From positions 126,554 through 190,553 of the forward strand of contig NZ_JACYXK010000024.1 of NCBI RefSeq assembly GCF_014842975.1: DNA of 64,000 nt, in the 5' to 3' direction. Of this stretch, positions 1-64,000 are shown in pieces. Source of the DNA: Rhodanobacter sp. DHB23 (GTDB lineage: Bacteria; Pseudomonadota; Gammaproteobacteria; Xanthomonadales; Rhodanobacteraceae). Made by a program: the position numbers and the translations under genes. The notes under the pieces are model-generated. The model was not told the DNA's origin. It saw only the letters and a program-made list of their open reading frames with translations, and did no database searches. The number at the start of each line of letters is the position of its first letter. The stretch's first letter is position 1.

Positions 1-312
1 CTGCAGCTGCCGCTGGGCATCTTCTACTTCACGCTGATCGTGGCGTGGCTGGCCGTTTCGCTGAGCTTTGCCGCGGCCCCCGTCCTGAAGCTGGTCGCCG
101 AGCTCGGGCACTGGGACACCGGGACCTGCACCGGCCTGTCGGACTGGGCCTGCGGCGGCATCGAATGGCTGAGTGGCTGGGGCGGCGCGAGCGTGCTGTG
201 CGTGCTGGGCGTGCTGCTGTTCTTCACACTGCTGCACGTGGTGCGCGGGCTCGGCCACATGCACGGTGCGCTGGCCAAGGGACTGCTGGTGCGGGGCGTG
301 GAGCGCGGTTGA
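1..312 (+). CDS. C-terminal part of a membrane sensor-domain protein (5' truncated by window)
   Basis: The reading frame is open from the first base and stops with TGA at 310-312, so the start lies outside the window. The visible 103 residues begin LQLPLGIFYFTLIVAWL, a hydrophobic stretch resembling the 'putative sensor' membrane domain (PF13796-like) found in two-component and PspC-like proteins. A short loop with Trp and Cys residues follows, then a second hydrophobic segment (SVLCVLGVLLFFTLLHVV) and a basic tail. This is consistent with a four-helix membrane domain near the C-terminus. No kinase or DNA-binding domain is visible, so its signalling role is inferred from resemblance only. Confidence 0.5.
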   Translation: MQLPLGIFYFTLIVAWLAVSLSFAAAPVLKLVAELGHWDTGTCTGLSDWACGGIEWLSGWGGASVLCVLGVLLFFTLLHVVRGLGHMHGALAKGLLVRGVERG

Positions 313-375
313 CCCCGCGCGGCGGTATTCCTACGCTGGGCCGGCGCGTCCGTGCGCGGCCACCGGGGAGAAACC

Positions 376-2178
376 ATGCGCTTCCGTCGATCCGGGCTTG
401 CGGCCCTCATGCTGGCTTCGCTCGCGGCTGCCGCGGCGGACGCGCCGGTCAAGGGCTTCCCGCCCGCGTTGCCCGCCGCCGACCTGGTGCTGCGCGACGC
501 CAGCATCGCCACGCTCGATCCGCTGCAGCCGAGCGTGCAGGCGCTGGCGGTGAAGGACGGCAAGATCGCCGCGCTGGGCAGCGACGCCGACATCGCGCGC
601 TACGTCGGCCCGGACACCAGGGTGCTGGACCTGCACGGCGCCTTCGTCGCCCCCGGCTTCATCGAGGGCCATGGCCACCTGCTGGACACTGGCGATTCGC
701 TGACCCAGCTCAATGCGGGCACGGCGCCGAACTGGGATGCCGTCGTGGCGATGGTCAAGGCCGCGGTGGCCAAGGCCAAGCCGGGCGAATGGATCGTCGG
801 CCAGGGCTGGCAGCAGAGCAAATGGGACAAGGTGCCGCAACCCAACATCGACGGCCTGCCGCTGCCGGCCAGCCTCGACGCGGTGTCGCCGGACAACCCC
901 GTGCTGCTCGCGCACACCAGCGGTCACGCGATCTACGCGAACGCCATGGCGCTGAAGCTCGCCGGCATCGGCCACGACACGCCCGATCCCGTCGGCGGCA
1001 GCATCGTGCGCGACGCCCGGGGCAACGCCATCGGCGCGTTGCGCGACACCGCGGGCGACGCGGTGTACGCGGCCTACAACCGTTATCTCGACGGCCTGCC
1101 GCCGCAGGAGCTGGCCGCGCGCAAGGAGCAGTCGCTGAAACTGGCCATGCAGAACGAGGTGAGCAAGGGCATCACCGGCTTCGTGGACATGGGCGAGGAC
1201 TTCCAGACGATTGATTGGCTCAAGCAGCAGGCCACCAAGGGCTTCCCGCTGCGCCTGTACGTCAACGTCGGCGTGCTGGACGTCGCCAGCCTCGACAGGA
1301 ACCTCGCCAGGTACCGCACGATCGGCTTCGCCGACGACCACTTCACCGTGCGCGGCGTGGGCGAGGATGTTTCCGACGGCGCACTGGGCACGCACAGCGC
1401 GTGGTTCCTCAAGCCGTACGACGACGCGCCGGGCGTCACCGGCAAGAACGTCACGCCGATGGCCACGCTCGAACAGATCGCGCGCATCGCCGCGCGCGAC
1501 GGCTTCCAGGTGTCGATCCACGCGATCGGCGACCGCGCCAACCGCGAACTGCTCGACATGTACCAGAAGATCTTCGCCGAGGATCCGGCAGCGCACGCGC
1601 TGCGCTGGCGCATCGAGCACGCGCAGCACCTGGCGCCCTCCGACATCCCGCGCTTCGCGCAGCTCGGCGTGATCGCCTCGATGCAGTCCATCCACGCCTG
1701 CTCGGACGCGCCCTACGTGGTGCCGCACCTGGGCGAGCAACGTGCGAAGGAGGGTGCCTACGTGTGGCACTCGCTGATCGAAAGCGGCGCGATGGTGCTG
1801 GACGGCAGCGACACGCCGGTGGAGGACACCAATCCCATCGCCGGCTTCTACTGCGCGGTGACGCGCGACAACGGCCGCGGCCAGCGCTTCTTCCCCGCGC
1901 AGGCCAAGACCCGGCTGGAGGCGCTGCGCTCCTACACGTTCAACAATGCCTATGCCAACTTCGAGGACCAGCGCCTCGGCACGCTGAGCCCCGGCAAGCT
2001 CGCCGACATGGTGGTGATCTCGGGCAACCTGCTGACCATCCCCGACGACCAGATCCTGCGCACGCGGGTGCTCTACACCTTCGTCGGCGGCAGGCTGGTG
2101 TACCAGCGGGAGGGTGCGGAGGCGTGGCGCAGCGGCCAGTTGTTCGAGGCCATGCCCGAGTTTGACCATGTGAATTGA
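376..2178 (+). CDS. Secreted amidohydrolase, YtcJ-like metal-dependent hydrolase
   Basis: A 600-residue amidohydrolase-superfamily protein of the YtcJ/ExoQ-like group, whose members are zinc-type TIM-barrel hydrolases of mostly unknown substrate. The start at 376 is preceded by GGGGAG and gives a clean signal peptide (MRFRRSGLAALMLASLAAAAA), so it is probably exported. Family landmarks in order: small N-terminal beta domain, FVAPGFIEGHGHLL with the HxH metal ligands, VSDGALGTHSAW, VSIHAIGDRAN (His), WRIEHAQHL (His), and LDGSDTPVEDTNPI with the catalytic Asp. Length matches the family (about 550-600 residues). It follows the truncated sensor gene by 63 bp and has no obvious functional partner. 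Confidence 0.85.
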   Translation: MRFRRSGLAALMLASLAAAAADAPVKGFPPALPAADLVLRDASIATLDPLQPSVQALAVKDGKIAALGSDADIARYVGPDTRVLDLHGAFVAPGFIEGHGHLLDTGDSLTQLNAGTAPNWDAVVAMVKAAVAKAKPGEWIVGQGWQQSKWDKVPQPNIDGLPLPASLDAVSPDNPVLLAHTSGHAIYANAMALKLAGIGHDTPDPVGGSIVRDARGNAIGALRDTAGDAVYAAYNRYLDGLPPQELAARKEQSLKLAMQNEVSKGITGFVDMGEDFQTIDWLKQQATKGFPLRLYVNVGVLDVASLDRNLARYRTIGFADDHFTVRGVGEDVSDGALGTHSAWFLKPYDDAPGVTGKNVTPMATLEQIARIAARDGFQVSIHAIGDRANRELLDMYQKIFAEDPAAHALRWRIEHAQHLAPSDIPRFAQLGVIASMQSIHACSDAPYVVPHLGEQRAKEGAYVWHSLIESGAMVLDGSDTPVEDTNPIAGFYCAVTRDNGRGQRFFPAQAKTRLEALRSYTFNNAYANFEDQRLGTLSPGKLADMVVISGNLLTIPDDQILRTRVLYTFVGGRLVYQREGAEAWRSGQLFEAMPEFDHVN

Positions 2179-2335
2179 GGAGGATTTTATCTAATCCTGT
2201 TTTGCAATGAGCTCATGCGCTGCAGATATGGCCATCATGTGACCATTGCCTCACGCTGCCACTTTGAACGTAGGGTCGAGGGGCTGGAGCCGGGATGATG
2301 ACGGATTTAATTTCACAGGAATGAGGGGAGTCCAG

Positions 2336-2692
2336 GTGATCTTTTTGCAATCGCACAATGAACTGCGGAATCTCGGCCAGAAGCAGGTTAAGTTTTGTCC
2401 GGTTTGCAAACAAAATCAAAATCACAATATATGGCTTCAATACAGGCTCACGACGTTCAATCTCATCATGAATTTTGCAAGTGACATAAGATACCAGTTG
2501 GCTTGCTCAAATTGTCGCAATGGCGTGATGCTGAAGAGTCAGGAAGTAGAGAAATACTTCAAGGAAAAATTCAAGACTCACCCTGTGCCATTCGGCCACC
2601 GATATGGTGGCGTAATTGTCTTGGCAGTGCTTTCATTATTGATTGTCATCATGCTTGCGAACCAGGCTTATAAGTTTTTGCCTGACTGGTAA
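2336..2692 (+). CDS. Small zinc-ribbon protein with C-terminal membrane anchor
   Basis: A 118-residue protein of unknown function. Near the N-terminus is a CPVC pair and about 35 residues later a CSNC pair, together looking like a treble-clef or rubredoxin-type zinc ribbon. The C-terminus carries one strongly hydrophobic helix (GGVIVLAVLSLLIVIMLA), so it is probably tail-anchored with the ribbon in the cytoplasm. A GTG start at 2336 is preferred because GAGGGGAG lies 5 bases upstream; ATG at 2321 or 2246 in the same frame is possible. Base composition is clearly more AT-rich than the neighbours and codon use is atypical, suggesting acquisition by transfer. Confidence 0.6.
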   Translation: MIFLQSHNELRNLGQKQVKFCPVCKQNQNHNIWLQYRLTTFNLIMNFASDIRYQLACSNCRNGVMLKSQEVEKYFKEKFKTHPVPFGHRYGGVIVLAVLSLLIVIMLANQAYKFLPDW

Positions 2693-2774
2693 TTCGCGCC
2701 AATCAAGCGTGATCAGGTTCGAAGTCTGGGGGTCGGGTTTATTCCCCTTCCATCATCCGGCAAGCAGACTGTCC

Positions 2775-4319
2775 TCAACGATAATTGAAATCCGGCGAAG
2801 CCAGCAGAAAGGTGTTCCACTCCTGCTGCGAGTTCGCCTTGGCCAGCGCATCGCGCGTGACGACGGAAAGGTGCGGCTCGATGGCGTCGTAGTACAGCCG
2901 CGTGGCCAGCATGGGGAAGCCGGCCTCGCGCGTCTTGCTGCCGGGCGGCGTGAACAGCTGGGTGTTGCCGTTGCCGATGGCGGCGGCGATGTCGAAGCGG
3001 GTCGAGAGCTGGCCCGAGCCGGTCCAACTGGCGCCGTCCAGCGGCCAGCCGTCGGGCGTGATGCGGCCGTACAGCGGCTCGCCCAGCTGGTCCAGCCAGT
3101 ACACCAGCGGCAGGGCGTTGGCGATGGGCTTGCCGTCGTAGGCCAGGCGCACCGAGGACACCACGAAGCGCGTGGGGTCCATGAACTGCTTGCCGTTGGT
3201 CAGCAGTTCGCGCGAATCGAGCATGGTGTGCAGCACCGCGGCGATGTCGCCGCCAGTCTGGCGGAAGGTCTGCGCCATGCGCGCCACCAGCGCGGGCGGC
3301 GGGTTGTCGGCCACGAAGTACTGCGCGAGCCGGCGCGAGACGAACTGCGCGCAGGCCGGCTGGCGCACGATGAGGTCTACCGCCTGTTTCACCTCGTCGA
3401 AGCCGCGCCCCTTGATGTGCTGGCCGAGGAATACCTTGTCGCCGAAGTCGTGTCGGTACGGGTTGAACTGGAACAGGCCGTGCTGCACCACCAGCGGCGC
3501 CGCCTGCGCGTTGAAGTGTTGCGGCTTGCCGTCCGCCGGCACGATGCCGACGCCGGTGAGGATCAGCGCCAGCTGCTGCACGTCCTGCTGGGTGTAGCCC
3601 GAGCCCACGCCCAGCGTGTGCAGCTCCATCAGCTCGCGCGCGTAGTTCTCGTTGACGTGGCCCTTGGCGTTCTGCGCGTTGTCTAGGTACTCCAGCATCG
3701 CCGGGCTTTCCAGTGTGGCCATCACCAGGTCCCGGAACCGGCCCAGCGCGTGCGCGCGGATCACGTGCTGCTGGTAGTCGGCCAGCTCCCAGCGGATGCG
3801 GCCCTTGGGCGCATACACGCTGAAGTGGTTGAGCCAGAACCACACCAGTTGTTCCTTGAGCTGGTTGGGCCCGTACGCGGCCTGCAGCAGTTCGGCCTGC
3901 CGCGCCTGCTGCATCAGCGCGTTGCCGTGCTGCTGCCATGCCTTGTTGGCGGCGTCCTTGTCCGGCCCGGCAGGCATGGCCTTGATCTGTTGCTGCGCGT
4001 CGTACAGGTCGCCCAGCAGCTTCGGCATCGGCGTGTCGATCGCCTCGAAGCCGTGGATTAGCCCCGCGATGGGCGGCGGCAGCGCGCCGGGCACATGGTC
4101 GGCCAGCTGCGCATCGAGCAGGCCTTCGCGGCCCAGCTTCCGATAGCGCGCCACGTCCGCGCCGTCCACGCCGAAACCGTCGCGGCGCAGCCAGGTGAGG
4201 TCATTGCCGTTGAACGCGCCGCGCGCTGCCGGTGCGCCGGCCTGCGTGGGCTGGCTGGCGCAGGCGGCGAGCAGCAGGGTCGCGGTCGTGAGCAGGGGAA
4301 CGAGTGCGCGGCAATGCAT
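2775..4319 (-). CDS. DUF1800 family lipoprotein, second copy
   Basis: A 514-residue DUF1800 (PF08811) protein. The chosen start gives MHCRALVPLLTTATLLLAAC, a lipoprotein signal with an LAAC lipobox; a longer reading to 4484 would bury this signal. Family landmarks include LTWLRRDGFG, LKEQLVWFWLNHFSVYA, NYARELMELHTLGVGSGYTQ and GEPLYGRITPDGWPLD. DUF1800 proteins are usually encoded with a DUF1501 partner and are exported; their function is not established. It lies downstream of the DUF1501 gene on the same strand and is clearly paralogous to the DUF1800 gene at 5737-7317, sharing all these blocks. A palindromic repeat separates it from the upstream gene. Confidence 0.85.
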   Translation of the reverse strand: MHCRALVPLLTTATLLLAACASQPTQAGAPAARGAFNGNDLTWLRRDGFGVDGADVARYRKLGREGLLDAQLADHVPGALPPPIAGLIHGFEAIDTPMPKLLGDLYDAQQQIKAMPAGPDKDAANKAWQQHGNALMQQARQAELLQAAYGPNQLKEQLVWFWLNHFSVYAPKGRIRWELADYQQHVIRAHALGRFRDLVMATLESPAMLEYLDNAQNAKGHVNENYARELMELHTLGVGSGYTQQDVQQLALILTGVGIVPADGKPQHFNAQAAPLVVQHGLFQFNPYRHDFGDKVFLGQHIKGRGFDEVKQAVDLIVRQPACAQFVSRRLAQYFVADNPPPALVARMAQTFRQTGGDIAAVLHTMLDSRELLTNGKQFMDPTRFVVSSVRLAYDGKPIANALPLVYWLDQLGEPLYGRITPDGWPLDGASWTGSGQLSTRFDIAAAIGNGNTQLFTPPGSKTREAGFPMLATRLYYDAIEPHLSVVTRDALAKANSQQEWNTFLLASPDFNYR

Positions 4320-4340
4320 GGCGGCTATCCGTGCGGTGGC

Positions 4341-4415
4341 GTAGGAGCGCACCTTGTGCGCGATTGTTCTTGCCTTGATCGGAGCGTACGGCAATCGCGC
4401 ACAGGGTGCTCCTAC
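4341..4415. repeat. Palindromic intergenic repeat, family A, copy 1
   Basis: The two ends are inverted repeats built on GTAGGAGCGCACC...TGTGCGCGAT and its complement, with a 25-30 base centre carrying a GATCGGAGC motif. Other copies are at 30610-30687, 36170-36247 and 43058-43136; this copy's centre is inverted relative to those. The arrangement resembles a REP doublet (REPIN). The outer TAC/GTA end supplies the TAG stop codon of the DUF1501 gene (4412-4414). Confidence 0.85.
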
Positions 4416-5614
4416 ACGAGCCGCAGGTCCTTCGGCCTGGCTTGCGGGAACACCGTCTGCAGCTGGTTGCCGCTCAGGCCCCACAGCCGCGTGAACATCC
4501 CGCCCAGCACGTCGCGGTAGTCGTTGAGCACCTGGTAGTCGCGGTTCTGCAGCAGGTTCTGCTGGTTCACGGCGAGCTGTTCGCCGGCGATGCGGCCGCC
4601 GGCCACCTTGCCGCCCAGCACCCAGTGCACGGTGCCGTGGCCGTGGTCGGTGCCGTGGTCGCCGTTTTCGCGGAAGGTGCGGCCGAATTCGGAGAGCACC
4701 ACCACCGTGGTGTCGTTCCAGGCGTCGCCCATCGCGTCGGCGTAGGCGGCGAGGCCCTCGCCGAGGTTCTTCAGGTTGTTGGCGAGGCCGCCCTTGGTGC
4801 TGCCCTGGTTGACGTGGGTGTCCCAGCCACCCACGTCCACGAAACCCAGCCGGTATTGGGCGCGCATCAGGGTGGCGATGCGCCGCGTCTCGGCGGCGAA
4901 GTTGTGCGCGCTGGGTGCGCCGCGGCTGGCCGCCACCATCTCGTTGCGCAGGTCGTCGGACACGGTCTTGGGCAGGGCGAGGCCGTCGGCGCTGGCCTGT
5001 TCAAGCGAGGTGCCCTTGTACATGCCGGCGAGGATGGCCGACTGCCGCGCGTCGAAATGCGCCTTGGGGTCGCTCTGCAGCGAGATGTTGGGGATGTCGC
5101 GGCCCGCGCCCTGGAAACTCAGCGGCAGGTTGTTGGTGAAGGCGATTGCCGGCGTGTCGCCGTTGAGCACGCCGGAGAGCCGCGCGAGGAAGCCGGAGCG
5201 GTAGTTGGCCACCGGGCCGAGCGGTTCGCCGCGCTCGATGTGGTCCTGCGTCTCGAAGTGGCTGCGCGAGAGGTCGTTGGTGCCGGCGAAGGGGATGAAG
5301 GCGAGCTGCTTCTTCTGCCACAGCGGGTAGAGCGAGTCTCGCACCACCGGGCTCAAGGCCCAGTTGGCGTCCAGCGGCAGCGCGCTGTCCGGGTTGTTCG
5401 CGTCGGGCTTGGCGATGGCCAGCGTGGGGCGCGATTCGTAGTAAAAGTCGCTGCCGCAGGGCACCAGCAGGTTGTTGCAGTCGTAGCCGCCGCGCAGGAA
5501 CACCAGCAGGAAACGCGGCGTGCCGGCCGGGGCCGCGAACAGCCGGCCGGAGAACGACAGCGTGGACGCGGCGGCGGCACCGGCGGCGACAAGCAGGAAT
5601 TCGCGGCGGTTCAT
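4412..5614 (-). CDS. DUF1501 family Tat-exported protein
   Basis: A 400-residue DUF1501 protein, a family distantly related to alkaline phosphatase/sulfatase folds. The start at 5614 gives MNRREFLLVAAGAAAAST, a twin-arginine-type signal (RREFL). Visible landmarks are FLLVFLRGGYDCNNLLVPC near the mature N-terminus, RLGFVDVGGWDTHVNQG (Asp and His in a probable metal site), TTVVVLSEFGRTFRENGDHG and GTDHGHGTVHWVLGG. These His/Asp-rich blocks match the family's metal-site motifs. It is transcribed after the DUF1800 gene at 5737-7317, separated by a repeat, forming the classic DUF1800-DUF1501 pair. The substrate is unknown. Confidence 0.85.
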   Translation of the reverse strand: MNRREFLLVAAGAAAASTLSFSGRLFAAPAGTPRFLLVFLRGGYDCNNLLVPCGSDFYYESRPTLAIAKPDANNPDSALPLDANWALSPVVRDSLYPLWQKKQLAFIPFAGTNDLSRSHFETQDHIERGEPLGPVANYRSGFLARLSGVLNGDTPAIAFTNNLPLSFQGAGRDIPNISLQSDPKAHFDARQSAILAGMYKGTSLEQASADGLALPKTVSDDLRNEMVAASRGAPSAHNFAAETRRIATLMRAQYRLGFVDVGGWDTHVNQGSTKGGLANNLKNLGEGLAAYADAMGDAWNDTTVVVLSEFGRTFRENGDHGTDHGHGTVHWVLGGKVAGGRIAGEQLAVNQQNLLQNRDYQVLNDYRDVLGGMFTRLWGLSGNQLQTVFPQARPKDLRLV

Positions 5615-5640
5615 GGCGATACCTCGGTGGTGGTTTGCGC

Positions 5641-5731
5641 CTCCCCCTGCATGCAGGGGGAGGTTGAGAGGGGGGCTTTTCGCTGCAAGAGCGACTCCAC
5701 CCCGACCCTCCCCTGCAAGCAGGGGAGGGAG
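5641..5731. repeat. Palindromic intergenic repeat doublet, family B, copy 1
   Basis: Two oppositely oriented palindromic units, CTCCCCCTGCATGCAGGGGG and CCCTCCCCTGCAAGCAGGGG, are each followed or preceded by a G/C-rich tail and separated by about 45 bases. The same inverted doublet occurs at 17276-17377 and 39361-39480. It lies between the DUF1800 and DUF1501 genes of one operon. Confidence 0.85.
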
Positions 5732-5736
5732 TTCTG

Positions 5737-7317
5737 CTAGCGGTAATTGAAGTCGGGCGAGGACAGCAGGAAGGTGTTCCACTCCGTCGGTGACTTCGCC
5801 TTGGCGAGCGCGTCGCGGGTGGCGTCGGAAAGCGTGGGCGCGATGGCGTCGCGATACAGTGCGGAACCTTGCAGGTCGGGCACGTCGTGCGGCACGGGCC
5901 CGGCGTCGCCATCGGCGAACAGCCGGTTGCGGCCGCTGCCGATCACGCGGGCGAAATCGAAGCGCTTGCTCAGCTGGCCCGAGCCGGTCCAGCTCGCCGA
6001 ATCCAGCGGCCAGCCGTCCGGCGTGATGCGGCCGTACAGCGGCTCGCCCATCTGCCGCAGCCAGTTCTGCAGCGGCGCGGCGTTGGGGATGGGTTGACCG
6101 TCGTAGGCCAGGCGCATCGACGAGACGACGAAGCGCATCGGATCCTTGAACTTGCGTCCGCCCAGGGCGGACGCGTCCTTCGACAGCATCATGGTGCGCA
6201 CCACCGCGGCGATGTCGCCGTCGGTGCGCTGGAACGTTTGCGCCATCGCATCCAGCAGGGCGGGCGAGGGCTGGTCGGCGATGAAGTATTCGGCCAGCTG
6301 CCGCGAGACGAACTGCGCGCAGGCGGGCTGGCGGGTGATGAGATCCACCGCCTGCGCGATCTCGGCGTAACCGCTGCCGCGGATGGTCTGGCCGAGGAAG
6401 GTCTTGTCGCCGTCGTCGTGCTTCGCGGGGTTGAACACGAACAGGCCGTCGCGCACGACGCCGGGCCGGCCGCGCCCGAAATAGCCGATCCGCTGCGCCA
6501 GTTTCGGCGGCGCGAGGCCGGCGCCGGTGAGCACGCGCATCAGCTGCTGCACGTCGGCCTGGGTGTAGCCCGCGCCCACGCCCAGCGTGTGCAGTTCCAT
6601 CAGTTCGCGTGCGTAGTTCTCGTTGGTCTTGCCCTTGACATTCTGCGCGTTGTCGAGGAACACCAGCATGGCCGGGCTTTGCAGCGTGGCCATCACCAGG
6701 TCCCTGAACTTGCCCAGCGCATGCGGGCGGATCACCCGTTCCTCGTAGTCTGCCGCGAACACGCGCACCGGGCCCTTGTTCGCGTACACGCTGAAATGGT
6801 TGAGCCAGAACCACACCAGCTGTTCCTTGAGCTGGTCGCCGCCGTACACCGCATGCAGCAGCTCGACCTGCGCGGCCTGCTGCTCGAGGTCGCGGCGGTA
6901 TTGCTGCAGCGCCTTCTTCGCGGCCTCCTTGCCGGGGCCGTCGGCCATGTCCTTGTAGCGCTGCTGGCTATCGCGGAAATCTGCCCACAGCTCGGACAGC
7001 GGCGTGTTCACCACCGACAGCGCGTTGATCTGCGCGGCGACCTGCGGCGGCAGCGTGTCGTCGGCGCCGGCCAGTTGCCCGTCGAGGAAACGCGTGCGGC
7101 CGAGTTGGCGGTAGCTGGCCAGCGTGGCGCTGTCCAGGCCGAAGCCGTCGCGGCGCAGCCAGGCGATGTCGGCGAGGCTCAGCCCGTCCACCTTCGCGAC
7201 GACGGTGGAAGTGGCCATGACCTGCGGCCCGGCTTGCCCCGCACAGGCCATGGCGGGCAGGCAGCCCAGCAGCAGGCCAAGCACGGTGGTGCGTCGACGT
7301 GTCGATGCGACGGGCAT
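5737..7317 (-). CDS. DUF1800 family exported protein, first copy
   Basis: A 526-residue DUF1800 protein that probably heads the DUF1800-DUF1501-DUF1800 cluster. The start at 7317 gives MPVASTRRRTTVLGLLLGCL, a secretory signal; the next in-frame start upstream, at 7353, adds twelve unlikely residues. It shares with the paralogue at 2775-4319 the blocks WLRRDGFG, LKEQLVWFWLNHFSVYANKG, TNENYARELMELHTLGVGAG, MRFVVSSMRLAYDGQPIPNA and GRITPDGWPLDSASWTGSG. The two copies therefore arose by duplication, but they differ substantially in the N-terminal third. It is divergent from the methyltransferase gene at 7485. Function is unknown; export and pairing with DUF1501 are family features. Confidence 0.85.
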   Translation of the reverse strand: MPVASTRRRTTVLGLLLGCLPAMACAGQAGPQVMATSTVVAKVDGLSLADIAWLRRDGFGLDSATLASYRQLGRTRFLDGQLAGADDTLPPQVAAQINALSVVNTPLSELWADFRDSQQRYKDMADGPGKEAAKKALQQYRRDLEQQAAQVELLHAVYGGDQLKEQLVWFWLNHFSVYANKGPVRVFAADYEERVIRPHALGKFRDLVMATLQSPAMLVFLDNAQNVKGKTNENYARELMELHTLGVGAGYTQADVQQLMRVLTGAGLAPPKLAQRIGYFGRGRPGVVRDGLFVFNPAKHDDGDKTFLGQTIRGSGYAEIAQAVDLITRQPACAQFVSRQLAEYFIADQPSPALLDAMAQTFQRTDGDIAAVVRTMMLSKDASALGGRKFKDPMRFVVSSMRLAYDGQPIPNAAPLQNWLRQMGEPLYGRITPDGWPLDSASWTGSGQLSKRFDFARVIGSGRNRLFADGDAGPVPHDVPDLQGSALYRDAIAPTLSDATRDALAKAKSPTEWNTFLLSSPDFNYR

Positions 7318-7484
7318 GCATGCATTCCAGATGGGAGGTCCGGGGGGATTCAACGCCGGGCATAACGGTACCGATGACTTTCGTGCCCCGATACGGTGCG
7401 CGGGTTCGCCGACGATTCATGTTTCGCAGCAACTTGCGCCCGCGCGGCGCCGGTTACCATGCGCCATCCCGCCGGAGCCACGCG

Positions 7485-8093
7485 ATGCCCAAGACCTACG
7501 ACCGCGCCTATTTCGACAAGTGGTACCGCGACCCCGCGCATGCGGTGGGCTCGCCCGCCGAACTCAGGCGCAAGGTGGCGATGGCGGTGGCGCAGGCGGA
7601 GTACTACCTCGGCCGGCCGATCCGCAACGTGCTGGACGTGGGCTGCGGCGAGGGCACGTGGCGCGCGCCGCTGCGCGCGCTCCGGCCCGGCATCGACTAC
7701 CGCGGGCTGGACGCCAGCGAGTACGTGGTGGCGCGCTACGGGCGCAGCCGCAACATCGGGCTGGCGCGCTTCGGCCAACTGGAACACCTGCGCTTCGACA
7801 CGCGCTTCGACCTGATCGTGTGCACCGACGTGCTGCACTACCTCAAGCCTGCGGAAATCCGCGCCGGCCTCGGCGGCATGGTCGAGATGCTGGAAGGCAT
7901 CGCCTTCCTCGAACTGTTCACCAGCCGCGACGATGTGGAGGGCGACCACCATGGCTTCGTGTCGCGGGCGCCGGGCTGGTACCTGCGCGAGTTCGGCGAG
8001 GCCGGCTTGTTGCCGTGTGGCTCGCACTGCTACCTGGGGCCGCGGCTGGAGCGGCGCATCGCGGCATTGGAGAGGGCGCAGATGCCGGCATAG
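7485..8093 (+). CDS. Class I SAM-dependent methyltransferase
   Basis: A 202-residue Rossmann-fold methyltransferase. Motif I is NVLDVGCGEGTW (around residue 46), followed by an acidic end of strand 2 (YRGLDASEYVV) and the post-strand 4 block FDLIVCTDVLHYL. The start at 7485 (MPKTYDRAYFDKWYRDP) is chosen because this is the usual N-terminus for such proteins, although the frame stays open further upstream. The substrate cannot be inferred. It is transcribed away from the DUF1800 cluster, and the next gene starts 50 bp downstream on the same strand, so co-transcription with the protease-like gene is possible. Confidence 0.8.
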   Translation: MPKTYDRAYFDKWYRDPAHAVGSPAELRRKVAMAVAQAEYYLGRPIRNVLDVGCGEGTWRAPLRALRPGIDYRGLDASEYVVARYGRSRNIGLARFGQLEHLRFDTRFDLIVCTDVLHYLKPAEIRAGLGGMVEMLEGIAFLELFTSRDDVEGDHHGFVSRAPGWYLREFGEAGLLPCGSHCYLGPRLERRIAALERAQMPA

Positions 8094-8143
8094 CTGCATT
8101 ACCATCCGGCGCGGCGGCGCAGGCAAATCCACAAGGGGGAAAC

Positions 8144-9898
8144 ATGCTTCGGAAAGCGCAGATCCTGTTCCTGGGCGTCGCCATGCTGCTGGGCGGAACC
8201 GCCATGGCCGGCACCTGCCATCTGGCCGACTACGGTGCCCTGCCGGTCGAGATGGAAGGAAACAGGGCCACCGCCATGGCCGCGATCAACGGCCAGAACA
8301 CGCGCCTTATCCTCGATACCGGCGCGATGTTCAATACCATGTCGCGGGCCAACGCCACCGACCTGAAGCTGCGGCAATCGATGCTTCCCTTCGACCTGCG
8401 CGGCTCCGGCATCGGCGGCAGTTTCGGCGTCAGCCTGGCGCGTGTCAGAGACTTCGGCATCCTGGGCGCCACGCTCCACAACGTCGAGTTCCTGGTCGGC
8501 GGCTCGGACAGCGGCATGGGCTTCATCGGGGCCAGCTTCCTCGACGTGTTCGACCTCGACATCGACCTCGCGCACGGCAAGTTGCACCTGATGAAGCCAT
8601 CCAGTTGCGGCGATCGGCCGATGGCCTACTGGGTCACCGACGGCCATTTCCAGATGGCGGACCTGCTTTCTTCACGGAATGCGCACGACAGCCGCAGCTT
8701 CGTCGACGTCGTCATCAACGGCAGGAAGATCCGCGCCATGCTCGACAGCGGTTCCGAGGCGACCCTGCTGACGCGCAGCGCGGCGGAACGGGCGGGCCTC
8801 GACCTGTCCGCGGCCGACGTGAAGGCCGTCGGGCGCATGTCCGGCGCCGGTGCCAGGTCCTTCCAGACATGGCTGGTGCCCATACCCAGTTATTCGATCG
8901 GCACCGAGACCATCAGCAACAGCAAGGTGCTGGTGATGGACGGGCGCATCGGCACGGGCGAGGACGCGCCCGACATGCTGCTGGGCGTGGATTTCTTCCT
9001 GGCGCATCGCATCTACGTCGCGAACAGCCAGGGCAAGGTCTATTTCACCTACAACGGCGGCCGCGTGTTTTCCCTCGCGCAGGCGCCCGGCGACAGCAAG
9101 CCGGATGTCACGGCGGCCGATGCCGCGGATGCGCCAAGGACGGCGGACGATTATGCGTTGCGCGGGCAGGCCGACCTCGCGCGCGGCGAAACCACGGCGG
9201 CGCTGGCCGACCTGGACAAGGCCATCGGGATGGACCCGGGCAAGCCGGACTGGTATGCCACGCGGGCGCGCGTGCACCTGCTGCTGGGGCAGCCGGACAC
9301 GGGCATGGCCGACCTCGACCAGGCCATCCGGCTCGACCCCGATGATGTCGGGAACCTGCTGCAGCGCGCGCGGTTGAAGCTGGCGCACAAGGACAAGGCG
9401 GGCGCCGAGAGCGACATGGCGGCGGCGCGGCAACTGGCACCGCCGGGGTCGCAGCAGTCGCGTGTCATCGCGCAGTTCTACATCGCGACCGGCCAGCCCG
9501 GCGAGGCCTTGCCCCTGCTCGATGAGTGGATCCGCCTGCATGGCAACGACCATGGCCTGGGTGCCGCGCTCGACGACCGCTGCCGGGCGCGCGGCCTTGC
9601 CAACGTGATGCCCGACAAGGCGCTGCATGATTGCCGCAAGGCGATCAAGCTCGATGGCGCCACCCCGGCTTATCTTGAAAGCGAGGCCCTGGTCCAGTTG
9701 CGGCTGAAGGATTACGCGGATGCCATCACGGGCTTCGAGCAGGTCCTGGCGCAACGGCCGCGCCTGGCATGGGCGCGCTACGGCCTAGGCCTGGCGCGGA
9801 TCCGCAGTGGCCAGGCTGATGCGGGGAATGCCGATCTCGCCGCGGCCAAGGCGATCAACCCCCAGGTCGATGCGCAGTTCGAGCACTACGGCCTTTGA
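8144..9898 (+). CDS. Exported double retropepsin-like aspartyl protease with C-terminal TPR repeats
   Basis: A 584-residue protein starting after a strong AAGGGGGA site, with signal peptide MLRKAQILFLGVAMLLGGTA. Two retropepsin-like aspartyl-protease domains follow in tandem: the first has RLILDTGAMFNTMS (about residue 50), the second RAMLDSGSEATLL (about residue 195). Each has the hydrophobic-D-T/S-G catalytic signature, so one chain could form an intramolecular active site like pepsin. From about residue 330 to the end lie tetratricopeptide repeats (for example ALADLDKAIGMDPGKPDW, GMADLDQAIRLDPDD). Related periplasmic 'aspartyl protease family' proteins exist in Xanthomonadales; the substrate is unknown. 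The TPR part probably recruits a protein partner. Confidence 0.8.
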   Translation: MLRKAQILFLGVAMLLGGTAMAGTCHLADYGALPVEMEGNRATAMAAINGQNTRLILDTGAMFNTMSRANATDLKLRQSMLPFDLRGSGIGGSFGVSLARVRDFGILGATLHNVEFLVGGSDSGMGFIGASFLDVFDLDIDLAHGKLHLMKPSSCGDRPMAYWVTDGHFQMADLLSSRNAHDSRSFVDVVINGRKIRAMLDSGSEATLLTRSAAERAGLDLSAADVKAVGRMSGAGARSFQTWLVPIPSYSIGTETISNSKVLVMDGRIGTGEDAPDMLLGVDFFLAHRIYVANSQGKVYFTYNGGRVFSLAQAPGDSKPDVTAADAADAPRTADDYALRGQADLARGETTAALADLDKAIGMDPGKPDWYATRARVHLLLGQPDTGMADLDQAIRLDPDDVGNLLQRARLKLAHKDKAGAESDMAAARQLAPPGSQQSRVIAQFYIATGQPGEALPLLDEWIRLHGNDHGLGAALDDRCRARGLANVMPDKALHDCRKAIKLDGATPAYLESEALVQLRLKDYADAITGFEQVLAQRPRLAWARYGLGLARIRSGQADAGNADLAAAKAINPQVDAQFEHYGL

Positions 9899-9957
9899 GG
9901 CGTAGCGGACCATGGCGTCCGCTCTCCCGCGGACTGGAGGGAGTGCTCCAGCGCCGC

Positions 9958-11304
9958 TCAAAACTCCAGGTGCGCGCGCAACCCCGCAAATGCAGCCGGC
10001 CCGCGTTCCCGGTTGTAGCCGGGATGGCGTATCCACTGGAAATCCGGGCTGAGCGTGAGGTGCGGAAATGGTGCGTAGCTGTAGTACAGCTCGGTGATTT
10101 CCTCGTGCGCGTAGTCCAATGCGCCATCGCCCAGCACGAAACCGCCGCCGCCCATTTCGAGGTATTCGCGGTGCAGCGGCGACAGCGCGTTGAGCGCGAA
10201 GCCGATGCCGATGTGGTCGTCGCTGCGGCCCCAGTGCACGCCGGAGAGCTGGAAGCCGCCGTCTAGCGTGCGGTCCACTTCGGTGAACACGAAGGATTCG
10301 GTGTGGCCGTCGTTCCAGCCGGCGCGCATGAACAGGCCGGTGTCGCCGCCGTCGGCCAGCGGCAGTTCGCCGTTGATGACGAAGCCGAACTTGTGGCGTC
10401 CCGGCGCGTCGGTGGCCTGCACGTCCGGCACTTCGCCGGTGGCCAGTGCCTGCGCGATGGCTTCGCCGTAGCTGCCCATGCGCGCGATGTTGCGGAAGGC
10501 CAGCAGGCGCAGCACCCAGCCGTCGGGCTGCGGATGCAGGCTCAGCTGCACCTGTTCGCCGCGCGCGTGCGACAGGTCGCTTTCCAGCAGCGGGCCGTTG
10601 GCCTTGTACGGCATGCGGTAGACGCCGTAGCGCAGCGTCCATGCCGGGTTGACCCAGGCCAGCATCAGGCCTTCGGTGTAGCCACGGGTGTCGGCGGCGA
10701 AGTCCCAGGGCGTGGCGTTGAACAGGTCCCAGTTCATGAACTGGGTGCGCGTGCCGTTGGCGTAGCGGTTGGTGTCGAAGTCGTCGTTCACCGCCATCTT
10801 GCCGAGCTTGGCGACGAGGCGGCGCGTGGTTTGCGTGCCGGGCAGGTGGTCCTGGCTGCGCTGCACGGTTTCGCTTGCGCCGCCGAGCGGCAGCGACCAT
10901 TGCAGGTAGCGGCGCGCCACATAGGCATGGTTGCTCAATCCGGCCACGCCGGCACGGATCACGTCGCCGTTGGTGAGGCCGCCCAGTCCCGTGGCGCCGC
11001 TCACGCCGGCGCCGCGGAACATCTCCACGTCGAAATAGAAGGCCAGGTGCCAGGGCAGGGCCACGCCGAAGTACGCGCCGAAGGTGTCCGAGCGTTCGGT
11101 GTCGCCCTGCGGGCGTAGGCTCAACGGGCCGGAGTAGGGCGAATGCACGCGACCCTGGTGCTGGTCGACGAAGGTGTATTGCGCGCCCAGCCATTGCGGC
11201 ACGAACAGCGGTGCGGCGGATGGCGCATCGTCGGCGCGTGCATTGCCCGCCAGTGCGAGGGCACCGGCGAGCAACAGGCTTGGCAGTCGTTGCAGTCGCT
11301 TCAC
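9958..11304 (-). CDS. OprB-like carbohydrate-selective porin
   Basis: A 448-residue outer membrane beta-barrel of the OprB family (PF04966). A GTG start at 11304 overlaps the stop of the upstream NodT-type gene (GTGA), implying translational coupling, and yields the signal VKRLQRLPSLLLAGALALAGNARA. Family features are the QYTFVDQHQGRVHSPYSG block near the mature N-terminus, regularly spaced aromatic barrel strands, GYTEGLMLAWVNPAWTLRYG, and the C-terminal LRAHLEF ending in Phe. Location as the last gene of an RND efflux operon is unusual for a sugar porin. It may be co-regulated with the pump to balance uptake and export, but that is inference. Confidence 0.8.
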   Translation of the reverse strand: MKRLQRLPSLLLAGALALAGNARADDAPSAAPLFVPQWLGAQYTFVDQHQGRVHSPYSGPLSLRPQGDTERSDTFGAYFGVALPWHLAFYFDVEMFRGAGVSGATGLGGLTNGDVIRAGVAGLSNHAYVARRYLQWSLPLGGASETVQRSQDHLPGTQTTRRLVAKLGKMAVNDDFDTNRYANGTRTQFMNWDLFNATPWDFAADTRGYTEGLMLAWVNPAWTLRYGVYRMPYKANGPLLESDLSHARGEQVQLSLHPQPDGWVLRLLAFRNIARMGSYGEAIAQALATGEVPDVQATDAPGRHKFGFVINGELPLADGGDTGLFMRAGWNDGHTESFVFTEVDRTLDGGFQLSGVHWGRSDDHIGIGFALNALSPLHREYLEMGGGGFVLGDGALDYAHEEITELYYSYAPFPHLTLSPDFQWIRHPGYNRERGPAAFAGLRAHLEF

Positions 11305-12782
11305 TTGCTGCCGGTTTCCCCGTCGTGCTGGTCCTGCCACCAGCCGCCACCCAAGGCCTGGAACAAGGCCGCAGTATCGCTGTAGCGCGCGACTTGTGCC
11401 TGCACCAGCGCGACTTCGGCCTGCTGCCAGGCCTGCTCGGCCTGCAGCACGGCGACGCGGTTCACGTCGCCCAGCTCGAACTGGCGGCGGTTGATGTCCA
11501 GGCTGCGTTTGGCGGCCTGTTCGGACACCTGCGCGGCTTGCAGCGCATCGGCGTCGGCCTTCAGCGCGTACAGCTTGTCGGCCACGTTCTGCAGGGCGGC
11601 GACCACCGTGCCGCGGTATTGCGCCTTCGTCTCGTCCAGCGCGGCTTCGGCGGCGCGCTGCTGGTGCTTGAGCGTGCCGGCGTCGAACACCGGCTCGCTG
11701 ACATCGGCGGCGAGGTTCCAGAACGCGGAGCCGTCCTTGAAGAAGTCACTGATGTTCATCGGCGAGCTGCCGGCGTTTGCGCTGAGCGTGAACTTCGGCA
11801 GGCGATTGGCCACGGCCACGCCCACCTGCGCACTGGCCGCGTGCAACTGCGCCTCGGCGGCGCGCACGTCCGGGCGTTGTGCCACCAGTTGCGCGGGCAG
11901 GCTGAGCGGCAATGTGCCGGGCAGGTGCAGGTCGGCGAGGTTGAAGTCGGTTGTCGCGGCATCCGCGGGCGATTGACCAAGCAGGGCCGCGATGGCGTCG
12001 TCCTGCTGGTTCAGCTGCTTCTGCAGCGGCGGCAGCGTGGCTTGCGCCTGCGCCAGCGTGGCGACCTGCGCGGCCACGTCCGCCGGCGCGAGCTGGCCCA
12101 GCTTGAGCTGGCGCTGGAACGAGTCCAGTGTTTCCTGCTGCGCGGCGATGATCTTCTGCGTGGCTTCGACCTGCGCGCGCAAGCCGGCCTGCTGGATCGC
12201 CGCGACCACCACGCTGGAGGTCAGGCTGAGCCGCACGGCTTCCAGCTGGAAGCGCTGCACGTCGGTCTGCGCGCGCAACGCCTCCAACTGGCGGCGGTTG
12301 CCGCCGAACAGGTCCGGCGCCCACGACACTTCGAGCTGCGCGGTGTGCAGCGTGTAGTAGTAGGCGTTGGACGCGGCAGGGCTGGCCAGCGTACTGGCCA
12401 CGCGCTGGCGTTCCACGTTGTAGTCGGCCGAGACCTGCGGGAACAGCGCGCCCTTGCCGGCGGCCTGCGCTTCCTGCGCCTGGCGCAGCGCGGCCTGCGC
12501 GGCGGCCAGCCCGGGGTTGGCCTTGAGCGATTGCCTGATCAGCGCGTCGAGTTGCGGCGACCGGAACAGCGTCCACCACTGCGCGGGCACGTCCATGCCG
12601 GCGGCGAAGTGTTGCGTGTCGCCGTCCTGGCCGATGGAAGCGGGAAGCGGCTGCGCGGTGTAGCGGTCGCCCTGCGGCGCGTCGGGGCGGTGGTGGTCGG
12701 GGCCGACCATGCAGCCGGCGAGGAAGGCGGCGCTGGCCAGCAGCGGCAGCGCGCGGAATGTGCGGGTGATGTGTGTCTTCAT
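11301..12782 (-). CDS. NodT/OprM-type outer membrane efflux lipoprotein
   Basis: A 493-residue outer membrane factor of an RND tripartite pump. MKTHITRTFRALPLLASAAF leads into an LAGC lipobox, so Cys24 is the likely lipidation site. The rest is the duplicated OEP domain with long alpha-helical hairpins, for example the heptad-rich stretch after PGLAAAQAALRQAQEAQAAG and the second copy after RPDVRAAEAQLHAASAQVG, the family's RPDVRxAE signature. It lies 127 bp after the pump gene and overlaps the porin gene by 4 bases. It should form the trimeric outer membrane channel for the CzcA/CusA-type pump. Confidence 0.9.
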   Translation of the reverse strand: MKTHITRTFRALPLLASAAFLAGCMVGPDHHRPDAPQGDRYTAQPLPASIGQDGDTQHFAAGMDVPAQWWTLFRSPQLDALIRQSLKANPGLAAAQAALRQAQEAQAAGKGALFPQVSADYNVERQRVASTLASPAASNAYYYTLHTAQLEVSWAPDLFGGNRRQLEALRAQTDVQRFQLEAVRLSLTSSVVVAAIQQAGLRAQVEATQKIIAAQQETLDSFQRQLKLGQLAPADVAAQVATLAQAQATLPPLQKQLNQQDDAIAALLGQSPADAATTDFNLADLHLPGTLPLSLPAQLVAQRPDVRAAEAQLHAASAQVGVAVANRLPKFTLSANAGSSPMNISDFFKDGSAFWNLAADVSEPVFDAGTLKHQQRAAEAALDETKAQYRGTVVAALQNVADKLYALKADADALQAAQVSEQAAKRSLDINRRQFELGDVNRVAVLQAEQAWQQAEVALVQAQVARYSDTAALFQALGGGWWQDQHDGETGSK

Positions 12783-12844
12783 GCGAACACCTGTGGCGTC
12801 GCGCCGTTGTGGGGGCGCGACGCATGTGCGGGATTTTCGTTTTT

Positions 12845-12878
12845 GCGCGTCATCCCGGCGCAGGCCGGGATGACGCGC
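12845..12878. repeat. Palindromic REP-like hairpin, family D
   Basis: A perfect 15-bp stem (GCGCGTCATCCCGGC and its complement) with a 4-base loop lies between the pump gene and the outer membrane factor gene. The CGTCATCCCGGC core is typical of dispersed extragenic palindromes in proteobacteria. Being inside an operon it could stabilise or attenuate the transcript; no U-run follows it. Confidence 0.8.
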
Positions 12879-12909
12879 TGAAAAGCGGGTTGGCCTGGCC
12901 CTTCATGGA

Positions 12910-15900
12910 TCAGTGGACGATGCCTTGCGCGGGAACCGGGCTGGGCGTGCGCGGCGGGTGCCGGCGTTCGAACCGGTTTTCCATCGCGTAGTACAGCGCG
13001 GGCAGCAGGTACAGGGTGAGCAGGGTGGCGATGGCGAGGCCGCCCACCACCACGGTGGCGAGGCCGCGCTGCACGTCGGTACCGATGCCGGTGGCGAGCG
13101 CGGCGGGCAGCATGCCCATGGTGGCCACGGTGGCGGTCATCAGCACCGGGCGGAAGCGCTCGGAGGCGCCTTCCACCACCGCCTGCGCCAGGGCGGTGCC
13201 CTGCATGCGCAGGCGGTTGATGTTCGCCACCATGATGATGCCGTTCTGCACCGCCACGCCGAACAGCGCGATGAAGCCCACCGCTGTGGCGATGTTCAAG
13301 GTCTCGCCGCGCAGGTGCAGTGCGACCAGGCCGCCCAGCGTCGCCAGCGGCACCACGCCCAGCACCAGCAGCGCCTGGCGCAGCTTGCCGAACTCGCCGA
13401 ACAGCAGCACCGCCATCATCGCCATCACCATGCCCAGCACCACGATCAATCGGGCCTGTGCGCGCTCGGCCTCCTGGAAGGTGCCGGCCCATTCGAGCCG
13501 GTAGGCCTGTGGGTCGTAGTGCACCTTCTGCGCGATCAGCGCCTGCGCCTGCGACACCAGCTTGGACAGCGCGAGCCGGCTGTTGTCCACGGTGATCGAC
13601 AGCTCGCGCTTGCCGCCCTCGTGGGCGATGGTGCCTTCGCCGGTCTGGTAGGCGATGTGCGCCACCAGCGACAGCGGGATCTGCCCGCCGCTGGCCGTGG
13701 TGAGCGGCAGCTTGCCGATTGCTTCCGCGCTGTTCGCCACCGTGTCGGAGACGCGCGCGGTGACGTTGTAGATGCGGTCGGCCACGTACACCTGGGTGAT
13801 TGGCGCGCCGCCGATGGCGGTCTGGATCAGGTTGCTGATGTCGGACACGTTGACGCCGTAGCGCGCGGCGGCGTCGCGGTCCGCCGCTATCACCAGCTGC
13901 GGGATCGGCGGGTCCTGGAAGATCGCCGCCTCGGTGCCGGGGATGGTCTTCAGCGTGTCCACGATCCGGCCGCCGAGCCGGCGCATCTGCTTGAAGTCGT
14001 CACCGTAGACGTACAGCACCAGCGCGCTGTGCGCGCCGCTGACCATGTCGTCCTCGCCGTCGCTGATCGGCTGGCTGATGCCGATGCTCATGCCGGGCAG
14101 TTCGCGGTCCAGCCGCGACTGGAAGCGCTGCACGAAGGCGGCCTTGCTCTCGCCGCCGGGCCAGCTGTCGTAGGGCTTGAGCCCCACCGCCACTTCCACG
14201 TGGGAGGGCGTCCACGGATCGGTGCCGGTGTCGTTGCGGCCCAACTGCGTGACCACGTAGGACACCTCGGGGAAGCCGCGCACCACGCGGCGCAGGTCGC
14301 CGGCCATCGCGCTGGCCTGGTCCATCGACAGGCCGCTGGGCATCTGCACCTGCAGCCACAGTGAACCTTCGTCCAGCGTGGGCAGGAAGGCGCGGCCCAG
14401 CGTGGCGCCCAGCACGATCACCGCCAGCAGCGCCACGCCCGCGGCGAGGTAGGCGACGCGCAAGTGCTGCAGCAGCCGGCCGAGGCTGGACTTGAAGCCG
14501 GCGTGCAGCCGCTCCAGCGGCTTGTTGTGGAACGGCTTGCGCGGCTTGCGCAGCGCGAGGTAGGCCAGGCCAGGGATCAGCGTGATCGTGCACAGCAGCG
14601 CGGCCAGCAGCGCATAGCCCACGGTGAACGCCATCGGCCGGAACAGCTTGCCCTCGGCATGCTCGAACGCGAACAGCGGCAGGTAGGCGGTGACGATGAT
14701 CAGCGTGGCGAAGAAGATCGGCTTGCCCACCTGCGCCGTGGCGGCCATCACGTCGGCGCTGGCCAGCTCCTCGTCCGGCTTGGCCTCGCGGCGCAGCAGG
14801 ATCGCCTCGGTCACCACGATGGCGCCGTCCACGATCACGCCGAAGTCGATCGCGCCGATGGAGAACAGGTTCACGCTCATGCCGGTGAGGTGCATCAGGA
14901 TGAACACCGTCACCAGCGACAGCGGGATCACCGTGGCCGTCACCAGCGCCGCGCGCGGGCTGCCGAGGAACAGGATCAGCACCAGGCACACCAGGCCGAC
15001 GCCTTCCATCACGGTGTGGAACACCTTGTCGGTGGTGGCATGCACCAGGTCATCGCGGTCCAGGTAGGGCACGATCTTCACGCCCTTCAGCGCGAGCTGC
15101 TTGTTGAGCTCGTCGACCTTGGCGTGCAGATCCACCAGCACCCCGGACGGGTTCTGGTACTTCAGCAGGTCGACGATGCCTTCGACGGTGTCGGGGTTGT
15201 TGTCCTTGCCGAGGATGCCTTCGCGCACCTGGTGGCCGTAGCGCAGCAGGCCGAGATCGCGCACCTTCACCGGCGAGCCGTTCGACTGGCTCACCACGAT
15301 GTCGCCCATGTCCTTCAGCGAGTGCACCATGCCGATGCCGCGCACGATGTAGCTCTGCTCGCCGCGGGTGATGCGGCCGCCGCCGGCATTCGCGGTGTTG
15401 GCGGTGATCGCCTGCATCACCTGGTTCACGCTCACGCCGTAGCGCAGCAGGCTGGCCGGGTCGAGCACCAGCTGGAACTCCTTGGTGTAGCCGCCGAAGT
15501 TGTCCACGTTGGCCACGCCGGGCACGGCTTCCAGCGCCGGGATCACCACCCAGTTGTTGAGCTCGGACAGCTGCATCAGGTTCTGCGTGTCCGATTCCAA
15601 CGTGTAGCGGTAGATCTCGCCGGCCGGTCCGGAGACGGGATCGAGGCCGGGCGTGATGCCGGGCGGCAGTTGCGCCTGGCCGATGCGCTCGGTCACGCGC
15701 TGGCGCTCCCAGTAGTCCTCGCTGCCGTCCTTGAACACCAGCGTGATCAGCGACAGGCCGAAGGTGCTGCTGGAGCGCATGTGCACCAGGCCCGGCGTGC
15801 CGGCCAGCGCGCGTTCCAGCGGGGTGGTGATCTGCTGCTCGATCTCCTCGGCGGCGAGGCCGGGCACCTGGGTGGTGACCTGCGCGGTGACGGCGCTGAG

Positions 15901-16023
15901 CTCGGGGTAGGCCTCGATGGAAAGCTGGGTCCACGAGTACCAGCCGAAGATCGCGACCAGGATGGCGACCACGAAGCACAGCGGGCGCTTGTGGAAGCAG
16001 AACTCGATGATGCGATTAATCAT
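12910..16023 (-). CDS. RND efflux pump, CzcA/CusA-like (HME family)
   Basis: A 1037-residue inner membrane proton-driven exporter. The start at 16023 (MINRIIEFCFHKRPLC) overlaps the end of the adaptor gene by 8 bases. Features: TM1 near the N-terminus, large periplasmic loops (AEEIEQQITTPLERALAGTPG), TM cluster TATVIPLSLVTVFILM, then DFGVIVDGAIVVTEAI, the TM4 signature of heavy-metal-efflux RND pumps. A second half repeats the architecture, ending in the basic tail ENRFERRHPP. Family members export Co/Zn/Cd or Cu/Ag. Which ion is handled here cannot be read safely, and non-metal substrates remain possible. Confidence 0.9.
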   Translation of the reverse strand: MINRIIEFCFHKRPLCFVVAILVAIFGWYSWTQLSIEAYPELSAVTAQVTTQVPGLAAEEIEQQITTPLERALAGTPGLVHMRSSSTFGLSLITLVFKDGSEDYWERQRVTERIGQAQLPPGITPGLDPVSGPAGEIYRYTLESDTQNLMQLSELNNWVVIPALEAVPGVANVDNFGGYTKEFQLVLDPASLLRYGVSVNQVMQAITANTANAGGGRITRGEQSYIVRGIGMVHSLKDMGDIVVSQSNGSPVKVRDLGLLRYGHQVREGILGKDNNPDTVEGIVDLLKYQNPSGVLVDLHAKVDELNKQLALKGVKIVPYLDRDDLVHATTDKVFHTVMEGVGLVCLVLILFLGSPRAALVTATVIPLSLVTVFILMHLTGMSVNLFSIGAIDFGVIVDGAIVVTEAILLRREAKPDEELASADVMAATAQVGKPIFFATLIIVTAYLPLFAFEHAEGKLFRPMAFTVGYALLAALLCTITLIPGLAYLALRKPRKPFHNKPLERLHAGFKSSLGRLLQHLRVAYLAAGVALLAVIVLGATLGRAFLPTLDEGSLWLQVQMPSGLSMDQASAMAGDLRRVVRGFPEVSYVVTQLGRNDTGTDPWTPSHVEVAVGLKPYDSWPGGESKAAFVQRFQSRLDRELPGMSIGISQPISDGEDDMVSGAHSALVLYVYGDDFKQMRRLGGRIVDTLKTIPGTEAAIFQDPPIPQLVIAADRDAAARYGVNVSDISNLIQTAIGGAPITQVYVADRIYNVTARVSDTVANSAEAIGKLPLTTASGGQIPLSLVAHIAYQTGEGTIAHEGGKRELSITVDNSRLALSKLVSQAQALIAQKVHYDPQAYRLEWAGTFQEAERAQARLIVVLGMVMAMMAVLLFGEFGKLRQALLVLGVVPLATLGGLVALHLRGETLNIATAVGFIALFGVAVQNGIIMVANINRLRMQGTALAQAVVEGASERFRPVLMTATVATMGMLPAALATGIGTDVQRGLATVVVGGLAIATLLTLYLLPALYYAMENRFERRHPPRTPSPVPAQGIVH

Positions 16024-17140
16024 TGAGCAGCACTCCGCCGGCGACCACCACGCGGTCACCGGCCTTGAGGCCCTTCAGCACGCGGGCGCCGTCGTTCTCG
16101 TCGTAGCTCAGCTCCACCGTGCGGCGCTCGAACGTCCACGGTGCGACTTCCACGAACACGGTGGTGCTGTCGTTGTTCATCAGCAGCGCGGACTCCGGCA
16201 CGAACACCTGCGCCGGTTGCGCGGCGGCGAGGCTGGCGGTGGCGTACATGCCGGGCTTCAGCGCATGGTCGGCGTTGGCCATGGCGATGCGCACCGGGTC
16301 GCGGCGGCTGGCCGGGTCGAGGACGGCGCCCACGGAATAGACGGTGCCCTGGAACACCCGGCTCGGATACGCCGGCACGCTGGCCGTGACGGGCTGGCCT
16401 TGCGACACCAGGCCCAGCGCATCCTCCGGCACTTCGGCGGTGATCCACAGCTTGTCGATGTTGGCGATGGTCATCATCGAGGCGGTGGGATCGTTGACGA
16501 AGGCGCCGGGTGCGATGGACAGCGTGGTGACCGTACCGTCGATCGGCGCGCGCACCTGCATCGGGCGCGATCCGCCGCTGGCGTTGCCGCCCAGCGCGGT
16601 GAGCCGCGTCTGCGCGCGCCGGTATTCCGCCTCGGCCTGCACGTAGCCGCTCTGCGCCGCTTCCAGATCCTTCACCGCCGCGCCGCCGGCCTGCTGCACG
16701 CCATGCGCGCGGTCCAGCGCCTTCTTCGCGAGGTTCAAGGCATCGTGCGCCTTGTCCACATCGGCATAAGCCTGGGCGAGGTCGCCGGAGTCGATCACCG
16801 CCAGCAACTGGCCACGTTGCACGTAGTCACCGAGGTTGACGCTCAACGACACCACACGGCCGGTGAGCGCGGGCAGCACGTTGGCCGTGTGTGCAGGATC
16901 GGCTTCGACGTTGGCGGGGAAGGCGAGTTCGTGCGGCGCCTGGTGCATGTCCACCGGCGCGATCTTCAGGCGCTGGCGCAGTGGCGAGTTGGCGGGCACT
17001 TCGATTTGCTGGCCGTGGACGACGAAGGCGGGTGCCGCTTCCTGCGCCGATTCATCGTGGGAGCAGCCGCCAAGCAGGCAGGCGAGGGTGAAAGCGAGCG
17101 TGCAGAAGGCAACGCGCGGACGGGAAAGCGTGTTGGACAT
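16016..17140 (-). CDS. RND efflux periplasmic adaptor lipoprotein (CusB/CzcB-like)
   Basis: A 374-residue membrane fusion protein. The start at 17140 gives MSNTLSRPRVAFCTLAFTLACLLGGC, ending in an LLGGC lipobox; in-frame starts at 17149 and 17191 would lengthen the signal. The barrel-sandwich hybrid domain is seen as NVLPALTGRVVSLSVNLGDYVQRGQLLAVI and MQVRAPIDGTVTTLSIAPGAFV. They flank a coiled-coil hairpin (DVDKAHDALNLAKKALDRA), and a beta-barrel domain follows (WITAEVPEDALGLV). It heads the operon adaptor-pump-outer membrane factor-porin and links pump to channel in the periplasm. Confidence 0.9.
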   Translation of the reverse strand: MSNTLSRPRVAFCTLAFTLACLLGGCSHDESAQEAAPAFVVHGQQIEVPANSPLRQRLKIAPVDMHQAPHELAFPANVEADPAHTANVLPALTGRVVSLSVNLGDYVQRGQLLAVIDSGDLAQAYADVDKAHDALNLAKKALDRAHGVQQAGGAAVKDLEAAQSGYVQAEAEYRRAQTRLTALGGNASGGSRPMQVRAPIDGTVTTLSIAPGAFVNDPTASMMTIANIDKLWITAEVPEDALGLVSQGQPVTASVPAYPSRVFQGTVYSVGAVLDPASRRDPVRIAMANADHALKPGMYATASLAAAQPAQVFVPESALLMNNDSTTVFVEVAPWTFERRTVELSYDENDGARVLKGLKAGDRVVVAGGVLLND

Positions 17141-17275
17141 GACTGGCATCCGATGCAGCCCGGCCGGGCGACGGCGGATGCAGGCGGGCATCAGCCCTGC
17201 ATCGCGCCGGACGCGTCGATCCGGTGAGGTGTGGAATCGTTTTGAATCGCGTTGGATGCGCGAGGGATTTCATCC

Positions 17276-17377
17276 CCCCTCCCCTGCAAGCAGGGGAGGG
17301 CTGGGGTGGGGTGCTCTGGATCGACGAGAACGCCAAAGCACCCCCTCCCGGCCTCCCCCTGCATGCAGGGGGAGGAG
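17276..17377. repeat. Palindromic intergenic repeat doublet, family B, copy 2
   Basis: The left unit CCCTCCCCTGCAAGCAGGGG and right unit CCTCCCCCTGCATGCAGGGG are arranged head to head, with G-rich tails facing inwards around a short unique centre. It has the same design as 5641-5731 and 39361-39480. Confidence 0.85.
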
Positions 17378-17598
17378 AAAAACATCGCGTTCTTGTGAGC
17401 GGCGGAGGGAGGTCTACTGTCGTCAGGCATGGTCGCCTCCGTGATCCATCGAAGCCTGCGGCCCGCGCATGTCGGAACGATGACAGGCACGCGCGGACAC
17501 CCGCCGCCAGCGCGCCGGGTGCAATGTCCTTGTAGTGAAGCGGTGGAGCATGGGCTCGCCTCTGCATGCGCACGCGGCGCACGACGGCGGCCCGTCCC

Positions 17599-17715
17599 TC
17601 AGTCGAGTAAGACGAAAGCCGACCGCAGGCGGTCGCGGACGCTCATCGGGTTGTGGAACGCCAGCATCCGCAAATGCTTGCGGTTGCCGGCGCGTCGACT
17701 GGGATAACTGTCCAT
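17599..17715 (-). CDS. Possible 38-residue small protein or leader peptide
   Basis: An ATG at 17715 opens a 38-codon frame (MDSYPSRRAGNRKHL..., basic, ending SAFVLLD) about 45-50 bases downstream of an excellent sigma70-type promoter on the same strand. The ribosome binding site is weak (AGCGAGAA). It resembles no family I know. It could be a genuine small basic protein, a leader peptide for the RND operon about 460 bp downstream, or chance coding within a regulatory RNA. I include it because of the promoter, with low confidence. Confidence 0.3.
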   Translation of the reverse strand: MDSYPSRRAGNRKHLRMLAFHNPMSVRDRLRSAFVLLD

Positions 17716-17766
17716 TTCTCGCTGGGAGTGGCCAAAGAAGCCGTCAGGCGGGCTGAAGGCGCGCGC

Positions 17767-17795
17767 ACTGTAGTCGCGGGTCACGGGGCTGTCAA
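17767..17795 (-). promoter_or_regulatory. Sigma70-type promoter, TTGACA-17-TACAGT
   Basis: On the minus strand, TTGACA (17795-17790) is followed after exactly 17 bases by TACAGT (17772-17767). It is the best consensus match noticed in the window. It would drive transcription towards the 38-codon frame and the RND efflux operon. Confidence 0.6.
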
Positions 17796-18031
17796 CGCGT
17801 TTGGACGGCCGGATTCGCGGCCTCCGGCCACGCCATTCGACGCATGCTGCGTAGCAGCAGGATTCGGCGCCTGAATCGCGGCTGACACGATGAAGCCGCG
17901 ACGCGGTCCCGCAGCGCGAAGGCCGCCGTGTGGCGGCCTTGCGATCGATCCGGCAGGGCAGGAAGTCCGGTCGCCGCGTCGCTATTTCATGCGATGGCTT
18001 GCGGCGTAGCCGACCGGCCAGCGGCACGACC

Positions 18032-18799
18032 CTAGTCGTTGTTGCCGAGCACCGAGCCGATGACGCCGCCGAGCAGCCCGGCGCCGATGCCGGTCGATGC
18101 CGCACGGTTGCCTTCGCCCGGCATGTATTCCGCGATCTGGTGGGCAAGGCGCGAGATGGGCAGGGTCTGCAGCCACACCGTGCCGGGTCCGGTCAGCGAT
18201 GCCAGGAAGATGCCGTCGCCGCCGAAGATGGCGTTGCGGATGCCGGGCACGGTGGTGATCTGGAAATTCACCGAGGCCTGGAAGGCGCCGACGTGTCCGG
18301 GATGCACGCGCAGCGTCTCGCCGGGGGCCAGGTCCTTCCGGATGAGCTCGCCGGACAGTTCCAGCCAGGCCGTGCCGCTGCCGCTGATCCGCTGCAACAG
18401 CAGGCCGGAGCCGCCGAAGATGCCGGCGCCCAGCGACTGCTGGAAGCCCACGCCGATGCTGACCTGCGACGTGGCGCAGAGGAAGCCGTGCCGGTGCACC
18501 ATGTATTCGCTGTTCGGCGCCACCGGCACGGGCACGATATGGCCGGGCACCTTGGTGGCGAACGCCACCACGCCGGGGGACTGCACGGCGCGGTAGTCCG
18601 TCATGAAGAAGCTGCCGCCGCCGGCCACGCGCTTGAACATGCCGAGCAGGCCGCCGCCGCCGCCCATTTGGGTGTGTGTGGTCATCTGGATCGACGCGCT
18701 CATCCACGACAGTTCGCCGCTTTCGGCGAACACGCTTTCGCCGGGATCGAGCTGCACTTCGAGCACCGGCATGGTGGTGCCCTGGATGTGTGTCTGCAT
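18032..18799 (-). CDS. AIM24/TIGR00266 family protein
   Basis: A 255-residue cytoplasmic protein of the AIM24 family (PF01987), a double-stranded beta-helix fold of unknown function that is widespread in bacteria. Landmarks are LEVQLDPGESVFAESGELSWM at the N-terminus, the Gly-rich MGGGGGLLGMFKRVAGGGSFFMT, GFQQSLGAGIFGGSGLLLQRI and the C-terminal Gly-rich tail GAGLLGGVIGSVLG. The start at 18799 follows GGAGA at a good distance. There is no signal peptide. It is flanked by a 108-bp gap to the BrnA gene and the long intergenic region; no operon partner is evident. Confidence 0.85.
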   Translation of the reverse strand: MQTHIQGTTMPVLEVQLDPGESVFAESGELSWMSASIQMTTHTQMGGGGGLLGMFKRVAGGGSFFMTDYRAVQSPGVVAFATKVPGHIVPVPVAPNSEYMVHRHGFLCATSQVSIGVGFQQSLGAGIFGGSGLLLQRISGSGTAWLELSGELIRKDLAPGETLRVHPGHVGAFQASVNFQITTVPGIRNAIFGGDGIFLASLTGPGTVWLQTLPISRLAHQIAEYMPGEGNRAASTGIGAGLLGGVIGSVLGNND

Positions 18800-18907
18800 G
18801 GCGGGTTCTCCGGGTGATGGCGAGGGTTGGAGAAAAGCGGTTGCGGGTATACCTGATTTGCGGCTCGTACGCAGCTGTTCGCGGAGACAGCCCGTCGGGG
18901 CGATGCC

Positions 18908-19177
18908 TTATCGCGCTTTTGCGTGCGGTGCGTGGCTGGACAGCATGGCGGCCATGCGCGTTTGCCAGCCGGCGCCGGTCGCCTTCCATGCCTCAAGCAC
19001 GTCGGGCGGCAAGCGCAGGCTGATCGCAACGCGCGGAGACTCGACCTTGGGGCGGCCGCGCAACTTGGCTTGCAGTGTGGCCGGCAGTTTGGCGAAGGGT
19101 TTGGCGCGGGCGAAGTCGGCGTCCGTCCACTCGGGGCTTTCGTTGTCGATCATTTCAGGAGCGGGTCGCTTGTTCAT
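18908..19177 (-). CDS. brnA: BrnA-type antitoxin
   Basis: An 89-residue protein with the BrnA layout: a disordered acidic N-terminus (ESPEWTDADFARAKPFAKLP) typical of toxin-binding tails, then a ribbon-helix-helix DNA-binding domain VAISLRLPPDVLEAWKATG followed by GWQTRMAAML. Its start overlaps the toxin gene by 23 bases, the usual brnT-brnA order. In studied systems BrnA neutralises BrnT and, with it, represses the shared promoter. Confidence 0.85.
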   Translation of the reverse strand: MNKRPAPEMIDNESPEWTDADFARAKPFAKLPATLQAKLRGRPKVESPRVAISLRLPPDVLEAWKATGAGWQTRMAAMLSSHAPHAKAR

Positions 19178-19430
19178 ATCGTCTTACCTCGCGCTTGTTT
19201 GCCTTGCGGAAACTGATGACCCGGATACTGGCGCCGGTTTCCGCGAATACCAGCATGTGCAGCCGTCCATCGAGAAAGCCCAGGGCCTGCCAGCGCGTTT
19301 CGCCATAGTCCCGGCGCGTGTCCTCGATGAACAGTGCCGTTTCGAAATTGAACTGAGCTGCCTGCTCGAACGACAGGCCGCGCTCGACGATGTTCCGTTC
19401 GTTCTTGACCGGGTCGTAACTGACTTCCAT
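19155..19430 (-). CDS. brnT: BrnT-type ribonuclease toxin
   Basis: A 91-residue protein matching BrnT (PF04365), a RelE-fold ribonuclease toxin. Landmarks are MEVSYDPVKNERNIVERGLSF at the start, a central ALFIEDTRRDYGETRW, and RLHMLVFAETGASIRVISFR leading to the basic ANKREVRRYEQ C-terminus. The start at 19430 matches the family N-terminus; a frame extension to 19466 would run through the promoter. It is the first gene of the brnT-brnA pair and lies just downstream of typA's terminator. All expected residues appear intact, so the module is probably functional. Confidence 0.85.
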   Translation of the reverse strand: MEVSYDPVKNERNIVERGLSFEQAAQFNFETALFIEDTRRDYGETRWQALGFLDGRLHMLVFAETGASIRVISFRKANKREVRRYEQATRS

Positions 19431-19437
19431 GTGATTT

Positions 19438-19466
19438 AATGTATATACAAATAAAATGGGGCGCAA
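19438..19466 (-). promoter_or_regulatory. brnTA promoter with embedded palindrome
   Basis: On the minus strand, TTGCGC (19466-19461), a 17-base spacer and TACATT form a plausible promoter that ends within ten bases of the brnT ATG. Overlapping its -10 region is the perfect palindrome TGTATATACA (19440-19449), a good candidate operator for BrnA autorepression. The element is seen; its function is inferred. Confidence 0.45.
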
Positions 19467-19475
19467 GTGAGAGGG

Positions 19476-19507
19476 GAAAAAGCAAAGGCCGCCTCGCGGC
19501 GGCCTTT
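19476..19507 (-). terminator. Rho-independent terminator of typA
   Basis: A perfect inverted repeat AAAGGCCGCC..GGCGGCCTTT (19484-19507), followed on the minus strand by GCTTTTTCC, lies 27 bp beyond the typA stop. Confidence 0.85.
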
Positions 19508-19533
19508 GGCATCAACGTATTGACCCGCACGGG

Positions 19534-21378
19534 TTACCCGCGCGAAGCCCGCTTGCGGTCGTTCTCGGTGAGATGCTTCTTGCGCATGCGGATTTCCTTC
19601 GGCGTGACTTCGACCAGTTCGTCGTCGTCGATGAAGTCCAGCGCCTGCTCCAGCGAGAACTTGGTCGCCGGGGTGAGCTGGATCGCATCGTCCTTGCCGG
19701 AGGCGCGCATGTTGGTCAGCGGCTTGGGCTTGATCGCGTTGACGGTGAGGTCGTTGTCCTTGGCATGGATGCCGACCAGTTGGCCTTCGTACACGTTGTC
19801 GCCCTCGGCGGCGAACAGCTTGCCGCGTTCCTGCAGCGGCCCCAGCGAGTAAGCGGGCGTGGTGCCGCCGGCGTTGGCGATCATCACGCCGTTGAGGCGC
19901 TTGGCGATCGCCACCGGCGTGTACGGACCGTAGTGGTCGAACACGTGGAACAGCAGGCCCGAACCCTGGGTGAGGGTCTTGAACTGGTTCTGGAAGCCGA
20001 TCAGGCCACGCGCCGGGATCAGGTACTCGAGGCGCACGCGGCCCTTGCCGTCCGACACCATGTTCTTCAGCTCGCCCTTGCGGATGCCGAGGCGCTCCAT
20101 CACGCCGCCCTGGTGCTGCTCTTCGATGTCGACCACCAACTGCTCGATCGGCTCCATCTTCTGGCCGTCGATTTCCTTGATGATCACTTCCGGACGCGAC
20201 ACGGCCAGCTCGTAGCCTTCGCGGCGCATGTTCTCGATCAGCACCGAGAGGTGCAGTTCGCCACGGCCCGAGACCAGGAACTTGTCGGCGTCGGAACCAT
20301 CTTCCACGCGCAGCGCCACGTTGTGCACCTTCTCGCGGTCCAGGCGCTCGCGCAGCTGGCGGCTGGTGAGGAACTTGCCGCCGGACAGGTCCTTGTGGCC
20401 GACGAACGGCGAGTTGTTGACCTGGAAGGTCATGCTGATCATCGGCTCGTCGACGCTCAGCGCCGGCAGCGCCTCGGGCACGTCCAGCGAGGTGACGGTG
20501 TCGGAAATGGTCAGCTCGGGGATGCCCGAGATGGCGACGATGTCGCCGGCCTCGGCGGAATCCTGCTCGATGCGCTCGAGGCCGAGGAAGCCGAGCACCT
20601 GGCCGATCTTGCCCTGGCGCTTCTTGCCATGGCGATCGATCACGGCGACCGGCATGCCCTTCTTCAGGGTGCCGCGCTGGATGCGGCCGATGCCGATCAC
20701 GCCGACGAAGTTGTTGTGGTCCAGCTGGCTGATGCGCATCTGGAACGGGCCTTCCGGATCGACGTCCGGCTTCGGCGCGTGCTGCATGATCGCTTCGTAC
20801 AGCGGGGTCATGTCGCCTTCGCGGGCGTTCTCGTCCAGCGAGGCGTAGCCGTTCAGCGCCGAGGCGTAGACGATCGGGAATTCCATCTGCTCGTCGGTGG
20901 CGCCGAGCTTCTCGAACAGGTCCCACACCTGCTCGACCACCCACTCCGGGCGGGCGCCCGGGCGGTCGACCTTGTTGACCACGACGATGGGCTTGAAGCC
21001 CATGGCGAAGGCCTTCTGGGTCACGAAGCGCGTCTGCGGCATCGGGCCGTCCATCGCGTCGACCAGGATCAGCACCGTGTCCACCATCGACAGCACGCGC
21101 TCCACCTCGCCGCCGAAGTCGGCGTGTCCGGGGGTGTCGACGATGTTGATGCGGTTCTTGGTGCCGGTCTTCTTGTCCGTCCAGGTGATGGCCGTGTTCT
21201 TGGCCAGGATCGTGATGCCACGCTCCTTTTCCTGGTCGTTCGAGTCCATCACGCGCTCGGCCAGCACGGTGCGCTCGTTGAGCGTGCCGGACTGCTTCAG
21301 CAGCTGGTCGACGAGGGTGGTCTTGCCGTGGTCGACGTGGGCGACGATGGCGATGTTGCGCAGGTTTTCGATGGACAT
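19534..21378 (-). CDS. typA: Ribosome-associated GTPase TypA/BipA
   Basis: A 614-residue translational GTPase. The start at 21378 gives [20 protein letters not shown] with the G1 P-loop AHVDHGKTT. Further motifs are the switch I region [13 protein letters not shown]3 [13 protein letters not shown]4 [10 protein letters not shown], and the TypA-specific C-terminal domain ending [15 protein letters not shown]. Length fits the family (about 605-615). TypA binds the ribosome at the elongation-factor site and is needed for growth in cold and stress. It is a single-gene unit with a clear terminator and a TATAAT -10 box upstream. Confidence 0.95.
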
Positions 21379-21435
21379 GGGCGGGCTCGGGCGACGCGGA
21401 GTCGTCACGCAGGTTTCTGATAGGGGAACCGGCGG

Positions 21436-21441
21436 ATTATA
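21436..21441 (-). promoter_or_regulatory. -10 box upstream of typA
   Basis: A perfect TATAAT on the minus strand lies about 58 bases before the typA start. No good -35 hexamer is visible at 16-18 bases, so only the -10 element is claimed. Confidence 0.4.
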
Positions 21442-21481
21442 CGCGCTTGCGCGCGCGCCTGCTTGCGTCCCGGCGCCGCGT

Positions 21482-22879
21482 TCAGGTCAGGCCGGTCAGC
21501 GCATAGGCGGCGATCACCACGAACACCGCCAGGGTCTTGATCACGGTGACCGCGAAGATGTCGCGGTAGGACTGGCGGTGGTTGAGGCCGGTCACCGCCA
21601 GCAGGGTGATCACGGCGCCGTTGTGGGGCAGGGTGTCCATGCCGCCGGAGGCCATCGCCGCCACGCGGTGCAGCACTTCCAGCGGTATCCCGGCGGCATG
21701 CGCGTTGGCGATGAAGGTGTCCGCCATCGCGCCCAGCGCGATGCCGAGCCCGCCGGAGGCCGAGCCGGTGATGCCGGCCAGCGCGGTCACCGCCACTGCC
21801 TCGTTCACCAGCGGGTTCGGGATGGCGTGCAGCGCGTCGGCCACCAGTCTGAAGCCGGGCAGGGCGGCGATCACCGCACCGAAGCCGTATTCCGAGGCGG
21901 TGTTCATCGAGGCCAGCAGGGCGCCGCCCACCGCGGCCTTGCTGCCCTCGGCGAAGCGCCGCGCCACCGGCTTCCACGCGAACGCCAGCACGCAGAGGAT
22001 GCCCAGCAGCAGCGCGCCTTCCACCGCCCAGATCGCGGCGATCTTCGAGACCTCCTGCACCACCGGCGCGCTCCTGCCCACCACGCTGGGCTGGAACGTG
22101 GCGGTGCCGCCGTACAGGCGCGGAATCAGGCCGGTGAGCCACTTGTTCGCCACGCCCACCAGCACCAGCGGCAGCAGCGCCAGCAACGGGTGCGCCAGCC
22201 TGCCGCCGTCGAACGGCGCGGGCTCGTTGGCCAGCTCGCTGCCGTAGCCTTCGCCGGCGCGGGCCGCCTTGCACCGGCGCGATTCCAGGTAGGCCAGGCC
22301 CGTGGCCAGGATGAACGCCGCGCCCAGTGTGCCCAGCCACGGCGCCGCCCAGGCGGTGGTGCCGAAGAACGCGGTGGGGATGATGTTCTGGATCTGCGGC
22401 GTGCCCGGCAACGAATCCATGGTGAAGGTGAATGCGCCCAGCGCGATGGTGCCGGGGATCAGCCGCTTAGGGATGTCGCTGGCGCGGAACAACTCGGCGG
22501 CGAACGGATACACCGCGAACACCACCACGAACAGCGACACGCCGCCGTAGGTGAGCAGCGCGCACACCAGCACGATGGAGAGGATCGCGCGGCCCTTGCC
22601 AAGCAGCCCGATGGTGGCCGCCACGATGGCCTTGGAGAAACCCGACAGCTCGATCAGCTTGCCGAACAGCGCGCCCAGCATGAACACCGGGAAATACAGC
22701 TTGAGGAAGCCGACCATCCTGTCCATGAACAGGCCGGTGAACATCGGCGCCACCAGCGCGGGATCGGTGAGCAGCACCGCGCCCAGCGCGGCCAGCGGCG
22801 CGAACAGGATCACGCTGTGGCCGCGGTACGCCGCCAGCATCAGGAAGCACAGCGCGGCGAGCACGATCAGGAATGCCAT
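21482..22879 (-). CDS. GntP family permease, possibly for 3-hydroxybutyrate
   Basis: A 465-residue inner membrane transporter with about 12-14 hydrophobic segments. It resembles GntP-type gluconate/hydroxy-acid:H+ symporters: [20 protein letters not shown] is the conserved central block, and [17 protein letters not shown] and [16 protein letters not shown] lie near the C-terminus. The start at 22879 is favoured because AGGGG and GAAGG precede it; an ATG at 22903 lacks a binding site. It is divergent from the TonB-dependent receptor gene across a 169-bp shared control region. Given the PHB depolymerase and oligomer hydrolase nearby, uptake of 3-hydroxybutyrate is a reasonable inference, not proven. 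Confidence 0.85.
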
Positions 22880-22942
22880 TGCCTTCGAATCCCCTGCAGC
22901 CATCGGCGATGGCCGCAGTATTCGGCACTGCCGCGCCGCGCC

Positions 22943-22967
22943 GGCACTGTACGAAGGTACAAGTGCC
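22943..22967. promoter_or_regulatory. Inverted repeat in the divergent permease/receptor control region
   Basis: GCACTGTAC and GTACAAGTGC are arranged as near-perfect inverted arms around GAAG. It is centred between the GntP permease and the TonB-dependent receptor, so a regulator dimer bound here could control both. The symmetry is seen; the regulator is unknown. Confidence 0.45.
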
Positions 22968-23048
22968 GCCCGCGCGGGCGCTGCCTAAGCTCGCCGCACA
23001 ATCGGCATCCGCGCCTGTCGGATGCGCCAACGACGACGAGGGGAAACC

Positions 23049-25274
<2,226 letters not shown>

Positions 25275-25311
25275 CGATGATGCACGTGGTGGACGGAGCG
25301 GGAGAATCGCG

Positions 25312-26325
25312 ATGCGTTGGATGAAATGGTGCATGACCGCCGCCGTGCTGCTGACGGCGGCGGTGCAGGCCGACGAGGCCGCGCCGCTGCCCAGGCTGAA
25401 GGTGGACGCGGTGCGCGTGGCAGTGGCCGGCCTGTCCTCCGGGGCGTACATGGCGACCCAGGCGCAACTGGCCTATCCGGAGGTCTTCCGCGGCGCCGCG
25501 CTGGTGGCCGGTGGGCCGTACGGCTGCGCGAACGGCCAGTTGAACGCGGCGCTGGGCAGTTGCATGAAGGGCGTGCCGCCGCCCGACGTGGATGCGCTGG
25601 TGAAGCGCACGGAGCAGCGCGCCAGTTCCGGCGAGCTCGGCTCGCTGGACGCGCTGTCGTCGTCGCACGTGTACCTGTTGCATGGTCGCGCCGACAAGGT
25701 CGTCGCTCCCGCGGTGGCCGAAGCCGGCGCGGCGTTCTACCGCAAGCTGCGCGATGGCGTGCCGGGCCTCAAGGGCATGCAGGTGGTGGACGACGGCCAA
25801 CGCGGCTTCGGCCACAACCTGCCGGTGGCGGCGGGCGGCGACGATTGCGGCAAATCGGAATCGCCCTATCTGGGCCACTGCGGCTTCGACGCGGCGGGCG
25901 CGATCTTCGCGCAGCTGTACGGCCCCGCGCCGCGGGCGGCCACGGCGGCGAAGGGACAGTTGCGCACGTTCGACCAGGACGCGTTGCGGCCCGGTGGCGC
26001 CGATGCCTTCCTCGCCGACACCGGCTACGTCTACCTGCCGCCGGACTGCCTCGCCGGCAAACCCTGCGGCCTGCTGGTGGCCCTGCACGGCTGCAAGCAG
26101 AACGCCGAGGCGGTGGGCGAGGCCTTCGTGCGCGACGCCGGCTTCAACCGCTGGGCGGACGCCTACGACGTGGCCGTGCTGTACCCTCAGACACGCGCAA
26201 GCTTCGCGCCCTTGAATCCGCAGGCATGCTGGGACTGGTGGGGATATTCCGGCACGAATTACGACACACGGCAGGGCGTGCAATTGCGCTGGCTGATGGC
26301 TGCGGTGCGCGCCATCGAAAAGTGA
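25312..26325 (+). CDS. Secreted PHB depolymerase-type esterase, circularly permuted
   Basis: A 337-residue exported esterase of the poly(3-hydroxybutyrate) depolymerase family. GGGAG precedes the ATG by a good distance, and the signal is [20 protein letters not shown]. The lipase box GLSSG (Ser42) comes early. The probable catalytic Asp ([10 protein letters not shown]) and His ([10 protein letters not shown]) follow, while the oxyanion-type block [16 protein letters not shown] comes near the C-terminus. In most depolymerases this LHGC block precedes the lipase box, so this is the circularly permuted domain type. No separate substrate-binding domain is present, suggesting action on amorphous polymer or oligomers. 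It is probably co-transcribed with the receptor. Confidence 0.8.
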
Positions 26326-26342
26326 TGGCCGCAGCCACTGTT

Positions 26343-27265
26343 CTCCCCTCGCCCGCTTGCGGGCACGCGGAGAGGCGCCATGGATGGCGCCGGCTTTGGG
26401 GAGCGAGGAGAGGGGTTGGGGGAGAGGGCGCTTTTGCTTTGGCTGTGTTATCGCAAGCGACAGAGCGGTTTCGTCCGCCTGTCGGCGGCCGAGTTCCTTT
26501 CTCTTTGCGTGCCCAAAGAGAAAGGAACCAAAGAGAAAGGGCACCCCGATGGCGCGCCCTCCGGGCCTCCTGCCCTACGGGTGCGCGGGTGGGCTACGGG
26601 GTTTTTCGACGGGGCTCCTGCCCCGGCGAAAAACTGGCCGGCATCCCTGCCGGCCACCCTGCGGGCTTTCCTCCGCCCCCCCGCCGCGCCATAGGGGCCC
26701 CGGAAGAGCAGCGCGCTCCTGCGCGCAGAAGCAACTCCAACAGCAACAGCCAAAGCCAAAGCCAAAGCCAAAGCCAAAGCCAAAGCCAAAGCCAAAGCCA
26801 AAGCCAAAGCCAAAGCCAAAGCCAAAGCCAAAGCCAAAGCCAAAGCGCCGCGCCCGCACGACGCTCTGCGGTTGCTTCTGGCGCGCACGATGCGCGCCTG
26901 CTTTTCCGGGGCCCCTCGGCGGCGGTGAGCCGTGGACGAAGAGGCCGCGCAGCGGGCGAGCCCATGGATGGGCTCGCCTTTTCGCGCGGGCAGGAGCCCG
27001 CTCGAAAAGCCCGGCCACGGCTCACGGACTTTCCGCCCATGGAAGGGCGGAAAGCACCGCCGCGGGGTGTCGTTTCCTCTTGGTTACTTCTCCTTTGGAC
27101 AAGCAAAGGAGAAGTAACTCGGGCGCCGACAGGCGCTCGAAACCGCTTTGAAACTTGCGACACCCCGAAGAGCAAAAGCCCCTCTCCCCCAACCCCTCTC
27201 CTCGCTCCCCAAAGCCGGCGCCATCCATGGCGCCTCTCCGCGTGCCCGCAAGCGGGCGAGGGGAG
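26343..27265. repeat. 923-bp palindromic element with perfect 86-bp terminal inverted repeats
   Basis: The first 86 bases (26343-26428, starting CTCCCCTCGCCCGCTTGCGG) are the exact reverse complement of the last 86 (27180-27265). Inside, both arms have the same order of hairpins but with different sequence: 15-bp stems with 6-base loops at 26493-26528 and 27083-27118; T-rich/GC stems with TCCT or AGGA loops at 26602-26633 and 26979-27008; and GGCCGGC- or GGCGAGCCC-type stems next to them. The centre holds sixteen CAAAGC units. It fills the gap between the depolymerase and the hybrid kinase, and its end supplies the GGGGAG ribosome binding site of the kinase. Open frames across it (proline-lysine or leucine-alanine repeats) look spurious. 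Confidence 0.9.
26751..26846. repeat. Hexanucleotide tandem repeat (CAAAGC)16
   Basis: Sixteen perfect copies of CAAAGC, preceded by two degenerate CAACAGC-like units, sit at the centre of the palindromic element. A perfect hexamer run of this length is expected to vary by slippage. Confidence 0.95.
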
Positions 27266-27280
27266 CAACAGGTGGGCGTC

Positions 27281-30200
27281 ATGCTGAGCGTCGTCTGGAT
27301 CGCCGCCGCCGCCCTGCTGTGGCTGGGCCTGCTGTTCGCCGTCGCGCTCTACGGCGAACGCCACGCGCAGGCGTTCAACAAGCGCTGGGCCATCGTCTAC
27401 GGCCTCTCGCTGGCCATCCACTGCACCTCGTGGACGTTCTACGGCACCGTCACGCAGGCCAGCCGCTCGGGCTGGTGGCTGCCCCCCACCTTCGTGGGCG
27501 CCATCCTCATCTATCTGTTCGCGGCAGGCTGGCTGCAGCGCCTGGTGCAACTGGCGCGCGAATGCAACGCCAGCTCGCTGGCCGACCTGATCGCCGCAAG
27601 GCTGGGGCGACACTCCGGACTGGCGGCCGTGGTCACCGCGGTGATGCTGCTCGGCATGGTCCCGTACATCGCGCTGCAGCTGAAGGCGGTGGCGATGAGC
27701 TACGGCGTGCTCAGTCGCGGGCACTATGCGGGAACGCCGGCCTGGCAGGACAGCGCGCTCTACGTGGGCCTGGCGATGGCCCTGTTCACGATGCTGTTCG
27801 GCACGCGCCGCGCCGCGGCCACCGAACACAACCGCGGGCTGGTGCTGGCGGTGGCATTCGAATCGCTGTTCAAGCTCGGCGCGATGCTGGCGCTGGGCTC
27901 GCTGCTGTTCACCGCGGTGCCGGCGACCGCGGCGATCGGCACGCCGCCGCCGGTGGATCGCGACGGCTTCCCCGCGCTGATCCTGCTCGGCGCGCTGGCG
28001 ATGTTCACCATGCCGCACCAGTTCCATGCCGGCGTGGTGGAATGCCGCGACGGCGGCCACGTGCGCACCGCGCGCTGGCTGTTCCCGCTGTACCTGCTGC
28101 TGATCGCGTTGCCGATCCTGCCGCTGGCGCGGCTGGGCGACAGCTGGCTGCGTCCGGTGGGCGTGCCGTCGGATCTCTACGTGCTGGTGCTGCCGCTGGC
28201 GCAGGGCGAGCACGGCCTGGCGCTCACGGCGTTCCTGGGTGGACTCAGCGCGGCGACCAGCATGGTGGTGGTGAGCACGCTCACCCTTAGCCTGATGGTG
28301 AGCAACCATTTCGTGGCGCCGCTGCTGGTGCGCGCGGGCTGGGGGCGCGGGCGGCAGGGCGATTTGCGCGGCGCGGTGCTGATGCAGCGGCGGCTGGCGA
28401 TCCTCGCCATCGTGCTGCTGGCCTGGGGCTACAGCCGCGTGCTGGCGCGCAGCGACGCGCTGGCCGACATCGGCGCGATCTCGTTCTCGGCGCTGGCGGG
28501 GCTGGCGCCGGCCGCGCTGGCGGCGGTGTACCGGCCACAGGTCGGCGCGCGCGCGGTGGGCGGCGGGCTGCTGGTGGGCACGCTGGTATGGCTGTATGCC
28601 TTGCTGCCGGCGTTGTTCGCGCCGCAGCCGGCCTGGGTGCTGGCTGGCCCGTTCGGCGTGGCGTGGCTGGCGCCCGCCCACCTGCTCGGACTGGACGACT
28701 GGAGTCGCCTGGCGCGCGCGGTGGCGCTGAGCCTCGCGGCGAACGTGGCGGTGATGTGGCTGGTGGCGCGCTCGCGCTTCGCGCACGCGGCGCCGGCGCC
28801 TGGCGGTGGCGTGCTGCTGGTGGAACTGCGCGCGCTGGCGCAGCGTTTCCTGCCGGCGCTGCGCGTGCACGAGCTGTTCCGCGACGCGCCGGACCGCGTG
28901 CTGGCCGATGCCCCGCGCATCGCCGCGGTGGAGCATGAGCTGGCCGCGGTGATCGGCGCCGCGTCCGCGCGCCTGCTGCTGGACGTGATGCGCCACCAGG
29001 GGCCGCAGGACCTGGACGCGGTGGCCGCCATCGTGGGCGAGGCCGCGCAGGACCTGCGCTTCAACCAGCGCGTGCTGGCCGCGGCCCTGACCAGCATGAG
29101 CCAGGGCATCTGCGTGGTGGACGCGCAGTTGTGCGTGGTGGCGTGGAATCGTCCCTACGAGGAATTGTTCGCCTATCCGCCCGGCCTGCTCGAAGTGGGG
29201 CGTCCGGTGGCCGAGCTGGTGCGCCACAACCTCGCCGCCGGCCTGGCCGGCGGCGGCGAGGTCGATGCCGACGTGCGCCGTCGCCTGGCGCACATGGAGG
29301 CCGGTTCGCTGCACCATTCGGAGCGGCAATTCCCGAACGGCGTGGCGGTGGAGATCCGCGGCAGCCCGATGCCCGGCGGCGGCTACGTCGCCACCTATAC
29401 CGACGTCACCGCGTTCCGCAACGCCGAGCGCGCGTTGAAGCGCATCAACGAGACGCTGGAGCAGCGCGTGGCCGAGCGCACGCAGGCACTGGCACTTGCC
29501 AGCGACGCCGCGCAGCGGGCGAACGAGGCGAAGACGCACTTCCTCGCCGCGGTCAGCCACGACCTGCTGCAGCCGCTGCACGCCGCGCAGCTGTTCTCGC
29601 ATGCGCTGCAGGTGCGCCTCGCCGGCGACGAAGCCGCCGCCACCGCGCGGCACCTGGACGGTGCGCTGGCCGCCACCGAAAGCCTGCTCGCCGGCCTGCT
29701 CGACATCGCCAAGCTGGAGGGCGGCCGCTTCAACGTATGCCCGCGCGACTTCGCGCTGGCCGAGGTGCTCGATCCGCTGGCCGCCGAGTTCCGCGCGCTG
29801 GCCGAGGAGCGCGGCATCCGCCTGCGCGTGGTGGGCACCCGCGGCTGGGCGCATTCGGATCCGCAACTGCTGCGCCGCGTGCTGCAGAACTTCCTCGCCA
29901 ATGCGTTGCGCTACACCGAGCAGGGCCGCGTGCTGCTGGGTTGCCGCCGCGCGGAAGGGCAGTGGCGCATCGAGGTGTGGGACAGCGGCCCGGGCATAGA
30001 CGAAGGCGAGCAGCGCCTGATCTTCGAGCAGTTCCGCCGCGGCAGCGCGGCCAGCGGACAAGGCCTGGGCCTGGGGCTGGCGATCGCCGAGCGCATGGCC
30101 GGCCTGCTCGGGCACCGCCTGTCGCTGCGCTCATGGCCGGGCCGGGGCAGCGTGTTCGCGGTGGGATTGCCGAGCGCCGCCACCGGCCGCACGGTGCGCC

Positions 30201-30604
30201 CGCCGGCCGCGGCACCGGCGCGGAAGCTTCCGCAGGGCCGCGCGCTGGTGCTGGACAACGAACCGGCAGCCCTGACGGCGATGGGCGTGTTGCTGGCGAG
30301 CTGGCAATGGCAGGTGCACGAGGCGCGCACGCCGGCGCAGGCGGAACAGGCGCCATGGACGCCGGACCTGCTGGTGCTCGACTACCACCTCGACGGCGGC
30401 CTCACCGGGCTGGATGCCCTGGCCCGGTTGCGCGTGCGTTTCGGCGTGCTGCCTACGGTGGTGCTGACCGCCGACCGCGACGCGGCGCTGCGCCAGCGCC
30501 TGCTCGAAGCCGGCGTCAGCGTGCTGTACAAGCCGCTCAAGCCGCTGGCGCTGCGGCAGTTGATCCAGCACCACATGGCGGCGCGTGCGGCGGCTTCGGT
30601 GTGA
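27281..30604 (+). CDS. Hybrid sensor histidine kinase with transporter-like sensor domain (CrbS-like)
   Basis: A 1107-residue membrane kinase. Residues about 1-500 form a sodium:solute-symporter-like domain with 12-13 helices (GLSLAIHCTSWTFYGTVTQA; FLGGLSAATSMVVV). A PAS domain (about 600-720, SMSQGICVVDAQLCVVAWN) and a coiled coil follow. Next are the phospho-acceptor His760 in AAVSHDLLQPLHAAQLF, the ATPase domain (NFLANALRYT; DSGPGIDEGE; GLGLGLAIAERM), and a receiver domain with Asp1034 (LLVLDYHLDG). Relatives such as CrbS control acetyl-CoA synthetase with a LuxR-type partner, here encoded convergently at 30710. ATG 27281 or GTG 27272 could start it; GAGGGGAG sits 6 bases before the GTG. 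Confidence 0.85.
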   Translation: MLSVVWIAAAALLWLGLLFAVALYGERHAQAFNKRWAIVYGLSLAIHCTSWTFYGTVTQASRSGWWLPPTFVGAILIYLFAAGWLQRLVQLARECNASSLADLIAARLGRHSGLAAVVTAVMLLGMVPYIALQLKAVAMSYGVLSRGHYAGTPAWQDSALYVGLAMALFTMLFGTRRAAATEHNRGLVLAVAFESLFKLGAMLALGSLLFTAVPATAAIGTPPPVDRDGFPALILLGALAMFTMPHQFHAGVVECRDGGHVRTARWLFPLYLLLIALPILPLARLGDSWLRPVGVPSDLYVLVLPLAQGEHGLALTAFLGGLSAATSMVVVSTLTLSLMVSNHFVAPLLVRAGWGRGRQGDLRGAVLMQRRLAILAIVLLAWGYSRVLARSDALADIGAISFSALAGLAPAALAAVYRPQVGARAVGGGLLVGTLVWLYALLPALFAPQPAWVLAGPFGVAWLAPAHLLGLDDWSRLARAVALSLAANVAVMWLVARSRFAHAAPAPGGGVLLVELRALAQRFLPALRVHELFRDAPDRVLADAPRIAAVEHELAAVIGAASARLLLDVMRHQGPQDLDAVAAIVGEAAQDLRFNQRVLAAALTSMSQGICVVDAQLCVVAWNRPYEELFAYPPGLLEVGRPVAELVRHNLAAGLAGGGEVDADVRRRLAHMEAGSLHHSERQFPNGVAVEIRGSPMPGGGYVATYTDVTAFRNAERALKRINETLEQRVAERTQALALASDAAQRANEAKTHFLAAVSHDLLQPLHAAQLFSHALQVRLAGDEAAATARHLDGALAATESLLAGLLDIAKLEGGRFNVCPRDFALAEVLDPLAAEFRALAEERGIRLRVVGTRGWAHSDPQLLRRVLQNFLANALRYTEQGRVLLGCRRAEGQWRIEVWDSGPGIDEGEQRLIFEQFRRGSAASGQGLGLGLAIAERMAGLLGHRLSLRSWPGRGSVFAVGLPSAATGRTVRPPAAAPARKLPQGRALVLDNEPAALTAMGVLLASWQWQVHEARTPAQAEQAPWTPDLLVLDYHLDGGLTGLDALARLRVRFGVLPTVVLTADRDAALRQRLLEAGVSVLYKPLKPLALRQLIQHHMAARAAASV

Positions 30605-30609
30605 CGCGC

Positions 30610-30687
30610 GTAGGAGTGCACCCTGCGTGCGATTGCCTCATGCTCCGATCGAAGCGAAAGGCCATCGCGCACAGGGTGAGCTCCTAC
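30610..30687. repeat. Palindromic intergenic repeat, family A, copy 2
   Basis: Arms are GTAGGAGTGCACCCTGCGTG and the opposing ATCGCGCACAGGGTGAGCTC, with CTCCGATCGAAGC in the centre. It lies between the convergent kinase and regulator genes, filling nearly all of the 105-bp gap. Confidence 0.85.
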
Positions 30688-30709
30688 GCGGACACGCCAC
30701 AAATGCGCT

Positions 30710-31369
30710 TCAGTCGACGCGCGCGGGATCGGCCAGGTCCAGCGTGCGCAGCAGCATGCTGGCCTGGGTGCGGTTGCGCACGCCCAGCTTCTCGAAGATC
30801 GCGGTGACGTGGGCCTTCACCGTGCGCTCCTGGATCGCCAGCCGGTCGGCGATCTGCTTGTTGAGCAGGCCCTCGGCGAGCAGGCCGAGCACGCGGTACT
30901 GCTGCGCGGTGAGCCGCGACAGGCGCGCGGCGAGGTCGCTGTCGTTCGGGTCGGAGGGCAGGGCGGCCACGCTCTCGCCCAGGTGCGGCGGCACCCATTC
31001 GCCGCAGTCGAGCACGGTGCGGATCGCGCTGGTGATCTCGCCGGGGCTGGCGCTCTTGGAGATGAAGCCGGCGGCGCCGTGGTCCAGCACGCGCCGCACC
31101 ACCCGCGGTTCGTCGTGCGCGGACACCACCATCACCGCCACCGCGGGGAATTGCCCGCGCAGCGTGGCCAGGCCGGACAGGCCGCGGCTGCCGGGCATGT
31201 GCAGGTCGAGCAGCACGAGGTCGGTGTCCGGCTCCGCGCCCAGCGCATCGAGCGTGCCCGGCAGGTCGCATGCCTCGCCGATGCTGCCGTCGTCCAGCGC
31301 GGCCAGCGCGGCCTGGTGCAGCGCGGCGCGGAACAGCGGATGGTCGTCGGCGATCAGCAGGCGTGGCAT
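30710..31369 (-). CDS. LuxR/NarL-family response regulator (CrbR-like)
   Basis: A 219-residue regulator. The start at 31369 gives MPRLLIADDHPLFRAAL. The receiver domain has the acidic pair DD at 8-9, phospho-acceptor Asp55 in LVLLDLHMPGS, Ser/Thr switch VVSAHDE and the conserved Lys in FISKSAS. The C-terminal LuxR-type helix-turn-helix is LTAQQYRVLGLLAEGLLNKQ...ERTVKAHVTAIFEKL. It is convergent with the transporter-like hybrid kinase, its likely partner. In relatives the pair activates acetyl-CoA synthetase and short-chain carboxylate genes. Plausible targets here are the neighbouring hydroxybutyrate genes or the propionyl-CoA synthetase, as inference. Confidence 0.85.
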   Translation of the reverse strand: MPRLLIADDHPLFRAALHQAALAALDDGSIGEACDLPGTLDALGAEPDTDLVLLDLHMPGSRGLSGLATLRGQFPAVAVMVVSAHDEPRVVRRVLDHGAAGFISKSASPGEITSAIRTVLDCGEWVPPHLGESVAALPSDPNDSDLAARLSRLTAQQYRVLGLLAEGLLNKQIADRLAIQERTVKAHVTAIFEKLGVRNRTQASMLLRTLDLADPARVD

Positions 31370-31454
31370 GTCGTCGAGGTTAGCGGCATGGCGCGGCGGA
31401 CGCATCGGACTTTCGTCCCATGGCCGGCGCGCGGCGGCGCGCTATCGTGCGGAG

Positions 31455-33278
31455 ATGCCACCCATCGCCCGCCTGTCCTGCCTCGCCGTCGCCGCGCTCG
31501 CGCTGGCGGCATGCGTCGCGGCGCCAGCGCCCAGGAGCAACGCCATGACGCCTTCCTTCGTGGTCAGCCCGATCCAGGCGACCGTGCATCGCGGCGGCGA
31601 CGACCTGCTCAGCGCCGGGCTCGGCCTTGCCGGCCTGCGCGGCACGCCGTCGGCGTATGCCGATCCGCTGCACCCCACTTCCACCGAGCTGCGACGGCGC
31701 GCGATCCAGGCCAGTTGGAAAGGCATCGCCGACCTCGGTCCGCTGGGTGGCTACGGCAGCGTGTACGGCGCGGTGCCCGACGTGCCCGGCCGCGAATACA
31801 CGGCGTTCGCGCGCATCCCCGGTGCGCACTCGCCGCACCGCGTGCTGCTGCAGGCGCCCGACCACTTCGACCGCGCGGCGCGCTGCCTGGTGGTCACGGC
31901 CTCGTCCGGTTCGCGCGGCGTCTACGGCGCCATCGCGCTGGCCGGCGCGTGGGGCCTGCCGAAGGGCTGCGCGGTGGCCTACACCGACAAGGGCACCGGC
32001 GCGGGTTATTTCGATACCGCCGACGGCAGCGGCGTGGCGCTGGACGGCACGCGTGCAAAGGCCGGGCAGGCCGAACTGGAATTCGCGCCCGCCGATGCCA
32101 CCGCCGATACAGGCATCGCGGTGAAGCATGCGCATTCGGGCGATAACCCGGAGGCCGACTGGGGGCGCGATGTGTTGCAGGCGGCGCGCTTCGGCCTGGC
32201 GATGCTGGATCGCGCCTATCCCGACGCGGCGCCGTTCACGCCGCGGAACACGCGGATCATCGCCACCGGCCTGTCCAACGGCGGCGGCGCGGTGCTGCAG
32301 GCGGCGGGACTGGACGACGATGGCCTGCTCGCCGGTGTGGTGGCGCTGGAGCCCAACGTGCACGTGGCTGGCCATGGCCGTGCGCTGTACGACTATGTCA
32401 CCGAGGCCGCGCTGCTGATGCCGTGCGCGCTGGCCGACGCGCGCTTCGCCGACGCGCCGTTCGCCCGCGCCGGCGGCGCGTTGCCGCCGGCCTTCCTCGC
32501 GCGTTGCGCCAGCCTGCATGCCGCCGGCGTGCTGCAGGCGGACGCGCCTGGCAGCCAGGCGGCCGAGGCCCTGCGGAAACTGCACGACAGCGGCTGGCGC
32601 GACGAGGCCATCGCCACCGGCGCCAGCACCACGGCGTTCGACGTATGGCGCGCGGTGGCGGCAGGATACGCCTCGGCCTACCTGCGCCGCGGCGTGGGCC
32701 ACATGCCCTGCGGCTACAGCTATCGGGCGATGGACGATGCCGGCGCGGCGACGCGTGCGTCGTGGTGGGCGGATGCCTCCGGCATACCGCCGGGCAATGG
32801 CGTGGCACTGGCCGGCGGCACCGATGGCTCGGCCGATCCCACGCTGCCGGGCCTGCGCTGCCTGCGCGACTTGTGGACGGGCGATGGCGCCGATGCCGGC
32901 GCGCTGCATGCCGCGGTGGCGGCGCTGGCGGCACGCCTGCCGCGCGATGATCTCCCGGTGTGGGTGGTGCATGGCGCCGCCGACGGGTTGCTGCCGACGG
33001 CGTTCACCTCGGAACCCTACGTGGCATGGTTGCGGGCCGCCGGACGCCATCCGCTGTACTGGAAGGTGCCGGCGGCGCAGCATTTCGACGCCTTCCTCGC
33101 CTTGCCCGGCTTCGGCGACCGCCACGTGCCCCTGCTGCCTTACGGCTACGCGGCGCTCGACCGGCTCTGGGCGCACCTGCAGGCGGGCACCCCGTGGCCA
33201 ACGGCCGTGCCGACGCCGGCCGCGCGCCCGCGTGGCGCCGCCGCGCTGAAGCGCGGGGCGCTCGACCTGCCGCAATAA
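31455..33278 (+). CDS. D-(-)-3-hydroxybutyrate oligomer hydrolase family lipoprotein
   Basis: A 607-residue protein of the 3HB-oligomer hydrolase family (PF10605-like), which cleaves soluble hydroxybutyrate oligomers released by PHB depolymerase. The start at 31455 gives a signal ending [10 protein letters not shown], a possible lipobox; the GGAG binding site directly abuts the ATG, so initiation may be weak. The nucleophile is in [16 protein letters not shown]. Other family blocks are [51 protein letters not shown] (Asp) and [14 protein letters not shown] (His). It is divergent from the response regulator gene. With the depolymerase, receptor and permease it forms a coherent hydroxybutyrate catabolic set. 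Confidence 0.85.
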
Positions 33279-33351
33279 CGGCGGCAGGCGTTATCCTTGG
33301 CAGCCCACGCGCGCTCGACCAGGCGCGCCCAGCCAACACGAAGGATTACCC

Positions 33352-33861
33352 ATGGCCATCCAAGTCACCCTGCACACCAACCGCGGCCCGATCCGCCTGA
33401 ACCTGCACGACGACAGGGCGCCGCTGACCGTGGCGAACTTCGTGAACCTGGCCAAGCGCGGCTACTACGACGGCCTGTCGTTCCATCGCGTGATCGCCGA
33501 CTTCATGATCCAGGGCGGTTGCCCGGAAGGCAGCGGCCGCGGCGGCCCTGGCTACAAGTTCGAGGACGAGTTCCATCCCTCGCTGCGCCACGACAAGCCG
33601 GGCGTGCTCTCCATGGCCAACGCCGGCCCGCGCACCAACGGCAGCCAGTTCTTCATCACCCATGGCGCCACGCCGTGGCTGGACGGCAAGCACAGCGTGT
33701 TCGGCGAAGTGGTGGACGCGAACGACCAGCAGGTGGTCGATGCGATCCGCCAGAACGACGTCATCGAGAAGGTCACGCTGGAAGGCGACGTGGATGCGCT
33801 GCTCGTCGCCAAGGGCGACCGCGTGAAGGAATGGAACGAGACGCTGGACGCACGCGGCTGA
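33352..33861 (+). CDS. ppiB: Cyclophilin-type peptidyl-prolyl cis-trans isomerase
   Basis: A 169-residue cyclophilin without a signal peptide, therefore cytoplasmic. Family blocks are [20 protein letters not shown] (catalytic Arg), [40 protein letters not shown] and [14 protein letters not shown]. It accelerates proline isomerisation in protein folding. It has its own start signal (GAAGGATTACC before ATG) and no evident operon partner. Confidence 0.9.
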
Positions 33862-33965
33862 CCGTTGCGCGTGGGCGGTTGCCGGGGCGCCCGCGTTCCT
33901 GCTCCATGGCGACATGGAGCCTTGCCCCGGCTCTTCGTCAAACCCCCAATGAAAGGAGATCGGCG

Positions 33966-34400
33966 ATGTCCCTACTCGACAGTTTGAGCGGCTTGCTTGG
34001 CGGTGGCCAGGGTGAAGCGGACGGCGCATCGTCGCTGGTCAACGTGGCCGGCCAGCTGATCCAGCAGGCCGGCGGCGTGCAGGGCCTGGCCAATACCCTG
34101 CAGCAGCATGGCCTCGGCGACGCGGTGCAGTCGTGGATCGGCAACGGCGCGAACCAGGCGGTGTCGTCCGAGCAACTGGGGCAGGCGCTGCAGAACGGCG
34201 GCCTCGGCTCGGTGGTGCAGGAGGCGGCGGGCAAGCTGGGCGTGGACCCGGGCCAGTTGGTCGGCCAGTTGTCGCAGGTGTTGCCGCACGCGGTGGATCA
34301 CCTCACGCCCGACGGCCAGGCGCCGGCCGGCGGTGGCGGCTTCGATCTCTCGATGCTGGGCGGCCTGGCCGAGAAGCTGCTCGCGGCACGCGGTGGGTGA
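33966..34400 (+). CDS. YidB/DUF937 family protein
   Basis: A 144-residue protein of the YidB-like DUF937 family: MSLLDSLSGLLGG at the N-terminus, repeated LANTLQQHGLGDAVQSWIGNGAN and QLGQALQNGGLGSVVQ blocks, and a Gly-rich C-terminus ending in DLSMLGGLAEKLLAARGG. AAAGGAGA precedes the ATG. Function is not established; relatives are small soluble alpha-helical proteins. A strong bidirectional terminator follows. Confidence 0.85.
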   Translation: MSLLDSLSGLLGGGQGEADGASSLVNVAGQLIQQAGGVQGLANTLQQHGLGDAVQSWIGNGANQAVSSEQLGQALQNGGLGSVVQEAAGKLGVDPGQLVGQLSQVLPHAVDHLTPDGQAPAGGGGFDLSMLGGLAEKLLAARGG

Positions 34401-34433
34401 GGGTGGGGTCATTCCTGATCGGATTTTCCAGAT

Positions 34434-34469
34434 AAAAAAAGCGCGGCAGGGCAACCTGCCGCGCTTTTT
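34434..34469. terminator. Bidirectional Rho-independent terminator
   Basis: The stem AAAAAGCGCGGCAGG, loop GCAA and complementary arm ending TTTTT lie between the convergent YidB-like and GlsB-like genes. A/T runs on both sides allow termination in both directions. Confidence 0.9.
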
Positions 34470-34484
34470 GCTTTTGCGGGATGC

Positions 34485-34739
34485 TCAGACGCTGACGAAG
34501 CGCAGCAGGTAGACCAGGATGCACGCGCCGACGATCGACATCAGGAAGCCGGCGGTGTGGAACTTCGAACCGGGCGCCGGCTTGCTGAACAGCGTGGCGA
34601 TGAAGCCGCCGATGATCGACCCCACGATGCCCACCACGGTGGTCATGATGAAGCCGTAGTGTTCGGCACCGGGCACGATCCAGCGTGCGATCACGCCCAC
34701 GATGAAGCCGACGATGATGGACCAGATGATATGGAACAT
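34485..34739 (-). CDS. GlsB/YeaQ/YmgE family membrane protein
   Basis: An 84-residue inner membrane protein with three hydrophobic segments: FHIIWSIIVGFIVGVIARW, MTTVVGIVGSIIGGFIATL and GFLMSIVGACILVYLLRF. This is the layout of the transglycosylase-associated/GlsB stress family, and GxxGxxIGG is the family glycine pattern. GAGGGG lies 9 bases before the ATG at 34739 but only 3 before another ATG at 34745, so the former is preferred. Relatives are often induced by envelope or osmotic stress; their molecular function is unknown. Confidence 0.85.
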   Translation of the reverse strand: MFHIIWSIIVGFIVGVIARWIVPGAEHYGFIMTTVVGIVGSIIGGFIATLFSKPAPGSKFHTAGFLMSIVGACILVYLLRFVSV

Positions 34740-34958
34740 GCGCATTTACCCCTCGGGCTGGCTGAATCTTCGGGTGGAAAGACCAACATGCTGTCCACCG
34801 CCGGTTCGTCTGGCGGTGCCCGCATCATGCCAGCAGTGCCGGGAGAGGGCGATAGGAGGAATTCCCGCCGCAAGCGATTGACGCGCCGCCGCATGCTAAA
34901 ATCCGCCGGTTCGCCGCCTCGAATCCGACGATCCCCTCCCCACGATCCAGAGGAAGCC

Positions 34959-36158
34959 ATGCCCCAGCTTGCCCAGCGTGTCGGCCGCGCCAAACCCAGC
35001 GCGATCATGGTCATCGCCAGCAAGGCGAAGCAGCTCAAGGCCGAAGGCCGCGACATCATCAGCTTCTCCATCGGCGTACCGAACTTCCTGCCCGGCGAGC
35101 ACGTGTACGCCGCGGCGCGCGAGGCGCTGAAGCACGACAGCGGCCAGTACGGCAGCAACCGCGGTGCGGACGCGCTGCTGGATGCCTTCCTCAGGCACAT
35201 CGAGGCGCTGGGCTTCAGCGGCTACGGCCACGCCAACCTGTCGGTTGGCATCGGCGCCAAGCAGGTGCTGTACAACCTGGCCGAGGCCTTGCTGGACGAG
35301 GGCGACGAGATCGCCTTCGCCGCGCCGTACTGGACCACCTACCACGACATCGCCGACATCGTGGGCGCGAAGGCCAACGTGCTGCCTTGCGGCCCCGCGC
35401 AGAACTACAAGCTCACCCCGGCGCAGCTCGACGCCGCGCTGGCGCGCAAGCCCAGGGTGTTCCTGTTCAACAACCCGTCCAACCCCACGGGCATGGTCTA
35501 TACGCGCGAGGAAATCGCCGCGCTGGCCGAGGTGCTGGCGAAGCATCCGGATACCTGGATCATCACCGACGACATCTACAACTCGATGGTGTTCGACGGC
35601 ATCGGCTACCACAACTTCGTGTTCGCCCGGCCGGAACTGAAGGACCGCCTGGTGTTCGTCGACTCGGTGTCGAAGACCTATGGCATGCCGGGCTGGCGCG
35701 TGGGTTTCATCGCCGGCCCGGAGAACGTGGCCAAGGCGGTGACCACGCTCAATTCCAACCACATCACCAGCGTGCCGGAAGTGATCACCGCGGCTGCGGT
35801 GGCGGCGCTCACCGGCCCGCAGGACATCCCGCAGGCCAAGTGCGCCGAGTTCGCCAGGCGCCGCGACGTCGTGGTGGACGGGCTCAACGCGATCCCGGGC
35901 GTCAGCTGCCCGCGGCCGCAGGGCGCGTTCTACGCGTTCCCCGACATTTCCGTCGCGTTCGGCAAGAGCCACAAGGGCACCGCGATTTCCAACGACGTGG
36001 AGTTCTGCGCCGCGCTGCTGGAAGCCAAGGGCGTGGCCTGCGTGCCCGGCTCGGCGTTCGGCGAGCCGCGCGGCATGCGCATTTCCTACACGTGCCCGTT
36101 CGAGCAGTTGCAGCCCGGCATCCAACGCATCCAGGAGTTCTTTGCCGAACTCGCCTGA
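34959..36158 (+). CDS. Class I/II pyridoxal-phosphate aminotransferase (AspC-like)
   Basis: A 399-residue fold-type I aminotransferase. AGAGGAA precedes the ATG. Landmarks are [15 protein letters not shown] (substrate Gly loop), [15 protein letters not shown] (Asn binding PLP), [15 protein letters not shown] (Asp and Tyr of the cofactor site), [18 protein letters not shown] with the Schiff-base Lys, and the C-terminal Arg in [15 protein letters not shown]. It most resembles aspartate or broad-specificity aminotransferases, whose product oxaloacetate is handled by the malate dehydrogenase encoded 118 bp downstream. The exact substrate is uncertain. Confidence 0.85.
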
Positions 36159-36169
36159 AACCAACACCT

Positions 36170-36247
36170 GTAGGAGCGCACCCTGTGCGCGAAATGCTTT
36201 TGCTTTGATCAAGCATTCGAGCCATCGCGCACAGGCTGGGCTCCTAC
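36170..36247. repeat. Palindromic intergenic repeat, family A, copy 3
   Basis: Arms GTAGGAGCGCACCCTGTGCG and ATCGCGCACAGGCTGGGCTC enclose a centre with GATCAAGC. It lies between the aminotransferase and malate dehydrogenase genes on the same strand. Confidence 0.85.
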
Positions 36248-36276
36248 CTGATCCTGCCCGTCGAAGGAGTTCCATC

Positions 36277-37260
36277 ATGAAAGCCCCCGTTCGAGTTGCC
36301 GTTACCGGCGCCGCTGGCCAGATCGGCTACGCCTTGTTGTTCCGCATCGCCGCCGGCGACATGCTCGGCCCCGACCAGCCAGTGATCCTGCACCTGCTGG
36401 AAATCACCCCGGCGCTGCCCGCGCTGCAGGGCGTGGTGATGGAACTCAACGACTGCGCGTTCCCGACCCTGGCCGGCGTGGTCGCCACCGACGACGTCAA
36501 CGTGGCCTTCAAGGACGTGGACTACGCGTTGCTGGTCGGCGCCCGTCCGCGCGGCCCGGGCATGGAGCGCAAGGACCTGCTGGAAGCCAACGGCGCGATC
36601 TTCGGCCCGCAGGGCAAGGCGCTGAACGACCACGCCAAGCGCGACGTGAAGGTGCTGGTGGTCGGCAACCCGGCCAACACCAATGCGCTGATCGCCCAGC
36701 AGAACGCGCCCAGCCTGGATCCGAAGTGCTTCACCGCGATGGTCCGCCTGGACCACAACCGCGCGCTGTCGCAGCTCGCCGAGAAGACCGGCAAGCACAC
36801 CACCGACATCCGCAAGGTCACCATCTGGGGCAACCACAGCTCCACCCAGTACCCCGACCTGCACCACGCCACCGTGGACGGCAAGCCGGCGCTGTCGCTG
36901 GTCGACCAGGCCTGGTACGAGAGCGACTTCATCCCCACCGTGCAGCAGCGCGGCGCGGCGATCATCAAGGCGCGCGGCGCCTCGTCGGCCGCTTCCGCCG
37001 CCTCCGCCGCGATCGACCACATGCGCACCTGGGCGCAGGGTACGGCCGAGGGCGACTGGGTCTCGATGGGCATCCCGTCCGACGGTTCCTACGGCATCGC
37101 GCCGGGCGTGATCTTCGGCTACCCGGTGACGGTGAAGGACGGCAAGTACGCCATCGTGCAGGGCCTGGCGATCAACGCGTTCTCGCAGTCGCGCATCGAC
37201 GCCACCAACAAGGAACTGCGCGAGGAGCGCGCGGGCGTCGAGCACCTGTTCGCCAAGTAA
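36277..37260 (+). CDS. mdh: Malate dehydrogenase
   Basis: A 327-residue NAD-dependent malate dehydrogenase of the type close to cytosolic enzymes. GAAGGAGTTCC precedes the ATG. Landmarks are [17 protein letters not shown] (nucleotide-binding Gly motif), [20 protein letters not shown] with the mobile-loop substrate Args, [26 protein letters not shown] (Asp of the relay) and [13 protein letters not shown] (catalytic His). It interconverts malate and oxaloacetate in the TCA cycle. A UUCG-loop hairpin follows. It is next to propionate genes, whose end product succinate feeds it. Confidence 0.95.
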
Positions 37261-37280
37261 GCAGGCACGCATGTGCGACG

Positions 37281-37308
37281 GCAAGGGGCGGCTTCGGCTG
37301 CCCCTTGC
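37281..37308 (+). terminator. Probable terminator of mdh
   Basis: GCAAGGGGC and GCCCCTTGC pair around an inner GGC/GCT stem capped by a TTCG tetraloop, 20 bp after the mdh stop. The following U-tract is weak (TCGTTTC). Confidence 0.6.
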
Positions 37309-37414
37309 TCGTTTCGGGGACATGAGGATTTCCCGCACGCCTGCGACCAACGTCGCGCTGCCGTAGCGGCAACGCCGGGACTAGGCTTGATCCGGTTCGG
37401 TGCGGGAGGCGGGC

Positions 37415-39304
37415 ATGGATTACGAGTCGTTCTACCGGCAATCGGTCGAGCAGCCGGAGTTGTTCTGGGCCGAGCAGGCGCGGCGCATCCATTGGGAGAC
37501 GCCGCCGCGGCAGATCCTCGACCAGTCGAAGCCGCCGTTCCGCCGCTGGTTCGTGGGCGGCACCACCAACCTCTGCTACAACGCGGTGGATCGCCATCTC
37601 GCCGGGCGCGCGGAGCAGCCGGCGCTGGTGGCGGTATCCAGCGAGACCGGGATCACGCGCGAGTTCAGCTATCGCGAGCTGTACCGCGAAGTGAACGCCT
37701 TCGCCGCGGTGCTGCAGTCGCTGGACGTGGAACGCGGCGACCGCGTGGTGATCTACCTGCCGAACATCGCCGAGGCGGTGTTCGCGATGCTGGCCTGCAC
37801 GCGCATCGGCGCGGTCCACTCGGTGGTGTTCGGCGGTTTCGCGGCGCACAACCTCGCGTTGCGCATCGACGACGCGCAACCGAAGTTGCTGGTCTGCGCC
37901 GACGCGGGCATGCGCGCGGGCAAGGTGATTCCGTACAAGCCGCTGGTGGACGCGGCATTGAACGAAGCCTCGGCGCCGCCGCCGCACGTGCTCGTCGTGG
38001 ATCGGGGGCTGGATCCACAGATGAACCGTGTGCCCGGCCGCGACGTGGATTACGCCGAACTGCGTGCCAAGCACGAAAATGCCGAAGTGCCGGTGGCCTG
38101 GCTGGAATCGAACGAGCCCAGCTACCTGCTCTACACCTCGGGCACCACCGGCAAGCCCAAGGGCGTGCAGCGCGACACCGGTGGCTATGCGGTGGCGATG
38201 GCCATGTCGATACGCTGCATCTTCGACATCGCGCCGGGGCAGGTGATGTTCTCCACTTCCGACGTGGGTTGGGCGGTGGGGCATTCCTACAACGTCTACG
38301 GTCCGCTGATCGGCGGCGCCACCTCGCTGCTCTACGAAGGCCTGCCCACGCGGCCGGACCCGGGCGTGTGGTGGGGGTTGTGCGAAAAGTACGGCGTGCG
38401 CAGCATGTTCTCCTCGCCCACCGCGATCCGCGTGCTGAAGAAGCAGGACGCGAGCTGGCTGCATTCGCACGACCTGTCGAAGCTGCAGTGGCTGTTCCTC
38501 GCCGGCGAGCCGCTGGACGAACCCACCGCGCAATGGATCCACGCGGAACTGGGCGTGCCGGTGATCGACAACTACTGGCAGACCGAAACCGGCTGGCCCG
38601 CGATCACGCTGATGCCGGGCCTGGACATGAAACCCGCCAGGCTCGGTTCGCCCGGCCTGCCGGCGCCCGGCTACCGGATGAAGGTGATCGACGAGAACAG
38701 CGGCCGCGAGGTGCCGCCGGGCGCCAAGGGCGTGCTGGTGCTGGAACCGCCGTTGCCGCCCGGTTGCCTCAGCACTATCTGGCGCGACGACGACCGCTAC
38801 GTGCACAGCTACTTCAGCCATTTCCGCGAGCTGGTCTACAGCTCGCTGGACTGGGCGATCCGCGATGCCGACGGCTATACCTTCATCCTCGGCCGCACCG
38901 ACGACGTGATCAACGTGGCGGGGCACCGCCTGGGCACGCGCGAGATCGAGGAGTCCGTGGCCGGCCATCCGGCGGTGGCCGAGGCGGCGGTGATCGGCGT
39001 GCGCGACGAGTTGAAGGGCCAGGTGCCGGTGGTGTTCGCCACGTTGAAGCAGGCGGCGGGCGAGGGCGCCGCCGAAGTGGCGCGCGGCATGCAGCAGTGC
39101 GTGGTGGACCAGCTCGGCAGCGTGGCGAAGCCGGCGCGGGTGTACGTAGTCAATGCGCTGCCCAAGACGCGCTCGGGCAAGTTGCTGCGCCGTTCATTGC
39201 AGGCGCTGGCCGAGCAACGCGATCCGGGCGATCTGTCCACGCTGGACGATCCGGCGGCGCTGGAGGAGATCCGCAAGGCGCTGGAGCGCGGGCCCGAAGC
39301 CTGA
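37415..39304 (+). CDS. prpE: Propionyl-CoA synthetase
   Basis: A 629-residue acyl-adenylate-forming enzyme of the acetyl/propionyl-CoA synthetase group. GGGAGGCGGGC precedes the ATG at 37415; a GTG at 37400 is less likely. Landmarks are FVGGTTNLCYNAVDRHL at the N-terminus, the ATP loop LLYTSGTTGKPKGVQRDTGG, TSDVGWAVGHSYNVYGPL, NYWQTETGWP, YTFILGRTDDVINVAGHRLG, and the catalytic Lys in PKTRSGKLLRRSLQ. Length and the FVGGTTN...GGY pattern match PrpE better than Acs. Together with prpB, prpC, acnD, prpF and prpD downstream it activates propionate for the methylcitrate cycle. The convergent ahpF gene follows after a repeat. Confidence 0.85.
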   Translation: MDYESFYRQSVEQPELFWAEQARRIHWETPPRQILDQSKPPFRRWFVGGTTNLCYNAVDRHLAGRAEQPALVAVSSETGITREFSYRELYREVNAFAAVLQSLDVERGDRVVIYLPNIAEAVFAMLACTRIGAVHSVVFGGFAAHNLALRIDDAQPKLLVCADAGMRAGKVIPYKPLVDAALNEASAPPPHVLVVDRGLDPQMNRVPGRDVDYAELRAKHENAEVPVAWLESNEPSYLLYTSGTTGKPKGVQRDTGGYAVAMAMSIRCIFDIAPGQVMFSTSDVGWAVGHSYNVYGPLIGGATSLLYEGLPTRPDPGVWWGLCEKYGVRSMFSSPTAIRVLKKQDASWLHSHDLSKLQWLFLAGEPLDEPTAQWIHAELGVPVIDNYWQTETGWPAITLMPGLDMKPARLGSPGLPAPGYRMKVIDENSGREVPPGAKGVLVLEPPLPPGCLSTIWRDDDRYVHSYFSHFRELVYSSLDWAIRDADGYTFILGRTDDVINVAGHRLGTREIEESVAGHPAVAEAAVIGVRDELKGQVPVVFATLKQAAGEGAAEVARGMQQCVVDQLGSVAKPARVYVVNALPKTRSGKLLRRSLQALAEQRDPGDLSTLDDPAALEEIRKALERGPEA

Positions 39305-39311
39305 CGCTCCT

Positions 39312-39528
39312 CTCCCTCCGGGACCTGATTAGCGTCGAGTCTCAGCGGCAAGTTGATTTGCTCCTCCCCCTGCTTGCAGGGGGAGGCTGGGAGGGGGTGA
39401 AACCTTGCGAAGGACTCTCATGGTTTGCCTCGCATGAGCCTGCCCCCACCCCAGCCCTCCCCTGCATGCAGGGGAGGGAGACAGAACATGGCACGACTGA
39501 GACTCGACGCTGATCAGGCCTCCGGGAG
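39312..39528. repeat. Nested inverted repeat containing family B doublet, copy 3
   Basis: Outer arms at 39312-39345 and 39497-39528 are near-perfect inverted copies sharing GCGTCGAGTCTCAG and a CTCC...CCTGAT block. Inside are the two head-to-head family B units (39361-39480) built on CTCCCCCTGCTTGCAGGGGG and CCCTCCCCTGCATGCAGGGG. The whole 325-bp gap between convergent prpE and ahpF is this structure plus short unique flanks; no gene is present. Confidence 0.85.
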
Positions 39529-39629
39529 AGGGGCAGGGGGTGAGGGTCCGGGCGGAGCGCAATCTTTCGTCCTGGCCGAACCATCACCCCAACCCCGCTC
39601 CCGGAGCGAGAGGGGCTTCATCAAGCGCG

Positions 39630-41216
39630 TCAGGCTGCGGCGGTTTCGGTAGCCGGCACCGAGCTGCGGATCAGGTGGTCGAACGCGCCCAGCGCAGCCG
39701 TGGAACCGGCGCCCATCGCGATCACGATCTGCTTGTACGGCACCGTGGTGGCGTCGCCGGCGGCGAACACGCCAGGCAGCGAGGTCTGGCCGCGGGCGTC
39801 GATCACGATCTCGCCGCGCGGGCTGAGTTCCAGCGTGCCCCTCAGCCACTCGGTGTTCGGCAGCAGGCCGATCTGCACGAAGATGCCTTCCAGCGAGAGG
39901 CTGTGCATGCTGCCGTCGTTGCGGTCCTTGTAGACCAGGCCGCTGACCTTCTGGCCGTCGCCCAGCACCTCGGTGCTCTGCGCGCTGACGATCACTTCCA
40001 CGTTCGGCAGGCTGCGCAGCTTGCGCTGCAGCACCTCGTCGGCGCGCAGCTTGCCGTCGAATTCGACCAGGGTGACGTGGGCGACGATGCCGGCGAGGTC
40101 GATCGCCGCCTCCACGCCGGAGTTGCCGCCGCCGATCACCGCCACGCGCTTGCCCTTGAACAGCGGGCCGTCACAGTGCGGGCAGTAGGCCACGCCCTTG
40201 TTGCGGTATTCGTCCTCGCCGGGCACGCCCATCTGCCGCCAGCGCGCGCCGGTGGAGAGCACCACCGACTTCGCCTTCAGGCTGGCGCCGTTTTCGAGTT
40301 CGATCTCGACCAGGCCGCTGGCGGATGCATCGGCCGGGACCAGCTTCGTGGCGCGCTGCAGGTTCATGATGTCCACGTCGTAGTTGCGCACGTGCTGTTC
40401 CAGCGCCGCGCCCAGCTTGGGGCCTTCGGTGTAGTCGACCGAAATGAAGTTCTCGATCGCCATGGTGTCCAGCACCTGGCCGCCGAAGCGCTCGGCGGCA
40501 ATACCGGTGCGGATGCCCTTGCGCGCGGCATAGATCGCCGCGGCGGCACCGGCCGGGCCGCCGCCCACGATCAGCATGTCGAAGGCTTTCTTGGCCTTGA
40601 TCGCTGCCGCGGCGTGCGCGGTGGCGCCGGTGTCGAGCCTGGCCACGATCTGCTCCAGGCTCATGCGGCCCTGGTCGAAGACTTCGCCGTTCAGGTACAC
40701 CGTGGGCACCGACATGACCTGGCGGCGCTCCACTTCGTCCTGGTACAGCGCGCCGTCGATGGCGACGTGGTGGATGTTGGGGTTCAGCACGCTCATCAGG
40801 TTGAGCGCCTGCACCACGTCCGGGCAGTTCTGGCAGGACAGCGAGAAGTAGGTCTCGAAGTGGAACTCGCCTTCCAGGTTCTGCACCTGCGCGATGGTTT
40901 CCGCGGCCGCCTTTGAGGGATGGCCGCCCACCTGCAGCAGCGCCAGCACCAGCGAAGTGAATTCGTGGCCCAGCGGGATGCCGGCGAAGCGCACGCCGAT
41001 GTCGGTGCCCAGGCGGTTGATCGCAAACGAGGGCTTGCGCGCCTCGCTGTCGTCGCGGCGCAGGGAGATCTTGTCGCTCATCGCGGCGATCTCGGCCAGC
41101 AGCTCTTCCAGTTCGCGCGATTTCGCGCCGTCTTCCAGCGCGGCGACCAGTTCGATGGGCTGGGTGAGTCTTTCCAGGTAGCCCTTCAGCTGGGCCTTGA
41201 TGGCTTCGTCGAGCAT
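39630..41216 (-). CDS. ahpF: Alkyl hydroperoxide reductase subunit F
   Basis: A 528-residue FAD-containing NADH:peroxiredoxin oxidoreductase. The start at 41216 ([17 protein letters not shown]) follows GGAG at 8 bases; a GTG at 41225 is the alternative. The N-terminal double thioredoxin-like domain carries the CQNC redox pair ([16 protein letters not shown]). The FAD motif is [20 protein letters not shown], the second redox pair is [14 protein letters not shown], the NADH motif is [19 protein letters not shown], and [16 protein letters not shown] is the C-terminal FAD contact. It recycles AhpC using NADH. It is transcribed after ahpC with 191 bp between them, containing a stable hairpin. Confidence 0.95.
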
Positions 41217-41355
41217 GGCGAACACTCCTGCATGGATGCGGGAAATCGAATCGGGAAGGAACGCTTGTGGAAGCGGCCTGCGTCAGCGGGGAGGGGACGG
41301 CAGGCGGGGAGCGATGCCGGGCGCAAGCCGCTGGCACAAGCATCCTGGGGAGGGT

Positions 41356-41382
41356 GGAACCGGGCGGCCTGCGCCCGGTTCC
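41356..41382 (-). other. Intercistronic hairpin between ahpC and ahpF
   Basis: A perfect 11-bp stem (GGAACCGGGCG with its complement) and 5-base loop lie 25 bp after the ahpC stop, without a U-run. It could protect the ahpC message or reduce read-through to ahpF, giving the usual excess of AhpC; this is inference. Confidence 0.5.
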
Positions 41383-41407
41383 GGTACGGCGTGTTGCGGT
41401 GTCGCGA

Positions 41408-41971
41408 TCAGATCTTGCCGACCAGGTCCAGCGAGGGGGCCAGGGTCTTCTCGCCTTCCTTCCACTTGGCCGGGCACACTTCGCCCGGGTGGCTGGCGAC
41501 GTACTGCGCGGCCTTCACCTTGCGCAGCAGCTCCTTGGCGTCGCGGCCGATGCCGCCGGCGGTGATCTCGACGATCTGGATCTTGCCCTGCGGGTCGATC
41601 ACGAAGGTGCCGCGGTCGGCCAGGCCGGCGTCCTCGATCAGCACCTCGAAGTTGCGCGAGATGATGTGGGTGGGATCGCCCACCATGGTGTAGCCGATCT
41701 TCTTCACCGCGTCGGAGGTGTCGTGCCAGGCCTTGTGCGAGAAGTGGGTGTCGGTCGAGACGCTGTAGATCTCCACGCCCAGCTTCTGGAACTCGGCGTA
41801 GTTGTCGGCGAGGTCTTCCAGCTCGGTCGGGCAGACGAAGGTGAAGTCGGCCGGGTAGAAGAACACCACGGACCACTTGTTCCTGAGGTCGGCCTCGGTC
41901 ACTTCGATGAACTTGCCGGCCTTGAGCGCCTGCGCCTTGAACGGCTTCACTTCGGTATTGATCAAAGACAT
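41408..41971 (-). CDS. ahpC: Alkyl hydroperoxide reductase subunit C (peroxiredoxin)
   Basis: A 187-residue typical 2-Cys peroxiredoxin. The start at 41971 gives [20 protein letters not shown]. The peroxidatic Cys47 is in [17 protein letters not shown], the resolving Cys in [14 protein letters not shown] near the C-terminus, and the GGIG-type loop in [14 protein letters not shown] marks the robust-sensitive type. It reduces hydrogen peroxide and organic peroxides and is recycled by AhpF. An OxyR-like site and a -10/-35 pair lie upstream. Confidence 0.95.
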
Positions 41972-42015
41972 TTCGTGGTCTCCGTTGCGGGTGGTTGGGT
42001 GAGGCGATGGGGTCC

Positions 42016-42044
42016 ATTCTAGGCTGCTGGCATGATTCGTCCAA
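42016..42044 (-). promoter_or_regulatory. Probable ahpC promoter
   Basis: On the minus strand, TTGGAC (42044-42039), 17 bases and TAGAAT (42021-42016) form a promoter with a weak -35, as expected for an activator-dependent one. It would give a leader of roughly 38 bases. Confidence 0.55.
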
Positions 42045-42080
42045 TTGATTGTTGGCATCGACATCATCGTTCGTGACTAT
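42044..42080 (-). promoter_or_regulatory. OxyR-like binding site upstream of ahpC
   Basis: Read on the minus strand, four tetramers ATAG, CGAT, ATGC and CAAT are separated by exactly 7 bases each, matching the ATAG-N7-CTAT-N7-ATAG-N7-CTAT OxyR pattern at 12 of 16 positions. The site abuts the -35 element, the usual position for activation. Confidence 0.55.
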
Positions 42081-42160
42081 CACTGGCGCCGCGAATCGCT
42101 GTGCTGCAGCAAGAGCGCATGGGGCGCGTGGGCTAAAATAGGCGTTTTGACGGAGGCCAC

Positions 42161-43045
42161 ATGACTCAATCAGCCACCGCCGGCGCCCGCTTCCGCGCCG
42201 CGCTTGCCGCCGAATCCCCGCTGCAGGTGATCGGCGCGATCACCGCCTATGCCGGCCTGATGGCCAGGCGCGTGGGCTACCAGGCGCTCTATCTCTCCGG
42301 CGGCGGCGTGGCCGCCAATTCGCTGGGCATGCCCGACCTCGGCATCTCCACCATGGAAGACGTGCTCACCGATGCGCGCCGCATCGTGGACGCCACCGGC
42401 CTGCCGCTGCTGGTGGACATCGACACCGGCTGGGGCGGCGCCTTCAACATCGCGCGCACCGTCCGCAACTTCGAGCGCATCGGCGTGGCCGCGGTGCACA
42501 TCGAGGACCAGGTCGGCCAGAAGCGCTGCGGCCATCGCCCCGGCAAGGAAGTGGTGCCGAAGGAGGAGATGGTCGATCGCGTGAAGGCTGCGGTGGATGC
42601 GAAGACCGACGCGGGTTTCGTGGTGATGGCGCGCACCGACGCCGCCGCGGTGGAAGGCATCGATGCGGCGATCGACCGCGCCTGCGCCTACGTCGAGGCC
42701 GGCGCCGACATGATCTTCCCCGAGGCGATGAAGACGCTGGACGACTACCGCCGGTTCAAGGCGGCGGTGAAGGTGCCGATCCTCGCCAACCTCACCGAAT
42801 TCGGCTCCACGCCGTTCTTCAGCACCGAGGAGCTCAGGAGCGCCAACGTGGACATCGCGCTGTACTGCTGCGGCGCCTACCGCGCCATGAACAAGGCGGC
42901 GCTTAACTTCTACGAGACGGTGCGCCGCGAGGGCACCCAGAAGCACATCATCGACACCCTGCAGACGCGCGAGGAGCTGTACGACTTCCTGGGCTACCAC
43001 GCCTACGAGGACAAGCTCGACGCGCTGTTCAACAAGCAAGGCTGA
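42161..43045 (+). CDS. prpB: 2-Methylisocitrate lyase
   Basis: A 294-residue PEP-mutase/isocitrate-lyase superfamily enzyme splitting 2-methylisocitrate into pyruvate and succinate, the last step of the methylcitrate cycle. ACGGAGG precedes the ATG. Landmarks are [39 protein letters not shown] (metal Asp), [19 protein letters not shown] with the active-site KRCGH variant of KKCGH, and [14 protein letters not shown]. It is the first prp gene of the cluster, with a TAAAAT -10-like hexamer at 42134 upstream. A family A repeat separates it from prpC. Confidence 0.95.
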
Positions 43046-43057
43046 CGCCGGTCTCTT

Positions 43058-43136
43058 GTAGGAGCGCACCCTGTGCGCGAATGCCCTTTTGCTCCGATCG
43101 AAGCGGCAGGCAATCGCGCACAGGGTGCGCTCCTAC
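43058..43136. repeat. Palindromic intergenic repeat, family A, copy 4
   Basis: Arms GTAGGAGCGCACCCTGTGCG and CGCACAGGGTGCGCTCCTAC are fully complementary, the best-preserved copy; the centre contains GCTCCGATCGAAGC. It sits between prpB and prpC within the presumed operon. Confidence 0.9.
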
Positions 43137-43188
43137 GGAGGCATGTCGTTCCACCGTTTCGCAATCCCTGCATCACAGGAGACACCCG

Positions 43189-44334
43189 ATGAGCGAGCAA
43201 GTCCTTCCCAAGGCCAAGAAGTCCGTGGCGCTGTCCGGCGTGGCCGCCGGCAATACCGCGCTGTGCACGGTGGGCCGCAGCGGCAACGACCTGCATTACC
43301 GCGGCTACGACATCCATGACCTGGCCGCCAAGGGCTGCTTCGAGGAAGTGGCGCACCTGCTGGTCTACGGCGTGCTGCCGAACTGGACCGAGCTGCAGAA
43401 CTACAAGGCCAAGCTCAAGCGCCTGCGCGGCCTGCCGGCGCCGGTGAAGGCCGCGCTGGAACTGCTGCCCGCCGCCACCCACCCGATGGACGTGATGCGC
43501 ACCGGCTGCTCGGTGCTGGGCACCGTGCTGCCGGAGAAGGACGACCACAACGTCACCGGCGCGCGCGACATCGCCGACCGCCTGATGGCCAGCTTCGGCT
43601 CGATGCTGCTGTACTGGTACCACTTCAGCCACAACGGCAAGCGCGTCGAGACGCAGACGGACGACGACTCCATCGCCGCGCACTTCCTGCACGTGCTGCA
43701 CGGCAAGGCGCCCAGCGAGCTGCACGCGAACGCGCTGGACAAGTCGCTGGTGCTGTACGCCGAGCACGAGTTCAACGCGAGCACTTTCACCGCTCGCGTG
43801 ATCGCCGGCACCGGCTCGGACATGTACTCGGCCATCACCGGCGCGATCGGCGCGCTGCGCGGCCCCAAGCACGGCGGCGCGAACGAGGTGGCGATGGAGA
43901 TCATCGCGCGCTACCGCAACGCCGGCGATGCCGAGGCCGACATCCGCGCCCGCGTCGAGCGCAAGGAGATCGTGATCGGCTTCGGCCATCCGGTGTACAC
44001 GGTGTCCGACCCGCGCAACGTGATCATCAAGGAGATCTCGCGCAAGCTCTGCGCCGAGGGCGGCAACCCGACCCTGTTCGACGTCTCCGAGCGCATCGAG
44101 AAGGTGATGTGGGAGATCAAGAAGATGTTCCCCAACCTCGACTGGTACTCGGCCAGCGCCTACCACATGATGGGCGTGCCCACCGCGATGTTCACGCCGC
44201 TGTTCGTGATCGCGCGCACCTCGGGCTGGAGCGCGCACGTGATCGAGCAGCGTGAGGACGGCAAGATCATCCGTCCCAGCGCCAACTACACCGGCCCGGA
44301 AGACCTGGCCTACGTGGCCATCGACAAGCGCTGA
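43189..44334 (+). CDS. prpC: 2-Methylcitrate synthase
   Basis: A 381-residue citrate-synthase family enzyme joining propionyl-CoA and oxaloacetate. CAGGAGACACCCG precedes the ATG. Landmarks are [24 protein letters not shown] (short bacterial type), [20 protein letters not shown] (catalytic His region), [18 protein letters not shown] with the second catalytic His, [14 protein letters not shown] and the Asp-containing [14 protein letters not shown]. Length and context distinguish it from the TCA citrate synthase. A terminator follows and the next prp gene, acnD, lies beyond the reverse-oriented TerC gene, so prpBC forms its own unit. Confidence 0.95.
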
Positions 44335-44357
44335 AGCGCAATACATGGGCAATGTGG

Positions 44358-44381
44358 AAAGGGAGCCGGTCGGCTCCCTTT
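44358..44381. terminator. Terminator between convergent prpC and TerC gene
   Basis: A perfect stem AAAGGGAGCC/GGCTCCCTTT with a GGTC loop is followed by TTCG on the plus strand and sits 23 bp past the prpC stop. It probably serves prpC, and perhaps the TerC transcript from the other side. Confidence 0.75.
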
Positions 44382-44395
44382 TCGTTGCGCGTGGA

Positions 44396-45064
44396 TCAGC
44401 TGTCCGCCGCCTGCCGGCGCCGCGCCAGCCAGCTCCCGCCGCAGACGAGCGCAGCCAGCGCGATTTCCAGCAGATGGCTTGTCCGTGGATGCGCGGCGAA
44501 CCAGCCGTGCAGCAGGTGGTCGTGCGAGACCATGCGGCCGGCCGTCCACGCGATGGCGGCCGCGCCCAGATAGATGATGGCGGGGAAGCGCCCGACCAGC
44601 TTGAGGATCAGGGTCGAACCCCACACCACCAGTGGCACGCTGATCAGCAGGCCGCAGGCGAGCAGCGGCAGGTTGCCGTGCGAGGCCCCGGCGATCGCCA
44701 GCACATTGTCCACGCCCATCAACGTGTCGGCGACGACGATGGTGCGCAATGCCGACCAGAAGCCGGCGGCGGCGGAGACCTCGTGCGGTGAATCGTCCTG
44801 CCTGAGCAGCTTCCAGGCGATGGGCAGCAACAGCACGCCGCCGAGCAGCATCAGCCCCGGCAGCCGCAGCAGCCAGATCACCACGGCGCTGAGCGCGATG
44901 CGCACCGCCACGGCACCGACCGTGCCCCAGAGCACGGCACGCCTTTGCAGCGTTCCCGGCAGGTTGCGCGCGGCCAGTGCGATCACGATGGCGTTGTCGC
45001 CGGCCAGCACCAGGTCGAGCAGGACGACGGCCATCAGGCCGGAGAGGAATTCGGTGGGTGCCAT
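44396..45064 (-). CDS. TerC/YjbE family membrane protein, probable manganese exporter
   Basis: A 222-residue inner membrane protein with about seven helices. The TerC signatures are VVLLDLVLAGDNAIVIALA (Asp-rich first helix) and IVVADTLMGVDNVLAIAGA (second DNxLA motif). AGGA precedes the ATG by 8 bases. TerC/YjbE-type proteins are linked to manganese efflux or metalation of exported enzymes, and many are controlled by the yybP-ykoY manganese riboswitch. Exactly such a motif lies directly upstream at 45128-45240. The gene interrupts the prp cluster on the opposite strand and has no functional link to propionate. Confidence 0.85.
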   Translation of the reverse strand: MAPTEFLSGLMAVVLLDLVLAGDNAIVIALAARNLPGTLQRRAVLWGTVGAVAVRIALSAVVIWLLRLPGLMLLGGVLLLPIAWKLLRQDDSPHEVSAAAGFWSALRTIVVADTLMGVDNVLAIAGASHGNLPLLACGLLISVPLVVWGSTLILKLVGRFPAIIYLGAAAIAWTAGRMVSHDHLLHGWFAAHPRTSHLLEIALAALVCGGSWLARRRQAADS

Positions 45065-45127
45065 GCGTGGGTTCCTGCGCGTAGGACGAATGCAGTGACG
45101 ACGGACACGCGCGGCCCGTCATGACTG

Positions 45128-45240
45128 CAAAAGTCTCGTTCGCGGCAGGACCGCTGCAGTGACCGGGGCGGTGCTCCGCCCGTGATGACGACCACTGCAA
45201 GGACACCGGGTGGAACGGTGTCCGGAACTACTCCCTTTTG
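45128..45240 (-). promoter_or_regulatory. yybP-ykoY (Mn2+) riboswitch upstream of the TerC gene
   Basis: Read on the minus strand: P1 is CAAAAG pairing with CTTTTG at the two ends; right after the 5' strand comes GGAGTAG and right before the 3' strand GAGA, the hallmark sequences of this class. Between them are an 8-bp helix GGACACCG/CGGTGTCC, a helix GCAGTG/CACTGC containing the GTCATCAC internal loop and a GGGCGG/CCGCCC tip, and a small GCGG/CCGC hairpin. A further GACGG...CCGTC hairpin before the ATG could be the expression platform. Confidence 0.8.
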
Positions 45241-45256
45241 GGATCAGTACCCGGTC

Positions 45257-45286
45257 ATTGTCGATGCCGTCATGCCAGGCAGTCAA
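45257..45286 (-). promoter_or_regulatory. Probable promoter of the riboswitch-TerC transcript
   Basis: TTGACT (45286-45281), an 18-base spacer and GACAAT (45262-45257) on the minus strand would start transcription about ten bases before the riboswitch P1 helix. Confidence 0.5.
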
Positions 45287-45371
45287 ACCGGAGTCCTTAA
45301 GGAAGAGGCCTTCACCCGCTAAAATGCGCCATGAACACGTCAGCCGGGCGTCCGTCCTCCAGGGTTTATCC

Positions 45372-47966
45372 ATGAATACCGTCTACCGCCAACCCCTCCC
45401 AGGCACGTCGCTGGATTATTTCGACGCGCGCGCCGCCGTGGAGGCGATCCAGCCGGGCGCCTATGACGCGCTGCCCTATACCTCGCGCGTGCTCGCCGAG
45501 AACCTGGTGCGCCGTTGCGATCCGACCATCCTCACCGAGTCGCTCAAGCAGATCATCGAGCGCAAGCGCGAGCGCGATTTCCCGTGGTTCCCGGCGCGCG
45601 TGGTGTGCCACGACATCCTCGGCCAGACGGCGCTGGTGGACCTCGCCGGCCTGCGCGACGCGATCGCCGAGCGCGGCGGCGATCCGGCCAAGGTGAACCC
45701 GGTGGTGCCGGTGCAGCTGATCGTCGACCACTCGCTGGCGGTGGAGTGCGGCGGTTTCGACCCGAATGCGTTCGCGAAGAACCGCGCGATCGAGGATCGC
45801 CGCAACGAGGACCGCTTCCACTTCATCGAGTGGACCAAGCAGGCGTTCGAGAACGTCGACGTGATCCCGCCGGGCAACGGCATCATGCACCAGATCAACC
45901 TGGAGAAGATGTCGCCGGTGATCCAGGTACAGGACGGCGTCGCGTATCCGGATACCTGCGTGGGCACCGACAGCCACACGCCGCACGTGGATGCGCTGGG
46001 CGTCATCGCGGTCGGCGTAGGCGGGCTGGAGGCCGAGAACGTGATGCTCGGCCGCGCCTCGTGGATGCGCCTGCCGGACATCGTGGGCGTCGAGCTCACC
46101 GGCAAGCGCCAGCCCGGCATCACCGCCACCGACATCGTGCTGGCGCTCACCGAGTTCCTGCGCAAGGAGAAGGTGGTTGGCGCGTACCTGGAATTCCGCG
46201 GCGAAGGCGCGGCCAGCCTCACGCTGGGCGATCGCGCCACCATCTCCAACATGGCGCCCGAATACGGCGCCACCGCCGCGATGTTCTTCATCGACGGCCA
46301 GACCCTAGCCTACCTGCGCCTCACCGGCCGCAGCGACGAGCAGGTCAGGCTGGTGGAAACCTACGCCAGGGTCGCCGGCCTGTGGGCCGACACGCTGGCC
46401 GATGCGCGGTACGAGCGCACGCTGACGTTCGACCTGTCTTCTGTCGTGCGCAACATGGCCGGCCCGTCCAACCCGCACAAGCGACTGCCGACGTCGGATC
46501 TCGCTGCGCGCGGCATCGCGGGCGAATGGACGGAGCAGCCGGGCCAGATGCCCGATGGTGCGGTGATCATCGCCGCCATCACCAGTTGCACCAATACCAG
46601 CAATCCGCGCAACGTGATCGCGGCGGCGCTGCTGGCGCGCAACGCGAACGCGCGTGGCCTCACGCGCAAGCCGTGGGTGAAGAGTTCGCTGGCACCCGGC
46701 TCCAAGGCCGTGCAGCTGTATCTGGAAGAAGCGAACCTGCTGCCGGAGCTGGAAAAGCTCGGCTTCGGCATCGTCGCGTTCGCGTGCACCACCTGCAACG
46801 GCATGTCCGGCGCACTCGATCCGAAGATCCAGCAGGAAATCGTCGATCGCGACTTGTACGCGACGGCCGTGCTGTCCGGAAACCGCAATTTCGACGGCCG
46901 TATCCATCCGTATGCCAAGCAGGCCTTCCTGGCTTCGCCGCCGCTGGTGGTGGCCTATGCCATCGCCGGCACCATCCGCTTCGACATCGAGAAGGACGTG
47001 CTGGGCCACGACGCCAACGGCCAGCCGGTGACGCTCAAGGACATCTGGCCCAGCGACGAGGAGATCGACGCGATCGTTTCCTCCAGCGTGAAGCCCGAGC
47101 AGTTCCGCAAGGTCTACGAGCCGATGTTCGCGCGCACCGGCCACGCCGGCACCCGCGCTGCGCCGTTGTACGACTGGCGTGCGCAGAGCACTTACATCCG
47201 CTGTCCGCCGTACTGGGAGGGAGCGCTCGCGGGTGAGCGCACGCTCAAGGGCATGCGTCCGCTGGCCGTGCTCGGCGACAACATCACCACCGACCACCTG
47301 TCGCCGTCCAACGCGATCCTGCCCGACAGCGCGGCAGGCGAGTACCTCGCGAAGATGGGCCTGCCGGAAGAAGACTTCAATTCGTATGCGACCCACCGTG
47401 GCGACCACCTGACCGCGCAGCGCGCGACTTTCGCCAACCCGACGCTCACCAACGAGATGGCCGTGGTCGACGGTGAGGTGAAGAAGGGTTCGCTGGCGCG
47501 CGTGGAGCCGGAAGGCAAGGTCATGCGCATGTGGGAAGCGATCGAGACCTACATGGAGCGCAAGCAGCCGCTGATCGTGATTGCCGGCGCCGACTACGGC
47601 CAGGGCTCGTCGCGCGACTGGGCGGCGAAGGGCGTGCGGCTGGCGGGCGTGGAGGCGATCGCGGCCGAGGGCTTCGAACGCATCCACCGCACCAACCTGA
47701 TCGGCATGGGCGTGCTGCCGCTGGAATTCAAGCCGGGTACGAACCGCAAGACACTGGGCATCGACGGCACCGAGACCTTCGACGTGCTTGGTGCGCGCAA
47801 GCCGCGCGCGGACCTCACCCTGGTCATCCATCGCAGGAACGGCGAGCGCGTCGAGGTGAGCGTCACATGCCGGCTCGATACGGCCGAGGAAGTGTCGATC
47901 TACGACGCGGGCGGCGTGCTGCAGCGTTTCGCGCAGGATTTCCTCGAATCGTCGCAGGCGGCATGA
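45372..47966 (+). CDS. acnD: Fe/S-dependent 2-methylcitrate dehydratase
   Basis: An 864-residue aconitase-family enzyme of the AcnD/AcnM type, which with PrpF converts 2-methylcitrate to the hydratable aconitate isomer. Landmarks are NPVVPVQLIVDHSLAVECGG, VGTDSHTPHVDALGVIAVGVGG, the 4Fe-4S cysteines in AAITSCTNTSNPRNVIAA and FACTTCNGMSGALDP, and the C-terminal swivel domain with ADYGQGSSRDWAAKG. It is slightly shorter than AcnA, as expected for AcnD. A TAAAAT -10-like box lies about 50 bp upstream. It overlaps the LigT-like gene by 4 bases and is divergent from the riboswitch-controlled TerC gene. Confidence 0.95.
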   Translation: MNTVYRQPLPGTSLDYFDARAAVEAIQPGAYDALPYTSRVLAENLVRRCDPTILTESLKQIIERKRERDFPWFPARVVCHDILGQTALVDLAGLRDAIAERGGDPAKVNPVVPVQLIVDHSLAVECGGFDPNAFAKNRAIEDRRNEDRFHFIEWTKQAFENVDVIPPGNGIMHQINLEKMSPVIQVQDGVAYPDTCVGTDSHTPHVDALGVIAVGVGGLEAENVMLGRASWMRLPDIVGVELTGKRQPGITATDIVLALTEFLRKEKVVGAYLEFRGEGAASLTLGDRATISNMAPEYGATAAMFFIDGQTLAYLRLTGRSDEQVRLVETYARVAGLWADTLADARYERTLTFDLSSVVRNMAGPSNPHKRLPTSDLAARGIAGEWTEQPGQMPDGAVIIAAITSCTNTSNPRNVIAAALLARNANARGLTRKPWVKSSLAPGSKAVQLYLEEANLLPELEKLGFGIVAFACTTCNGMSGALDPKIQQEIVDRDLYATAVLSGNRNFDGRIHPYAKQAFLASPPLVVAYAIAGTIRFDIEKDVLGHDANGQPVTLKDIWPSDEEIDAIVSSSVKPEQFRKVYEPMFARTGHAGTRAAPLYDWRAQSTYIRCPPYWEGALAGERTLKGMRPLAVLGDNITTDHLSPSNAILPDSAAGEYLAKMGLPEEDFNSYATHRGDHLTAQRATFANPTLTNEMAVVDGEVKKGSLARVEPEGKVMRMWEAIETYMERKQPLIVIAGADYGQGSSRDWAAKGVRLAGVEAIAAEGFERIHRTNLIGMGVLPLEFKPGTNRKTLGIDGTETFDVLGARKPRADLTLVIHRRNGERVEVSVTCRLDTAEEVSIYDAGGVLQRFAQDFLESSQAA

Positions 47967-48553
47967 GCCGGATCGCAGAGCCGCGTTTGTTCTTCATGGC
48001 CATGCCTCCGCCGGCCTGGGTGGATGAAGTGCGCGGTTTGCTGGTGCGGCTCGGGCTGGACAAACGTCTGCGAAGCGCCCTGTTTGCACCGGTGAACTGG
48101 CATCAGTCGCTTTCCGAGCGGATTTTTTCGCCCACCGAGGAAGAATGCGCTGCGCTGCTGCAGGTTGGCTCGGCCGTTTCCACATCCGCATCCGCGTGCA
48201 CGCTGCATTTCAACCGCATCGACGGGCCGGCCGGCATGCCGGGCCGGATCCACTGGACGATGCGTGCGCGTGGCGTGCCGGAAGCGTTCGCCGCCTTGCT
48301 GCAGGAGGTCCGGGGCCGCCTTGGCCACGCAGGATTCGGTCGCATCGCCACCGGCGTGACGCCGCACATGACCCTGAGCTATTGCGCACGCGACCCGCTG
48401 GACAAGGTCGTGCTCGATCCGCCCGTCACCTGGACCATCGACGAGCTTTGTCTCGCCATCGGCGGCGGCAATCCGTACCGTTACGACATCATCGGCCGTT
48501 GGCCCTTGCTGCCTGAAATCGATCCCCCCGTCACGCAGCCCGGCTTGTTCTGA
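47963..48553 (+). CDS. LigT-like 2H phosphoesterase / 2'-5' RNA ligase family protein
   Basis: A 196-residue protein with the two histidine motifs of the 2H phosphoesterase superfamily: HQSL in VNWHQSLSERIF and HMTL in VTPHMTLSYCA, about 75 residues apart and in the right order. Family members act on 2'-5' or cyclic phosphodiester bonds in RNA or nucleotides. Its ATG overlaps the acnD stop (ATGA), so it is translationally coupled to acnD, and prpF starts 29 bp downstream. A role in propionate metabolism is not known; it may be a passenger or process the operon's RNA. No signal peptide is present. Confidence 0.85.
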   Translation: MSRIAEPRLFFMAMPPPAWVDEVRGLLVRLGLDKRLRSALFAPVNWHQSLSERIFSPTEEECAALLQVGSAVSTSASACTLHFNRIDGPAGMPGRIHWTMRARGVPEAFAALLQEVRGRLGHAGFGRIATGVTPHMTLSYCARDPLDKVVLDPPVTWTIDELCLAIGGGNPYRYDIIGRWPLLPEIDPPVTQPGLF

Positions 48554-48582
48554 AGCGGCGGCGGACACTTCCGGAGATTCCC

Positions 48583-49767
48583 ATGTCGCATGCTGCACAA
48601 GTCCGCATTCCCGCCACCTATATGCGTGGTGGCACCAGCAAGGGCGTGTTCTTCCGCCTCGGAGATCTGCCCGAAGCGGCGCAGGCGCCGGGCGCCGCGC
48701 GCGACGCGCTGCTGCTGCGCGTGATCGGCAGTCCCGATCCCTACGGCAAGCAGATCGACGGCATGGGCGGCGCCACCTCCAGCACCAGCAAGACGGTGAT
48801 CGTGTCCAGAAGCACGCGGCCGGACCACGACGTGGATTACCTGTTCGGCCAGGTGGCCATCGACAAGGCCTTCGTCGACTGGAGCGGCAACTGCGGCAAC
48901 CTGTCGGCGGCGGTCGGCCCGTTCGCCATCTCGGGCGGCCTGGTCGATCCCGCGCGCGTACCGCGCGACGACATGGCCACCGTCCGCATCTGGCAGGCGA
49001 ACATCGGCAAGACCATCATCGCGCACGTGCCGATGACCGACGGCGCCGTGCAGGAAACCGGCGATTTCGAGCTGGACGGCGTGACCTTCCCGGCGGCCGA
49101 GGTGCAACTGGAGTTCATGGACCCGGCCGCCGAGGAGGAGGGCGCCGGTGGCGCGATGTTCCCCACCGGGAACCTGGTCGACGACCTGGTGGTGCCGGGC
49201 GTCGGCACGCTCAAGGCGACCATGATCAACGCGGGCATCCCCACGATCTTCGTGGAAGCCTCCGCGATCGGCTACACCGGCACCGAGCTGCAGGATGCCA
49301 TCAACGGCGATGCCAGGGCGCTGGCGATGTTCGAGGCCATCCGCGCGCACGGCGCGTTGCGCATGGGCCTGATCAGGTCCCTCGACGAGATCGCCACGCG
49401 CCAGCACACGCCCAAGGTGGCCTTCGTCGCCCGGCCGGCCGATTACGCCGCGTCGAGCGGCAGGCCGGTGCGGGCGGGCGACATCGACTTGCTGGTGCGT
49501 GCGATGTCGATGGGCAAGCTGCATCACGCCATGATGGGCACGGCGGCGGTGGCCATCGGAACCGCCGCAGCGATCCCGGGCACCCTGGTGAACCTTGCGG
49601 CCGGCGGTGGCGAGCGCCGGGCGGTGCGTTTCGGCCATCCGTCGGGGACGCTGCGGGTGGGCGCGGAGGCGGCGCTCGTTGACGGTACGTGGACCGTCAC
49701 CAAGGCGATCATGAGCCGGAGCGCACGCGTGCTGATGGAAGGTCGGGTGCGCGTGCCTGCGGCGTAA
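48583..49767 (+). CDS. prpF: 2-Methylaconitate isomerase / AcnD accessory protein
   Basis: A 394-residue diaminopimelate-epimerase-fold protein of the PrpF family. CGGAGA precedes the ATG. Landmarks are IPATYMRGGTSKGVFFRLGD at the N-terminus, GMGGATSSTSKTVIVS, FVDWSGNCGNLSAAVGPFAI with the catalytic-region Cys, and MINAGIPTIFVEASAIGYTG. PrpF isomerises the product of AcnD so that methylisocitrate can be formed, and its presence after acnD confirms the AcnD route. Confidence 0.95.
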   Translation: MSHAAQVRIPATYMRGGTSKGVFFRLGDLPEAAQAPGAARDALLLRVIGSPDPYGKQIDGMGGATSSTSKTVIVSRSTRPDHDVDYLFGQVAIDKAFVDWSGNCGNLSAAVGPFAISGGLVDPARVPRDDMATVRIWQANIGKTIIAHVPMTDGAVQETGDFELDGVTFPAAEVQLEFMDPAAEEEGAGGAMFPTGNLVDDLVVPGVGTLKATMINAGIPTIFVEASAIGYTGTELQDAINGDARALAMFEAIRAHGALRMGLIRSLDEIATRQHTPKVAFVARPADYAASSGRPVRAGDIDLLVRAMSMGKLHHAMMGTAAVAIGTAAAIPGTLVNLAAGGGERRAVRFGHPSGTLRVGAEAALVDGTWTVTKAIMSRSARVLMEGRVRVPAA

Positions 49768-49899
49768 ATCCCGCCGCGCAATGCGTCGCTCCCTGCCGCC
49801 ACGCGACAGGGGCAGGCTGCTTCAGCGAGGTCTGCGCCGGGTGACAGGGTCAAGCCATCCCGGTGCGTGGTGGTTGCTCCAACACAGGAGACGGGCCCC

Positions 49900-51351
49900 A
49901 TGAATACGCAGGACATCCGTTCCGCCAGGCGGCCGAACCCCGACCAGCCCATGGTCGACGTGGCCAACTACGTCGTCGACTACCGGATCGATTCCACCGG
50001 CGCGTACGACACCGCGCGCTACATGCTGCTGGACTCGCTGGCCACGGCGATGATGGCGATGCGATTCCCCGAGTGCGTCAAGCACCTGGGCCCGATCGTG
50101 CCGGGCGCCAGCCTGCCGGGCGGTGCCCGCGTGCCGGGTACCAACCACGAGCTGGATCCGGTGCAGGCGGCATTCGCCATCGGCACGCAGATCCGCTGGC
50201 TGGACTTCAACGACACCTGGCTGGCTGCCGAGTGGGGCCATCCGTCGGACAACCTGGGCGCCATCCTGGCCGTGGCAGACTGGCTGGACCGCAAGGCCGG
50301 GCGCGAAGGAGGCAAGCCGCTGACCGTGCGCGACGTGCTGGGCCATGCCATCAAGGCGCACGAGATCCAGGGTTGCTATGCGCTGAAGAACAGCTTCAAC
50401 CGCGTCGGCCAGGACCACGTGATCCTGGTGCGCCTGGCATCCACGGCCGTCGCCGCGCACATGCTGGGAGGCGACAGGGAGCAGATCGTCGCCGCCGTCT
50501 CGCACAGCTGGATCGACAACGGTGCGCTGCGAACCTATCGCCATGCGCCAAACACCGGTCCGCGCAAGAGCTGGGCCGCCGGCGATGCCTGCCGCCGGGC
50601 CGTCATCCATGCGATCAACGCGGTGCAGCGTGGCGTGGCCGGCTATCCATCGGCGCTGTCGGCGAAGACGTGGGGCTATTACGACGCGGCCTTCAAGGGC
50701 AACGCGTTCGAGTTCGAGCGCCCGTTCGGTAGCTACGTGATGGAGAACGTGCTGTTCAAGATCAGCTTCCCGGCCGAATTCCATGCCCAGACGGCAGTGG
50801 AGTGCGCCATGAAGCTGCATGGCGCGGTGGCCGGCAGGCTCGACCGGATCGAGCGGGTCGTGATCGAGACGCAGGAAGCGGGCATGCGCATCATCGACAA
50901 GACCGGTCCGCTGGCCAACTACGCCGACCGCGACCACTGCATCCAGTACATGGTCGCGGTGCCGCTGATCTTCGGCCGCCTCAGCGCGGACGACTACGGC
51001 GACGAAGTGGCCGCCGATCCGCGCATCGAAGCGCTGCGCGACAAGATGTTAGTATCCGAGAATCCGCAGTTCACCAGGGACTACTTCGACCCGGAAAGGC
51101 GCTACATCGGCAACGCCGTACAAGTGTTCTTCGATGACGGCAGCAGTACGGAGAAGGTGTCCATCGACTATCCGATAGGGCACCGCAAACGGCGCGCCGA
51201 GGGCATCCCGGTGCTGCTGAAGAAATTCGAGGTAGCCATGCGCGGCCATCTGCCGACGGGCAAGGTCGAGGCCATACTCGAAGCGATTGACGACATGGTG
51301 AAGCTGGATGCCATGCCGATCCAGCAATTCATGGGCTTGTTCACGCTGTGA
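49900..51351 (+). CDS. prpD: 2-Methylcitrate dehydratase PrpD
   Basis: A 483-residue MmgE/PrpD-family enzyme, cofactor-independent and able to dehydrate 2-methylcitrate. CAGGAG precedes the ATG at 49900; a GTG at 49867 is unlikely. Landmarks are YMLLDSLATAMMAMRFPEC, RWLDFNDTWLAAEWGHPSDN (active-site Asp), AAVSHSWIDNGALRTYRHAPN and SYVMENVLFKISFPAEFHAQTAVE. It is the last prp gene. Having both PrpD and AcnD-PrpF provides two routes for one step; such a gene set is known in some beta- and gammaproteobacteria. Confidence 0.9.
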   Translation: MNTQDIRSARRPNPDQPMVDVANYVVDYRIDSTGAYDTARYMLLDSLATAMMAMRFPECVKHLGPIVPGASLPGGARVPGTNHELDPVQAAFAIGTQIRWLDFNDTWLAAEWGHPSDNLGAILAVADWLDRKAGREGGKPLTVRDVLGHAIKAHEIQGCYALKNSFNRVGQDHVILVRLASTAVAAHMLGGDREQIVAAVSHSWIDNGALRTYRHAPNTGPRKSWAAGDACRRAVIHAINAVQRGVAGYPSALSAKTWGYYDAAFKGNAFEFERPFGSYVMENVLFKISFPAEFHAQTAVECAMKLHGAVAGRLDRIERVVIETQEAGMRIIDKTGPLANYADRDHCIQYMVAVPLIFGRLSADDYGDEVAADPRIEALRDKMLVSENPQFTRDYFDPERRYIGNAVQVFFDDGSSTEKVSIDYPIGHRKRRAEGIPVLLKKFEVAMRGHLPTGKVEAILEAIDDMVKLDAMPIQQFMGLFTL

Positions 51352-51542
51352 ATACGCAATAGCAGCAAACCTTGACGAAAACTGTATGTTGCTTAACAGC
51401 AATGGATAGTCAAAGATTGTTGCGTTTAGCTTAGTATGTTAGTTTACCGTGAAGCAGAATTGGTCTTTCTTGCTTTGTGCGAGAGTCACCGGATCCCGGT
51501 GGTGCGGTGCGGTTGTTTCAATAACGAAAAGGGAGAATCCTG

Positions 51543-52610
51543 ATGAAGCACAAGGGTCTTTATTTCATGGTTGCCTTGGCCTTGGCCGGCGTGGGTGTCG
51601 TCCATGCTCAGGACAACACGGCGGCGAGCACCGGCAGCAGCGACAGCGCGGCTGCTCCGGCGTGGCCGAACGGCTTCGATGACCGCTGGTACATCGCGCC
51701 GACCGTTGGCGGTTATTTCAACGACTCGCATCGCCACACCGACAGCAGCCAGATCTACTACGGCCTCGGGTTTGGCAAGTTCATCTCGTCCAATACCTCG
51801 ATCGATGTGTTCGCCGACCGCACTTCGCGCGACATCAACCACAATGCCGGTACCTGGGCCAGCAACAACATCGGCGTCGCCGCCCGCTACTACTTCGGCA
51901 CCGATTCGTGGCGTCCCTATGTGATGGCTGGCGTGCTGGGCAGCCACCACAAGAACCCGATGGACAGCAGCTGGGATCCGGCGGCTCAGGTCGGCGTGGG
52001 TATCGCCAAGGCGGTGACCGACAGCTCCGACGTGCGCCTGGAAGCCGGCTATCGCTATGACTGGGACGACCAGAGCCAGTCGACCCGCAATGGCTACGGC
52101 GATTGGTTCTTGGGCCTGAGCATCGTGTCGCGCATCGGTGCGGTTCCGGCGGCTCCGGCCCCGGTCGCCCCGGCTCCGGCCCCGGCTCCCGCTCCCGTGC
52201 AGGAAGCCCCGGCGCCGCAGAAGGTGGTGATCGACCTGCGTGGCGTGAACTTCAAGTTCGACTTCCCGAAGAAGGGCCATGTGCATGCTTCGGAGATCGA
52301 CAAGGCGCTGGCCGTGCCGACGTCGGACTCGGTGGCGATCCTGGACCAGGCGGTGGATACCCTGAAGCGCTACCCGGACGTGCACGTGACGGTGGCGGGC
52401 TACACGGACAGCAAGGGCACCCCGGCGTACAACCAGTCGCTGTCGGAGCGTCGCGCGCAGATCGTGTACGACTACCTGACCAGCCACGGCATCGACGCGA
52501 GCCGTCTGGAAGGCCCGATCGGCCACGGCGAAGACAACCCGATCGGCGACAACGCCACCGATGCGGGCCGCGCACAGAACCGTCGCGTGGAGCTGCAGGT
52601 CCAACAGTAA
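51543..52610 (+). CDS. OmpA-family outer membrane protein, copy 1
   Basis: A 355-residue protein. Signal peptide is MKHKGLYFMVALALAGVGVV followed by HA. Residues about 40-198 form a probable 8-stranded beta-barrel (DRWYIAPTVGGYFNDSH; NIGVAARYYFG; YGDWFLGLSIVSRIG). Residues about 199-226 are a Pro/Ala hinge (PAAPAPVAPAPAP), and the rest is the OmpA C-terminal peptidoglycan-binding domain with VTVAGYTDSKGTPAYNQSLS and SERRAQIVYDYL. It tethers the outer membrane to the wall. GGGAGAATCCTG precedes the ATG. The upstream 190 bp is unusually AT-rich and probably holds a strong promoter. A tandem paralogue follows. Confidence 0.95.
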   Translation: MKHKGLYFMVALALAGVGVVHAQDNTAASTGSSDSAAAPAWPNGFDDRWYIAPTVGGYFNDSHRHTDSSQIYYGLGFGKFISSNTSIDVFADRTSRDINHNAGTWASNNIGVAARYYFGTDSWRPYVMAGVLGSHHKNPMDSSWDPAAQVGVGIAKAVTDSSDVRLEAGYRYDWDDQSQSTRNGYGDWFLGLSIVSRIGAVPAAPAPVAPAPAPAPAPVQEAPAPQKVVIDLRGVNFKFDFPKKGHVHASEIDKALAVPTSDSVAILDQAVDTLKRYPDVHVTVAGYTDSKGTPAYNQSLSERRAQIVYDYLTSHGIDASRLEGPIGHGEDNPIGDNATDAGRAQNRRVELQVQQ

Positions 52611-52628
52611 TCGGACTTGTCACGGTGT

Positions 52629-52664
52629 CACGAAAAAGCCCGGCTCAGGCCGGGCTTTTTCGTG
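52629..52664 (+). terminator. Terminator of OmpA-family copy 1
   Basis: A perfect 16-bp stem CACGAAAAAGCCCGGC with loop TCAG and a complementary arm containing TTTTT. An almost identical structure follows copy 2. Confidence 0.9.
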
Positions 52665-52940
52665 AGGGCAAGACCAGCAGCCGGCTGCTTGAGAGCAGCA
52701 TGTGGGCAAGCTGGCCGGAGGTGTTTGCCAACCCTGAACGTTAGTGTACCGGGGAGTGCAAAAGAGGTTTTCCCGCCATGCTTGGGGTTTAACGATTTTG
52801 CTACACTCGCCTCCGCTTACAGAGTACGACCGCCAAGCAGCGGCACATAAACAAAGCAGTCAAATGTTCAAAGCTGCGCCACGCATTCCCCCGTTTGGCG
52901 TGTAGCGGACACCAAGATCAAATTGACGAGGAGAGACCTG
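52665..52940 (+). other. Intergenic region carrying the copy 2 promoter
   Basis: About 275 bp without a gene. A TACACT hexamer at 52802-52807 is a likely -10 box, preceded by AT-rich sequence; no good -35 is visible. GAGGAGAGACCTG before 52941 is the ribosome binding site. Confidence 0.4.
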
Positions 52941-54032
52941 ATGAAGCACAAGGGCCTTTATTTCATGGTTGCCCTGGCGTTGGGCGGCGTGGGTGCCGTT
53001 CATGCGCAGGACAACACGGCCGCAAGCACGGGCAGCAGCGACAGCACGGCCGCTCCAGCGTGGCCGAACGGTTTCGATGACCGTTGGTACATCGCGCCGA
53101 CCATCGGTGGTTACTACAACGATTCCGATCGCAACACCAACAGCCGCCAGATCTACTACGGCTTGGGCGTGGGCAAGTTCTTCACCCCGGATCTCTCGCT
53201 CGACCTGTTTGCCGACCGCACCAGCCGCACGATCGACCGCGGTGCCGCCAACGGCGGCGGTAACGGCAATGCCCATTGGGCCAACAACACCGTGGGTGTT
53301 GCCGCACGCTGGTATTTCGCCAACGGCTCGTGGCGCCCCTACCTGCTGGCTGGCGTCATGGGCAGCGAGCACAAGAACCCGATGGACAGCAGCTGGGATC
53401 CGGCGGCCGAGCTGGGTCTGGGTATCTCCAAGTCGATCACCGACAGTTCCGACATCCGCGTGGAAGGCGGCTATCGCTATGACTGGGACGACCAGAGCCA
53501 GCCGACCAAGAGCGGCTACGGCGATTGGTTCCTGGGCCTGAGCATCGTGTCGCGCATCGGTGCGGTTCCGGCGGCTCCGGCCCCGGTCGCCCCGGCCCCG
53601 GCCCCGGCTCCCGCTCCCGTGCAGGAAGCCCCGGCGCCGCAGAAGGTGGTGATCGACCTGCGTGGCGTGAACTTCAAGTTCGACTTCCCGAAGAAGGGCC
53701 ATGTGCACGCTTCGGAGATCGACAAGGCGCTGGCCGTGCCGACGTCGGACTCGGTGGCGATCCTGGACCAGGCGGTGGATACCCTGAAGCGCTACCCGGA
53801 CGTGCACGTGACGGTGGCGGGCTACACGGACAGCAAGGGCACCCCGGCGTACAACCAGTCGCTGTCGGAGCGTCGCGCGCAGATCGTGTACGACTACCTG
53901 ACCAGCCACGGCATCGACGCGAGCCGTCTGGAAGGCCCGGTCGGCCACGGCGAAGACAACCCGATCGGCGACAACAGCACCGTCGCGGGTCAGGCGCAGA
54001 ACCGCCGCGTGGAATTGCAGGTCCAGCAGTAA
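52941..54032 (+). CDS. OmpA-family outer membrane protein, copy 2
   Basis: A 363-residue tandem paralogue of the previous gene with the same plan: signal peptide MKHKGLYFMVALALGGVGAV, barrel domain (DRWYIAPTIGGYYNDSD; NTVGVAARWYFANG), Pro/Ala hinge at about 206-233, and OmpA C-terminal domain (VTVAGYTDSKGTPAYNQSLS). The barrel half has diverged, with an extra Gly/Asn-rich loop (GAANGGGNGNAHW). The stretch from about 53514 to 53970 differs from copy 1 (52094-52550) at only about four bases, implying recent gene conversion. It has its own promoter region and terminator, so the two can be expressed separately. Confidence 0.95.
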   Translation: MKHKGLYFMVALALGGVGAVHAQDNTAASTGSSDSTAAPAWPNGFDDRWYIAPTIGGYYNDSDRNTNSRQIYYGLGVGKFFTPDLSLDLFADRTSRTIDRGAANGGGNGNAHWANNTVGVAARWYFANGSWRPYLLAGVMGSEHKNPMDSSWDPAAELGLGISKSITDSSDIRVEGGYRYDWDDQSQPTKSGYGDWFLGLSIVSRIGAVPAAPAPVAPAPAPAPAPVQEAPAPQKVVIDLRGVNFKFDFPKKGHVHASEIDKALAVPTSDSVAILDQAVDTLKRYPDVHVTVAGYTDSKGTPAYNQSLSERRAQIVYDYLTSHGIDASRLEGPVGHGEDNPIGDNSTVAGQAQNRRVELQVQQ

Positions 54033-54049
54033 TCGGACTTGTCGAGTGT

Positions 54050-54085
54050 CACGAAGAAGCCCGGCTCAGGCCGGGCTTTTTCGTG
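54050..54085 (+). terminator. Terminator of OmpA-family copy 2
   Basis: A 16-bp stem CACGAAGAAGCCCGGC with loop TCAG, nearly identical to the terminator of copy 1 and within the duplicated segment. Confidence 0.9.
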
Positions 54086-54173
54086 GGTAGTGCGGCCATG
54101 GACGGCCGCCCGTTTGATTCCCGCGATCATGGATGATTGCAAAAGGAGTTGCGCCGCCGCATAGGCTTGCCTG

Positions 54174-54923
54174 ATGACTCATGTACGACAATCCGGATCG
54201 CAAGGCGGCAAACGTCATGGCATCGCCCGAGTACTGAGCAAATGGGGCGTGTGCTCGCGCAGCCAGGCCGAGGCCGCAGTGCGCGCCGGGCGTGTTGGCG
54301 TGGACGGTCGCGTGGTGCGCGATCCCGAGCATCCGGTCGATGCGGAACGTCAGCAACTCAGCCTGGATGGCGTGGCGGTGGCCGCGGTGCAGCGCGTCTA
54401 CCTTGCACTCAACAAGCCGCGTGGCATCGTGGTGAGCGCCGCCGACGAACGTGGCCGCGATACCGTGTATGACCTGCTGCGTGATGCCGACCTGCCGTGG
54501 CTGGGCCCGGTGGGACGGCTGGACAAGGCCAGCGAAGGTCTGCTGCTGCTCAGCAACGACAGCGTGTGGGCGGCGGGCATCACCGAGCCGAGCATGCATC
54601 TCGACAAGACCTATCACGTGCAGGTGGCTGGACAGCCGGATGCCGGGGCGCTGGCGGCGATGCTGGCCGGCGTCCGTGAAGGCGCGGACCTGCTCAAGGC
54701 GCGCAAGGTCGAGCTGCTGCGTGCGGGCGAGAAGAACGCCTGGCTGGAAGTGGTGCTGGACGAAGGCCGCAACCGGCACATCCGCCGCCTGCTGGCGGCC
54801 CTGGGTTTCGAGGTGCTGAGGCTGGTGCGCGTGACGATCGGGCCGCTGACGCTTGGTGAGCTCGCCAAGGGGCAGTGGCGCCACCTGAGCGCCGCCGAGG
54901 TGGCTGCGCTCAGGACGCGTTGA
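54174..54923 (+). CDS. RsuA/RluB-family pseudouridine synthase
   Basis: A 249-residue RNA pseudouridine synthase. The N-terminal S4 RNA-binding domain is ARVLSKWGVCSRSQAEAAVR...RVGVDGRVV. The catalytic domain has YLALNKPRGIVVSA, then GRLDKASEGLLLLSND with the catalytic Asp, and the C-terminal EGRNRHIRRLLAALGFEV signature of the RsuA/RluB/RluE/RluF group. Which rRNA position is modified cannot be told from the sequence. The binding site before the ATG is weak. It is convergent with kbl, the two stops being only a few bases apart. Confidence 0.9.
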   Translation: MTHVRQSGSQGGKRHGIARVLSKWGVCSRSQAEAAVRAGRVGVDGRVVRDPEHPVDAERQQLSLDGVAVAAVQRVYLALNKPRGIVVSAADERGRDTVYDLLRDADLPWLGPVGRLDKASEGLLLLSNDSVWAAGITEPSMHLDKTYHVQVAGQPDAGALAAMLAGVREGADLLKARKVELLRAGEKNAWLEVVLDEGRNRHIRRLLAALGFEVLRLVRVTIGPLTLGELAKGQWRHLSAAEVAALRTR

Positions 54924-54926
54924 GCG

Positions 54927-56120
<1,194 letters not shown>

Positions 56121-56259
56121 GGTGGGATTCCGCTCGTGGGGAAAGCGCCTATTGTCGGCCTTTTTACGATCGCCATCCATGGTGGCCCACTATCCGGCCA
56201 GTGCGGATGTGATGCCAAGGCCACGCCGGCTTTTCGCCGACAACGGAAACCTCGGGCTC

Positions 56260-59200
56260 TCAGTGCAGGCCGAAATCGACGCGCGTGGTCTTGCCTGCAT
56301 CATCGATGCCCTTGGCATCGACCTTGGGCGCCAGCACGAACACGCGGCTGTCGTCGAGCTTGCCGCGAAGCGCGGCGCGCACGGCATCGGCGCGGCGCTC
56401 GGCGAGGTGGCGTAGTGCGTCCGCATCCACCGGCATGTTGGTTTCCAGCAGCTTGCGCATCACGTCCGGCGGCTGCGACTTGGTGAGGCCGATGGCGTCG
56501 CGCGGCTTGGTGAACTTGGCGTGCTTGTACGCCTTCTTCAGGTACTTGTCGTACTGGTCCGGTGTGAGCTTAGAGAGGTCAGTACCTTCGCCGGCTTCCT
56601 GCTGCACCAGGTCGTCCACCATCGTCTTGCGCAGGCCGTCCTCGTCGAACTTCGGATCGACGCGGCCGGTGATGTCCAGCTTCAGCGAGGTCTTCTGCTG
56701 CAGGATCTTCACGATCTGCGCGAGCTTGTCCTGCGCCTTCGCGTCGAGGACGGAGGAGCCGGGGGCGAATTCCACGTAGCCAAGGTCCTGCTGCTTGCCG
56801 CCGCCGCCCATCGCCGAGGCGATCAGCCGGAACGGCGAGGTCACCGCGCGGCCGATCAGGTTGACGAAGGCGTGCCAGATCAGGCCGCCCACGCTGAACT
56901 GCGGGTCGTCCAGCGAACCGGACACCGGTACGTCCACGTCGATGTTGCCGTCGGCATCCTTCAGCAGCGCCACCGCCAGCTTCACCGGCAGGTGGCTGAT
57001 GCCGGGGCCCTGGATGGCGTCGCCGAAGGTGAGCTGGGTGATGAAGATGTGGTTGTCGGCGTTGAGCTTGCCGTTGTCGAGCTGGTAGTGCACGTCCATC
57101 GTCAGCCGGCCCTTGGTGATCGGGTAGCCGGTGTACTTGCCCGAGTATGGCGACAGGTGGGTGAGTTCGACGCCGTCGGCCTTGCCCTTCACGTCGAGGA
57201 AGGCGGTCGGCGCCAGCGGGTTGATCGTGCCGGTGATGTCCACCGGCGCGTTGTCGTCGAGCTGGCCCTGCAGGTTCATGTCGGCAGGCGGTCCGCCGGC
57301 GGTGCCGAACGCGCCCACCTTGCCGTCGAGCTGGGTGATGTTGGCGGTGTAGTTCGGCTTGATGAAGTTGTCGGTGTAGTTGAGGTGGCCGCGCGCCAGC
57401 GTGATGCCGCCGATCGTAATGTCGGCAACTGGCGCCGCGGCCGTGCCGGCGGATGCGGGCGTGGCCGCGGCCTGCGGCTTGGTCGTGGCCGAAGGAGTCT
57501 GTCGCGCCTGCGTCACCGAAACGGGCGCTGCGGCCGGATTGGCCACCACGTCCTGCATGTTCGTGCGGCCGTTCGCGTTGATGATGACGCGGGCGTAGAA
57601 ATCGTCCAGCGCCAGCCCGGCCACCGTCACGTGCGGCACGTCCTCGCCCATGCGCACGCTGAGGCCACTGGCGCTGAGCGAGTTCCAGCGCAGGAAGTCG
57701 TCGCCGGTGAGCTTGTCCTGCACGCGCACGTTGCCCAGCGTGACGCGGCCGCGCCAGTCCAGCAGCGCCTGCGGCTGGTGGTCGCGGTAACGTACATGGC
57801 CATCCGCACTGAGCGTGGCGCTGGTGAGCGTCACGTTGAGCGGCACCGCGACCAGCGATTGCAGCGGGGCGATGTCGAGCCGCGCGGTGCGCACTTGCAG
57901 GTTGGCATCCCGCGGCTGCGGACGCAGCGTGCCGTCCACGCGCAGGCTGCCGCGGCCGATGCCGCCGTCCACCGCCAGCTTCAGTGGCTTGTGCATGTCG
58001 CTGGAAAGGCCATCGAAGCTGGCGTGCGCCAACTTGAGCGCAGTGCGGCTGTTCCTGCCGGCAATGCGCGGATCGGTGAGCGCCAGCATGCCGTCGACGC
58101 CGACGTGGGCGATACTCCAGTGCCAGCCGGGCGAGGGCGGCGAAGGTTTGCGCGGGCCATGCGACGGCTCGGACTTCATCAGGCCGGTCAGGTCGATGTT
58201 GCCGTCCTGCAGGCGCCGCGCCTCGACCTGCAGGCCGTGCAGGGTGACGTGGTCGAGTTGCGCCGTGCTGCTGGCGAGATCGAGCTGCGTGATGCCGGCT
58301 TCCAGCGATTGCCATGCGAGCGGCGAGCGCTTGCCCTGCTGCAGGGCGAGGTCGTTGATCGTTGCGGTGGTCGTTTGCAACGTGAGGTTGAAGCTCTTGC
58401 CCCAGTCCGCGAGCAACTGGCCATCCGCATCCAGCGTGCCCTTGGCCAGCTCGGCGTTGAGCATCGGTGGCGCCAGCGGCAACAACGGCGGCAGGCCCAC
58501 GCCTTTCAGGCCCAGCTTGCCGTCGTAGCGGCTGTTCGCCACGTCGAGCTTGCCGCTCAACGCGAGGCTGCCGCCGTTCAGCGTGGTGGCGATATCGAGC
58601 GCAGCCGGTGGTGCGGCGATCGTGGACAGGCCGCGCAGCGTGCCGTGGATGTTTTCCAGCGCCAGCGTGGCGGGCTTGTGACCGCTGGCGTCGGTGTATT
58701 CGAAACGGCCGCCTTGCAGGGTCAGCGCGGCGATGCCCACTTCGGTGGCGGGCGTGGCGGCCTTGGCCGGTGCAGCGGGCTTCGCAGAGTCGCCGCCGGT
58801 CAGCGCATCGAAATTGCTGTGGCCGCCGGCCGTGCGGGTGTAGTGCAGGCTGAGGCCATTGAGCAACACGGCGCCGAGACGGTAGCGCGACAACAGGGGC
58901 TCCACGTCGGCCAGCGCGGCGTCGGCGTGGGCCAGTTCAAGCAGCGGTGCGTTGTCGGGCGTGGCCAGTGCGAAGTCGTCGAGTTGCAGTTGGCCGCCGA
59001 GACGCACCTGCGGGCCGGATTTCGCCTGCACGAACTGCAGGTCGAGCTTGCCGGACAACTGGCCACGCGGAATCGCCACCGGCAACTTCGCCGGCACGTA
59101 GCCGAGGTAGCGCGGCAGGTCGAGGTGATCCAGCGAGAAGCTGATGTCCGACTCGAGGCTGTCCGCGAACGGTTTGGTCTGGCCGGCGATGCGCAACGGG

Positions 59201-59862
59201 CTGCCGTCCACGTTCATCGCCAGCAGCGGCTGCACGAACACGTCGGTGTCGCGCGGCAGGTTGGCGATGAACGGGATGCCCAGGTCGAGATGGTCGATGT
59301 GGTGCGTGGCGTTCGACACCGCGTCGGTGAAGGCGATGTCGCCATCGGTGACGCTGATGTTGGACAGCGCGAAGCGCGCTGGCTGGCTGCCCGGCTTCGG
59401 CGGACCGCCGGCGAATTTGGTGATCAGGTCGGAGAAGTTGAACTGCTGCGGCGCGGTGCGCGCGATGTGCAGCTGCGGATGCTGCAGCGAGAGTTCGTCG
59501 AGGATCGGCGCCAGGCGGAACAGCGAGCTCCACGAGGCATTGACCACGGTGCGGTCGATGTCCACGAACGGCGAACGGCCATCGCGGTCGCCGATGTGCA
59601 GCTTGTCCAGTTCCAGCCGCAGGGTGAACGGATCCAGGTGCACCGCGTCCACGCTGACCGGGCGGTCGAGCAGGGCGGTGAGCCGGGTCTGCAACTGGCT
59701 CCTGATGATCGGTGGAGCGACCAGGAAACCGAGCAGGCCGAACACAACCAGCACGATGGCAATCACCAGCACGGTCTTGCGCGTGCGCCGCGAGCGATAC
59801 AGCCGTCCGGCGCGGTCGCGCGCCATCGCCAGAGGGGAAGCTGCTGGGCGAGGATCGTTCAT
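56260..59862 (-). CDS. DUF748 (AsmA-like) large envelope protein
   Basis: A 1200-residue protein with an N-terminal membrane anchor (TVLVIAIVLVVFGLLGFLVA, about residues 30-50) and a long periplasmic part of repetitive beta strands, the DUF748/AsmA-like plan now linked to phospholipid bridging across the envelope. Landmarks are LQTRLTALLDRPVSVDAVHL just after the anchor, LTHLSPYSGKYTGYPITKGR, DDPQFSVGGLIWHAFVNLIG and the C-terminal VEFAPGSSVLDAKAQDKLAQ block. A low-complexity Ala/Pro/Thr linker sits near residues 770-815. Substrate transport is inferred from the family. It lies between kbl and a small secreted protein gene. Confidence 0.9.
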   Translation of the reverse strand: MNDPRPAASPLAMARDRAGRLYRSRRTRKTVLVIAIVLVVFGLLGFLVAPPIIRSQLQTRLTALLDRPVSVDAVHLDPFTLRLELDKLHIGDRDGRSPFVDIDRTVVNASWSSLFRLAPILDELSLQHPQLHIARTAPQQFNFSDLITKFAGGPPKPGSQPARFALSNISVTDGDIAFTDAVSNATHHIDHLDLGIPFIANLPRDTDVFVQPLLAMNVDGSPLRIAGQTKPFADSLESDISFSLDHLDLPRYLGYVPAKLPVAIPRGQLSGKLDLQFVQAKSGPQVRLGGQLQLDDFALATPDNAPLLELAHADAALADVEPLLSRYRLGAVLLNGLSLHYTRTAGGHSNFDALTGGDSAKPAAPAKAATPATEVGIAALTLQGGRFEYTDASGHKPATLALENIHGTLRGLSTIAAPPAALDIATTLNGGSLALSGKLDVANSRYDGKLGLKGVGLPPLLPLAPPMLNAELAKGTLDADGQLLADWGKSFNLTLQTTTATINDLALQQGKRSPLAWQSLEAGITQLDLASSTAQLDHVTLHGLQVEARRLQDGNIDLTGLMKSEPSHGPRKPSPPSPGWHWSIAHVGVDGMLALTDPRIAGRNSRTALKLAHASFDGLSSDMHKPLKLAVDGGIGRGSLRVDGTLRPQPRDANLQVRTARLDIAPLQSLVAVPLNVTLTSATLSADGHVRYRDHQPQALLDWRGRVTLGNVRVQDKLTGDDFLRWNSLSASGLSVRMGEDVPHVTVAGLALDDFYARVIINANGRTNMQDVVANPAAAPVSVTQARQTPSATTKPQAAATPASAGTAAAPVADITIGGITLARGHLNYTDNFIKPNYTANITQLDGKVGAFGTAGGPPADMNLQGQLDDNAPVDITGTINPLAPTAFLDVKGKADGVELTHLSPYSGKYTGYPITKGRLTMDVHYQLDNGKLNADNHIFITQLTFGDAIQGPGISHLPVKLAVALLKDADGNIDVDVPVSGSLDDPQFSVGGLIWHAFVNLIGRAVTSPFRLIASAMGGGGKQQDLGYVEFAPGSSVLDAKAQDKLAQIVKILQQKTSLKLDITGRVDPKFDEDGLRKTMVDDLVQQEAGEGTDLSKLTPDQYDKYLKKAYKHAKFTKPRDAIGLTKSQPPDVMRKLLETNMPVDADALRHLAERRADAVRAALRGKLDDSRVFVLAPKVDAKGIDDAGKTTRVDFGLH

Positions 59863-60082
59863 GATCGCGGTATCCCGTTGCGCGTCGACCGTGAAAGTTT
59901 ACGTGAAAGGAAAATCGGCGGCGTGGCTCACTTTCCTTCGCGCTTCGTTGCGGCCTGCATGGCCTGTTGCAGGGAGTGGAAACCCACGCCAAACGCAAGG
60001 ACATGCACCAATTGACCGCTTCAACCCCCGGGAGTAGAAGTCCGGATAGCCACGACAACGCGGCATTTGCAGGAGCGAAGCC

Positions 60083-60634
60083 ATGAAACGTGCAAATGGG
60101 CTACTGCTTGGCCTTGCCGTATCGATGTTGTTCGGAGCGGGTGTCGCCGCCCACGATGCTTCGCCGGCAAGTCTTCCCCAATCGGCAGCCAGTGGCGCCA
60201 CCCAGGCCCGGTCCGGCACGGTCACGAACATTCCCCTGCTGGTGATCGTGACCAACAAGGGGCAGGTTCGCGACATCCAGCATTCGCAGCGCTTGCCCAC
60301 GCAGGTGAACCAGCTGCTCTGGAACAGCGTGCAGGACTGGACCAGGTCACCCGCCCGCGTCAACGGCAAGCGTGTCACGGCGCAGGTTTACATGGATGTG
60401 GCCTTGCACGCGGAGCCGCGGGCCGACGGCAGTTCCAACGTCTATTTCACCCTGGCCTCGATCGGCCCGGTCATGCGCGGCTACTGGAGAATGCGCGGCG
60501 ACCGCATCAACGGTCCGTGCGAGATGGTGACGGGCAACATGACCGCCGGCGTCGGTGGTACTGGCGCCTGGTGCACGTTCAAGCTCACGGCGGGAATTCC
60601 GTCGACGGCGACCGGGACACCTTCCGCCAAATGA
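60083..60634 (+). CDS. Small secreted protein with TonB-C-terminal-like domain
   Basis: A 183-residue protein with signal peptide MKRANGLLLGLAVSMLFGAG and AGGAGCGAAGCC before the ATG. The mature part has a region LLVIVTNKGQVRDIQHSQRL...VTAQVYMDVALHAEP that resembles the two-strand/helix pattern of TonB C-terminal domains, as seen in many orphan secreted proteins of Xanthomonadales. Two cysteines (GPCEM and AWCTF) could form a disulfide. There is no membrane anchor beyond the signal, so it is not a canonical TonB. I do not recognise a specific function. A terminator follows. Confidence 0.7.
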   Translation: MKRANGLLLGLAVSMLFGAGVAAHDASPASLPQSAASGATQARSGTVTNIPLLVIVTNKGQVRDIQHSQRLPTQVNQLLWNSVQDWTRSPARVNGKRVTAQVYMDVALHAEPRADGSSNVYFTLASIGPVMRGYWRMRGDRINGPCEMVTGNMTAGVGGTGAWCTFKLTAGIPSTATGTPSAK

Positions 60635-60644
60635 CGACCATGAA

Positions 60645-60675
60645 AAACGGGCCGGCTTCTGAAGCCGGCCCGTTT
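60645..60675. terminator. Bidirectional terminator between secreted-protein gene and tdh
   Basis: A perfect stem AAACGGGCCGGCTT/AAGCCGGCCCGTTT with a CTG loop lies between the convergent genes. The A-rich side provides U's for tdh transcription, the T-rich side for the other gene. Confidence 0.8.
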
Positions 60676-60692
60676 CGCTCGCATCCAACGCA

Positions 60693-61715
60693 TCAGTTCC
60701 AGGAACAGACGACCTTGCCGCAGGTACCGGCATCCATCAGGTCGAAGCCCTTCTGGAAATCGTCGATGTGGATCTGGTGGGTGAGCGCCTTCTGCAGCGG
60801 GAAGCCGGTCAGCACCATCTGGGTCATCTTGTACCAGGTCTCGTACATGCGGCGGCCGTAGATGCCCTGCAGGGTGAGGCCCTTGAAGATCACCTTGTCC
60901 CAGTCGATGCCGGCGCCGCGCGGCATGATGCCGAGCATGGCGACCTTGCCGCCGTGGTACATGCAGTCGAGCATGTCGCCGAACGCGCGCGGGTTGCCGC
61001 TCATTTCCAGACCCACGTCGAAGCCTTCCATGTGCAGATCCTTCATCACGTCCTTCAGCGACTGGTTGGCCACGTTCACCACGCGGGTGGCGCCCATGTC
61101 GGCGGCCAGCTTGAGGCGGTAGTCGTTGATGTCGGTGACCACCACGTTGCGCGCGCCCACGTGCTTGGCGATGCCGGCGGCAATGATGCCGATCGGGCCC
61201 GCGCCGGTGATCAGCACGTCTTCGCCGATCAGGTCGAACTCCAGCGCGCAGTGCGCGGCGTTGCCGTAGGGGTCGAAGAACGCGGCCAGCTCCGACGGGA
61301 TCTGGTCCGGGATCGGCCACAGGTTCGAGGCCGGCATGGTCATGTATTCGGCAAACGCGCCGTTGCGGTTCACGCCGATGCCGATGGTGTTCGGGCACAG
61401 GTGCTGGCGGCCGGCGCGGCAGTTGCGGCAGTGGCCGCACACGATGTGGCCTTCGGCCGAGACGCGGTCGCCGATCTTGTAGCCGGTGACGCCGGGGCCG
61501 ATCTCCACGATGCGGCCGACGAACTCGTGACCGATGGTCAGGCCCGGCTTGATCGTGCGCTGGCTCCACTCGTCCCACTTGTAGATGTGCAGGTCGGTGC
61601 CGCAGATCGCGGTCTTCTCCAGCTTGATCAGCACCTCGTTCGGGCCGACTTCGGGCACCGGCACCTCTTCCATCCAGATGCCTTTCTCGGCGTGGCGCTT
61701 CACCAGGGCTTTCAT
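60693..61715 (-). CDS. tdh: L-threonine 3-dehydrogenase
   Basis: A 340-residue zinc-dependent medium-chain dehydrogenase oxidising threonine to 2-amino-3-ketobutyrate with NAD. The start at 61715 gives [20 protein letters not shown], the length I know for Xanthomonas enzymes; an ATG at 61727 is the alternative. Landmarks are [20 protein letters not shown] (zinc Cys), [15 protein letters not shown] (zinc His-Glu), [18 protein letters not shown] (structural zinc cysteines) and [17 protein letters not shown] (NAD fold). It works with Kbl to degrade threonine. A perfect TATAAT lies about 60 bases upstream. Confidence 0.95.
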
Positions 61716-61773
61716 CGTCTGCGGCATGAGGGGGAATCCAGTGGCTGGCCCGAACGGGCGGGGAAAGACCGCG

Positions 61774-61779
61774 ATTATA
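61774..61779 (-). promoter_or_regulatory. -10 box upstream of tdh
   Basis: TATAAT on the minus strand lies about 58 bases before the preferred tdh start. No convincing -35 hexamer is visible at the right spacing. Confidence 0.4.
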
Positions 61780-61812
61780 AATCCACGGCCGCCGTCGCCG
61801 CGCCCCGGGCGG

Positions 61813-62532
61813 CTACTGGTCGATGCGCACGTAGTTGCGGTGGAACACCACCGGGCGTTGCAGGAACCCCGGCTGCCACTGTTCGGTGACTTGCAGGGCA
61901 TGCCCGTCGGCGGAGCGCGACCAGGTTTCGTCGAGATGGCTGCCGTCGTTGAATTGCAGGCTGAAGCGCAGGTCCTGGCCGGCATCCTGCCGGTGGGCGA
62001 TGGCGTTGCCGTCCAGCGTGTGCCGGTCGCGGCCGCTGACCGGCACGGCCAGTTGCTCGCCGTTTTCGAGCCTGGCCTGCAGCGCGTCGGCATCCTGCTG
62101 CACGATCAGCACGGCGTCGTTGGCCAGGGTGGGCGGCAGTTTGAGCATGTCGTCGTCGCTGAACGAATCGGCCGACGTGCTGCTGGCGTCCGCCTTGCCA
62201 CCGCCGTGCCCGTGCCCGCCGCCACCCATGCCGCCTGAATGGCCGCCTCCCATCCCGCCGCGTCCGCCCGAGTGGCCGGAATGGATGCCTTGTTGCGACG
62301 AGTTGCCGCTGGACGAGGCGCTGGCCGGTGCCACGCTGGGGGATTGCTCGTGCCGCAACTCGGCACGCAGCATGGCGGTGACCTGCTCCGGACTGTCGCT
62401 GCCCGTGTCGTTGAGGCGCCACAGGCCATTGAAGTCGGGCAGTGCGATGGGCTGTTGCGCGATGGCCCAGGTGCTTGCGGCGACCAGGGCGGAGGCGAGG
62501 AGGGCGGCGATCAGGGGGCTGGACTTGGGCAT
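61813..62532 (-). CDS. Secreted Gly/His-rich protein of unknown function
   Basis: A 239-residue protein with a signal peptide ([20 protein letters not shown]). A conserved-looking core [20 protein letters not shown] comes first. A low-complexity segment at about 90-112 with alternating Gly and His ([25 protein letters not shown]) could bind metal. The C-terminal half is rich in beta strands ([38 protein letters not shown]), reminiscent of lipocalin-like repeats. No family is recognised. It lies between tdh and miaA, opposite to miaA. The binding site before the ATG is poor. Confidence 0.65.
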
Positions 62533-62586
62533 GCAGGGGCAAACGCGCGAGACGGTTTGTCGATTACAGGCAGGCCATGCCGGGTT

Positions 62587-62632
62587 CTATCCACAGCGGA
62601 TGTGGATACGCACGGGACAAGCATGTGGACAA
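62587..62632. promoter_or_regulatory. Cluster of three DnaA-box-like 9-mers
   Basis: CTATCCACA (62587-62595), TGTGGATAC (62601-62609, opposite strand) and TGTGGACAA (62624-62632, opposite strand) each match the TTATCCACA consensus at 8 of 9 positions. They lie in the gap between the Gly/His-rich protein gene and miaA. Function is not shown. Confidence 0.35.
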
Positions 62633-62733
62633 CTCCGTTTCACGCCGTTGTCACAGGCACTTGCCACGCATTGGCGAAGTTTTGTCCAGCTGCGTTCGGC
62701 TACGCTTGCGCATCCGCTGCCGTCACGACCCGC

Positions 62734-63741
62734 ATGAGCCTCGACGCACGTCCCCTCGCGATCTTCCTGATGGGCCCCACCGCCTCGGGCAAGACCGCGC
62801 TCGCCTGCGAGCTGGCGGACCGCTTCCCGCTGGGCCTGCTCAGCGTGGATTCGGCGCTGGTGTATCGCGGCCTCGACATCGGTGCGGCCAAGCCGGATGC
62901 GGCCACGCTGGCGCGCCATCCGCATGCGCTGATCGACATACGCGATCCGGCGCAACCGTATTCCGCGGCGGAGTTCCGCGACGATGCGCTGGCGGCCATG
63001 CGCGGAATCACGGCGCAGGGCAGGGTGCCGCTGCTGGTCGGCGGCACCGGCCTGTATTTCCGTGCGCTGCAGCGTGGGCTTTCCGAGCTGCCCGAGGCCG
63101 ATCCTGCCGTCCGCGCGCGACTGGCGGACGAGGCCGCACGCATCGGTTGGCCGGCCATGCATGCGCGACTGGCGCAACGCGATCCCGCCGCCGCCGCGCG
63201 CATTGGCCGGAACGATGCCCAGCGCCTGCAACGTGCGCTCGAAGTGATCGAGTTGAGCGGGCGGCCATTGTCCGAGCTGCAGCGCGGCGGCAGCGGCGGG
63301 GTATTTCCGTGGCGGGTGCTCAAGCTGGCGCTGTTGCCGGCGGATCGCCGGCCGCTGCATACGCGCATTGCGCAGCGTTTCGACGCGATGCTGGCGGCAG
63401 GCTTCCTCGAGGAAGTGCGCGTGCTGCGCAAGCGTGGCGACCTGCATGCCGACCTGCCGGCGATACGCGCGGTGGGTTACCGGCAGGGCTGGGAATACCT
63501 GGACGGCCAAGGCGATGCCGCGGACTTCCGCGACCGCGCGATCTTCGCCACCCGGCAACTGGCCAAGCGGCAGATCACCTGGCTGCGCGCCGAGCTGGAC
63601 GCGCGCGTGCTCGACCCGGAGCTGGCGCCACCGCTCGCGCGGGCCGCCGAAGCCGTGCGGCCGTTTCTTGGAGCGACGGGCCGAAGCGGCGGTGATTCCG
63701 TGCGCCATCGCCCGGAAAACCCCCTTCCTTCAAGCCCTTGA
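62734..63741 (+). CDS. miaA: tRNA dimethylallyltransferase
   Basis: A 335-residue enzyme that adds the isopentenyl group to A37 of tRNAs reading U-starting codons. Landmarks are the P-loop [60 protein letters not shown] and the C-terminal [20 protein letters not shown]. The start ATG at 62734 matches the family N-terminus although its ribosome binding site is weak. It precedes hfq by 84 bp, the widely conserved miaA-hfq order. The C-terminal tail is somewhat longer and Pro/Ser-rich compared with E. coli. Confidence 0.95.
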
Positions 63742-63764
63742 ACCCGGTTAACATCGATTCCGTT

Positions 63765-63799
63765 GGGCCGGGGCGCCAATGGCGTTTTTTCCCCGGTCC
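63765..63799 (+). other. Hairpin in the miaA-hfq intergenic region
   Basis: GGGCCGGGG pairs with CCCCGGTCC (9 bp, one G-U) around a small CGCC/GGCG stem and a T6 run. The T-run lies inside the larger hairpin, so it is not a standard terminator, but alternative folding could modulate hfq. Confidence 0.4.
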
Positions 63800-63825
63800 G
63801 GGTGCCGCTCAGGGGAGAACAAGAA

Positions 63826-64000
63826 ATGTCCAAGGGACAATCGCTGCAGGATCCTTTCCTCAATGCCTTGCGCCGCGAACGCGTGCCGGTGGCCATCTAC
63901 CTGGTGAATGGCATCAAGCTGCAGGGTACGGTCGAGTCTTTCGACCAGTTCGTGGTGTTGCTGCGCAACCAGGTCAGCCAGATGGTGTACAAGCACGCCA
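63826..64000 (+). CDS. hfq: RNA chaperone Hfq (3' truncated by window)
   Basis: The first 58 residues are visible: [20 protein letters not shown], then [20 protein letters not shown] (Sm1 motif) and [18 protein letters not shown] (start of Sm2). This is the Hfq sequence that forms hexamers binding small RNAs and A/U-rich messages. AGGGGAG precedes the ATG by 9 bases. The remaining part lies beyond the window. Confidence 0.97.

Follow-up and report, generated by a model that had tools for sequence, protein, structure and literature searches.

The window analysed here, a 64,000-nt stretch of the Rhodanobacter sp. DHB23 genome, contains a palindromic element of 923 bp at positions 26343-27265. 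The element begins 18 nt past the last stop-codon base of an ORF at 25312-26325 that is esterase-like by eye, and a large plus-strand ORF, sensor-kinase-like by eye, starts at its right arm. The outermost 86 nt on each side (26343-26428 and 27180-27265) are exact inverted copies (100%), able to pair with each other, and chance origin is excluded for a perfect inverted pair of this length. Further inside, 26451-26570 and 27041-27160 are 73% complementary, and 26599-26632 and 26979-27012 are 85% complementary. Each arm retains a perfect 15-bp hairpin (26493-26507/26514-26528 and 27083-27097/27104-27118), the sequences of which differ between the two. A (CCAAAG)n tandem repeat, without strand assignment, occupies approximately 26750-26847, and its middle lies about 6 nt from the midpoint of the element (26804); in some relatives it is replaced by other sequences. 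These results bear out a first-pass annotation of this DNA, which had described perfect 86-bp arms, drifted inner arms with their hairpins in the same order, and a hexamer repeat at the centre. It had also judged that no plausible protein is encoded, which fits our scan of five ORFs, where only weak Pfam and NCBIfam matches and none at a curated cut-off were obtained, as well as the presence in some units of single-base deletions, two of which face each other across the hairpin and another of which affects the third strand described below.

The same annotation treated the 923 bp as a single element, far larger than REP elements. The structure was as described, but the element is a composite, in which REP-like arms bound a separate core, itself a palindrome formed by two units of ~280 nt in back-to-back order. 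The size comparison likewise holds for the core but not for the arms, which are REP-like repeats themselves. When core halves and arms were mapped separately on 38 stretches from the own genome, core units and arms proved independent of each other: the arm family is also present alone, and three cores (L041, L042, L044) had no arm match. The arms have a long form, of 86 nt, and a short one that joins the first 21 to the last 22 nt, the latter being found at both ends of three other own-genome loci (L029, L031, L032). In the window, the left arm (26343-26428, plus strand, assigned from its sequence) is of the long form and includes the hairpin GGCGCC-ATGGAT-GGCGCC at 26374-26391, with GGA on the plus strand; solo copies of this arm mostly have the same orientation relative to upstream genes. 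The right arm (27180-27265, minus strand) is its inverted copy by sequence comparison.

Each core unit has a functional strand that runs from the centre outward. The left unit, located by nhmmer, extends over 26462-26742 on the minus strand, and a model of its outer portion, the pseudoknot model R1, matched 26462-26559 on that strand with 91.7 bits. The right unit (26867-27149, functional strand plus), also located by nhmmer, was matched at 27052-27149 with 86.8 bits and is included in the alignment A1. From the centre, the predicted order of a unit is a GC-rich hairpin, a closing stem enclosing hairpin H3 and a three-way junction with hairpins H4 and H5, a pseudoknot, and hairpin H1. In the right unit, on the plus strand, H5 is found at 26955-26978 (GGCGAGCCC-ATGGAT-GGGCTCGCC, with a GGA loop), H4 at 26979-27008 with an AGGA loop at 26992-26995, H3 at 27029-27054 with an ATGGAA loop, and H1, which closes the 3' end of the unit and was placed by alignment and covariation, at 27119-27140. 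The right pseudoknot (27068-27118, plus strand) would pair TGTC at 27068-27071 with GACA at 27098-27101, next to the stem 27083-27097/27104-27118, and its putative third strand, TTTCCTCTT at 27073-27081, would lie parallel to AAAGGAGAA at 27105-27113 on the same strand in nine triples. The left counterpart (26493-26543, minus strand) is predicted to combine the stem 26493-26507/26514-26528 with pseudoknot pairing of 26510-26513 to 26540-26543 and a third strand at 26530-26538.

Alignment A1 comprised 69 diverse units on the centre-outward strand, made up of 67 of the 73 units kept from 180 and the two units of the window, and alignment A2 comprised 75 of 97 kept units together with the same two; neither includes blocks that had Ns, insertions or deletions, and some other blocks were omitted as well. 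The consensus of the 69 units has 63 pairs, 55 of which show changes on both sides, so that the stems of the unit are shown by comparative analysis to covary; the innermost GC-rich hairpin, which by eye has an AGGA or CGA loop, lies outside this consensus. The pseudoknot pairing itself takes the forms TGCC/GGCA, TGGC/GCCA, TGTC/GACA, TGTG/CACA, TGCT/AGCA and TCGC/GCGA, and was paired in 96.4% of cases, as compared to 75.1% in shuffles, a value reached by 0 of 5000. Compensatory, two-sided change was seen in all four pseudoknot pairs, with 96.7% of cells paired, and the stem cells of the same alignment were 98.9 and 98.7% paired. H1 was weaker, at 69.2% on the pseudoknot alignment, where its loop lengths are unequal, and its count of further pair types was attained in 18 of 500 shuffles. 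These shuffles take no account of sequence relatedness, and different patterns recur in distant genera. Covariation cannot separate RNA from single-stranded DNA, and single-stranded DNA recognised by a transposase is the main rival to a role as RNA.

The stem hairpin of the pseudoknot has the form GTTAC-pyrimidines/purines-GTAAC and follows a pyrimidine tract on the functional strand; on the other strand this tract is usually the exact mirror, not the complement, of the stem purine strand (for example AAAGGAGAAG with AAGAGGAAA and GAGAGAAAG with AAAGAGAG). Mirror identity was 0.953 in the 205 parsed units of 237 candidates (32 were unparsed), as compared to a shuffled mean of 0.717 and a maximum of 0.76, and 0.839 for the 35 unique mirror pairs against 0.673 (maximum 0.784); neither value was reached in 5000 shuffles. 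The third-strand relation is not built into R1, so matches to this model outside f1, the window's family, provide a further test. Here 86 of 112 matches were parsed, leaving 26 unparsed, and gave 0.848 against 0.740 (maximum 0.795), while 37 unique pairs gave 0.797 against 0.708 (maximum 0.794), again with 0 of 5000 in both cases; these are fresh sequences but not wholly foreign ones, R1 having been built from A2, which held a few Pseudomonas and Dechloromonas sequences. On the functional strand the tract matches the stem purines by the parallel Hoogsteen rule for pyrimidines (U.A-U and C+.G-C) and covaries with them. It occupies the loop 1 position of an H-type pseudoknot, and loop 1 of such a pseudoknot crosses the deep groove. 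Copying errors of the template-switching type yield inverted or direct repeats, not mirror repeats, and the mirror match thus points to selection for a three-stranded fold. Comparison of the units thus shows a predicted H-type pseudoknot beside the outer hairpin, the loop of which fits the stem purine strand as a parallel pyrimidine third strand, although a third strand containing several C+ would depend on low pH or on being stabilised locally. Among the three options offered by the first-pass annotation, an RNA with a mirrored fold came closest, since the symmetry is truly a mirror one, with a purine strand and its reflection on either side of a turn, as is characteristic of a triple helix, and covariation is extensive. 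It is highly improbable that the mirror repeat is selected as duplex DNA that forms H-DNA, for example as a replication pause or nucleoid site. A purine mirror repeat with a short turn is indeed present in most parsed copies, but its arms are only ~8-9 bp, and covarying pseudoknot pairs and separate local hairpins are features of a single strand.

The strand that carries the pseudoknot also bears, as predicted from the aligned units, stem-loops with GGA loops; this is shown for units of Lysobacterales, of the Pseudomonas type and of some other families. GGA is kept in the loops while the stems vary, in 68 of 69 aligned units at H4, 64 at H5 and 41 at H3. The sequence of H5 is CA-N-GGA-Y-G, and CAG occurs in H4 in 57 of 69 units. 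According to a review (available part of PMC7652899), the CsrB repeat is CAGGA(U/A/C)G, the SELEX site is RUACARGGAUGU with GGA mostly in a hairpin loop, RsmE recognises ANGGAN, and very stable stems may weaken CsrA binding. The loop sequences of the element resemble both the CsrB repeat and the ANGGAN loop; the stems of its GGA hairpins are long, which counts against RsmA binding given the caveat from the same source. We also related GGA loops to the presence of CsrA (PF02599), which was found in 27 of 40 examined genomes among the 66 with R1 matches, and was absent from all nine examined f16 genomes and from four others (G564, G560, G442, G524). This loop test covered 108 units from 33 genomes, omitting partner units with weaker R1 scores; loops were counted by local folding, strict perfect-stem counting being too insensitive. 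In 22 genomes with CsrA, GGA occurred in 90 of 241 inner loops on the functional strand and in 4 of 254 on the other strand, as compared to 14 of 149 and 4 of 184 in 11 genomes without CsrA. The contrast gives a Fisher value of 3.9e-10 at the level of loops, at which genomes are not independent and ancestry is a confounder. At the level of families, with a mark set at 25% of loops, GGA hairpins were present in 6 of 10 families with CsrA (f1, f2, f17, f27, f50, f51) and in none of three without it (f16, f43, f44; Fisher by hand ~0.2). The CsrA-positive families f14, f15, f41 and f45 have few or no GGA loops. A hairpin of the GAGCG..CGAGTT type takes the place of the GGA hairpins in f14, f15 and f45, which have CsrA, and in f43 and f44, which lack it. 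This TGTTTGAGCGAAGCGAGTT-type hairpin was seen in the interiors of L231, L233, L245, L286, L288, L290, L294 and L305 and is perhaps the site of another protein.

The surrounding genes were compared by means of a crude GC3-based calling script, which called an overlapping ORF at four element loci and at one counted solo-arm site. Among 20 element loci in the own genome, 7 lie between convergent genes, 12 between co-directional genes and none between divergent genes, and one could be assigned on one side only. Three single core units (L038, L042, L044) are antisense to co-directional genes. At co-directional sites, the GGA strand of solo arms is in the mRNA sense at 8 of 9 sites in the own genome and at 22 of 27 in other species of the genus (antisense at 5), and the arm midpoint lies 53-60 nt past the stop codon at 16 of the 30 sense sites. 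The 48 solo-arm sites from these other species also included 8 with convergent neighbours, which are uninformative, 3 with divergent ones, 5 located within called ORFs, 1 that has no gene on its left and 4 adjacent to a core. As a separate observation, the lone 86-nt arms at L049-L065 of the own genome carry several GGA motifs on one strand and often lie at a near-fixed distance past stop codons.

The absence of divergent neighbours at all 20 loci, the strong and stable hairpins, and the seven terminator-like consensus sites in 26300-27300, where 2.2 are expected from shuffles, would suit a bidirectional terminator or a stabiliser of mRNA 3' ends alone, with incidental GGA loops and no role for RsmA. 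We consider this unlikely. None of the seven sites lies at H1 of the right unit on the functional strand, where no long T tract follows H1, and a terminator needs neither a mirror third strand nor a covarying pseudoknot nor a conserved loop sequence.

The element is repeated within the genome and widely beyond it. BLAST yielded 102 matches to the element or its parts in the own genome, self and both strands included, and matches were present in 14 of 15 genomes of the genus, the own genome among them, so the multiple copies that the first-pass annotation had suggested looking for do exist. In the order, a search with half-element DNA matched 66 of 250 genomes, and in the phylum R1 matched 66 of 397 genomes and 46 of 232 genera; Dyella, Rhodanobacter, Xanthomonas, Pseudomonas, Dokdonella, Dechloromonas and Gallionella are among the matches listed. 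A plasmid of Ilyobacter polytropus, of a second phylum (Fusobacteriota), carries an R1 match, and Pasteurella and Variovorax records also carry a match to the element. The first-pass annotation had also forecast that open frames of the element would be annotated as proline-lysine-rich hypothetical proteins in related genomes; in three annotated plasmid records, from other families and phyla, no annotated feature lies under the BLAST match. One 121-nt query found no similar DNA in collections of phage and E. coli genomes. No Rfam family reached gathering score over 25800-27800, and no description of the family was found in open-access PMC text, either by sequence-string searches, which gave one unrelated paper, or among the top-ranked results of topic searches; the available part of PMC2267715 has no mention of Xanthomonas or Xylella. 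Some draft contigs stop inside or beside elements (the end of L068, L261, L262, L281), and short-read assemblies therefore probably undercount them.

Adjacent units were typed from full-length R1 matches of at least 23 bits, after removal of two duplicate loci. They stand back to back in 12 of 12 pairs in the own genome, 32 of 33 in the genus and order, 44 of 49 in the collection scan and 46 of 50 in other families, and the orientation of the predicted units is thus shown to be the same in nearly all pairs examined. The exceptions are pairs in reversed order (Xanthomonas L104 and L106; L200; f2 genome G027; and two loci of f43 genome G560) and pairs in the same direction (L089, L137 with two, and L296).

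Several observations would suit a mobile element acting at the level of DNA, in which folds of single-stranded DNA, like a giant REPIN or MITE, are seen by a transposase acting in trans and RNA plays no part. Two own-genome copies, L031 and L032, are 96.9% identical over 813 bp, that is, over the arms and what they enclose plus ~11 nt beyond each side, and their flanks are otherwise unrelated. This pair suggests that copies bounded by arms can still spread. Filled and unfilled sites, another proposed check, were both found in the genus. At a site beside an FKBP gene, the core was present in five of eight stretches examined; of those without it, one ends within 0.4 kb of the gene (G011), one has other neighbours (G005) and one has the same neighbours with a different repeat (G004). 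At an ABC/FtsX site, the core was present in 5 of 13 (G000, G004, G006, G014 and G005, in the last of which the contig ends in the element), and the two genes are directly adjacent in G008, G009, G003, G012 and G001. The genome also has a gene of the Y1 transposase type, and inverted arms bound the element at the window and at L029, L031 and L032, as they do in REPINs (available part of PMC3116915). Nevertheless, we regard the DNA-level explanation as rather unlikely. Neither target duplications, which the first-pass annotation had advised seeking and for which L031 and L032 were inspected, nor clean excision was seen. No arm copy is present within ~1.5 kb on each side of the two Y1 loci (L027, L028), and homologous sites retain the core while the arms differ or are absent. 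The left flank of the ABC/FtsX site is common to G000, G014 and G004, which probably reflects one old insertion, but G004 has no arm at either end and G014 has other ends. The homologous site of the window, inspected by eye, has a core in G002 that is bounded by different REP-like ends and contains a REP at its middle, and in G004 no arm precedes the core, inside the first unit of which the contig stops. The same site with different arms or none indicates that the arms are exchangeable. In addition, the GGA loops resemble the motif of an RNA-binding protein, and in solo arms the strand with GGA mostly runs in the direction of the genes. The earlier suggestion of a non-autonomous mobile element therefore stands as regards the arm-to-arm copies with unrelated flanks and the filled and unfilled sites, but it lacks a target duplication and a linked transposase.

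Two candidates for the mover were rejected: Y1/RAYT, since the genome has two PF01797 matches with no arms beside either, and the gene between inverted arms at L033, which by eye is a threonine synthase-like housekeeping gene and not a transposase. The Y1/RAYT-like gene at L027 occupies 1393-2328, with no neighbouring REP copies in the fetched stretch. Separately, a divergent unit pair at 1091-2564 of L301 (G631) encloses a 1.3-kb centre with an ORF starting MSNIKLPVAV inside the palindrome, by eye possibly a nuclease-type defence gene. A second repeat family, of the GTCATTCCGGCGCAGGCCGGAATCCAGTG type, forms the centre of an element in G009 and stands alone at the same gene pair in G004 (L308, ~2270-2390; L313 reverse, ~2000-2110); element centres seem to attract other repeats.

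We give about even odds to the reading in which the core is an interspersed repeat of two back-to-back structured units that act as RNA, with a 3'-end triple helix and GGA hairpins that bind RsmA/CsrA. Its parts differ in strength. The predicted structure of the unit is well supported by the comparative data, and the strand bias of GGA, together with the tendency of the arms to lie in the sense direction, lends moderate support to action as RNA. Expression, RsmA binding and a role in 3'-end protection are what we infer from these features, and in the best reading RsmA binding would be limited to some lineages. A transcript from either flanking gene would cross one unit antisense and end with the other in functional orientation, and the outward-reading pair would thereby allow the palindrome to serve both directions of transcription. 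The pseudoknot and H1 would come last, at the 3' side of the transcript. Triple helices protect the ends of some stable eukaryotic RNAs; here the triple helix may shield the RNA 3' end from exonucleases while the GGA hairpins hold RsmA/CsrA. Many copies together could then form a diffuse RsmA sponge or a set of RsmA-responsive 3' ends. The REP-like arms would form another 3'UTR element family that has a GGA hairpin; they would attach at the core's ends and may mobilise it as a long REPIN-like unit.

More tentatively, and at somewhat less than an even chance, the element may represent a pan-proteobacterial dispersed palindromic triple-helix RNA, which provides bidirectional protected 3' ends and in several lineages a genome-wide RsmA/CsrA sponge. 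If so, read-through from tens of genes would add up to titrate a global post-transcriptional regulator. It is easy to write such repeats off as intergenic filler. If they act as RNA, many bacteria would hold tens of structured 3' elements per genome that are unlisted in the Rfam release searched, and the CsrA link would add a layer of regulator titration spread genome-wide. This link also makes the long-standing question of the role of large interspersed palindromes directly testable. Moreover, triple helices are rarely supported comparatively by compensation among three strands, which is seen here in about two hundred natural variants from many genera.

Like REP, BIME and REPIN repeats, the arms are short palindromes rich in GC that occur many times per genome, mostly in intergenic DNA where examined, and form inverted pairs; in one case (L031/L032) arm-to-arm copying was seen. 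Unlike REPINs with their RAYT, the core is ~700-800 bp, is structured beyond a REP doublet, exists without arms, and has no copies by the Y1 matches. ERIC and NEMIS are also intergenic, hairpin-forming, multicopy palindromes, but the present element is larger, has two units and three-strand covariation, and extends to many families and a second phylum. In its several stem-loops with CAGGA(U/A/C)G-like GGA loops, candidate binding sites by their sequence, the element resembles RNAs of the CsrB/RsmZ type; it differs in its tens of dispersed copies, its palindromic pair, its pseudoknot and the absence of an Rfam match at gathering score, the best being RsmW with 24.4 bits (gathering 52, E 0.17). 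Xanthomonas RsmU, an RsmA-binding RNA that is processed from a 3'UTR and is undetectable without RsmA, offers a precedent for a 3'UTR origin; it is a different RNA, of 117 nt with a terminator, in which changing four GGA motifs did not abolish RsmA binding (available part of PMC7694677). Identity with RsmU was rejected, as no unit was present in 20 stretches around HHH_3 matches from 14 f2 genomes; in six of these stretches the match lies in a short, comEA-sized ORF. Finally, the triple-helix pseudoknots of telomerase RNA and MALAT1/ENE differ from the one predicted here from sequence, which is bacterial, belongs to a dispersed repeat, has no poly(A) partner and places its third strand on an H-type loop. 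As in those RNAs, a pyrimidine loop would supply the third strand of parallel U.A-U and C+.G-C triples within the stem's major groove, and the predicted triplex lies, by position, near a 3' end.
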